Source: an uncultured Chlorobiaceae bacterium
GTDB lineage: Bacteria > Bacteroidota > Chlorobiia > Chlorobiales > Chlorobiaceae
Length of the DNA: 45,285 nt
Direction: 5' to 3'
Assembly (NCBI GenBank): GCA_903915955.1
Contig: CAIWUU010000194.1
Location: 1 to 45,285, forward strand
Shown here: positions 1 through 45,285 of the stretch, one piece after another
How positions within the stretch are numbered: position 1 is the first letter of the stretch
Layout: each line of letters opens with the position of its first letter
Made by a program: the position numbers and the translations under genes
Notes under the pieces: model-generated
The model's input: the letters and a program-made list of their open reading frames with translations, nothing else
What the model was told of the DNA's origin: nothing
Database searches by the model: none

Positions 1-204
1 CTCCAGCTCACCCATCTCCTTTGGATGCCTCAATTTGTGAAAATGAACAAAACGCTTTACCCAAGAACAATAGGTATCTTCTGTCCTGTTGCTGTAATGA
101 CGAACATGCAAAGCCTCACGCAACGATTCCAGCAGTTTCGGTGAACGACGCAATACCTGAGAAGATACAGGTACTCGTAAATCTGCATGGAGATCCGCAA
201 TCAT
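1..204 (-). CDS. Integron-type tyrosine recombinase (integrase), N-terminal part, cut by window edge
   Basis: Reading the minus strand from an ATG at 204 gives 68 open codons that run off the left edge. An in-frame TGA lies just upstream and no other start codon is available, so the start is well defined. The residues SPKLLESLREALHVRHYS followed by NRTEDTYCSWVKRFVHFH are the N-terminal SAM-like core-binding domain of the IntI/XerCD family; the RHYS-RTE-Y-W-RF pattern is typical of integron integrases. Enzymes of this family cut and rejoin DNA through a catalytic tyrosine near the C-terminus, which lies outside the window. Whether the gene is intact, and whether attC cassettes accompany it, cannot be seen here. 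A phage-type integrase of the same family is the alternative. Confidence 0.8.
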   Translation of the reverse strand, partial: MIADLHADLRVPVSSQVLRRSPKLLESLREALHVRHYSNRTEDTYCSWVKRFVHFHKLRHPKEMGELE

Positions 205-379
205 CTTGTCAGTCCATTGTTTGCTTTCTCACAAAAAAATCACTGTAAGATTATAGCAAAAAAATCCCCGCCATCAAAAACACAGACAACCACAACATCG
301 GCATATTCCGCATGAACCTTGTGTAAATTTCAACTTTAGTAATATCTTCAACAGCATAACAAACCCTTACCAAGCCACT

Positions 380-1636
380 ATGAGCGAGCTTCTGCTGATC
401 AATATTACAGGCCCCGACAAACCTGGCCTTACCTCGAAAATCACTTCAATCCTTGCAGGCTATAAAGTGCCGGTGCTTGATATTGGCCAGGCGGTTATTC
501 ATAATCATCTGTCGCTGGGGATGTTGGTGGAGGTGCCGAAAGAGTCGGCCTCTTCGCCTGTTCTGAAGGATCTGCTCTTCTGCGCTCATACGCTCGGTAT
601 TCAGATTACCTTTACGCCAGTTACCGATACCGAGTACAACGACTGGGTGCATGAGCAGGGCAAGCACCGTTATCTGCTTTCACTGCTTGCGCGAAAGATT
701 ACCGCTGAGCAGCTTGAACGGGTGTCGTCGATTATTACCGGGCACAACCTCAATATTGAGACCATCAACCGCCTCTCGGGCCGTATTCCTCTTGAAAACG
801 AGAACGGTGGACACACAAAGGCCTGCGTGGAGTTTTCGATACGGGGGACACTGCAGAGTGAAAACCGGTTCCGCGAACAGATGCTTGCCATTACCGATAC
901 ACTTGGCATCGATATCGCGTTTCAGGAGGACAACATTTTTCGGCGCAATCGTCGTCTGGTGGTGTTTGATATGGATTCGACCGTGATTACTTCTGAAGTG
1001 ATTGATGAGCTTGCCATTGAGGCTGGCGTCGGCGCTGAGGTGGCAGCAATAACTGAGAAGGCAATGCGCGGTGAAATCGACTTTTCGGGCAGCCTTCAGC
1101 GGAGAGTCTCCCTGCTGAAAGGGCTGGATGAACATGTTCTGGAAAAAATTGCTCAACGCCTGCAACTGACAGAGGGAGCTGAAACACTCTTTCATAACCT
1201 GCACAACCTTGGCTTCAAGACCGCCATTCTCTCGGGTGGCTTTACCTATTTCGGCCACTATCTCCAGAAAAAGCTGAATATCGATTACGTCTATGCCAAC
1301 ACGCTTGAAATTGACAATCACCGGTTAACCGGCAAGGTGATCGGGCCAATTGTTGACGGTAAAAGAAAGGCTGAACTGCTTGAGCTTATTGCGAAAAAGG
1401 AGAAGATACGGCTGGAACAGACCATCGCCGTTGGTGATGGTGCCAATGACCTCCCCATGCTTGGAAAAGCGGGACTCGGCATCGCCTTCAGGGCAAAGCC
1501 GATTGTGAGGGAGAGCGCCAAACAGGCTATCTCAACCCTCGGGCTCGATGCAATCCTTTATCTGATGGGATTCAGGGATCGCGACCACCTCTTTGTCAAT
1601 CAACAAATTCCACAAACTGGTCAAAATCTTTCGTGA
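380..1636 (+). CDS. serB: Phosphoserine phosphatase with N-terminal ACT domains
   Basis: This 418-residue protein should remove phosphate from L-phosphoserine, the last step of serine synthesis. The first ~180 residues form two ACT-like regulatory domains (MSELLLINITGPDKPGLTSK at the start), where amino acids usually bind for feedback control. The HAD catalytic domain follows. Motif I DMDST is at about residues 197-201, with the nucleophile and acid/base aspartates. Motif II is ILSGGFTYF, and the metal-binding motif is VGDGANDLPML near residue 355. The length fits the two-ACT SerB form. The gene is preceded by an AT-rich gap and has no visible operon partner. Its last 41 bases overlap, tail to tail, the 3' end of the ferredoxin gene on the other strand. 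Confidence 0.95.
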   Translation: MSELLLINITGPDKPGLTSKITSILAGYKVPVLDIGQAVIHNHLSLGMLVEVPKESASSPVLKDLLFCAHTLGIQITFTPVTDTEYNDWVHEQGKHRYLLSLLARKITAEQLERVSSIITGHNLNIETINRLSGRIPLENENGGHTKACVEFSIRGTLQSENRFREQMLAITDTLGIDIAFQEDNIFRRNRRLVVFDMDSTVITSEVIDELAIEAGVGAEVAAITEKAMRGEIDFSGSLQRRVSLLKGLDEHVLEKIAQRLQLTEGAETLFHNLHNLGFKTAILSGGFTYFGHYLQKKLNIDYVYANTLEIDNHRLTGKVIGPIVDGKRKAELLELIAKKEKIRLEQTIAVGDGANDLPMLGKAGLGIAFRAKPIVRESAKQAISTLGLDAILYLMGFRDRDHLFVNQQIPQTGQNLS

Positions 1637-1901
1637 CAGGCAGGCTGATTGCTCCGGAAGGACAGAGTGGCTGACATCTGTTACACTGTACGACACAGTT
1701 GTAGGGGTTGGAAACCGTCATTTTTGCCCGCTTGACTCCTTCCGGCTCGCCAAGCGCAAAAACGCCCGGTTTACAGAACTCATCGCAGTCACCACAACCA
1801 TTGCAAAGTGATGCATCAATCTCCGGAAACCATGCAATCTCATCGCGAGGAACAAGCAGCCTGCGTTTTTTCCTTGCTGGTGTTGCTGAGCCGCTCATCA
1901 T
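1596..1901 (-). CDS. Small 2[4Fe-4S] ferredoxin-like protein (paralogue 1)
   Basis: A 101-residue soluble protein with two four-cysteine clusters: CNGCGDCDEFCKP near residue 35 and CVVQCNRCQPLCPSGAI near residue 69. Each pattern fits binding of one [4Fe-4S] cluster, so it is probably a low-potential electron carrier. A basic stretch (KKRRLLVPRDEIAWFPEI) precedes the first cluster. A GGAGAGG ribosome site sits directly before two tandem ATGs, so the second ATG (1898) may be the true start. It is the last gene of a minus run alaS-ferredoxin-ferredoxin and closely resembles its upstream neighbour, indicating tandem duplication. The redox partner is unknown. Confidence 0.88.
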   Translation of the reverse strand: MMSGSATPARKKRRLLVPRDEIAWFPEIDASLCNGCGDCDEFCKPGVFALGEPEGVKRAKMTVSNPYNCVVQCNRCQPLCPSGAISLPVTKDFDQFVEFVD

Positions 1902-1952
1902 CCTCTCCGTTTTGTGGTTTATGAAGTCATCCTCTCTCCGGCAGGCTTTCCG

Positions 1953-2447
1953 TCAGTCTATATACTCCACAAAGTGCTCAAATTTCTCTTTTGGAGGGAG
2001 AACAATGGCACCTGAGGTGCAAATCGGCACACACCTGTTGCAGAGCACAAGGCACTTGTATGGATGCGCAACAATCAGTTTCGGTCGGCAAATGCCCGTA
2101 GGATCTGGCTCGCCCAACTCGAAGACGCCGGGCTTGCAGAGTACCTTGCAGTCGCCGCAACCGTTGCAAAGCTCCGGCTTGATGACAGGATACCAAGCAA
2201 TCTCCTCCCTCGGAGCGAGCAGCCGCTTCCGTTTTTTCGCTGTATCCTGTTTGTGGTGCGTTGTTCTGGCATGCGGTGTCACCGTCTCCGGTTTCTCCCA
2301 CGAACCGACCGGAGCGACAGAGGAGTTCTCCTGCCTCTGCATTGCGCGTGACTTGAGCGTGAGACGCAGTGATCGAACAAGCCCCAAGGCGCAACCGTCG
2401 CATGAGGGCTTGGCACATCGCCCGAAAAAGCAGTCAAGAAGCAGCAT
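1953..2447 (-). CDS. 2[4Fe-4S] ferredoxin-like protein (paralogue 2)
   Basis: This is a paralogue of the gene at 1596-1901. The two share the sequence (K)KRxLxxPRxEIAWxPxI and then CNGCGDCxxxCKPGVF and the second cluster [17 protein letters not shown]. Ferredoxin-type [4Fe-4S] electron transfer is the likely role. The start is uncertain. The longest frame begins at 2447, six bases after the alaS stop, and gives 164 residues. An internal ATG at 2342 gives 129 residues and a more usual length. Neither has a clear ribosome site. The extra 35 N-terminal residues have no counterpart in the paralogue, so the shorter form is quite possible. Confidence 0.82.
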
Positions 2448-2453
2448 AACCGA

Positions 2454-5135
2454 TCATTTATTGTTGACGCATCCCTGTTGCAGCAAAACATTGAGCGATT
2501 CGGTATAGGCTGCAAGCGCTTTCGGTATTCCGTCGATATTTTTGCCCCCTGCAGTTGCAAACTCAGGCTTGCCGCCGCCACCACCCTGCACCTGCTTTGC
2601 GGCTTCACGAATCAGTTTTCCTGCATCGATGCCACATGCACGAACCGCTTTGTCGGAAGCAAAACTCACCAACGAGACCTTTCCCTCGTCAACCGTACAG
2701 AGCAGACCTGCCGCACAAGGCTCCTTCTCGCGCAACGCAAGGGCCGCCTGGCGCAACGTCTCGGCATCCACCCCGTCAACCACCTTTGTTATCACCCGGC
2801 AGCAAGAGATATCGGGTGAAGCCGCAAGTTCAGCGCTTAATGTGGTAAGAAGAGCGGCAATCTTGCCCTCAAGGAGCTGCTTTTCCAGCTCTTTTTTAGC
2901 CTCCATCAGTTCAGCAACTCTCCCCGACACCGCTTCATCCCCTTTGGCTTTCAAAAGATGGCGCACCTGCTGAAGCTCGCGATACTCGTTCCATAAGAGC
3001 TTTTCAGCCGCGCTGCCGGTCACTGCCTCAAGACGACGGACACCGGATGCTACCGACGATTCACTGACGATTTTTACCAGACCGATCCGGCCAATATTAT
3101 CAACATGGGTGCCGCCACACAGCTCAACCGAAATGCCCGGCACTTCGACCACCCTGACAAGGTCGGCATACTTGTCGCCAAAAAAGGCAAGGGCGCCTTT
3201 GGCAATCGCCTCATCGTAAGGGACATCGGCGTGCTTGACCACCTGCTCAGCTCTGCGTATCTGTTCGTTCACTTCGGCTTCGACCGCCTCAATCTCTGCG
3301 TCAGAGAGCTTTGAAAAGTGGCTGAAGTCAAAACGGAGACGTTCGGCACTCACGAATGAGCCTTTCTGCTGCACATGTTGCCCAAGAATTCTGCGGAGCG
3401 ACGCGTGCATGAGGTGTGTTGCTGTGTGATTACGCTCGGTATCCTGACGCACACAGCGATCGACAACAGCTTCCGCTGACAGCTCGTGGGCATCAAGCGA
3501 GAGGTCGTCAAGAAGAACGGAGGTATCCAGAAGCTTGTCGAAAGCTTCTGAAATAACATGGATGATGGTATCGCCATCCTTGACGGTATCGGCAACCTGA
3601 AAACGATAACGGGTCGTCTCTATCACTCCTTTGTCACCAGTCTGTCCACCGCTTTCGGCATAGAATGGCGTCTGGTTGAGCGCGAGCAGCAGCTTCTCTT
3701 TAGCATGTTTAATACCGGTAATAACAACCAGCATGGCAAGCTGGTCGTAACCGGCAAACAGGGATGCATGGACATCGCTGAACCAGCTCCATGTTGTGCC
3801 ATCGTCTCCAACATGCTGCTTCTCCTTGCGGTCGCTTCTTGCGCGAGTTTTCTGTTCAAGCATGCAACGTTCAAAGCCCTCGCCATCAACCTGAAGCGCA
3901 ACTTCCGCAGCCATCAAACTGGTCAGGTCAAAAGGAAATCCGTAGGTATCATAAAGTTTGAAGGCATCCTGCCCGTCGATAATCGTCCCTTTCGCAAGAC
4001 GGACTTTCTCAACGACATCATTGAAAATCTCCATACCACGATCAAGGGTGACAATAAAACTCTCCTCTTCTGCCCTGATGATGTTGGCGACCGTCTGCTG
4101 CTGTTTCTGCAGTTCAGGAAAAACATCGCCCATCGATGTGGCAAGGGTTCCAACAAGCTGATGCAGAATGGGTTCGTTATAACCAAGATTTTTGGAATAT
4201 CGCAAGGCTCGTCGAAGAATGCGGCGAAGCACATAACCACGCCCCTCATTTGAGGGCATGGCACCATCGGAGAGGGCAAAGGTGAGCGTGCGGGCATGAT
4301 CAGCAATAACCCGCATCGCAATGTCGAGGGGATCATCCATTGAGGCGCCGTAGCGGACACCGGTAATTTCAGTAAGACGATCGAACAGCGGCTGAAAGAC
4401 ATCACTGTCATAATTAGAGCCTTTCCCCTGCAGCACCGCCACAACACGTTCAAATCCCATGCCGGTATCGACATGTTTCATGGGCAGAGGCTCAAGGGAT
4501 CCATCGCTCTTTCGGTTATACTGGATAAAAACAAGATTCCACAGTTCCATAACCCGATAATCACCGACATTGACCAGCTCCCCGCCGGTACCATCTGGCG
4601 TTAAATCGATATGAATTTCGGAACAGGGGCCGCAGGGGCCGCTCTCCCCCATCTCCCAGAAATTATCCTTGTCACCAAACCGGAGAATATGCTCCGGATT
4701 GATGTCAGTCTGGCTCTTCCAGATCTCAAAACTTTCGTCGTCATCCTGGTAGACTGTGGCATAAAGGCGCTCTTTTGGCAACCTCCAGAGATCGGTCAGC
4801 AATTCCCAAGCCCAGGTGATTGCCTCTTTTTTATAATAGTCACCAAACGACCAGTTACCGAGCATCTCAAAAAAGGTGTGGTGATAGGTATCGCGCCCAA
4901 CATCCTCCAGATCGTTATGCTTTCCGGAGGCCCTGATACATTTCTGTGTATCAGCCGCCCGCAGATAGGGCCTTGTTCCCTTGGCAAGGAAGACATCCTT
5001 GAACTGGTTCATGCCGGCATTGGTAAACAGTAAGGTGGGATCATCGGCAGGAATAACCGGAGCAGACCGAACGATAGTATGACCTTTTTGAGCAAAATAA
5101 TCCAGAAAGGATTGTCTGATTTCGCGGGATTTCAT
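2454..5135 (-). CDS. alaS: Alanyl-tRNA synthetase
   Basis: This enzyme charges tRNA-Ala with alanine. The N-terminal class II catalytic core shows [14 protein letters not shown] and [20 protein letters not shown]. The tRNA-recognition region follows in the middle. The editing domain carries the zinc motif [12 protein letters not shown] and later [13 protein letters not shown], which together supply the HxxxH and C..H ligands. A glycine-rich C-terminal domain ([13 protein letters not shown]) completes the family layout. I chose the ATG at 5135 ([14 protein letters not shown]) because AlaRS proteins begin at this point. The open frame extends to 5198, adding 21 unconserved residues. The two ferredoxin genes follow directly downstream on the same strand. 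Confidence 0.96.
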
Positions 5136-5415
5136 AGAGATTATTATGTTGTTGCAATGCTTTCCATCATGCCGCTCTCTACAAGAACAGCTAACCAATG
5201 GCTTTAAAGTTACTCTTTTTTAGAGCTTGTTGCCAACTTAAATTTTATCAATAACCCACCAGTTTCTGATAACAAAAAGTCTGTTATCACTCCTCAGATT
5301 CTGAACAGAAGAACATTAAGGGGCAAAAAAAAGCTTGATCAGAGCGCCTTTTTGACAAAGGGCGTAATTATAACGTTTCGAAGCAAAAAATGTTTGCATA
5401 ACTCGCAGAAAAATA

Positions 5416-5442
5416 CTATAATTTAACAATTGTTAATTATAG
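5416..5442. promoter_or_regulatory. 27-bp near-perfect palindrome, possible operator
   Basis: The core TTAACAATTGTTAA (5423-5436) is a perfect 14-bp palindrome. The symmetry extends outward to CTATAATT on the left and AATTATAG on the right, with only one extra T in the left half. There is no U-tract or GC-rich stem, so it does not look like a terminator. It could be a binding site for a dimeric regulator of alaS or of the RTX gene 370 bp away. This is inference from symmetry only. Confidence 0.4.
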
Positions 5443-5704
5443 CTTATTCAAAGGCTACATTTTCGACGGCTTTGTTTTGTCGTGTTGAATTGTAACTGAC
5501 TGTAACAGGAGAGACGTTCCATGAGATAACAGTCATGCGAGCAGTATTTTTTCCCGACAGGCAATTAGCTTTTTTATGCTTTTCTGAAATATTGAGGCAC
5601 TGTTCTCGTCAACTTCTGGGCAAGAAGGAGGCGTTGGCACCGAGAGCATTGTACTTGGTTGGTCATTTGTGTAGCCATAAGGTTCTTTTTTCGAAGCGAA
5701 CGAA

Positions 5705-5727
5705 AATAGGACAAAATTTGTCTTATT
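5705..5727. promoter_or_regulatory. 23-bp interrupted palindrome upstream of the RTX gene, possible operator
   Basis: Arms AATAGGACAAA (5705-5715) and TTTGTCTTATT (5717-5727) are complementary around a central A, with one G/T mismatch. The dyad lies about 85 bp before the RTX start codon, a typical operator position. No regulator is identifiable in the window. Confidence 0.4.
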
Positions 5728-5811
5728 AAGATTGAGTCATCGTAGTGATATTATGAACGAAATTCATTTTAGCTATACCTAAAAAACTCATCAATAAACA
5801 AGGGGAAAAAC

Positions 5812-8800
5812 ATGGCAAATCCGTTTACAGTTTTCTCAGGGGGAAACAATTCTGCGCTCACCTCTGCGCTTTTAGCACCAAATTCTGGTATCTCAATTAA
5901 CACCTCTTCTCTTGTTTTGAATGCATCGGGCAGTGATGCGGTCAATTTTTATGATGGTTCACTCTCTGGTCTGGGTATTGGTTCAGGGCTGTTGCTTACA
6001 TCAGGTACTACTCCTGGAACCAACAACACTGTGGGGTGGTTCGGTAAGGATAACCATGTGTGGCAATATTTAAATGGGGACACTGATATCAATGCCGTAG
6101 TTGCTTCTGTGTTTTCCTCATACTCCTATGATGCAACCACCCTCTCTTTTGATTTTACTGCAACTGATCCTACAGCTACTTCTGTAAGTTTTGACGTTGT
6201 CTTCGGTTCGGACGAATTTCCTGAATGGGTTGATCAGTTCGTTGACTGCGCCGTTGTTATGGTCAACGGAGTTAACTATGCCCTGTTCAATCACGATCCC
6301 AACCATCCGCTGAGTGTAGTCAGTTCCAATCTTGCTGCCGGATATTTTCAGGATAATGCGGTTGATCCCTCAACTGGACTGAGCCTCTTGCCGATAGAGT
6401 ATGATGGCATCAGCCATGTTCTGAAAATTGTCGCACCAATTAACGTGGGAGGAGGAACAAACCACATCAAGATTGGTATAGCAGATACGGGTGACCACAT
6501 TTACGACAGCGGAGTTTTTCTTGCCAATTTTTCTGCCGGTAACATCCCGGGTTCAGGTCTTGTTGCACCAACGGATACCTGCACAGAGAGCAGCGACGCT
6601 GTGATGGGCTCAACGCAGGATGAGTATTTTGACCTTTTGGGTGGAGACGATACGGTTTATGCAGGCGGAGGTGATGATATCGTGGTTGCCGGGAATGGCA
6701 ACGATGTTGTGTATGGTGGCAGCGGCAATGACGAACTTAAAGGTGGCAGCGGTGATGACTGCATTGACGGAGGTGATGGTATTGCGGACATCGTTGATTA
6801 TGCCGGAGCAAGCATCGGATACGGCATCACATATAATGGAGTTGCCGGAAGCTTCACGATTACTGACAGTAATACCTCATTTTTATCGGAAGGGGTAGAC
6901 ACACTGACAAATGTAGAATACGTCAAATTCACTGATGGGTTTTTTGAGCTCGGAGTTGACGGATTGAAACCGGCAACTGCTATCGGTACTCCTCCACACA
7001 TCAATACGGTCGGTACTCTTGCTATCGGCGGGATAGGTTCGGTCGGCAACACCTTGACAGCGATGCTGAATGATGCGGATGGAATATCAGGACCAATAAG
7101 CTACCAATGGCAGATATCGAGTGATAAGGGCGCTACATGGTCAGACATTTCAGGAGCAGTCAACAACTCTTACCTGCTGTCGAACAGCGATGGAGACAAG
7201 CGTATTCAGGTGACGGCCAGCTATATCGATAATGATAATCAGGCAGAGGCTCCTGTAAGTGTCTCAAAAGAAATTTTTGCTCCCGTAGTCGGCGATTTGA
7301 CGGTAACACTAATGAAGCTTGCTGCACCTGCGGGTACCAGTGTTATCAATCCGTTAACCACACTGATTAAAAATGCGGTTGATCTTGGCCTCTCTCCAAA
7401 TGAGGCCGCATTTGATATCAAGGCGGTTTTGGGAATTCCCGCCAAGGTTACATTGCAGAGTTATGATGCATACTGGGTTTTGCAGTCGCTTCCGAGTGAC
7501 CCGACAGCACTTACTGTCGAAAAAGTTGCTGTTCAGGTTGCCATTCTGACCTCGCTCTCTGATGATGATACCGGTATGAATCTTACAATCGCAATTCTCA
7601 ATGCAGCAGCAAACAATCAGACACTGAATCTTGCCGATCTCAATGACCTCTGCTTCATTTTCGGGGTGGACCCTCAGGGAAGCTTGCCGGACTCAGTCAG
7701 TGTTATTTTTGACCGGAACAAGAGTATGTCAGACGCTCTTGCTGATGGCGGGGATGTTACAAAAATTGAAAATGAGTGGGTCGATCTCTGCGGGATCAAT
7801 GATACAATTAACTCTACAAGCATAGCAGACCTCAGCATTCATATTAACCAGGTACCAGTCGGAAGTGCAAGCGCCTCATTACCTGTTGCCCAGCAAGACG
7901 CAGTTTACACCATCTCTTCGGCTGACTTGCTTCAGGGTTATTCCGATCCGGATGGTGACGTGTTGGCGGTATCGGCTATTTCGGCAGACACAGGAGGATA
8001 TCTGCAGGAGAATGGTGACGGTACATGGTCATTCATACCTGACTCGGGCTATACCGGACCGGTTGAGTTGACCTACACGATAGGTGACACTCAGGGAGCC
8101 TCCATTACGGCATCACAGTTATTCGTGGTTTCCTCTGCTCCTCCGGCCAACAGCAATAATGCGCCGACGGGTGCAGTTGCTATTATTGGTGAGTTCACTT
8201 CAGGCCAGACACTTTCTGTCGATATCACGACCCTTGCGGATGCAGATGGACTTGGTGTTGTCACTTTCCAGTGGCAGGCTGATGGTGTTGATATTGCCGG
8301 GGCAACTGGCGACACTCTTGTGTTGGGTGACGCTGAAGTCGGAACGGCAATTTCAGTTATTACAAGTTATACGGATGGTTACGGGACGGCAGAAAGCATA
8401 GGCAGCAATGCTATTGTAGTTGTCGCAAGCGGCACACCAAACAATACGCCAATCGGCGAAATTATAATCTTCGGTGACGTTACACAGGAACAAACTCTTA
8501 TGGCTGACATCACCGCTCTTGAAGACGCCGATGGTCTCGGCGAGATCAGCATTCAGTGGCAGGCTGATGGTATAGATATCTCAGGAGCGACGGGTAGCAG
8601 CTACACCCTGACCCAGGCGGAGGTAGGCAGGATTATCACGGTAAAAGCGAGCTATACTGATGGGCTGGGTACAGGCGAGATTGTGCTCTCTCTGCCAACT
8701 GATGCCGTTGTAAACATTGATGATCTGGCAAGCGGGACTCTCTCTGTTTCAGGAGCTGCTTCAGAAGGGGGGGCGCTGGTGGCTGATCTTGCTGATGTGG

Positions 8801-10668
8801 TTGATCTTGATGGAAAGACCACAACGAATTACCAGTGGGAGGAGAGTGTCGGCGGAGTATGGGTTGCTCTTGCCGCCGAGAACAATGCGACACTTTCAAT
8901 TCCTTCAGATCAGAGCTTTGTAGGTAAAGTTGTTCGCGTTGTAGCAACGACTGTTGATGAACTGGGTGGCACAACCGAGTTTGTCGGTGACGCACAGTCT
9001 ATTGCAAACGTCAATGATGCGCCAACAGGCACGGTAAAAATCAATGGTAATCCACAGGAGGGTCAGACATTGAGTGCTGCCAACACACTGGCTGATGCTG
9101 ACGGTCTTGGTCTTATCAGCTATCAGTGGAAGTCCGGAGGGGTAGATATCAGCGGCGCTACTGCGAGCAGCTACACGTTGACTCTGGCTGATGTCGGCAA
9201 AGTTATTACCGTTCTTGCAAGTTACATTGACGGGCAGGGTACGAGCGAGAGCGCAATCTCTCTGGCGACGGCACAGGTGACGGCAATTTCAGGACTCACG
9301 CTTACCGGAACTGCCGGAGCGAACGTATTGAGTGGCGGTACTGGTAGTGACGCACTCTATGGATTAGCTGGCAACGACAAGCTGAATGGTAATGCTGGCA
9401 ATGACACACTTGATGGAGGCACCGGTGCTGATACGCTTGCTGGCGGAGCAGGTAATGATACCTATGTCATTGACAATGCCCTGGACAAAGTTACCGAGAA
9501 TGCTGGCGAAGGCTCAGATCTGTTGCAGATCAACGTTGCCACTGCAGGCGGTACCGTTACCCTGACCAACAATGTCGAAAATGCAACAATTTTCAGCGCG
9601 GTTGCCTTCAATCTCACAGGCAATGCTCTTGGCAATGTTCTCACTGGTAATGCTGCGGCAAACGCTCTGAATGGTGGCGCTGGTGCAGACACCTTGATCG
9701 GTGGTGCCGGAAACGACACCTACACAGTCGATAGTACAGGCGACCTGCTCGTTGAGACAGTAAATGGCGGGACTGATCTCGTCAAGGTCAATATTGCTAC
9801 CGCAGGCGGCAGCTACACGCTTGCCGACAACGTCGAGAACGCCACACTTCAAAGCACGGTTGCATTCAATCTGATTGGCAGCTCTGTTGCAAATACCCTC
9901 ACCGGTAACGATGCGGCAAACTCGTTAACGGGTGCTGGAGGTAATGATATCCTGACTGGCGGCCAGGGGGTTGATACCTTTAATGTGGATGCCGATACAG
10001 ACACCATTACAGATCTTGGCAAAGGAGGGAGCGATATTATCAAGATATCAGAAGGTGCGATGGCCAATGCTGCCGTTAGTGTTAGCTGGACAGCTACCTC
10101 GGCTACAGCCAACAGTGGAACGGCAAACATTACGACCAATGGTCTTGGTGTCAACCTTGGTGCTGTTGTCACTGGTAATGGCTACAATGTGACCAATACG
10201 GGTCAGGGAACGACATTGACAGGATCGGGTTTAGCTGACCTTCTAAGTGGCAGCACAGGGAAAGATACCCTGATTGGAGGAAATGGCAACGATGTTCTCA
10301 ACGGAGGAAATGGCAACGACGCACTGACCGGTGGTGCGGGTAGTGATACCTTCCTGTTCTCTGCTGCAATCAGTAAGAACAATGTGGACGTGATTTCGGA
10401 TTTCCAGTCCGGCAGCGATAAAATCAGCCTGTTGTCAAGCCTCTTTGCGAATATCAAGGGTGCCGATGGAGTTTTTAATTCTGCCGACCTCCTGATTGGC
10501 GCAGGGGTAACAAAGGGATCCGTTTCTGGTAACGAGCATCTCATCTTTAGCACCTCTACCAAAGCACTTTATTATGATGCAGACGGCAGTGGAGCTGGTG
10601 CTGGTGCGCAGTTTGCTACACTGACTGGTGTTACCACGCTTGCGGATACCGATTTTATGGTGAGCTGA
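5812..10668 (+). CDS. Giant RTX protein with choice-of-anchor L, cadherin-like and Ig-like repeats (probable type I secreted adhesin)
   Basis: A 1618-residue mosaic extracellular protein. In order: a choice-of-anchor-L-type domain (residues ~12-245, with FDVVFGSDEFPEWV); a first block of calcium-binding RTX nonapeptides (~262-330, GGDDTVYAGGGDD pattern); an Ig-like module (~392-492); an alanine/leucine-rich helical stretch of unknown function (~492-686); a cadherin-like domain (~686-775, DPDGDVLAVSAIS and GDGTWSFIPDSGYTG); four Ig-like repeats of about 85 residues, three closely alike (DADGLG...QWQADG...SYTDG); a second RTX block (~1166-1400); a third (~1471-1545). The C-terminus, ending LADTDFMVS, resembles a type I secretion signal. 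There is no N-terminal signal peptide, as expected for that route. No transporter genes are nearby, so export components must be elsewhere. An adhesin or surface protein is likeliest; enzymatic function is not evident. Confidence 0.88.
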   Translation: MANPFTVFSGGNNSALTSALLAPNSGISINTSSLVLNASGSDAVNFYDGSLSGLGIGSGLLLTSGTTPGTNNTVGWFGKDNHVWQYLNGDTDINAVVASVFSSYSYDATTLSFDFTATDPTATSVSFDVVFGSDEFPEWVDQFVDCAVVMVNGVNYALFNHDPNHPLSVVSSNLAAGYFQDNAVDPSTGLSLLPIEYDGISHVLKIVAPINVGGGTNHIKIGIADTGDHIYDSGVFLANFSAGNIPGSGLVAPTDTCTESSDAVMGSTQDEYFDLLGGDDTVYAGGGDDIVVAGNGNDVVYGGSGNDELKGGSGDDCIDGGDGIADIVDYAGASIGYGITYNGVAGSFTITDSNTSFLSEGVDTLTNVEYVKFTDGFFELGVDGLKPATAIGTPPHINTVGTLAIGGIGSVGNTLTAMLNDADGISGPISYQWQISSDKGATWSDISGAVNNSYLLSNSDGDKRIQVTASYIDNDNQAEAPVSVSKEIFAPVVGDLTVTLMKLAAPAGTSVINPLTTLIKNAVDLGLSPNEAAFDIKAVLGIPAKVTLQSYDAYWVLQSLPSDPTALTVEKVAVQVAILTSLSDDDTGMNLTIAILNAAANNQTLNLADLNDLCFIFGVDPQGSLPDSVSVIFDRNKSMSDALADGGDVTKIENEWVDLCGINDTINSTSIADLSIHINQVPVGSASASLPVAQQDAVYTISSADLLQGYSDPDGDVLAVSAISADTGGYLQENGDGTWSFIPDSGYTGPVELTYTIGDTQGASITASQLFVVSSAPPANSNNAPTGAVAIIGEFTSGQTLSVDITTLADADGLGVVTFQWQADGVDIAGATGDTLVLGDAEVGTAISVITSYTDGYGTAESIGSNAIVVVASGTPNNTPIGEIIIFGDVTQEQTLMADITALEDADGLGEISIQWQADGIDISGATGSSYTLTQAEVGRIITVKASYTDGLGTGEIVLSLPTDAVVNIDDLASGTLSVSGAASEGGALVADLADVVDLDGKTTTNYQWEESVGGVWVALAAENNATLSIPSDQSFVGKVVRVVATTVDELGGTTEFVGDAQSIANVNDAPTGTVKINGNPQEGQTLSAANTLADADGLGLISYQWKSGGVDISGATASSYTLTLADVGKVITVLASYIDGQGTSESAISLATAQVTAISGLTLTGTAGANVLSGGTGSDALYGLAGNDKLNGNAGNDTLDGGTGADTLAGGAGNDTYVIDNALDKVTENAGEGSDLLQINVATAGGTVTLTNNVENATIFSAVAFNLTGNALGNVLTGNAAANALNGGAGADTLIGGAGNDTYTVDSTGDLLVETVNGGTDLVKVNIATAGGSYTLADNVENATLQSTVAFNLIGSSVANTLTGNDAANSLTGAGGNDILTGGQGVDTFNVDADTDTITDLGKGGSDIIKISEGAMANAAVSVSWTATSATANSGTANITTNGLGVNLGAVVTGNGYNVTNTGQGTTLTGSGLADLLSGSTGKDTLIGGNGNDVLNGGNGNDALTGGAGSDTFLFSAAISKNNVDVISDFQSGSDKISLLSSLFANIKGADGVFNSADLLIGAGVTKGSVSGNEHLIFSTSTKALYYDADGSGAGAGAQFATLTGVTTLADTDFMVS

Positions 10669-10999
10669 AGCTAAAGCAATAAGCTGCTCCGGCAACATTG
10701 CAATTTGCTTCTGGAGTATTCCCATCTTCCAACATGCAGCTTGTTGAGTTTGTTCCTGCGTCACTCTTTCATGAAAGGCAGCTTTGGTTTTTTACCCAGA
10801 ACGGCCTTTCATGAAATTATGATCTGTTTTTCTGATTGTATCAGTGAATTTTTTAGTGCATTAAACGCCTCTCACTCTCGTACAAACTCTCCCGAAACTG
10901 TAAATACGATTTTTTATTTTTAAAAAAACTATATTGAAAAAGTTGAAAATTGGGTAGTTGTACCAGCCTATTTTTCCGGCAAAAAACAGGAGCAGTGCT
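10669..10999. other. 331-bp gap between RTX gene and small cysteine protein
   Basis: No convincing gene is present; a 72-codon frame at 10705-10923 has no motif or ribosome site. The notable content is a pair of perfect 13-bp inverted repeats (10767-10816, listed separately). No clear terminator with a U-tract follows the RTX gene. Confidence 0.55.
10767..10816. repeat. Perfect 13-bp inverted repeat downstream of the RTX gene
   Basis: TTTCATGAAAGGC (10767-10779) and GCCTTTCATGAAA (10804-10816) are exact reverse complements separated by 24 bp. Each arm itself contains the palindrome TTTCATGAAA, so that 10-mer is present twice as a direct repeat. There is no T-run after either arm, so a standard terminator is unlikely. 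It could be a protein-binding pair or an mRNA 3'-end stem. Confidence 0.55.
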
Positions 11000-11260
11000 A
11001 TGAGTTGGGGTATTGGAAGTGAACAAAAACGCAAAGATATTAAGGAACTGATGGATATTGCCTCCAGAATCGTGCAGGAGAATCCGAATCACGTCAACGA
11101 GGTAACAAAAAGCAAGAACGACTGCTGGATGGAGCAGATGTACCTCATGCAGCGTTGTGATTTCTGTGATCTCTCGCCAGATTGTCCAACCAGAGAAGAG
11201 CAGGAGTGGCAGGATTACCTCAAAAAAAACAACATCGTCATTGAAAAAAATCCTGATTAA
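11000..11260 (+). CDS. Small cysteine-containing protein of unknown function
   Basis: This 86-residue soluble protein begins MSWGIGSEQKRKDIKELMD. The start at 11000 is supported by an AGGAG ribosome site nine bases upstream; a longer frame from 10958 lacks one. The N-terminal half is predicted helical. The C-terminal half has four cysteines in the pattern C-x10-C-x2-C-x5-C (CWMEQMYLMQRCDFCDLSPD followed by CP), which could bind a metal or an iron-sulfur cluster. It is followed after 206 bp by korAB on the same strand. I do not recognise the family, and no function is assigned. Confidence 0.72.
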   Translation: MSWGIGSEQKRKDIKELMDIASRIVQENPNHVNEVTKSKNDCWMEQMYLMQRCDFCDLSPDCPTREEQEWQDYLKKNNIVIEKNPD

Positions 11261-11466
11261 AACTGTCGAGAACTTGTTTTAATCCCCTTTTTTTCTTAAA
11301 ATGGTTTATTGAAGAGGGCTATTTTGCTTTTTAGCTTTGCCTTCTCATTTACTCACCCAGCATACATTTCACCAAAGAACAAATCAATGAGCGTCGTCCC
11401 ACGATGTTCATCGGTGCAATTTGTTATTGGTCTTTACCAACTTTGAAAAGTAATTAACAGGGAACA

Positions 11467-13353
11467 ATGACTGATACCATCAAATCAACCAAGCAGGTCA
11501 ATGTAACATCGAAAACCAGTGTTTCTGTGCTTTTTGCAGGAGACTCGGGTGACGGTATGCAGTTGACTGGTACCCAGTTCGCCAATACTGTAGCGAGTCA
11601 TGGAACAGAACTCAATACGTTTCCAAATTTTCCTTCAGAAATCAGAGCTCCTGCGGGCACGATTGCTGGTGTATCAGGATTTCAGCTCCAGTTCAGCAGC
11701 AAACCAGTCTACACCCCTGGTGCACGCTTTGATGTTATGGTTGCCATGAACTCAGCGGCTCTGAAAGCAAATCTGAAAGACCTGCACCGTGGTGGCATCA
11801 TTATTGCTGGCACTGAAGGTTTTGATGAAAAAAACCTCAAGCTTGCTGGCTATCCTGAAGGGGCGAATCCACTCGAAGATGGTTCTTTAAGCAACTATAT
11901 CCTTTTTCCTGTCCCAATTCTGCAGCTTACCCGTGAAGCGCTCAAAGAGAGCGGCCTCAGCAGCAAGGAGATTGACCGATGCAAAAATATGTTTGTGTTA
12001 GGCCTGCTCTATTGGCTCTACACACTGCCGCTTGAGGGAACATTTGAAACACTGCGTGCCAAATTCCAGAAGAATGTTCACATGGCCGAAGCGAACATCA
12101 GAGCTGTAAAGGCTGGCTATTTCTTTGGCGATGAAACTGAGCTCTTTGCAAACCTGGGTCGTTTCGATATTGCACCGCAAAAACAGCATGGCATCTATCG
12201 CAGGGTCACAGGCAACGAAGCCTGTGCCATAGCTCTGACCGCAGCATCCAAAAAGGCCGGTCTGAAACTTTTCCTTGGCTCATACCCCATTACGCCAGCA
12301 ACGGAGATTCTTTCGACTTTGGCTAAAAAGAAAAAATATGGTGTCAAAACGTTTCAGGCTGAAGATGAAATCGCAGGTATTGTGAGCAGCATCGGAGCGG
12401 CTTATGGTGGAGCCCTTGCTGCAACAAACACCTCTGGACCGGGACTTGCGCTGAAAACCGAAGCTCTCGGCCTGGCTGTCATTCTTGAACTACCGCTGGT
12501 GGTGATCAATGTTCAGCGTGGCGGCCCATCAACCGGCCTTCCAACAAAGCCGGAGCAATCTGATCTTTTCATGGCCATGTACGGCAGACATGGGGAGGCT
12601 CCACTTCCGGTTATTGCTGCCAGCTCTCCTGTTGACTGCTTCTACTGCACTTATGAAGCCGCAAGAATTGCAGTAGAGCACATGACTCCAGTTATCTGTT
12701 TAACTGATGGCTATCTTGCTCTCAGCTCAGAACCATGGAAAGTCGAAAGTCCGGATAATCTTGCTCCAATAACCCCGAGATTTCACCTTCCAAGAAAACC
12801 TGAAGATCCGCCGTTCCTTCCTTACAAGCGTGACGATCGCCTGGTTCGCGCATGGGCAATACCCGGGACAAAGGGGCTGGAACATCGTATCGGCGGACTC
12901 GAAAAGCAGAATGAAACCGGCAATGTCTCCCATGACCCGCAAAATCATGAGTTGATGACGAAGCTTCGTGCCGAAAAAATTGCACAGATTGCTGAATCCA
13001 TTCCTCTTCAATCTATTGATAATGGACCAGAAAAAGGAGATCTGCTCGTCCTTGGATGGGGCTCCTCCTATGGCGCCATTAAAACCGCTGTTGAGCAAGC
13101 CATTGAAAAGGGTTACAGCGTGGCTCATGCTCACTTGCGCTATATTCATCCATTTCCGAAAAATCTCGGGGAGATTCTCGGCAACTACAAAAGAATACTT
13201 ATCCCCGAGCTCAACAACGGGCAGCTTATCCATATTATCCGTGACACTTTCCTGATAGCGCCACAGGGATTTACCAAGGTACAGGGAGTCCCGTTCAATG
13301 AAATGGAATTATTGATTAAAATTACAGACACCATAAAGGAGCTTCAATCATGA
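11467..13353 (+). CDS. korA: 2-oxoglutarate:ferredoxin oxidoreductase, alpha subunit (fused gamma-alpha)
   Basis: The subunit works with KorB to carboxylate succinyl-CoA to 2-oxoglutarate using reduced ferredoxin, a key step of the reverse TCA cycle in green sulfur bacteria. The N-terminal ~200 residues are the gamma domain ([18 protein letters not shown]). The pyrimidine-binding alpha domain starts near residue 245 ([11 protein letters not shown], then QAEDEIAGI and [10 protein letters not shown]). [17 protein letters not shown] is typical of the 2-oxoacid oxidoreductase family. The 628-residue length fits the fused form. An AGGGA ribosome site precedes the ATG. It overlaps korB by four bases (ATGA), which suggests translational coupling. 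Confidence 0.95.
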
Positions 13354-14375
13354 CCGATACAACAACAATACCAGTCTTGCCAGTACTGATTGCAAAAGAT
13401 TTTGCTTCGGATCAAGAGCCAAAATGGTGTCCCGGCTGTGGAGATCATGCCGTGCTGCAGCAACTGAAAAATGTTTTACCTGAACTTGGTATTGCACCCG
13501 AAAACATTGTGTTTGTTTCTGGTATAGGATGCTCATCCCGCCTCCCTTATTATATTGCCACATACGGCGTTCACGGCATTCACGGCAGAGCGCTCCCTAT
13601 GGCAACAGGACTGAAAGTTTCACGACCGGAATTGAGTGTATGGGTTGGAACCGGTGATGGCGACGCGCTCTCAATTGGAGGAAACCACTTTATTCATACA
13701 CTAAGAAGAAATCCTGACCTGAATGTGGTACTCTTCAACAATGAGATATACGGTCTCACGAAGGGGCAGTATTCTCCAACATCAAAAATTGGCTTGAGAA
13801 CCGCTACCTCTCCATCGGGAGTTATTGATCAGCCATTTAATACGGCGGCTCTTACGATTGGGTCTGGTGGATCATTCTTTGCAAGGGCCTTTGACCGCGA
13901 CGGAAAATTCCTTCGCTCGATACTGAAACGCGCCGCACTTCATAAGGGAACATCGCTGGTAGAAATTTATCAGAACTGCCCTATTTTTAACAACGGTGCC
14001 TTTGAAGCATTTGCCACTCCCGACAATAAAGCCAGTAACACGGTCTATCTGGAACAGTCGAAACCTCTTGTTTTCGCAAAAGGAAAACGGGGTATTCTGC
14101 TTGACGGATTCAAGCCAATCGTTGTCGATCTGGACAAAGAGGGCATTTCAACCAGTGACCTCTGGATTCATGATGAAACAGATATTAACAAAGCATCCAT
14201 TCTTGCTCACTTCGCTGATGAGGAGTCTCTGCCAAGACCTTTCGGCGTTTTCTATGCCAAAGAGCGAATCACCTATGAAGATGCTCTGACTGCACAGATC
14301 GCCGACGCCCAGAAAAATGGATTTGGAACCTTTGAAGAGCTGCTTAAAGGTGACCACTCTTACGAAATCAAGTAA
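13350..14375 (+). CDS. korB: 2-oxoglutarate:ferredoxin oxidoreductase, beta subunit
   Basis: This 341-residue subunit carries the thiamine diphosphate site. The sequence shows [11 protein letters not shown] near residue 27, the [11 protein letters not shown] element, and the TPP/Mg motif [15 protein letters not shown] ending in [11 protein letters not shown]. There is no separate 8Fe ferredoxin domain. CPGCG plus GIGC supply cysteines of the kind that bind the single [4Fe-4S] cluster in two-subunit KorAB enzymes. Translation starts within the korA stop. The transcript ends at a strong hairpin terminator at 14391-14420. Confidence 0.95.
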
Positions 14376-14390
14376 ATAAAGAAGTTGAGC

Positions 14391-14420
14391 AAAAAAGCCA
14401 GCGTTCATGCTGGCTTTTTT
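14391..14420. terminator. Bidirectional intrinsic terminator between korB and accA
   Basis: The stem AAAAAAGCCAGC (14391-14402) pairs with GCTGGCTTTTTT (14409-14420) around a six-base loop. The A-run before and T-run after let it end both korB (plus) and accA (minus), which converge here. Confidence 0.9.
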
Positions 14421-14433
14421 GTTTCCTCTACAC

Positions 14434-15441
14434 CTATACCTCCTCGTTCCAGACACCCATAGCCGAAAACTTTTCTATCCGGTCATGCACAAGTTCTGCA
14501 GGATCTTTTGACAGAAGCACTTTCAACTCCTCGACAAGAATACTTTTCAGGGTAGCCGCCATTGTATCGGGAGCAGTATGAGCTCCGCCCAAAGGTTCAG
14601 GAATAATCCTGTCAATAATTCCCTGCCCAAGAAGATCCTCTGCGGTGAGCTTCAGAGCTTCTGCGGCCTGTTCTTTATAAGTCCAACTTCGCCAGAGAAT
14701 CGATGAGCAGCTTTCTGGCGAAATCACGGAATACCAGCTATTTTCAGCCATGATAATTCTATCGCCAACACCGATGCCAATTGCTCCACCGCTCGCACCC
14801 TCACCGATAATCACACAGATAATCGGTACCGTCAGCTTTGCCATTTCAAAAAGATTTCGGGCAATTGCCTCAGCCTGCCCACGCTCCTCAGCATCTATAC
14901 CGGGAAATGCTCCCGGAGTATCAATCAAGGTAATAACCGGTTTTCGAAATTTTTCAGCGAGCTTCATCAATCGGAGCGCCTTGCGATACCCTTCAGGTTG
15001 TGCCATACCAAAATTCCTGAAAAGATTCGATTTGGTGTCACGACCTTTCTGATGGCCAATAATCATAACTGGTTGAGAAAACCCTGACGAACTCTCTTCA
15101 ATACGGGCAAAACCACCGACAATAGCCTTGTCATCGCTGAAATGCCGGTCACCTGCAAGTTCAACGAACTCTTTCGTCATCATGCAAATGTAATCCAGCG
15201 TATAGGGCCTTTCGGGATGACGCGCAAGCTGCACTCTCTGCCAGCGAGTAAGATTTTTATAAATGGAGCGACGAAGAGCGTCGACTTTAAGCTCAAATGT
15301 CTCTATCTCACGATGAAGTACCTCAGTTTCTGATAGAGTCTGCTCCCTTGTGCTGCTCCTGAGACACTGTCGCATCTCTTCGAGCTTGGCCTCCAGCTCA
15401 AAGAGTGGTTTTTCAAAATCAAGGACAACTTTTGTCGCCAT
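14434..15441 (-). CDS. accA: Acetyl-CoA carboxylase carboxyltransferase subunit alpha
   Basis: AccA pairs with AccD to move the carboxyl group from carboxybiotin to acetyl-CoA, making malonyl-CoA for fatty acids. The 335 residues carry the crotonase-like carboxyltransferase fold, with [20 protein letters not shown] near the middle and [18 protein letters not shown], which forms the oxyanion/CoA site. The N-terminal region ([18 protein letters not shown]) is the usual AccA coiled-coil start. It is divergent from efp-accB-accC on the other side of a broken HU gene, so three of the four carboxylase genes are within 4 kb. accD is not in the window. Confidence 0.95.
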
Positions 15442-15525
15442 AGTGCTGCAAGATTAATTATAAAAAGCCCGACCGGCCTGAGCTTATGATGGGCTTTACA
15501 AGAGAAAAAACAAAATATCACAATA

Positions 15526-15752
15526 TCAATAACCTATCTCTTCTTTTAACGCTTTATCGGGTTTATACTTGACAACTTTTTTGGCTGAAATGGTATTTCG
15601 ACCCTTTCGTTCAGCTCTGACACCAAACGCAAACGTCCCGAAACCAACAATCGCAACCCCGCCCATGCCGTATCAATAGTAAGAGCCGAACTGAGAGCAC
15701 GTACAGCCTTAACCCCTTGAAATCTGCCCGGCAATTTTCATTACTGATTCAT
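15526..15752 (-). pseudogene. Degenerate HU/IHF-type DNA-binding protein gene
   Basis: The minus strand encodes recognisable HU pieces in different frames. The C-terminal piece is continuous: [20 protein letters not shown] and then [20 protein letters not shown], ending at a TGA at 15526-15528. This is the beta-arm region of HU, though the arm tip is shortened. The preceding helix [15 protein letters not shown] lies in another frame, and the start region (ATG at 15750-15752, then VMKIAGQISRG) needs one more frame change, with TAA and TGA stops right after ATG-AAT-CAG. Total length is 227 bp, against ~270 for an intact gene. It is therefore most likely a decaying pseudogene. A sequencing error could explain one shift but not the shortening. 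Confidence 0.78.
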
Positions 15753-15976
15753 CTTTTTACATGGAGAACACTCTTGTTATTGACAAAACGCACCACCCGA
15801 ACGAATAGAAAAAACCTCACCGAATTTAAACAGTAGAGAACAAACATGCAATGGCTTTTTAACCATTCTCGATGATATGGATAATGAATACTCAGTAATT
15901 GGTATTAGTCTTAGACTGTGTTATATTTGAGTTCACATTTTTATTATTAAGTGTACAAGACATTTTTTCCCGGCTT

Positions 15977-16543
15977 ATGATTTCTATCAGTAATGTTTCG
16001 AAAGGTTCAATTATCCGCTTCAAGGGAGAGCCTCATAGTATTGAGAGCCTTATGCATCGGACTCCTGGCAACTTGCGTGCATTTTATCAGGCAAATATGA
16101 GAAACCTTAAATCAGGCAGAAACGTCGAATACCGCTTCAGTGCCAGTGAATCGGTTGATCTGATTGTCACTGAACGCAAACAATATCAGTACCTTTACCG
16201 TGACGGTAGCGACTTTGTCATGATGGACAATGATACCTTTGACCAGATTAATGTTCCGGAGCTTGCCATAGGATCTTCGTCCCGTTTTCTCAAGGATGGA
16301 ATCACCGTAACAATAGTCTTTTCCGACGATGGCGCTATTCTTGAGGTTGAACTTCCTACTTTTGTTGAACTTGAGGTAACTGAAACCAGCCCGGCCTCTA
16401 AGGACGATAGAGCAACCAGCGGAACAAAACCAGCAATAGTGGAAACAGGAGCTGAAGTTAGCGTCCCGATGTTTATACAGATCGAAAGCGTTATTCGAGT
16501 CGACACTCGTACCGGGGAGTACATAGAAAGAGTAAAAAAGTAG
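15977..16543 (+). CDS. efp: Elongation factor P
   Basis: EF-P binds between the P and E sites and helps ribosomes make peptide bonds at proline runs. The 188-residue length from the ATG at 15977 ([20 protein letters not shown]) is the normal family length; the open frame starting at 15899 adds an unconserved leader. Three beta-barrel domains are expected, and the C-terminal signature [17 protein letters not shown] is clear. The domain I tip reads [12 protein letters not shown]. In E. coli the equivalent loop is KPGKGQAF with the modified Lys34; here the aligned residue is Asn32. It is first of an efp-accB-accC run. Confidence 0.95.
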
Positions 16544-16596
16544 ATACATGCTGATGATTGGCCAGAACACCTGTTTATAACCTAAGTAACATTATC

Positions 16597-17043
16597 ATGA
16601 ACTTTAACGAAATCAAACAGCTTATTGACATTGTCAATAGCTCAGACCTTCAGGAAACCGTCATTGAGGATGGAACCTTTAAGATTATCCTGAGGCGTTC
16701 TTCCTCTGCTGCGATTTCTGTACAGGCAGCGTCAACATTACCGGCACAGCCACAGGCTCCGGTTGCTATGGGAACTACGGTAACAAAGGCTGCACCAGTG
16801 TCGGGCCTTATCGACTCACGTTCGCCTATTGTTGGAACATTCTATCAATCATCATCACCTGATTCGCCGCCATTTGTTGCGATCAATGACATCGTGAAGA
16901 AAGGTGATGTTCTCTGTATTATCGAAGCCATGAAACTGATGAACGAGATTGAAGCAGAAGTTTCAGGCACAATTGTTGAAATTCTTGTTGAAAACGGACA
17001 GGCGGTTGAATATGATCAGCCACTATTCCGGATTAAACCATAA
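16597..17043 (+). CDS. accB: Biotin carboxyl carrier protein of acetyl-CoA carboxylase
   Basis: A 148-residue carrier whose biotin swings between AccC and the AccAD carboxyltransferase. The ATG at 16597 ([17 protein letters not shown]) is the standard BCCP start; the frame open from 16558 is an unconserved extension. After an Ala/Pro/Gln linker (~res 45-75), the biotinyl domain starts at [19 protein letters not shown]. The biotin acceptor is the lysine of [10 protein letters not shown], about residue 113. It follows efp after 53 bp and precedes accC by 19 bp. Confidence 0.95.
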
Positions 17044-17062
17044 TCATTCATTACATAAAGCT

Positions 17063-18406
17063 TTGTTCAAGAAAATACTTGTTGCAAATCGCGGCGAAAT
17101 TGCATTGCGTATTATGCAAACATGCCGCGAGATGGGGATCAGCACAGTAGCTGTCTATTCGACAGTTGATGCTGAATCTATCCATGTAAAATACGCCGAT
17201 GAAGCTGTCTGCATTGGACCCGCTTTATCAAGAGAGAGTTATCTCAACATCCCTCGTATCATTGCTGCTGCTGAAGTAACAAATTCAGATGCCATCCATC
17301 CAGGGTACGGATTTTTGGCTGAAAATGCAGATTTCGCAGAAGTTTGTGAATCGGCCAATATCAAGTTTATCGGCCCTACTGCGAAAATGATCAACCAGAT
17401 GGGCGATAAAAACACTGCGAAATCAACGATGATTACCGCAGGGGTGCCCGTCGTTCCAGGAAGTCCTGGATTGGTCACCGATCTGACGCAGGCAATAGAA
17501 ACAGCTAAAAAAACTGGCTATCCGGTTATTATCAAGCCAACTGCCGGGGGTGGGGGCAAGGGTATGCGCGTCGTCACTGAAGAGAGCCAGCTTGAAAAAG
17601 CTTTGAACACCGCTCGCAGTGAAGCTGAGCAAGCTTTTGGCAATAGCGGGGTCTACATTGAGAAATATCTTCAAAATCCACGACATGTCGAGATTCAGAT
17701 CCTCTCAGACCAGCATGGTAACACGATCCATCTTGGAGAGCGCGACTGCACAGTCCAGAGACGTCACCAGAAGCTGATCGAAGAGACACCTTCGCCTGCC
17801 GTTGATGATGCTTTAAGAAAAAGAATGGGCGATGCTGCTGTTGCGGCTGCTCGGGCTATCAACTATGAAGGCGCAGGAACTATTGAGTTTCTGCTTGACA
17901 AGCACAAGGATTTTTACTTCATGGAGATGAATACGCGAATCCAGGTTGAACACCCAGTGACGGAAGAGCGTTATAATGTTGATATCGTCAAGGAGCAAAT
18001 TCTTATTGCTTCTGGAGAAACAATTGAGCATCGTACCTTCACTCCAAAGGGCCACTCCATGGAATGCCGCATCAATGCGGAAGATCCTGAGCACATGTTC
18101 CGACCTTCTCCAGGACAGCTTCAGGTCTTCCATACTCCAGGCGGGCATGGTGTCAGAGTTGACTCACATGCGTATGCAAGCTATGTTGTGCCATCCAACT
18201 ACGACTCCATGATTGCCAAGCTTATTGTTACGGCTCACACAAGGGATGAAGCCATTGCAAGAATGTCGCGCGCGCTTGATGAGTTCATTGTGGTCGGAGT
18301 AAAAACTACCATTCCATTCCACAAGCAGGTGATGCACTCGCCAGTGTTTCAAAGCGGGGAGTTTGATACCGGTTTTCTGGACAGCTTCCGATTTGAAAAA
18401 AAGTAG
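17063..18406 (+). CDS. accC: Biotin carboxylase subunit of acetyl-CoA carboxylase
   Basis: AccC carboxylates biotin on AccB using ATP and bicarbonate. No ATG lies near the conserved N-terminus. A TTG at 17063 gives [16 protein letters not shown] right after the start, the standard AccC beginning, and a 447-residue protein of normal length. The frame's ATG at 16949 lies inside accB and adds 38 unconserved residues, so TTG is preferred. The ATP-grasp glycine loop [14 protein letters not shown] and the active-site motif [14 protein letters not shown] are intact. The gene starts 19 bp after accB and ends at a hairpin terminator. Confidence 0.95.
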
Positions 18407-18436
18407 CAGACCCAAAGGCGGAAATCGGACAAAAAG

Positions 18437-18462
18437 GGCTATCTGAAGAGGTAGCCTTTTTT
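18437..18462 (+). terminator. Intrinsic terminator after accC
   Basis: GGCTATCT (18437-18444) pairs with AGGTAGCC (18449-18456), including one U-G pair, around a GAAG loop. Six T residues follow. Confidence 0.88.
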
Positions 18463-18504
18463 ATGTAAAGATTTTACCTGGAAATAATGACGCATTACAA
18501 AAAC

Positions 18505-18541
18505 AAAAAAGCTGCCTCATAATTGACTTATGAGACAGCTT
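18505..18541 (-). terminator. Intrinsic terminator after rpoC
   Basis: On the minus strand AAGCTGTCTCATAA pairs with TTATGAGGCAGCTT (14 bp, one wobble) and is followed by TTTTTTG. It lies about 30 bp after the rpoC stop and is back to back with the accC terminator. Confidence 0.88.
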
Positions 18542-18569
18542 CTTTTATTTCAGTGTTGACCAAAGAGAG

Positions 18570-21500
18570 CTACCGCTCATTGGCAAAACCTTCACGAGTT
18601 TCAACAACAACCCCAGGACTTACCTCGCTGGATGAAGCTGCTTCTTGACCCTCACCAGTCAATTTTATAGCCTTGTATCTCTTCAATCCAGTACCCGCCG
18701 GAATCAGCTTTCCAACAATAACGTTTTCCTTCAGACCAGCGAGGTAGTCAATCTTTCCTGCAACAGCGGCATCAGTCAGCACTTTAGTGGTCTCCTGGAA
18801 GGATGCTGCCGAAATAACACTCTCAGTCTGAAGAGCAGCACTCGTAATACCAAGCAACACTGGGTGTGAGGTTGCCTGAAGTGCTGGCTCAAACGCTATC
18901 ATATTCTTGTTGTTCTTGCGAAGCTCGCGATTAAGCTTGGTAATATCACGAAGTGTATGGAGCTGCGTGTCCTGAATTCTTGCTGGCGCATCACCTTTCT
19001 CTGTAATGCGTACCTTCTCGGCAACCCCCCTGTTCGATTCAACAAAAGCGCTTCGGTCAATCAGATCACCAGGAAGCAACTCGGTATCCCCTGGCTCCTC
19101 AACCCGCACTTTTTGAAGCATCTGACGTACAATAACTTCAAGATGCTTGTCATTGATCTCCACACCAGCGTTGATCTGGTAGACTTTCTGAATCTCGTTG
19201 ACCAGATACTGCTGAACCGCATTTGGCCCCTGAATACGAAGAATGTCCTGCGGTGATACCGCGCCATCAGTAAGCGGATCACCAGCCTTGACCTCATCAC
19301 CCTCATTGGCAAGCACATGCTTTCCAACCTGGACATAATAGATCTTCTCTTCACCAAAGTCGTTTTTAACCTTTATCTCCTTGCTGCTTCTACGGTGTGA
19401 ACCAAAGCTGACATACCCGTCAATTTCAGTAACAATGGCAGGATCAGTAGGGATACGGGCTTCAAACAGCTCTGTTACCTTTGGCAGACCAGCGGTAATA
19501 TCACCTCCGACGCGATCAAGGTTTCTTGGAACCTTGGCGATAATATCACCAGAATTAACCTTCTGTCCATCCTCGACATAGAGATTCGACTTGATCGGAA
19601 CGGGATAAGTCTTTCTGACCTCGCCACTTGCATCAAGAATCATCAGCCTCGGTTCCCTTGTTTCAGTGGACCTCAGCTTGGTACGCCAGTTGATAATGGT
19701 ATGCTGAGAAAATCCTGTTTGGGGATCCACCTCTTCCTTGTAGGTAACACCTTTTTCGATATCGGCAAATTTAATAATACCAGGCAGCTCAGCAATAATC
19801 TGCGTGCTGTTTGGTTCACTGCTGAACAGCAGTTGATCTTTTTTTACCAGTGAACCACTCTTGCAGTGAAGATGAGCGCCATGCGGCACGATATAGCGTT
19901 TCAGGATCTTCCCCGACTCTGGATCAGCAATATTGATTTTTCCGTTTTTCTGAATAACAATAATCCTAAAATCTTCGACTCCATCCTCGTTAATAGCTGT
20001 GTGATCTACGGTCTTGATATCTTCAAACTGAACTTGGCCATCATAGAATGCTTTTGTCTCAGTTTCAGAAATACCACCCTGTGCAGTACCACCCTGGTGG
20101 AAGGTACGGAGCGTTAACTGCGTTCCTGGCTCACCAATCGATTGCGCGGCAATAACACCAACCGCTTCACCTATTTCGACGATTCCATGAACAGAGAGGT
20201 TCGTACCATAGCATTTCGAACAGATACCAATTTTGGATTCGCAGGTCAATACTGAACGAATTTCAGCCTCTTCCACGCCAGCCGTCTCCTGAATAAGCTC
20301 GGCAAGCTCTTCGGTAATTATCTCGCCAGCATTGACAATAATTTTGTTGTTGAGTGAATCAACAATTTCTCTTGCCGCAACACGACCCTTAATTTTTTCA
20401 CGGAACTTGATCTGCCCACTTGTCTCTTCCTCAATATTTCGATGAACATAGAGTCCTCTTGTTGTTCCACAGTCATCAATAGTCACGATAACATCCTGTG
20501 CTACATCATGGAGTCTCCTGGTGAGATAACCTGCATCGGCTGTTTTAAGCGATGTATCGGAAAGACCCTTACGAGCACCGTGGGTAGAGATAAAATACTC
20601 AAGAACAGTAAGTCCCTCCTTAAGATTCGAGATAATCGGGTTTTCAATAATTTCCCCCGGCTGCCCCGACATGGACTTCTGCGGACGGGCAATAAGACCT
20701 CTCATACCAGTCAACTGACGCACCTGTTCCCTGGAACCACGGGCCCCGGAATCAAGCATCATGTAGAGTGGATTGAAGCCATCACGATCTCTCTTCAACT
20801 TCTGGTAAGACTCTTCAGCAACAATATTCGATGTTTTCTGCCAAACATCGACAATCTGGTTGTAGCGCTCATTGTCTGTCAATGTACCACGATTGTACTC
20901 TTTAACTACCTTGGTGCTGTCCCTCTGGGCATTCTTGATATGCTTGACCTTTGTTTCGGGAACAATCGCGTCAGACAAACCTACCGAAAGGCCGCCTTTC
21001 ATGGCGTAATGGAATCCGACCTCCTTGATATTGTCAAGGAACTTGGCTGTTTCGACGTTACCAACCTCACTGCTCAGTCGCCCAATCAGCTCCTTGGCAA
21101 CTTTTTTATCAATAACCCTGTTTATAAAGCCGATTTCATCTGGAACGTTCTGATTGAAGATCACCCTGCCTACCGTGGTTAACATAATAGTCTTCTTCTC
21201 AATCTGCGATTTGAGCCACTTAGACTTTTCTGTCGTTGTATCAACGATGGTATCAAGCACTCGCAGTGGATCAAATTTCTGATCAATCTGACCAGTATAC
21301 TGAACAAAGATCTGAGCATGCAAACCAACACGTTCCTCATTGTACGCTATCATAACATCTTCAGAACTATAGAATATCTGAGCTTCACCGAGCTCTCCTG
21401 AGCGCGATTTGGTCAAATAATACATGCCGAGAACCATGTCCTGTGAAGGAACTGTCACTGGTTTGCCCGACTGCGGGAGAATAAGGTTATGAGAAGAGAG

Positions 21501-23069
21501 CATGAGCAATGATGCCTCAAGCTGCGCCTCCTGAGAGAGCGGAATGTGTACGGCCATCTGGTCACCATCAAAGTCAGCGTTAAACGCTGTACAGACAAGC
21601 GGATGGATCTGGATAGCCTTGCCTTCGACCAGCAGTGGCTGGAAAGCCTGAATCCCAAGCCGATGGAGAGTTGGAGCCCTGTTGAGCAGCACCGGACGAC
21701 CATCAATGACCTTTTCCAGCACATCCCAGACAATCGGATCTTTCTTGTCGATCAGTTTTTTAGCAGATTTAACCGATTTTGCAATGCCACGATCGACCAG
21801 CCGACGAATAACAAAAGGCTGGAAGAGTTCAATTGCCATACTTTTCGGCAGCCCGCACTCATGCAGCTTCAATTCCGGACCAACCACAATAACGGAACGA
21901 CCGGAATAATCGACCCTCTTGCCAAGAAGATTCTGACGGAAACGACCCTGCTTGCCTTTCAGTGCATCGGAAAGTGATTTCAACGGCCTGTTTGACTCAC
22001 CGGTTTTAACGGCATTAGCCTTTCTGGAATTATCAAACAAAGCATCAACAGCCTCCTGGAGCATCCGCTTTTCGTTGCGGAGAATAACCTCTGGAGCTCG
22101 AATATCGATAAGTTTTTTCAATCGGTTGTTGCGGATAATGACACGACGATAGAGATCGTTAAGATCCGACGTAGCAAATCGACCGCCTTCAAGAGGTACA
22201 AGAGGACGGAGTTCTGGTGGAATAACGGGAACCACTTCCATCACCATATATTCAGGCTTGTTACCCTCATAGACATAAGGCTCGGGTATCTCATCCTCAG
22301 GAAAAAGACCCTGGGGCTTTTTGCGACTCTTTTTTTGCGGCTCATAACTTTTTCTGAACGCCTCAACAACTTTGAGTCTCTTCAGCGCATCTGCTCTTTT
22401 TTGCTCAGAGTTACTCTCCTTCAACACTTTACGGAGATGTATCGCAGATGCATCGAGGTCAATGCTCTTGAGCAACAGATGAATGGCTTCACCACCCATC
22501 TTTGCGACAAACTTGTCGGGATCTGAATCCTCAAGATCCTGATTATCCTCATACTCTGTAATAATCTGAAAATACTGCTCTTCTGTCAAACGATCGAGCT
22601 TCTTTATTCCCTGCTTTTCACCAGGTTCACCAGGATTGATAACGACGTAAACTTCATAATAAATAATCCTTTCAAGCTCCTTGGTAGAAAGATCAAGCAA
22701 TGCACCAATCTTGCTTGGTACCGATCGGAAAAACCATGTATGGACAACAGGAACTGCCAGAGAAATATGGCCCATACGTTCCCGACGAACACTTTTGGTC
22801 GTAACCTCAACTCCGCAGCGATCGCAGATGATTCCTTTATAGCGAACTCGCTTGTACTTGCCGCAATAACACTCCCAGTCCTTTGTTGGACCAAATATTT
22901 TTTCGCACATCAAACCGTCACGTTCAGGCTTGAATGTTCGATAGTTAATCGTCTCCGGCTTCAGCACCTCTCCCCTTGAATGGGCGAGTATACTTTCAGG
23001 AGACGCTATGCTAAACTTTATTCTTGAAAAATCCCCTTTTAAAGGCGACGCTCCCTGTGAAAAAATCAT
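18570..23069 (-). CDS. rpoC: DNA-directed RNA polymerase subunit beta'
   Basis: The catalytic beta' subunit, 1499 residues from the ATG at 23069 ([19 protein letters not shown]), which has an AAGGA site 8 bases upstream. The frame opens at a TTG at 23126, but those 19 extra residues are not conserved. The N-terminal zinc ribbon is [13 protein letters not shown] then CDRCG. The magnesium-binding active-site loop is [13 protein letters not shown] second zinc site shows [16 protein letters not shown]. The trigger-loop region follows the bridge helix ([20 protein letters not shown]). It lies 68 bp after rpoB. Confidence 0.97.
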
Positions 23070-23137
23070 AGTCAATATCCTTGTTAAACGACTCTTGTTA
23101 ACGTCCGTTAATGATGTACACGCCAACTAACACATTA

Positions 23138-26100
23138 CTAAGGAACCTTGTCGTCAATACGAATCTCAAGTCCAAGACCTTGCAACTCCCTTATAAGGAC
23201 GTTGAAGGATTCGGGTATTCCTGGCTCTGGCAGGTTCTGACCTTTAACAATAGCCTCATAAGTTTTATTGCGTCCAATCACATCATCCGATTTGACCGTA
23301 AGCATCTCTCTAAGGATATTTGATGCACCGTAAGCCTCAAGTGCCCAGACCTCCATTTCACCAAACCTTTGACCACCAAACTGGGCTTTACCACCAAGCG
23401 GCTGCTGGGTAATAAGAGAGTATGGACCCGTCGAGCGTGCATGAATCTTGTCATCGACAAGGTGGCTCAACTTGAGCATATATATATAGCCAACGGTCAC
23501 TTCGTCATGAAAGCGCTCTCCTGTCCGCCCATCAAAAAGACTCACCTTGCCATGAGATGGCAAACCTGCCCTTTCGAGTTCATGCTGCACCTCCTGATAG
23601 GTGGCACCATTAAAAATCGGTGTTTTAAACTTGACACCAAGCGTTTTTGCTGCCCAGCCAAGCGATGTTTCATAGAGCTGACCGATATTCATTCGGCTTG
23701 GTACGCCAAGAGGGTTGAGGACAATATCAACCGGAGTGCCATTTTCCATGAATGGCATATCTTCTATCGGCAGAATTTTACCAACGACACCCTTATTACC
23801 ATGCCGACCAGCCATCTTGTCCCCAACCTGTATCTTTCTCTTCTGAGCGATATAAACCTTCGCAAGCTCCTCAATACCCGGAGGAAGCTCATCGCCAACA
23901 TTAATCTTGTATTTTTCATTATCCCGCTCATCGGCAATATCCTTGAGCATGAAACGAAACTCTTTGACAAGGCGCACAACATTGTCATTGCACTTTTTTG
24001 AATCAGTCACCCCTTTTGAAAAATCAAGAGACTCAAGGAATGGCATCGCACTGAATTTTGCAAGTATAGCCTCATCATACACAGCACCTTCAGCAAAAAG
24101 CAGCTTGCCTTTATCATTGTAAAGACCAGTTGAAACTTTGCCCTCTAAAAGCTGCCGAACCCACTTGGCAAACCGCCTCCACAAATCAAACTCTTTTCCA
24201 TCATACTTCTTGTCCACCAGCTCAATCTTCTCTTTGACGTCCAAACCGACCTTTTTCTTGCGACTGAAAAGTTTTGTCTTGATGACAATACCCTTCATAC
24301 CGGCGGGGACATGCATGGACGCATCCTTTACATCACTGGATTTGTCGCCAAAAATTGCCCGAAGAAGTTTCTCTTCAGGAGTAGGATCGCTTTCGCCTTT
24401 CGGTGTTATTTTTCCGACCAGAATATCACGCTCCTTGACTTCAGCACCGATACGAACAATGCCATTCTCGTCAAGATTTCTCAGCGCTTCGTCACTGACA
24501 TTATAGATATCACGAGTGAACTGCTCCTCACCTCGCTTGGTATCACGAACATTTGCCTCAAACTCGTGAATATGAATCGAGGTAAAGACATCGTCATAGA
24601 CCAGACGTTCACTGAGAATAATGGCATCCTCAAAGTTATAACCACGCCATGGCATGAACGCTACCAGAACGTTTTTCCCAAGCGCCAGTTCCCCATTCTC
24701 AGTCGATGAGCTATCAGCCAGAATTGCACCTTTTGCCACACGCTGACCAATCTTTACCAGAGGTTTCTGTGAAATACAGGTATCCTGGTTAGAGCGCTTG
24801 AACTTGATCAGCTTATAGGTTTTCACACCCTCATCAGGATCAAGCATTGACAACCGCACATCATTGTCGGTATCAATATCATAGCGAATGGTAATATATT
24901 CTGCAGTAACATCCTCAAGAATACCCGATCCTTCCGCAACAATAACCGACCGGGAGTCTCTTGCAACCTTGGACTCCATACCGGTACCAACCACAGGAGC
25001 CTCTGAGGTGAGCAACGGAACAGCCTGCCTTTGCATGTTTGCACCCATAAGTGCACGGTTTCCGTCATCGTGCTCAAGAAAGGGAATCAAGGCGGCAGCG
25101 GCACTGACAATCTGCACAGGAGAGACATCCATAAAATTGACATCCTCTGCCGCTACAACCGGATAATCTCCCTTGGTTCTTGCCTGAACCGTCTCAAGAG
25201 CAATTTTCTTATTTTCATCAAGCTGCACGCTGACCGGTACAGTAATCTTGTTCTCCTCGTCTTCTGCCGACAACATTATAACAGTATCAGTTACCTGACC
25301 CTTGTCAACAACCCTGTATGGTGTCTGTATAAACCCCTTATCGTTAATTTCCGCATAGACAGACAATGAGGAGATAAGACCGATATTGGGTCCCTCGGGA
25401 GTTTCAATAGGGCACAAACGTCCATAGTGCGTGTAGTGAACGTCACGAACCTCAAAACCCGCACGCTCTCTGGTAAGACCGCCAGGTCCAAGAGCAGAAA
25501 CCCTTCTCTTGTTGGTCATTTCAGCCAACGGGTTTGTCTGATCCATAAACTGCGAAAGCTGACTGGTCGCAAAGAAACTTGATACCACACTTGATACCGT
25601 TCTGGCGTTAATCAGGTCAGCGGGAGCTATCTTGTCGGAGTCTCTTGAGTTGAGCTTTTCGCGGACATTCTTGCCCATTCTGGCAAGTCCAATCACAAAC
25701 TGCGCGGCAAGCTGTTCACCAACCGAGCGCACACGACGATTGGCCAGATGATCGACATCATCGACTTCAGCCAATCCATTAACCAGTTTTATGAGATAGT
25801 AAATAACTGATATGATATCATAATGCGTAAGCACCAGGATATCTTCACCTGCAGGCTCATCAGAAAACGACTGGATAGTCTGAAGAATTTTTTCGTAAAT
25901 CGTATCAGAAAGCTTCCTGAGCTCTTGATTGCTCGAAAGATATGTTTCGAGATCATTGAACTCCTTTGCAAGCTTTTTCTTGATTCTGTAGCGCCCTACT
26001 TCGCCAAGATCATATTTTTTCTGATTGAAAAAAGTGCGCTCAAGAAAACTTCTCGCTGCGTCAATGTCGGGGGCCTCATTGGCTCTCAACTCCTCATAAA

Positions 26101-27055
26101 CAATCTCAAGCGCCTCTTCCTCGGTTGCAGAGTTGTCATTAAGAATTGTGTTGATAATAATAGATTTATCAACACCCTTATCGCCACCTGAAAAGCTCTT
26201 CATCACCTTGACGCTTTTATAACCGGCGGCAAGAATCTGCTCAAAGATATCCTCTGTTATCGCCGTCCTCGCGCTGACAACTTCACCTGTCTGCATGTCA
26301 ACAATATCGGATGCGAGATACATTCCGACAAGCTGCTCTTTTTTGCTTGCTTTAAGAGGAATCTCCTCAACAAGATCAAAGAGGCCAAGAATATCTTCAT
26401 CACGCGCAAATCCGATGGCACGAAGAAGAGCGCTGACCAGAAAATTCTTCTTCTGGTCGATATAGACAAAAATCTGGTTGTTAATATCTGTCTGAAACTC
26501 AATCCATGAGCCTCTTGTCGGCACTATTTTTGCCGAATACATTTTTTTACCATTGGGATGAATCGCCTCACTAAAGACAACGCCAGGCGAGCGGTGAAGC
26601 TGAGCCACCACAACGCGTTCAGCACCGTTGACAATAAAGGTACCCCGCTCGGTCATATATGGAATTCTTCCAAGATAAACCTCCTGCTGTATAGTCTCCT
26701 TCCAGTCAGTCTCATCAGCTTCATCCTTATAGGAGAGCTTGAGTTTAACCTTCAGGGAAACATCGTACGTCAGGCCTCGCTCAATACAATCCTCAACGGT
26801 GTACTTGGGCTTGTCAAAGCTGTATGAAATATATTCAAGGAGATAAAGCCCCCTTGTATCAGTAATCGGGAATGCGCCACGAAGTACCCTCTCAAGTCCC
26901 TGATCCTTCCTTTTGGCAAGAGGTACGCTATCCTGAATAAAATTATGGAATGAATCTAACTGGACTTTTAATAAATCGGGAGGCTCTATAATACTTTGAA
27001 TTTTAGAAAAATCAATACAGGGTGTTGTTGTTGCGTCAGCCACTTTCACATGCAC
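23138..27055 (-). CDS. rpoB: DNA-directed RNA polymerase subunit beta
   Basis: The beta subunit, 1305 residues. Conserved elements include the rifampicin-pocket region [20 protein letters not shown], then [52 protein letters not shown] near the C-terminal half, and the closing [20 protein letters not shown]. The start is a GTG at 27055 ([15 protein letters not shown] follows). A second in-frame GTG at 27049 is better spaced from the GAGG ribosome site, so the true N-terminus may be two residues shorter. It follows rplL after a 202-bp gap with a hairpin that could be an attenuator. Confidence 0.97.
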
Positions 27056-27202
27056 CTCACTTTTATCAATTGCATGAATTACCTACAGATTAAGTCATCA
27101 CAAACGTCATAACAACGCTACCAGAACGAAAATACGCTCAACAGAACCTTAATCGTACCATCACAGGAACTACCATCAAAACTACTTTTATACAAACAGA
27201 CA

Positions 27203-27231
27203 AAGCTCCGCCTCTTAGAGAAACGGAGCTT
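27203..27231 (-). promoter_or_regulatory. Hairpin between rplL and rpoB, possible attenuator
   Basis: AAGCTCCG (27203-27210) and CGGAGCTT (27224-27231) form an 8-bp stem with a further inner CTC/GAG pairing. On the minus strand the sequence after it is U-rich but interrupted (TGTCTGTTTGT). A leaky terminator at this junction would lower rpoBC relative to L7/L12, as known for enterobacteria. Here this is inference. Confidence 0.55.
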
Positions 27232-27257
27232 GCTTTAGTCAGAACTCATTTCAAAGA

Positions 27258-27632
27258 TCACTTCACCTCGACTGAGGCTCCTGCGTCCTTCAACTCTTTG
27301 GCAATCTTTTCAGCCTCATCCTTGGATATAGCTTCTTTCACCGTTTTTGGAGCGCCATCCACAAGATCCTTTGCCTCTTTCAGACCAAGACCAGTGATAG
27401 CACGAACAGCCTTGATAACATTGATTTTGCTTTCTCCGGCAGCTAACAGCACAACATCAAACTCAGTCTGCTCTTCCACAACCACCACATCACCTGCCGC
27501 AACTGCAGCAACACCAGCAACCGCTACAGGAGCTGCACTGACACCAAACTTCTCTTCAAGTGCTTTCACTAAAGCAGATGCCTCAGTGAGAGACAACTTA
27601 CCAATTTCCTCTACAAGTGCTTCGATAGACAT
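27258..27632 (-). CDS. rplL: Ribosomal protein bL12 (L7/L12)
   Basis: A 124-residue stalk protein that recruits translation GTPases. It has the N-terminal dimer helix ([20 protein letters not shown]), an Ala/Val-rich hinge near residues 35-55, and the C-terminal domain with [29 protein letters not shown]-type ribosome site precedes the ATG. It is fourth in the rplK-rplA-rplJ-rplL group, 67 bp after rplJ. Confidence 0.97.
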
Positions 27633-27699
27633 TATTCCCCTCTCTTGTTTAATTTACAATGTATAATAATTCCCTGAGTGCGTAATAGTTCTGTGTAAT

Positions 27700-28218
27700 T
27701 CATTGTTTCTGCTTGGCAATTTGATCAAGCGCGCAAACCAGATTTCTCATCACCGCATTAACCACCATCGGAACGGAGCTTACGACACTATTAATCAACC
27801 CGGCTGCACGTCCGATATTTTCGGTCTTCGTCAGCATTTCAGAAAGCATCGGCAGCGAATCTGCTCCAAAAACAACACCATCGATTGAAGCCATCTTGAA
27901 CTTCAGCAAGTCATTGGCCTTGCTGAACTTCTTGATAACCTTTGCTGGAGCTACAGGGTCATCAAAGCCAAAAGCTACACCAGTCGTGTACTTAAGACCC
28001 AAAGCGAGCTTGTCTGCACCGGCGAGATCCTTGAGAGCCTTCTTAATAAGAGTGTTTTTTACAACACAATACTCTACTCCAACTTTTCGGAACTCACCAC
28101 GCAGTTCAGCCATCTTTCCAACACTTAACCCTTGAAATTCAGTCAGATATATACCCTGTGACCTGTTGATCTTTTCGGCAACTTCCTGAACAACCTGCTC
28201 TTTTTTATCTCGCTTCAT
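27700..28218 (-). CDS. rplJ: Ribosomal protein uL10
   Basis: A 172-residue stalk-base protein that anchors L7/L12 dimers. It starts MKRDKKEQVVQEVAEKINRS and contains LRGEFRKVGVEYCVVKNTL, typical of the L10 rRNA-binding domain. The C-terminal helix (MVVNAVMRNLVCALDQIAKQ) carries the L12-binding part. Only 17 bp separate it from rplA, so the long L10-binding leader known ahead of rplJ in enterobacteria has no room here. Confidence 0.96.
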   Translation of the reverse strand: MKRDKKEQVVQEVAEKINRSQGIYLTEFQGLSVGKMAELRGEFRKVGVEYCVVKNTLIKKALKDLAGADKLALGLKYTTGVAFGFDDPVAPAKVIKKFSKANDLLKFKMASIDGVVFGADSLPMLSEMLTKTENIGRAAGLINSVVSSVPMVVNAVMRNLVCALDQIAKQKQ

Positions 28219-28235
28219 CGTATAAACCGTTTTTA

Positions 28236-28925
28236 TTAGGCGACAAATTTTTCCATCTTAACCTTCACGCTTGGAGACATAGTGCTTGACAGCGCAATAC
28301 CCTGCACATACTGACCCTTGGCTGCAGATGGCTTGAGTCGTACAACCTCCCTAAGGAAGCTGGTGATATTGATAACCAACTGCTCAGGCTGAAACGAAAC
28401 CTTGCCGACAGGTGCATGAACATTTCCTGCCTTGTCAACCCGGAACTCTATTTTACCGGCTTTGACCTCCTTGACTGCCTTGGCCACATCCATCGTCACA
28501 GTTCCTGACTTTGGATTTGGCATCAAACCGCGAGGGCCAAGAATTTTGGCGACCTTTCCCAACTGACCCATGACATCTGGCGTTGCAATAATAACATCAA
28601 CACCGGTCCAGCCCTCCTGAATTTTTTCAATATACTCTTCAAAACCTACCAGATCAGCGCCAGCCTCCCTCGCCTCCTCAGCCTTGGCCTCTTTGCAGAC
28701 AACCAGAACAGAGACCGTTTTACCGGTACCATGCGGCAGCATGACCGTGCCACGAACCACCTGATCCGCATGACGTGGATCAACACCAAGCTTGACCGCA
28801 ATATCGACTGTCGCATCAAACTTTGCCTGAGTAATTTCTCTGACCTTCTCCACCGCATCAGCAAGATCGTACTCACGAAAACGCTCGACCTTGGATACTG
28901 CTTCTTTGTATTTTTTTCCAGCCAT
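28236..28925 (-). CDS. rplA: Ribosomal protein uL1
   Basis: A 229-residue protein that binds 23S rRNA at the mobile L1 stalk near the E site, and in many bacteria represses its own operon. Key stretches are [20 protein letters not shown] and the signature [16 protein letters not shown]. The length matches the family. It follows rplK by 72 bp and precedes rplJ closely. I saw no clear L1-type operator copy in the leader. Confidence 0.96.
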
Positions 28926-28997
28926 TATTATTTTGTCAAAGTGGTTAAAAAAGCGGCCTTTCGACCTCCCACAGCCTGATACCCAAAAAAATCCTAT

Positions 28998-29423
28998 CTA
29001 ATCCTGTACAACAATTCCCATACTTCTTGCGGTCCCCTTTATCATCTCTTCAGCGCCCTCACTATCGAAAGCATTGAGGTCTGGCCGCTTCAGTTCAGCA
29101 ATCCTCCGAATCTGCTCACCTGTAACAGTACCAACCTTGTTACGGTTTGGCTCACCAGAACCTTTTTTTAGATTCGCCTCTTTGAGAAGCAATACCGCTG
29201 CAGGAGGAGTTTTAGTAATAAAGGTGAATGATTTGTCAGAGTACACCGTAATTACAACAGGAATAATCATCCCGGCTTCAGCCTGGGTTTTCGCATTGAA
29301 CTGCTTGCAAAACTCCATGATATTGACACCTTTCTGACCAAGAGCAGGACCAACAGGAGGTGCTGGATTTGCAGCGCCAGCAGGGATCTGAAGCTTGATA
29401 AAGCCGATTACCTTTTTTGCCAT
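28998..29423 (-). CDS. rplK: Ribosomal protein uL11
   Basis: A 141-residue protein of the GTPase-associated centre. The N-terminal proline-rich segment [20 protein letters not shown] and the C-terminal rRNA-binding part with [16 protein letters not shown] are standard. In other bacteria it is required for RelA activation and thiostrepton action. It follows nusG after 41 bp. Confidence 0.97.
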
Positions 29424-29464
29424 AATCTATTTTCTATTCAGAAGCTTAAATTACTTAAGCACTA

Positions 29465-30040
29465 TTATTGGGAAACTGACTTAACCTGTGAAAAATCAAG
29501 CTCTGTTGGCGTACTTCTGCCAAAAAAGCTGATCATAACCTTAACCTTCATTCTTTCCGTACAGACCTCGTGAACAACACCGGTCAACGAACTGAACGGG
29601 CCATCGACAACCTTTACTGAATCACCAATCCTGAACGGCGCCTCGACAATAGAACGGTGCTCTACAGTGCTCTCAGGCTCAAGAATTTTTTCTACCTCAT
29701 CCGGCCTTAATGGTGTAGGGACATCATCAACACCAAGAAAACCCATAACAGAGGGTATATCAAGAATCAGATTCCTCGTCTGCTTGTCAAGCACAGCCTC
29801 AATAAGTACGTACCCAGGAAATGCGTTTTTCGTAAGACTTCTTTTTTTTCCATTTTTGACCTCCACAAAACGCTCGTAAGGTACATAAATCTGCAATATC
29901 TTCTCCGCAAGACCAAACCGAATAACATCAGCATCTATGGCCTCTTTAACTTTGCGCTCATGGCCCGAATAAATCCTGAGTGCGTACCAGCGCGCAACCG
30001 GAACACCCTGAACATCAACATCCCTCTTTCTTGCGCTCAT
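29465..30040 (-). CDS. nusG: Transcription termination/antitermination protein NusG
   Basis: NusG binds RNA polymerase beta' and increases processivity, and links it to Rho or the ribosome. The 191 residues from the ATG at 30040 (MSARKRDVDVQGVPVARWYA) show the NGN domain (RWYALRIYSGHERKVKEAI) and the C-terminal KOW domain (GDSVKVVDGPFSSLTGVV). The frame opens one codon earlier at a TTG. It lies 24 bp after secE. Confidence 0.96.
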   Translation of the reverse strand: MSARKRDVDVQGVPVARWYALRIYSGHERKVKEAIDADVIRFGLAEKILQIYVPYERFVEVKNGKKRSLTKNAFPGYVLIEAVLDKQTRNLILDIPSVMGFLGVDDVPTPLRPDEVEKILEPESTVEHRSIVEAPFRIGDSVKVVDGPFSSLTGVVHEVCTERMKVKVMISFFGRSTPTELDFSQVKSVSQ

Positions 30041-30064
30041 CAATTCAATCTTAACACTGTTACC

Positions 30065-30256
30065 TTACAACAACTTTCCCATAACATAATTTATAACCCA
30101 GTCGACAAGGAATGTAAATGTTGCAAGAATCCCGGAAACCGTCAGCACGACAATCGTCAAATCCTTGATTTCATCCTTACTCGGCCAAATAACTTTCCGC
30201 ATCTCACTAATCACATCACGATAATACTGACCCGCCTTGCCGATATATTTGTTCAT
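30065..30256 (-). CDS. secE: Preprotein translocase subunit SecE
   Basis: A 63-residue inner-membrane protein, part of SecYEG. An amphipathic N-terminal part with YYRDVISEMRKVIWPSKDEI, the family signature, is followed by a single membrane segment (LTIVVLTVSGILATFTFLVD). This short form with one membrane helix is common outside enterobacteria. It is between tRNA-Trp and nusG, the usual order. Confidence 0.95.
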   Translation of the reverse strand: MNKYIGKAGQYYRDVISEMRKVIWPSKDEIKDLTIVVLTVSGILATFTFLVDWVINYVMGKLL

Positions 30257-30297
30257 GAATCAAAAGTGCGGAATATAATACAGTGAAAAATTTTATG

Positions 30298-30370
30298 CAC
30301 GTCAGGAGGGAATCGAACCCCCAACCTGCGGTTTTGGAGACCGCTGCTCTACCAATTAAGCTACTGACGT
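30298..30370 (-). tRNA. tRNA-Trp (anticodon CCA)
   Basis: A 73-nt cloverleaf on the minus strand. The acceptor stem ACGTCAG pairs with CTGACGT, the discriminator is G, and the anticodon loop is CTCCAAA. The CCA tail is not encoded. It lies directly upstream of secE, as in many bacteria. Confidence 0.95.
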
Positions 30371-30394
30371 ATCAACAATAACCCCCAAAACCTG

Positions 30395-30467
<73 letters not shown>

Positions 30468-30490
30468 CTGAAACCGCAATATAAAGGCTG

Positions 30491-30572
30491 TGGGTAGGGG
30501 AGGATTCGAACCTCCGAAGACAGAGTCGACAGATTTACAGTCTGTTGCGTTTAACCACTTCGCTACCTACCC
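30491..30572 (-). tRNA. tRNA-Tyr (anticodon GTA)
   Basis: An 82-nt class II tRNA with a long variable arm. The acceptor stem GGGTAGG pairs with CCTACCC and the anticodon loop is CTGTAAA. CCA is not encoded. Confidence 0.95.
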
Positions 30573-30581
30573 GTTATTAAG

Positions 30582-30654
30582 AGCTGGTGATGGGACTCGA
30601 ACCCGCAACCTGCTGATTACAAATCAGCTGCTCTACCAATTGAGCTACACCAGC
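30582..30654 (-). tRNA. tRNA-Thr (anticodon TGT)
   Basis: A 73-nt cloverleaf on the minus strand. The acceptor stem GCTGGTG pairs with CACCAGC and the anticodon loop is TTTGTAA. It is first in the cluster Thr-Tyr-Thr-Trp leading into secE. Confidence 0.95.
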
Positions 30655-30681
30655 AGCCCACACTCAAAAAACATGGACGGT

Positions 30682-30709
30682 AATATAATGAGAGGGATTG
30701 GAAATACAA
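30682..30709 (-). promoter_or_regulatory. Possible promoter of the tRNA-secE-nusG-rpl-rpo unit
   Basis: On the minus strand TTGTAT (-35-like, 3/6) and TATATT (-10-like, 5/6) are spaced by 16 bp. Transcription would begin about 20 bases before the first tRNA. The -35 match is weak. Confidence 0.4.
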
Positions 30710-30728
30710 AGGAAAAAGCATGATTTTA

Positions 30729-31541
30729 TTAATCATCATGCACCGCAGAAAAAAAACCGGCCAGACGCACCACTGTTTTTCGAGTAACCAACCTTTGTAA
30801 AAATACCAGTATGACATCAAGCAGAGTGGGAAACACTCGTATCTTTTTTTTTGCCAACCCTGTGATCGCAGCCTTAACTACCACATCCGTGCCAGAAAGT
30901 GGCAGACGAATCTTCGCGGCATTATGCCCGGCATGTTCAAAAAATCCTGTATCAATAAAGCCGGGACAGACAACGACAACATTTATCCCTTTACTTTTCA
31001 GCTCTATATACAGTGCTTCGGCGAGCGTAATAACAAAGGCCTTGCTTGCCGAATAGATGGCGAGCCCGGGTACTCCCTGCAACCCTCCAAGTGACGCAAT
31101 ATTGATAATATTGCCTTGTCTTCGCGCAACCATATCAGATGCAAACAGCCGGGTAAGCTTGGCCATTGCCATCATGTTAACCATCATAATCTCTTCAAGC
31201 TTGCCCGGCAGAATATCATCGAAATAACCCGCTCGTGACAATCCGGCACAATTCACAAGAAAATCTACCTTGATATGAAGTTGACTGCAGAATTCATACA
31301 CTGCAACAGGCGCATCAACATAACTCAAATCCACCACACACACCTCAACCCTGATCCCTCTCTCTTTACGAAGAGCTTCAGCAAGAGTATGCAACCTCTC
31401 CCCTGAGCGGGCAACAAGCACAAGATTATGGCCCCGTGCGCCAAGCTCACGGGCAAAAGCCTCACCAATCCCCATGGAAGCTCCCGTGATCAAGGAAAAA
31501 AAATTATCACTCCTGGTTTTAGAGAAACTCGGCTGGTTCAA
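30729..31541 (-). CDS. Short-chain dehydrogenase/reductase (SDR), probably membrane- or lipid-associated
   Basis: A 270-residue NAD(P)-dependent oxidoreductase of the classical SDR type. It shows the glycine motif ITGASMGIGEAFARELG, the NCAG motif (LVNCAGLSRAG), and the catalytic S...YxxxK (IYSASKAF). The start is inferred: a TTG at 31541 has a GGGGA ribosome site about ten bases upstream and gives LNQPSFSKTRSDNFFSLITG. The frame runs open to 31724 inside ispG, but that part is a shadow of ispG. It overlaps the 3' end of ispG by 23 bp. The substrate is unknown; the basic C-terminus with hydrophobic VILVFLQRLV resembles acyl or steroid-type SDRs. Confidence 0.88.
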   Translation of the reverse strand: MNQPSFSKTRSDNFFSLITGASMGIGEAFARELGARGHNLVLVARSGERLHTLAEALRKERGIRVEVCVVDLSYVDAPVAVYEFCSQLHIKVDFLVNCAGLSRAGYFDDILPGKLEEIMMVNMMAMAKLTRLFASDMVARRQGNIINIASLGGLQGVPGLAIYSASKAFVITLAEALYIELKSKGINVVVVCPGFIDTGFFEHAGHNAAKIRLPLSGTDVVVKAAITGLAKKKIRVFPTLLDVILVFLQRLVTRKTVVRLAGFFSAVHDD

Positions 31542-33579
31542 TCCACTTTCCCCGTTCTTGTACGAGCAAGATAAGTCTGTCAACCGCTTCATGTTCAGCA
31601 ATATTTTCTGCAACACACTCTCGGCCGACATAGAGACTGATGCGATTCTTTCCTGCACCGACATAGCCGAAATCGGCATCAGCCATCTCACCAGGGCCGT
31701 TGACAATACAACCCATGATGCCAATCTTCAATCCTTTGAGATGCGCCATCCGCTGCTTGATTGAGGCTGTCGCTTTTTCGAGTTCAAAGTAAGTCCTTCC
31801 GCAGCCAGGACATGATATGAATTCAGTCTTGGACATTCTGATTCGCGCACCCTGCAGGATATTGAAGGCGAGATTCACTTCGTCATCCGATGAGAGTGGC
31901 GTATGTAAGGCAACCATATCACCAATGCCATCACTGAAAAGCGTTCCGGCCTGAACCGAGCTGTCGATGATATTTTCAAGTCGACTGGCTGCCTCTCCCT
32001 TGTAGCGAACAACAAGTGGATAATCAAGCTTCAGGCTGTTAAATGCCTGCACAAGCCTCCGATAGACAAAAACAACTTGTTCTGAGAGAACTGAAAAAAG
32101 AAGTCGCGACACTCCCCGCTTGCGAAGCTTTTCGGCAAGATGGACAAGTACCCTTGATGGAACCGCAATACCTGACTCATTATGGAGAAAACATAACTCT
32201 ACAGCCGCAAATCGCTCATTGCCAAGAAGCTGCAAAAAATCGTTCTCAAGCCGTTCACCTTCAAGAATATCAAATCGAACCTTCGGCACTTTATCAAGCA
32301 ATCTGGCAAAGTGTGAAACATCGCTTGTCGAAGCAACAACAAAACGGCCTGCATCCCCCAGCCTGCCAAGCAGCTCATCAAGGTAATCAAGATCTGCTTC
32401 ACTGTTGATACGAACTGAAACAAACTCGGAGCGGATAGCATCCTGGAGCTTCTTTGGAGCAAGCCTCTGTACAATCTCTTCAAAAATTGCAACCCCATCT
32501 GTGAGAGAAGCATGTATCTCCGTCTCAACCCTCGGCACAGTATGGCCCCCTATCGTAAAATCTGCAAGTACAGTCTGGCTGGAAACCCTGCGCTGATAAC
32601 TGAATGGATCGAATGGTGGTAGTTCATCAGACACACGGTCAAGATTAGCCTGCTTGTTGCGACTCTCTATAATATGCCTCAGAGGAATATGGCCTCTGTC
32701 ACCGTTAACAAGATGAAAATCATTATATTTTTTCACAATGGCGAAGCCAACTGGTACCTCATTCACCGGGTCTTCAGTCAATGAAACCCTTATGGTGTCG
32801 CCAAGTCCATCCTCAAGGAGTGCACCAATACCCATTGCCGACTTGACACGCCCCTCGTCGCCATCACCAGCCTCGGTCACCCCAAGATGCAAGGGATAAG
32901 CATAGCGAAGTTCTGCATCAGCCTGTTGAACAAGCAGCCGGTATGCCTGAATCATTACCCGCACATTGGAAGATTTCATGGAAAAGAGAATCTCGTAGTA
33001 TCCCATCGCTTCACAGATCCTCGCAAACTCAAGAGCAGCTTCAACCATCCCTTCTGGCGAGTTACCATAACGACTGACAATTCTGTCGGACAATGAACCA
33101 TGATTGGTGCCAATACGCATGGATACCCCATGCTGGCGCGCTTTTTCTACCAATTGGGCAAATTCAAGTCGAACATGTTCAATCTCCTTCAGATACTCCT
33201 CTTCTGAATATTCATTGTTTGAAAACTTCTGGGTATTGGCATAATTGCCAGGATTAATGCGGATGTTTTCAACAAATTCAACCGCCTTGATCGCTGCTCG
33301 TGCGGAAAAATGGATATCAGCGACAAGCGGGGTGTCAATCTTGTCGCGACGAAGCTGCGCGCGGATATTTCTGAGGTTTTCAGCATCCTTCTCGGTAGGC
33401 ACAGTAAGCCTGATAATTTCACAACCTGCCTCATACAGTCGCCGGCACTGCGCAACAGTTGCTGACGTATCTAGAGTGTGCGTATTGGTCATTGACTCTA
33501 CCCTTATCGGCTGATATCCTCCCAATGAGAAAGTCCCAAAAACAACTTCACGAGTTAAGCGACGACGATACTGGTACAT
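31519..33579 (-). CDS. ispG: 4-hydroxy-3-methylbut-2-enyl-diphosphate synthase, long form
   Basis: IspG (GcpE) reduces MEcPP to HMBPP in the MEP pathway, giving isoprenoids for bacteriochlorophyll tails, carotenoids and quinones. The N-terminal TIM barrel starts with LGGYQPIRVESMTNTHT. The C-terminal [4Fe-4S] domain has cysteines at about residues 590, 593 and 624 (CPGCGRTYFEL and GIMGCIVNGPGEM). At 686 residues it is the long form, with an extra barrel-like domain (~300-560) between the two, as in plants, Chlamydia and Chlorobi. It lies 27 bp after a DivIC-like gene. Confidence 0.95.
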   Translation of the reverse strand: MYQYRRRLTREVVFGTFSLGGYQPIRVESMTNTHTLDTSATVAQCRRLYEAGCEIIRLTVPTEKDAENLRNIRAQLRRDKIDTPLVADIHFSARAAIKAVEFVENIRINPGNYANTQKFSNNEYSEEEYLKEIEHVRLEFAQLVEKARQHGVSMRIGTNHGSLSDRIVSRYGNSPEGMVEAALEFARICEAMGYYEILFSMKSSNVRVMIQAYRLLVQQADAELRYAYPLHLGVTEAGDGDEGRVKSAMGIGALLEDGLGDTIRVSLTEDPVNEVPVGFAIVKKYNDFHLVNGDRGHIPLRHIIESRNKQANLDRVSDELPPFDPFSYQRRVSSQTVLADFTIGGHTVPRVETEIHASLTDGVAIFEEIVQRLAPKKLQDAIRSEFVSVRINSEADLDYLDELLGRLGDAGRFVVASTSDVSHFARLLDKVPKVRFDILEGERLENDFLQLLGNERFAAVELCFLHNESGIAVPSRVLVHLAEKLRKRGVSRLLFSVLSEQVVFVYRRLVQAFNSLKLDYPLVVRYKGEAASRLENIIDSSVQAGTLFSDGIGDMVALHTPLSSDDEVNLAFNILQGARIRMSKTEFISCPGCGRTYFELEKATASIKQRMAHLKGLKIGIMGCIVNGPGEMADADFGYVGAGKNRISLYVGRECVAENIAEHEAVDRLILLVQERGKWIEPAEFL

Positions 33580-33606
33580 GGAATTGTAAAAACGGTTGGA
33601 TAAAAA

Positions 33607-33930
33607 TTACTGTTCTCTGATGATAAAGAGGGTTTCTCCTGGCTTGCGGAAATTATATCTCTCCCTCGCTGCCTTTTCAATACTGTCAGGCTCACGAGCA
33701 TGCAAGATTCGCTGTTCGTTATCAAGCATCTTCTGTTGCTCACTTTTCTGCCGCTCAAGAAGAAAACGATACTCCGTTTCCATGCGAATTCTTTTCACAA
33801 CACCATAATCATCAAAAAGAAACCAAAGTACAATAACAACAGCAGCAACCCTGAAAAGAATCTGTTTCGGATTGGAATGAAGATACTCCCAGATGGTATC
33901 GAACTTGATACGTTTGATAATCTTTTTCAC
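33607..33930 (-). CDS. Septum formation initiator, DivIC/FtsB family
   Basis: A 107-residue bitopic membrane protein. A short basic cytoplasmic start (KKIIKRIKFDTIWEYL) is followed by one membrane helix (ILFRVAAVVIVLWFLFDD, ~res 24-41), then a coiled coil (~45-85, RMETEYRFLLERQKSEQQ) and the family-typical tail AARERYNFRKPGETLFII. Such proteins join FtsL and FtsQ in the divisome. The start is GTG at 33930. The nearby genes are eno upstream and ispG downstream; eno-divIC neighbours are common in bacteria. Confidence 0.9.
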   Translation of the reverse strand: MKKIIKRIKFDTIWEYLHSNPKQILFRVAAVVIVLWFLFDDYGVVKRIRMETEYRFLLERQKSEQQKMLDNEQRILHAREPDSIEKAARERYNFRKPGETLFIIREQ

Positions 33931-33991
33931 GCACTAAAACACTTGAAATTAACAGAGTATTTCAAAATTTACCACAGAGATGAAATGCAAA

Positions 33992-34014
33992 GGAACCCTT
34001 TTTAAAAGGGTTCC
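33992..34014 (-). terminator. Hairpin after eno, likely terminator
   Basis: GGAACCCTTTT (33992-34002) and AAAAGGGTTCC (34004-34014) are perfectly complementary; in practice a GGAACCC/GGGTTCC stem with an A/T loop. On the minus strand it is followed by TTTGCATTTC, a modest U-rich stretch, so termination may be partial. Confidence 0.65.
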
Positions 34015-34027
34015 CTGCAAAAGTTAT

Positions 34028-35353
<1,326 letters not shown>

Positions 35354-35565
35354 TTATAGTTTTAACGTACTTTTTATGCGCAAGCAAATAACTCTGTGAT
35401 TGCGTTTCAAAGATACCTTAAAATATATCTTTTTTTCCGGACCATTTTCATTGTTACCCCTACAGCAAATCATACTTTTTTTTGTTTATTATTATTCAGG
35501 TTGCTTTCGCTGAACGGCAAGAGCAGCCTGAATTTTGTTATCTGATTAAAAACAGGAGTCATGCC

Positions 35566-37638
35566 ATGCAAGCCGTACAACCGGATCAACTGCGAAACAT
35601 TGTCATTACAGGCCATGCCGGAAGCGGCAAGACCATCCTCGCCGAATCACTTGCTCTCACCATGGGAGTGATCAATCGACTTGGCAGTATTGAAGAGGGC
35701 AACACCATCTCTGATTACTCTCTGGATGAAATTGAAAGAAAACACAGTCTGAACACCAGCCTCATCAATGGATTCTGGAATGATCACAAAATCAATATTA
35801 TTGATACCCCTGGTCTGCTTGATTTTCATGGTGACGTAAAATCGGCAATGCGCATTGCTGATACGGTACTGATTACGGTCAACGCCGCTGCCGGTGTAGA
35901 AGTGGGCACTGACACCGTCTGGGAGTATACAAGGGAGTACTACAAACCCACAATGTTTGTCTTGACCAAACTTGATGCTGATCGCGCCAGCTTCAAAACC
36001 ACCATACAGGGACTCCAGGATCATTTCGGGCATCTTGTAACACCAATCCAGTTTCCTTCGGACGAAGGAGTTGGTCACCATACCCTCATTGATATCCTTC
36101 TGATGAAACAGTTGGAGTTCAGCCCGGATAAACCTGGAGAAATGGCTGTTTCTGATATTCCTGATCTCTATCTTAAACGTGCAGAGGAGCTCCATCAGCA
36201 ACTTGTTGAGGCCGTTGCGGAGACTGACGAAGAGCTGATGAACAAGTTTTTTGAAGTTGGGAACCTCACAGAAGATGAACTGAGAGCGGGAATACAATCA
36301 GCACTTCTCACAAGAACCTTCTTCCCTGTCTTCTGTACCTCCCCACTCCACCTTATCGGAACAGAGAGACTGCTCAATGCGGTTGTCAACATCTGCCCCT
36401 CTCCCATTGAACGAGGACCTGAACGTGCGCTCTGTACGGTAGAGGAGACAAAAACAATGATTCAACCCAATCCTGAGGGACCGACTCTTGCCTTTATCTT
36501 TAAAACCATGTCTGAACCCCGCGTCGGTGAGATTTCCTATCTCCGGGTTTATTCAGGTCATATAGAAAGCGGCCATGAGCTGATTGATGTTCAGACTGAG
36601 CAACCTCAAAAACTCGGACAAATCTATACCATTCTTGGCCAAAAGAAAACAGCAGTTGAAAAGCTGCTCGCCGGAGATATTGGTATGGTTGTCAAACTGA
36701 AAGATGCGCATACCAATGATACTCTTGCCGACAAAGGAACAAGCTGCAGAATAAGTCCCATTATTTTTCCGATACCTGTACTGGCCACAGCGATTGTTCC
36801 CGTAACTCAGGGTGATGAAGATAAAATATCAGAAGGACTCCACCATCTGCATGAAGAAGATCCGAGCTTTACAATAGAGCACGACGTTGAATTCAATCAG
36901 ACTATACTAAAAACGCTTGGTGAAACCCACCTTGATACCATTATCAGCAGACTTCAGGTAAAATTCAATGTCAAGGTAGATATCGCACCAATTAAAATAC
37001 CTTACCGTGAAACCATACGGATACCATCTTCATCCCAGGGCAAATATAAAAAACAGTCCGGGGGCAAAGGACAATATGGAGATGTCTGGATAAAAATTGA
37101 ACCACTGGCACGAGATACCGGCTTTGTATTTGCAAGTGAAATAGTTGGTGGTGTTGTGCCATCAAGATATCTGCCAGCAGTCGAGAAAGGACTTAGAGAA
37201 GCTATAACCAACGGTATTCTTGCAGGTTATCCCGTCGTTGATCTTAAAGCAGTTGCCTATGACGGCTCCTATCACCCTGTCGACAGTTCTGAATTCGCCT
37301 TTAAAATAGCCGCAAGCATGGCATTCAAGAGCGCATTTGACAAGGCAAAGCCCTTCATCCTTGAACCCGTCTATGCGTTAAATGTCTACGCCCCTGAACA
37401 CTATACCGGTGAAATCGTTGGTGATATTTCAAGTAAACGAGGTAAGATTCTTGGTATGGAGTCGGATGTACAGATGCAGATCATCCACGCACATATCCCG
37501 CAGGCAGCGCTGACAACATTCCATCATGCACTGACTCGACTCACTCAGAGCAGAGCGAGATACTCCTATAGTTTCAGCCATTACGAGGAGGCACCTCCTG
37601 ATATTGCACAGCAGATTATCGCACAAAAAAGAAGTTAA
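35566..37638 (+). CDS. Elongation factor G-like translational GTPase (EF-G2 type)
   Basis: A 690-residue translational GTPase. G1 is GHAGSGKT, G3 is DTPGLLDFHGDV and G4 is TKLD, not the NKxD of canonical EF-G. Domains II-V follow, with the domain IV region around SGGKGQYGDVWIKIEP and the domain V stretch GEIVGDISSKRGKILGMES. It lacks the usual ribosomal-operon neighbours, so it is probably the accessory EF-G-like paralogue rather than the main fusA. The ATG at 35566 is preceded by AGGAG at seven bases; the frame open from 35482 is unconserved. The role could be ribosome recycling or stress translation, but this is not settled by sequence. Confidence 0.9.
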   Translation: MQAVQPDQLRNIVITGHAGSGKTILAESLALTMGVINRLGSIEEGNTISDYSLDEIERKHSLNTSLINGFWNDHKINIIDTPGLLDFHGDVKSAMRIADTVLITVNAAAGVEVGTDTVWEYTREYYKPTMFVLTKLDADRASFKTTIQGLQDHFGHLVTPIQFPSDEGVGHHTLIDILLMKQLEFSPDKPGEMAVSDIPDLYLKRAEELHQQLVEAVAETDEELMNKFFEVGNLTEDELRAGIQSALLTRTFFPVFCTSPLHLIGTERLLNAVVNICPSPIERGPERALCTVEETKTMIQPNPEGPTLAFIFKTMSEPRVGEISYLRVYSGHIESGHELIDVQTEQPQKLGQIYTILGQKKTAVEKLLAGDIGMVVKLKDAHTNDTLADKGTSCRISPIIFPIPVLATAIVPVTQGDEDKISEGLHHLHEEDPSFTIEHDVEFNQTILKTLGETHLDTIISRLQVKFNVKVDIAPIKIPYRETIRIPSSSQGKYKKQSGGKGQYGDVWIKIEPLARDTGFVFASEIVGGVVPSRYLPAVEKGLREAITNGILAGYPVVDLKAVAYDGSYHPVDSSEFAFKIAASMAFKSAFDKAKPFILEPVYALNVYAPEHYTGEIVGDISSKRGKILGMESDVQMQIIHAHIPQAALTTFHHALTRLTQSRARYSYSFSHYEEAPPDIAQQIIAQKRS

Positions 37639-37640
37639 TC

Positions 37641-37703
37641 AAGGATGCTCCCTCAGTGGCAAGGCAACCTTCGTCGTTGCCTTGCCACTGAGGGAGCATC
37701 CTT
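37641..37703. repeat. Perfect 28-bp inverted repeat filling a convergent intergenic gap
   Basis: Left arm 37641-37668 (starts AAGGATGCTCCCTCAGTGG) and right arm 37676-37703 are exact reverse complements with a 7-base loop CTTCGTC. It lies two bases from the EF-G-like stop and two bases from the glycosyltransferase stop. No T-run follows directly on the plus strand; on the minus strand one comes about ten bases later. Confidence 0.9.
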
Positions 37704-37705
37704 GC

Positions 37706-38497
37706 CTATAGAAAACCGAAAAGAGACTTTATCGTGAGCCACCAGACTATCCTGATCGCTTCACGGACATTCTTTTTGGTCATTTTCGATTTACCTACAG
37801 AGCGATCCACAAAAACAATTGGAATCTCCTTGATCGTAAACCCCTTTTTCCATACTCTGAAATTCATCTCTATCTGAAATGAATACCCTTGGGAATTTAT
37901 CCGGTCAAGATCTATAGCACGCAATACTTCAGCCCTGAAACATTTAAAACCACTTGTCGGATCGTCAACAGGCATTCTTGTAATAATGCGAGTATAGATG
38001 CTTGCCATTTTGGAAAGAATCAACCTTCCAAGTGGCCAGTTAACGACATTAACCGTATTGTTCATGTAGCGTGACCCGATAAGCAGATCCGCGCCACTCA
38101 TCATGCCATCAAGAAAACGCTGCACCTCTGCCGGGTCGTGCGAATAATCAGCATCCATCTCTACGATATAGTGATAACCCTTCTGGAGCGCATACTTAAA
38201 CCCCGTAATATAGGCGGTACCAAGCCCCATTTTACGCTCTCGTCTCATAAGGTGAAGAGCGCTTGTCGTTCGCTGGATTGAGCGAACTATATCGGCTGTG
38301 CCATCGGGAGAGTTGTCATCAATGACAAGAATATCAATAAGAGAGGAATAACGCCCTGAAAGTTCGCCAAGAAGCCGACCTATATTTTCAGCCTCGTTAA
38401 ACGTGGGAATAATGACAAGCGTCTGAGCTAAAGGGGTGAGTTCAACAAAGTGCTCTCGTTCAAAAGGTTCAGGCATCAAGTTATTTTGCTTCGGCAT
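37706..38497 (-). CDS. Polyprenol/dolichol-phosphate mannosyltransferase-like glycosyltransferase (GT2)
   Basis: A 263-residue GT-A fold enzyme of family GT2 that would move a hexose from a nucleotide sugar to a polyprenyl phosphate, on the cytoplasmic face of the membrane. It has the start motif LVIIPTFNEAENIGRLL, the DDNSPDGTAD motif, and the metal-binding DADYSHDP. VDDPTSGFKCFRAEVL and SQGYSFQIEMNFRVWKKGF are typical of DPM1 proteins. There are no long membrane helices apart from a short hydrophobic C-terminus (WWLTIKSLFGFL), as in the soluble DPM1 group. The sugar is unknown. It is downstream of pscB but separated from it by a terminator. Confidence 0.88.
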   Translation of the reverse strand: MPKQNNLMPEPFEREHFVELTPLAQTLVIIPTFNEAENIGRLLGELSGRYSSLIDILVIDDNSPDGTADIVRSIQRTTSALHLMRRERKMGLGTAYITGFKYALQKGYHYIVEMDADYSHDPAEVQRFLDGMMSGADLLIGSRYMNNTVNVVNWPLGRLILSKMASIYTRIITRMPVDDPTSGFKCFRAEVLRAIDLDRINSQGYSFQIEMNFRVWKKGFTIKEIPIVFVDRSVGKSKMTKKNVREAIRIVWWLTIKSLFGFL

Positions 38498-38520
38498 GGG
38501 CTTTTAGAAAACTTCAAAAA

Positions 38521-38550
38521 AAAAGCATTGCCCTCTTGAAGCAATGCTTT
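38521..38550 (-). terminator. Intrinsic terminator after pscB
   Basis: AAAAGCATTGC (38521-38531) and GCAATGCTTT (38541-38550) form the stem. On the minus strand the stem is followed by a run of eight T residues (complement of the A-run ending at 38524), so it ends the pscAB transcript. Confidence 0.88.
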
Positions 38551-38578
38551 CTTAGAATAGTAAACGAATAACGTCGCC

Positions 38579-39319
38579 TTAACGCACCTCTTTGTGAAAT
38601 CTGTGAAGAAATCTCAGATCAAAATCAAGGCGTTCAGGAGGCGTATAGACATAATCAATTATCTCTCCATCAGGATGGACTTCAATGAGCGCTCCCGAAG
38701 GGCATTCATCCGCATTAAAACAAGCAGAGCAGGAGATACAGGCATCCTGATCAATGTAAGCCCGGAATCCACCTTCCTGAACATCTCCATAAAACTTGTA
38801 ACCAATAGCCTGGACTTTTGGAGGACACTTGTCAAGACAAAGACCACAACCAACGCAAAGGTTTTCTATGATAAAATAGTGATCTTTCTCTCTTGGTGCA
38901 GCTTTTTTCACTGGCGCTCCAGAGGCTGGAGGTGCAACCGGAGCAGGCTCCGTGGCGGCTTTGGCTACAGGCGCACCCTTCGAAGCAGGTGCTGCGGGCT
39001 TTTGGCCCGGAACTGGTTTTGCCCCGGCTACCGGTTTGGATGCGGCAACAGGTGCAGGTTTTGGCGCAGCTTTTACCTCTTTCTTGATCGGAAAAGCTGA
39101 ATCTTGTGGCAGACCGCTTCTGCCGAGATTAACATTAATGGGCTCGAGCCGAAGCTTACCTCCCTGTTTCGGTGAAAGCTCTTTTGGTTTTGCCTTTACC
39201 TCTTGTTTGGCAGCCGGATTGGCTGCTTTTGGTGAAACAGGTGGCATTTTCGGTGCAGCAGGTGGCACCTTGGCAACAGGCTTTGACGATATATCTGGCT
39301 TTTGTACAGGATCGGCCAT
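38579..39319 (-). CDS. pscB: Photosystem P840 reaction centre iron-sulfur protein PscB (FA/FB)
   Basis: PscB carries the terminal [4Fe-4S] clusters FA and FB and passes electrons from FX in PscA to ferredoxin on the cytoplasmic side. The C-terminal third has two clusters: cysteines 155, 158, 161, 165 (CVGCGLCLDKCP) and 194, 197, 200, 206 (CISCSACFNADECP; the last spacing is longer than usual). The first ~140 residues are a low-complexity Ala/Pro/Lys tail, probably flexible and basic. A GAGGAGG ribosome site precedes the ATG. It follows pscA on the same strand after 92 bp with a hairpin. Confidence 0.96.
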   Translation of the reverse strand: MADPVQKPDISSKPVAKVPPAAPKMPPVSPKAANPAAKQEVKAKPKELSPKQGGKLRLEPINVNLGRSGLPQDSAFPIKKEVKAAPKPAPVAASKPVAGAKPVPGQKPAAPASKGAPVAKAATEPAPVAPPASGAPVKKAAPREKDHYFIIENLCVGCGLCLDKCPPKVQAIGYKFYGDVQEGGFRAYIDQDACISCSACFNADECPSGALIEVHPDGEIIDYVYTPPERLDFDLRFLHRFHKEVR

Positions 39320-39368
39320 AAAAACCCTCCTCTTTAATTACAGTATGATAAACTTTAAATGCAAAGAA

Positions 39369-39406
39369 TTTTTTCTGGAGAGGCACCAAAGCCTCTCCAG
39401 AAAAAA
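39369..39406 (-). promoter_or_regulatory. Perfect 16-bp hairpin between pscA and pscB, likely mRNA-stabilising
   Basis: TTTTTTCTGGAGAGGC (39369-39384) and GCCTCTCCAGAAAAAA (39391-39406) pair fully with a six-base loop. It begins five bases after the pscA stop. In either direction U residues come first and A residues last, the reverse of an intrinsic terminator, so readthrough into pscB is expected. Confidence 0.85.
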
Positions 39407-39411
39407 CAGTG

Positions 39412-41607
39412 TCAAGCAATCAGCTTCACCAGATAGTCAACAACCTGAGTCAACATAACATGACCTGATAATGCGGCATCACCAACCTGGGGAGGCAACG
39501 GAGAGTCGGTCTGATAAAAGCCGTTGCCGATGAAAAGAAACACCAGCATAAAAACACCACCGAAATAAAGGAATGTACCAGCCATCTTCGAGTCAGAAAT
39601 CGTCAGTACCGGGAAGCGGAAGTTGACATCACGGTTAAGGAATTTCTTTCCAAACCAACGGATTGTTCTTGTCTGAATGTCAGCACCTTCAAGACGTGAG
39701 CCACGATCCTCAAACCATACTGCAAAGCTGATAAACCAAACAAGGTGACCGATCATCAGAATGGTTGAAAGATGTGAACTTGAGAAGATATTCACCGTCT
39801 CTGTCCAGAAATAGTAGAAAATACCCGACGTATAGTGGTGAGCAAGATGAGCTACAGAATCCCATGCCTTCGCATCAGCCGTAGGAACACCATACATCAT
39901 CGAAGCAATCCATGCACCGTCAATATACCAGCAAACTGCAGAAAGACCCTTGACTCCCCAGAGCATCGCAAACCAAAGCTGATCCTGGATGGAGACACCG
40001 CAAGTACCGCCATAAACAGGGCCAAGACATGGGAAAGAATAGGAGTTCTTCTTGAGGCCAAGATCATCCCAAAGCGGTGACGTGTGTGAAAAGAAAGCGA
40101 TACGTACAAGTGCAATCAAGGAGAAAAGAGAACCTGCGACAATAACATGAACCATCACCCAGTCGTTGATACTTGGATCCCTGAACATCCACTGGAAGAT
40201 TGGAAGTGGTTTCAGCCAGTAGAACGACATCAAAATGTTGGTACCAAACAGATTCAGTTCGCAGATAGTATTCCAAACGATAACAGCGTAAACAGAGAGC
40301 ATGGTGGCAAAGCAGAGCGCCATAACCGTTCCAAGAATCTTTACCTGGACCTCCTGATCACGTCCTTTGGTAATAAAAACAGACTTGATCTGGCTGTAAA
40401 GACCATTGAGCTGAATTTTAAGAAGATACTGCCCCCCATGATAGACACCTGCGAAGACATAGAGAACACCGCAGATGATATGGTTGAAGGTTATGAGGTT
40501 AATGACGGTCCTGGACATTCCGAATGAAGCTCCATTCTTTGGAAGAATTGCAAAAGCCTCAAAATCAGCAAACTCCTTGGTACCTGAAATAATCCTGCCA
40601 CCTTCCTGAACGAAATTATAACTGACACGATTGAAAGGCTCACCGTAAAGATAAAAGACAAGGTTGTCGAGCTCCTTGTAATAAGCCGCAAAAGATGGCT
40701 GCTGGAAAGCAACAAATGCGACACAACCGCAGGCAATGCTTATATACCCCATTGCCGTGAGGTGCACCGAGAATGCCGCCTTCATGTCATCATTCAGGTG
40801 TGTTGCCGCATTCGGAGGATTGTTCCACCAGTAAATACCACAAGCGAAGAAGATAACAGCCAGAACAAAAGACATGAATGTCTCGGAATTAATTGTCTGG
40901 AAATCAGGAATTGGCGCAAAACCAAGCACAAACCACATCAAAAAACCCCAGCCAAGAAAAAGAAGTGACATATACACAGCATGTGGTCCCAATGCTTCTC
41001 TGTAGCTCTTCGCACTTATTCCACTGAACACCAAATCACCAAACTTGCCGAGGAACCTGAAGTCACGGAAATTGCCCGTACGTCCCGTAAAGGGATTGGT
41101 TAGATTGTGAGTCCAGTGGCGCCATCCGCCGAAAAGAAGAATCGAGCCGGAAAGAAGATGAAAAAGAGCCCAACCAAGAAGCTTCGATGCAGCAAACTCA
41201 AGATCCTCAGTTTTTGTGCTGTAGGTATCAATACCAAGAGATACCATCCTTGGCTTGATCGTCAGATAAAACCAGTTATCATGAAAGCCAGGCACACCCC
41301 AAGGAAACACCTGAATACCGGAGATATAGTAGATTGCCATCAGAAAGCCAAGAACACCAAGCAATGCAAGGTGAGCGCCAACAACCTGCTCATCATCAAT
41401 CTTGTCGGTATCAAAAATCTGGTACCACTTCGTTGAGCGAGTTTCTGTTCGCTGGAACAAGAACCTCCTCATTTTCGAAGCATCCTGCTCCTTGATAACA
41501 GATGGTGCGCCCGCAACGCCATTCCCCTTTGGAGATAGAGCGTTCCCCTTGGGAGGTGGGACAGTGCCCTTTGGCTTGACTCCTGCCGGATTCACTTGTT
41601 CAGCCAT
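39412..41607 (-). CDS. pscA: Photosystem P840 reaction centre large subunit PscA
   Basis: PscA forms the homodimeric type I reaction centre core that binds the P840 special pair, the A0 chlorophyll and FX. The 731-residue protein has a Pro/Lys-rich N-terminal tail with repeated PKG units and about eleven hydrophobic membrane segments. The FX loop is FPCLGPVYGGTCG, with Cys527 and Cys536 as cluster ligands; each monomer gives two cysteines. The C-terminal domain (HHYTSGIFYYFWTETVNIF and following) holds the electron-transfer pigments. An AGGAG site precedes the ATG. It is first of pscA-pscB and divergent from dapF. Confidence 0.97.
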   Translation of the reverse strand: MAEQVNPAGVKPKGTVPPPKGNALSPKGNGVAGAPSVIKEQDASKMRRFLFQRTETRSTKWYQIFDTDKIDDEQVVGAHLALLGVLGFLMAIYYISGIQVFPWGVPGFHDNWFYLTIKPRMVSLGIDTYSTKTEDLEFAASKLLGWALFHLLSGSILLFGGWRHWTHNLTNPFTGRTGNFRDFRFLGKFGDLVFSGISAKSYREALGPHAVYMSLLFLGWGFLMWFVLGFAPIPDFQTINSETFMSFVLAVIFFACGIYWWNNPPNAATHLNDDMKAAFSVHLTAMGYISIACGCVAFVAFQQPSFAAYYKELDNLVFYLYGEPFNRVSYNFVQEGGRIISGTKEFADFEAFAILPKNGASFGMSRTVINLITFNHIICGVLYVFAGVYHGGQYLLKIQLNGLYSQIKSVFITKGRDQEVQVKILGTVMALCFATMLSVYAVIVWNTICELNLFGTNILMSFYWLKPLPIFQWMFRDPSINDWVMVHVIVAGSLFSLIALVRIAFFSHTSPLWDDLGLKKNSYSFPCLGPVYGGTCGVSIQDQLWFAMLWGVKGLSAVCWYIDGAWIASMMYGVPTADAKAWDSVAHLAHHYTSGIFYYFWTETVNIFSSSHLSTILMIGHLVWFISFAVWFEDRGSRLEGADIQTRTIRWFGKKFLNRDVNFRFPVLTISDSKMAGTFLYFGGVFMLVFLFIGNGFYQTDSPLPPQVGDAALSGHVMLTQVVDYLVKLIA

Positions 41608-42002
41608 TGTATTCTCTCCTTTTTTTGAACATAATTCAGGTTGAAGAAACCAAAAAGAAAACTATTTCGCCACGTAAGCAATGCCTATACAACAAAAAAT
41701 AAAGCAACTTCGCAAAAAGAACTGATTTTCTCAATATCTCCAGCGAATTGTAAACGCATTACACATGATCACTACCTTAGAATCTATAGAAAAACAAAGT
41801 AACAATCAACTCGAGTACGGTAATCTGCCAAGAAAATCACCTGATACAGTAATTGACATAATACGAAAAATTATTTAATAATAAATTAATTTTACCCCCG
41901 CATTGATGCGCTATTGTTTTATAATACAGCATTAAAGCACTTGCTGGACATGTTTGTACTCATTGTAGTCCGACGTGATGCGGCAAAAGGAACTCTCAAA
42001 TC
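41608..42002. other. 395-bp divergent region between pscA and dapF
   Basis: AT-rich control region for pscA (minus) and dapF (plus). It holds no convincing small gene. A sigma-70-like promoter for dapF is listed separately. I found no clear promoter motif on the pscA side, although its ribosome site (AGGAG) is strong. Confidence 0.55.
41853..41882 (+). promoter_or_regulatory. Possible sigma-70-type promoter of dapF
   Basis: TTGACA (41853-41858, 6/6) and AATAAT (41877-41882, 5/6) with an 18-bp spacer. The expected start of transcription would be near 41889, about 115 bp before the dapF ATG. The surrounding AT-richness makes chance matches likely. Confidence 0.45.
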
Positions 42003-42821
42003 ATGAACATTTTACACCGCATGAAGATCAACTTCAGCAAACTCTCCGGAGCAGGAAATGACTTTATTGTTATCGATAACAGGAGTCGTTTGATTCAGCT
42101 TTCATCAGCGCAGATCAGGGAACTCTGCACAAGAAGAACGGGCATAGGTGCTGATGGACTCATTCTTGTCGAACCATCCTCAATGTATGACTTCAGCATG
42201 AACTATCACAACGCCGATGGTTTTATGGGTTCAATGTGCGGAAACGGTGGAAGATGTGCCGCCTGGTTCGCCTACGCTTCAGGAATTCCCGCTGGAAGAG
42301 ATAACAGCTATACTTTTGAAGCTAGCGGCAACCGCTACGATGCGTGGATTAACAAAAAAGAAACCGTCAAGCTCCGGATGCTCGCGCCTGAAGGGTTCAG
42401 AAATAACTTAAAGATTGAGGGATTTGTCTGTCACTCCGTCAATACCGGATCACCACATGCCATTATATACGTAGATGATCTGCCAAACGTAATGGTAAAC
42501 AAAATCGGACGTACTATCAGACACAAAACTGAGATTTTTCCTGAGGGAACCAACGTCAACTTTATAGAGATCACCTCTCCGGAATCTCTCTCCATCCGCA
42601 CCTTTGAACGCGGCGTAGAAGATGAAACACTCGCTTGCGGCACAGGAACAGTTGCTGCGGCCATTATGAGCCACCAACTCGGTAAAATAAGCAGCACCAC
42701 TGTTTATGTAAAAGTGAAAAGCGGGGATATTCTTCAAGTTCAGTTCAGCGAAAATATGGATGAAGTCTTCCTCACCGGCCCGGCTACAATTATCTACGAA
42801 GGGAGTTTTACCATTTTATGA
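42003..42821 (+). CDS. dapF: Diaminopimelate epimerase
   Basis: Converts LL- to meso-diaminopimelate for peptidoglycan and lysine. The 272 residues show SGAGNDFIVIDNR at the start, the first catalytic cysteine (about Cys79) in MCGNGGRC, and the second (about Cys212) in ACGTGTVAA. GIGADGLILV and EGTNVNF are also family motifs. The ATG at 42003 has an AAGGAAC site 11 bases before; ATG at 42021 is an alternative start. It ends near the DUF202 gene on the other strand. Confidence 0.95.
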   Translation: MNILHRMKINFSKLSGAGNDFIVIDNRSRLIQLSSAQIRELCTRRTGIGADGLILVEPSSMYDFSMNYHNADGFMGSMCGNGGRCAAWFAYASGIPAGRDNSYTFEASGNRYDAWINKKETVKLRMLAPEGFRNNLKIEGFVCHSVNTGSPHAIIYVDDLPNVMVNKIGRTIRHKTEIFPEGTNVNFIEITSPESLSIRTFERGVEDETLACGTGTVAAAIMSHQLGKISSTTVYVKVKSGDILQVQFSENMDEVFLTGPATIIYEGSFTIL

Positions 42822-42856
42822 ACAACATCATAAACGAAAAAAACGCTCTGTAAAAC

Positions 42857-43165
42857 TCAGTCAGGATTTTTCATCCTTGGGAGCTGCCTTCGTACGTCGG
42901 TTATAGACCTGTTGATCAGGCGATAGCGAAACACACCAAATATTCCCGTAACAAGACCAATCGGGATACTTGCAAGGCCAACTGCCCAGAACCAGCCGAC
43001 TTGTGCAAAATGCATAATTGAAACTCCGGCGATTATAAGAGAAACTCCAGAGCGCAGATAGGCAAGAAGAGTTCGTTCATTGGCTAAAATAGTACGGTCA
43101 ATCGCGAGCTCATCCCGAAGGATCAATTCAGAATTGTCAAATTTCGAATAGGGTGATGGTGCCAT
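42857..43165 (-). CDS. DUF202 family small membrane protein
   Basis: A 102-residue membrane protein. The signature RTILANERTLLAYLRSGVSL near residues 24-43 marks the DUF202 (YidH) family. Hydrophobic segments lie at about 40-53 and 55-78 (VSLIIAGVSIMHF and WFWAVGLASIPIGLVTGIFG), with a basic C-terminus. The function is unknown. It converges with dapF, 35 bp away. Confidence 0.85.
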   Translation of the reverse strand: MAPSPYSKFDNSELILRDELAIDRTILANERTLLAYLRSGVSLIIAGVSIMHFAQVGWFWAVGLASIPIGLVTGIFGVFRYRLINRSITDVRRQLPRMKNPD

Positions 43166-43747
43166 AACAAAATATTAGTACCCATTACAATAAGATTCAG
43201 AAGCGGAGTTGGTGCTCCTCTCTCACCTGGACTCAGCCACAACAAAAAAGTTAACTGTTGAGAACTTGCCCGGGTGGAATGTTAAAAACAGAATTAATAA
43301 CAGATAACCGCGCTATTTATCCTGACTTCCCGGGGAAAATATAACGATGAACGAACTACTTTAATAAAATAAAGTACGTAACCATATAATCACCCCTGAT
43401 TCACAAGAGAGAGTAAGTCGTAATTATAACTATCTTTCCGAGCTAAAGCCTTCTGGGAACGCCGATCTTGAGCTCGGCGTTCCCGGGTATACGCTCAAAG
43501 ATTTTGATACATACTTACCGAATAACCTGTAATTCACGGAATTAGAAATATTGCCGTGTTGTTTGGCTCTGCCTTGTTATAATATCTTCTCGAAATCAAG
43601 CTATTTATGCCATAAATAGACAAAAACTTTTCAAACCAAACCGTTGTTACAAAGGAGAGGGTTTGCGGTGTTGCTGAAGAGAGAAGTTTTTTCGTATCAT
43701 CTTATGGTTAGGCGTGTATGTCTTTGTAAATCTAAAATCAATCAGCT
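43166..43747. other. 582-bp gap between DUF202 gene and rubredoxin
   Basis: AT-rich and mostly featureless. It contains one GC-rich hairpin (43455-43484, listed separately) and, near its right end, a strong ribosome site AAAGGAGAGG at 43651-43660 followed by an open frame overlapping rubredoxin (see findings). No known RNA family is recognisable by eye. Confidence 0.5.
43455..43484. repeat. GC-rich 11-bp hairpin in the rubredoxin upstream gap
   Basis: GGGAACGCCGA (43455-43465) and TCGGCGTTCCC (43474-43484) are perfect complements with an eight-base loop TCTTGAGC. No T-run follows. It could be part of a small RNA or a transcript end; nothing more can be said. Confidence 0.6.
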
Positions 43748-43906
43748 ATGGAAAAGTGGGTTTGTGTGCCTTGTGGCTACGTTTATGATCCCGAAATTGG
43801 TGATCCCGACAGGGGAGTAGCGCCAGGAACTTCATTTGAAAATATTCCTGACGACTGGGTCTGCCCTGTCTGCGGAGTGGACAAATCATCATTTGAACTC
43901 GAGTAA
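43748..43906 (+). CDS. Rubredoxin
   Basis: A 52-residue electron carrier with one Fe bound by four cysteines: Cys6 and Cys9 ([11 protein letters not shown]) and Cys39 and Cys42 ([13 protein letters not shown]). The conserved aromatic core (Trp4, Tyr11, Tyr13, Phe30, Trp37, Phe49) and [14 protein letters not shown] are intact. Rubredoxins serve in oxygen or peroxide reduction in anaerobes, and in green sulfur bacteria can accept electrons in pyruvate oxidation. Its start ATG has no ribosome site directly upstream. Confidence 0.95.
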
Positions 43907-43919
43907 GCGAAATATTTGT

Positions 43920-44000
43920 CAAACCGTGGGTTCAATAGAATAAAATCATTCGATACTATACGTTCAGGGAGATGCCATGTCATCTCCCTGCTACGGTTTG
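43920..44000. repeat. Two nested perfect stems between rubredoxin and mtgA
   Basis: Inner arms CAGGGAGATG (43965-43974) and CATCTCCCTG (43981-43990) pair with a six-base loop. Outer arms CAAACCGT (43920-43927) and ACGGTTTG (43993-44000) also pair. The structure starts 13 bases after the rubredoxin stop and ends eight bases before the mtgA stop. It lacks a T-run. Confidence 0.65.
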
Positions 44001-44008
44001 GTGCCAGA

Positions 44009-44941
44009 TCAGGGCGCTCCGTAGCGATCCTTCCCCTCTGTGGCTTGGGAGGGATTATTACTAATTTTTCCGTCTCTTATGGTGTGTTCACCATCCTTGC
44101 CTTTGGCTCCACTACTATCCGCTGAAATGGCCTGTTCCAGCAGATAAGCAGGCACGCCTATCACAACCGAATCCACAGAGGTAGTGTCTGAAATTGATTC
44201 CATAATCACCTCTTTGTAGTCAGGGATGACAATCCCGCGCTTCCGCATAATGGCATAGATAATAGTTGAACGATTGCGAACATAGCGGGAGGAACCTGTT
44301 GGAGAGAAGAGAATCGGGTTAGGAAGTATGGCTGCAAGTTTTGATGCCTGCTCGGCCGAAAGTTGAGCCGGGCTGACACCATAGTAGTGACGGGCTGCCT
44401 GACCGATGCCAAAAATACCATCACCCCATTCAGCCACATTTACATAGAGTTCAAGGATGCGTCTTTTAGAGAGCGCATTTTCGAGTCTCCAGGTAAGAAT
44501 GGCCTCCTTGACTTTGCGCACTGGATTTTTAGATGGAGAGAGGAAGAGATTCTTGGCAAGCTGCTGGCTGATTGTACTGCCACCCATTTTGAACTTTTTC
44601 GCAAGGATGTTTTTCTCAAGCGCCCGTTCCATCGCCTTGTAATCAAACCCCTCGTGCTGCCAGAACTTGTCGTCCTCAGCAATCAGAACAGCCTTGATGA
44701 GGTTCTGGGAAACCTTGCGCAGCGAGACCCACTTTTGATCAATTTCTTTATCGTAGAGCCCATTCTGCCGCCATTCGGCCTCGCGATACTCCATAAAAGC
44801 GTTTTTTGCCGGATTTTCATCAACAAGCCGTTCGACATCCGGGTAAAAAAAGTAGCGCCCTATATCGCCCAAGAAGAGTAACGACAGAATAATAAAAATT
44901 ACTCTGAGAGGCTTTTTATGTTTGGCTCGCGCCTTGGACAC
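44009..44941 (-). CDS. mtgA: Monofunctional biosynthetic peptidoglycan transglycosylase
   Basis: A 310-residue GT51 enzyme that polymerises lipid II into glycan strands without a transpeptidase domain. It has an N-terminal membrane anchor (LRVIFIILSLLFLGDIGRYF, ~res 12-31), the catalytic motif EDDKFWQHEGFD with the essential Glu, then KMGGSTISQQLAKNLFLSP, and RILELYVNVAEWGDGIFGIG. The C-terminal ~75 residues, after the GT51 core, are rich in Ser, Gly and Asp and not conserved. The start is a GTG at 44941. It converges with rubredoxin. Confidence 0.94.
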   Translation of the reverse strand: MSKARAKHKKPLRVIFIILSLLFLGDIGRYFFYPDVERLVDENPAKNAFMEYREAEWRQNGLYDKEIDQKWVSLRKVSQNLIKAVLIAEDDKFWQHEGFDYKAMERALEKNILAKKFKMGGSTISQQLAKNLFLSPSKNPVRKVKEAILTWRLENALSKRRILELYVNVAEWGDGIFGIGQAARHYYGVSPAQLSAEQASKLAAILPNPILFSPTGSSRYVRNRSTIIYAIMRKRGIVIPDYKEVIMESISDTTSVDSVVIGVPAYLLEQAISADSSGAKGKDGEHTIRDGKISNNPSQATEGKDRYGAP

Positions 44942-44993
44942 AATGCTATAGGAAAAGAGGGTGATGCTAAAACGCGAACCGCTCAGAAAGAAG

Positions 44994-45066
44994 TGCCCTC
45001 GGGCAGACTCGAACCGCCGACCTACAGTTTAGGAAACTGTTGCTCTATCCACTGAGCTACAAGGGC
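44994..45066 (-). tRNA. tRNA-Arg (anticodon CCT)
   Basis: A 73-nt cloverleaf on the minus strand. Acceptor GCCCTTG pairs with CGAGGGC (one wobble), and the anticodon loop is TTCCTAA. CCA is not encoded. A transposase fragment lies 110 bp to the right. Confidence 0.95.
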
Positions 45067-45175
45067 AAAAAAATGCTGCGCAATGATGCATCTCAATGTA
45101 GTGAAAAGAAAACTTTTTTCAACATACCAGAAATACCCAACCACTAAGTAATCGTTAATAAATAACTATAACAAT

Positions 45176-45285
45176 TTAACCAGAATTTGGTTCGATTTTG
45201 TAGTTCCATTCACCATGAAATTCATTTCGTATGATGTGGATTTTTTCAAATTCAGCATCACTCACTTTGATGCCTGGTGGATATA
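45176..45285 (-). mobile_element. C-terminal end of an ISAzo13 (Rhodopirellula-type) transposase, cut by window edge
   Basis: The minus strand is open for 36 codons from the right edge to a TAA at 45176-45178. The residues PPGIKVSDAEFEKIHIIRNE then FHGEWNYKIEP match the C-terminal end of ISAzo13-type transposases, which read like GIKVSDEE...FHxxWNYTIxP. Only the tail is visible, so it is unclear whether the gene is complete outside the window. No terminal inverted repeat was identified in the 110 bp between this and tRNA-Arg. Confidence 0.75.

Follow-up and report, generated by a model that had tools for sequence, protein, structure and literature searches.

A conserved stem-loop between pscA and pscB of Chlorobiaceae, a putative mRNA decay-blocking hairpin

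Background

What is the role of a perfect hairpin placed between two genes of the same reaction centre, and does RNA polymerase stop at it? The question is raised by the pscA-pscB gap in the window, by which we mean the whole stretch of 45,285 nucleotides analysed here, located in contig 194 of a 2.52-Mb Chlorobiaceae genome; the closest relative listed is an uncultured Chlorobiaceae MAG, whose PscA is 98% identical. The pscA gene (39412..41607, minus strand, with the stop codon TGA at 39412-39414) is an ORF for the P840 reaction-centre core protein (731 aa, Pfam PF00223, PsaA_PsaB), and pscB (38579..39319, minus strand) is an ORF for the F_A/F_B iron-sulfur protein (246 aa), which comprises Fer4 domains (4Fe-4S dicluster) and a Pro/Ala-rich N-terminal extension of roughly 140 residues. 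On the 3' side of pscB lies a canonical bidirectional intrinsic terminator (38519..38553, minus strand), in which a GCATTGC stem is followed by a T9 run. A scan of the minus strand of the pscA-pscB gap for promoters, covering sigma-70-like sites only, found none. The pscAB cluster of Chlorobaculum tepidum is treated in the literature as a unit with one promoter region before pscA and a rho-independent terminator behind pscB (PMC3842273), and from this layout, together with the lack of a sigma-70-like promoter in the gap, read-through into pscB would be expected.

The leader of pscA (41608-41665, minus strand, upstream of the gene) is strongly conserved, with GGTTTCTTCAACCTGAA followed by CAAA..AAAGGAGA. 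It can form a small GGUU/AACC hairpin and has no match in Rfam, and an identical 12-mer, GGTTTCTTCAAC, is present in 46 of 67 pscA upstream regions.

Structure of the intercistronic element

The element (39369..39406, minus strand) is a 38-bp palindrome that reads TTTTTTCTGGAGAGGC-tttggt-GCCTCTCCAGAAAAAA on the minus strand from 39406 to 39369, i.e. a perfect 16-bp stem with a 6-nt loop. Five nucleotides (CACTG) separate it from the pscA stop codon and 49 nt remain between it and pscB. The two 16-nt arms are 100% complementary, with a G-U pair extending the helix to 17 bp, and the stem consists of a 10-bp G+C-rich core and six A-U pairs, the U6 and A6 tracts being the outer 6 bp of the helix. 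The 95-nt gap is predicted to fold at -32.1 kcal/mol (shuffled sequences: -18.8 +/- 3.3, z = -4.0), and its stem score of 39.5 exceeds the best of 5000 dinucleotide shuffles (36.5). The full complementarity of the arms, the z-score of the fold and the absence of any equally scoring shuffle together argue that the stem is real and not a product of chance. The remainder of the gap (39320..39368, minus strand) is an A+U-rich linker containing the Shine-Dalgarno (SD) sequence of pscB (AATTAAAGAGGAGGGTTTTT). In our alignments the part of the linker adjoining the pscB start codon is strongly conserved, unlike the arms of the stem, and the linker is a candidate region for endonuclease cleavage.

The original prediction described a fully paired 16-bp stem five bases past the pscA stop, which our analysis confirms, and regarded its reversed polarity (U6 before the stem and A6 after it) as a functional signature. 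The latter proposal fails, as this form (U6/A6 or U5/A6) is limited to four closely related genomes, namely the window and L033, L034 and L035, where it constitutes a basal A-U extension of the helix; other pairs serve elsewhere, and the stems of other relatives are closed by other sequence. We therefore rejected the polarity as a signature and consider it incidental, while the feature shared by the family is a stable stem mostly devoid of a U-tract.

Conservation and covariation in Chlorobiaceae

A protein search for pscA returned a match in 92 of 98 genomes of the order, from which the gene neighborhoods were extracted, and the pscA-pscB gaps were compared in 77 Chlorobiaceae genomes including the window (L033-L107, L112 and the window). 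A stem-loop was found just past the pscA stop codon in 77/77 gaps, at a median distance of 8 nt (range 3-16) from the stop and with its end at a median distance of 47.5 nt (range 43-61) from the pscB start. The stems have a median of 14 pairs and a median energy of -24.7 kcal/mol; the one in L039 scored weakly in the ungapped scan, yet folds at -29.0 with internal mismatches. In 63 of the 77 gaps the observed stem score was reached by none of 200 shuffles. The stem is present also in Chlorobaculum.

The sequence of the stem turns over rapidly, with 60 distinct 5' arms among the 77 genomes; even L033, the closest relative, has a stem that departs from that of the window in one pair (a G-C to U-A swap). 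MAFFT alignments of three clades, built from sequence alone, have 95.4, 98.9 and 96.8% of their cells paired; in these, 8/17, 4/18 and 9/16 pairs, respectively, are changed on both sides (counted per sequence and not as independent events along the tree), a number of two-sided changes that was not matched by any shuffle in the three alignments. When the register was slid by one to three columns, pairing fell to 35-58%. The turnover of the arms, the two-sided changes and the high level of pairing indicate that selection acts on the pairing and not on the sequence, and the stem is a real, family-wide conserved RNA element after pscA. The 77 stems also share a compositional bias, with a purine-rich, SD-like 5' arm and a pyrimidine-rich, anti-SD-like 3' arm, which sets them far apart from nearby stems.

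Comparison with transcription terminators

To compare the stem with intrinsic terminators we used a U-tract score of the d'Aubenton-Carafa type, counted from the G+C core. The pscA-pscB stem of the window scores 0.14, whereas the pscB terminator, with its U9 tail, reaches 5.5. The pscA-pscB stem is followed by A6 past the G+C core and by TCTTTGC past the full stem, i.e. not by the U-tract of an intrinsic terminator; it is nevertheless among the terminators called by a permissive consensus scan (5 T in 8). Median scores are 1.63 in genus g1 and 0.30 in the Chlorobaculum-like genus g2, and a value above 2.9 is found in only 5 of 76 genomes. At least six T within the 8 nt past the stem occur in 12/77 gaps (e.g. 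L074, L050, L067). The same measure is reached at the 3' end of pscB in 73 of 80 records (including a few from sister families), and other same-strand gaps of the same neighborhoods have a strong U-tract at 56 of 70 strong stems. Since both pscB and the neighboring gaps retain strong U-tracts, the loss is specific to the pscA-pscB site. The pscB terminator stem (GCATTGC/GCAATGC) is unusually constant, being found in most Chlorobiaceae and in the sister-family genomes L108 and L109, which contrasts with the fast-changing pscA-pscB stem.

Two other hairpins of the window deserve mention. One (33970-34020, minus strand, GGAACCCTTTTAAAAAGGGTTCC) likewise lies between two cistrons, eno and a divIC-like gene, lacks a strong U-tract and has a similar counterpart in several relatives; hence pscAB is not unique in having such a stem. 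The other (37640-37704) is a perfect 29-bp hairpin with a 7-nt loop and no U-tract, present in a single copy in the genome and positioned between convergent EF-G-like and glycosyltransferase genes; the nearest relative retains an 11-bp G+C-rich core at this place.

In the sister families a stem past the pscA stop was found in ten genomes, and in eight of them it is followed by U5-U8. Six of the ten (L108-L111, L117 and L118) have pscB downstream of pscA; for L117 and L118, with pscB at a short distance, this tract is a U6. These data are most simply explained if pscA was ancestrally followed by a terminator-like stem, which Chlorobiaceae kept while its U-tract was eroded. In the same six genomes the conserved ferredoxin part of pscB starts only about 180-390 nt past pscA, so these genomes must have a shorter N-terminal extension than the window, or none.

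Predicted function and alternative explanations

We consider it probable that the pscA-pscB stem is an intercistronic hairpin that blocks mRNA decay and thereby stabilizes the pscA message. It has the anatomy of such an element, being a stable stem-loop between same-strand genes, near the upstream stop codon, structurally conserved among relatives (77/77 gaps, with compensatory changes) and, in the window, lacking a uridine tract on its 3' side. Processive 3'-to-5' exonucleases are blocked by a stable 3' stem, and Pfam models identified PNPase, an RNB-type exonuclease, RNase E/G and Rho in the host genome, which thus encodes both the endonuclease and the exonucleases that the model calls for. 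The original prediction had held that the stem is not an intrinsic terminator, which agrees with its appearance in the window genome, and had proposed an alignment across Chlorobiaceae as a check, which the stem passed; its suggestion of a block to 3'-exonucleases is plausible in view of the enzymes encoded.

According to this model, RNA polymerase would read through the stem, as no U-tract follows it, and the pscA-pscB transcript would end at the strong terminator past pscB. An endonuclease (RNase E/G) would then cleave the RNA within the A+U-rich linker or pscB, and 3'-to-5' exonucleases (PNPase, RNase R/II-type) would degrade it back to the hairpin and halt there, leaving a longer-lived pscA message and, consequently, more PscA than PscB. 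The cryo-EM structure of the reaction centre contains two PscA and shows PscB as a single density (PMC9529944), which fits the decay-block idea but does not test it. Unequal expression of pscA and pscB could equally stem from their ribosome-binding sites.

The main rival to the decay block, owing to about a dozen relatives with moderate U-tracts, is a weak transcriptional attenuator, i.e. a leaky intrinsic terminator at which some polymerases stop, so that pscB is transcribed less than pscA. On this reading the stem would have descended from a full terminator whose U-tract was weakened to set the level of read-through. The U5-U8 tracts of the sister families and the T-rich stretches past 12 of the Chlorobiaceae stems would fit partial termination. 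However, the A-tract that follows the G+C core of the window stem and of the three genomes nearest to it, the near-zero score of the window, the low median of genus g2, and the strong U-tracts that pscB and the neighboring gaps have retained all speak against it, and we regard an attenuator as rather unlikely.

A translational device is less likely still. Here the pyrimidine-rich 3' arm would pair either with the purine-rich 5' arm or with the pscB SD sequence, and the translation of pscB would be tuned by ribosomes that terminate on pscA and extend into the base of the stem. Purines do make up 82% of the 8 nt nearest the loop in the 5' arm (48-56% in other stems, 30% in pscB terminators), and the duplex of the 3' arm with the SD sequence has a mean energy of -9.7 kcal/mol, versus -3.0 for the 5' arm. 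Nonetheless, in genus g1 the pairing of the 3' arm with the genome's own SD sequence (-8.46) is hardly different from that with the SD sequences of its g1 relatives (-8.34), a C/U-rich 3' arm is missing from several genomes (e.g. L069, L083), and removal of most of the 5' arm gave sample folds without consistent sequestration of the SD sequence. We therefore rejected an anti-SD switch, despite a genuine purine/pyrimidine bias, as the own SD sequence fits no better than those of relatives.

Finally, the perfect dyad symmetry could point to a DNA-level element (a protein-binding palindrome, a member of a repeat family or the scar of a mobile element), which we consider very improbable, since it is the pairing and not the arm sequence that is conserved, the palindrome is present in a single copy in its genome, which led us to reject a repeat element, and an Rfam scan of the gap matched no known RNA family.

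Relationship to known systems

The decay-block hairpin proposed here belongs to a known kind of RNA device, while its site after pscA is apparently undescribed: we found no earlier report of a pscA-pscB hairpin in the open literature, a search whose coverage does not extend to the pscAB cloning papers of the early 1990s. The prediction is directly testable, since Chlorobaculum carries the element and C. tepidum is genetically tractable (PMC3842273).

The pscA-pscB stem resembles an intrinsic (rho-independent) terminator in being a G+C-rich stem-loop just past a stop codon, and the sister-family stems at pscA are terminator-like. It differs in that the U-tract is absent in the window and weak in most relatives, and in that the gene downstream of it is pscB, a member of the same pscAB cluster, which has its terminator behind pscB (PMC3842273). 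A closer likeness is found in the malE-malF and other differential-decay hairpins of Escherichia coli, which are likewise stable, located at the 3' end of the upstream gene, devoid of a uridine tract and conserved among relatives; 26 of 34 stabilized upstream genes of E. coli end just past a stable hairpin that is not followed by a uridine tract (Dar and Sorek 2018, PMC5927463). Those hairpins were mapped by Term-seq together with decay rates and many lie inside coding regions, whereas the pscA-pscB stem occupies an intergenic gap and is known from its anatomy and conservation alone.

Klug et al. (1987), cited in PMC6238624, used deletion to study how the intercistronic hairpin between pufA and pufL of Rhodobacter capsulatus affects segmental mRNA stability. 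The two systems belong to different phyla and involve different genes, and we claim no sequence relation between them; puf was analysed by deletion whereas pscAB is proposed from sequence alone. They are alike in that the hairpin lies between cistrons of the photosynthetic apparatus, the upstream product is needed in excess, and RNase E and 3'-exonucleases are available. It is possible, although we put this forward only tentatively, that in Chlorobiaceae an ancestral pscA terminator lost its U-tract and, with selection on pairing alone, became a decay block that polymerase reads through, and that the 2:1 ratio of PscA to PscB in this type I reaction centre is set by differential mRNA decay in a manner convergent with puf. 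If true, the comparison with the sister families would be a clear case of how a terminator may become a decay block, and green sulfur and purple bacteria would have independently come to set the subunit ratios of their reaction centres with a hairpin protecting the upstream portion of their common mRNA.
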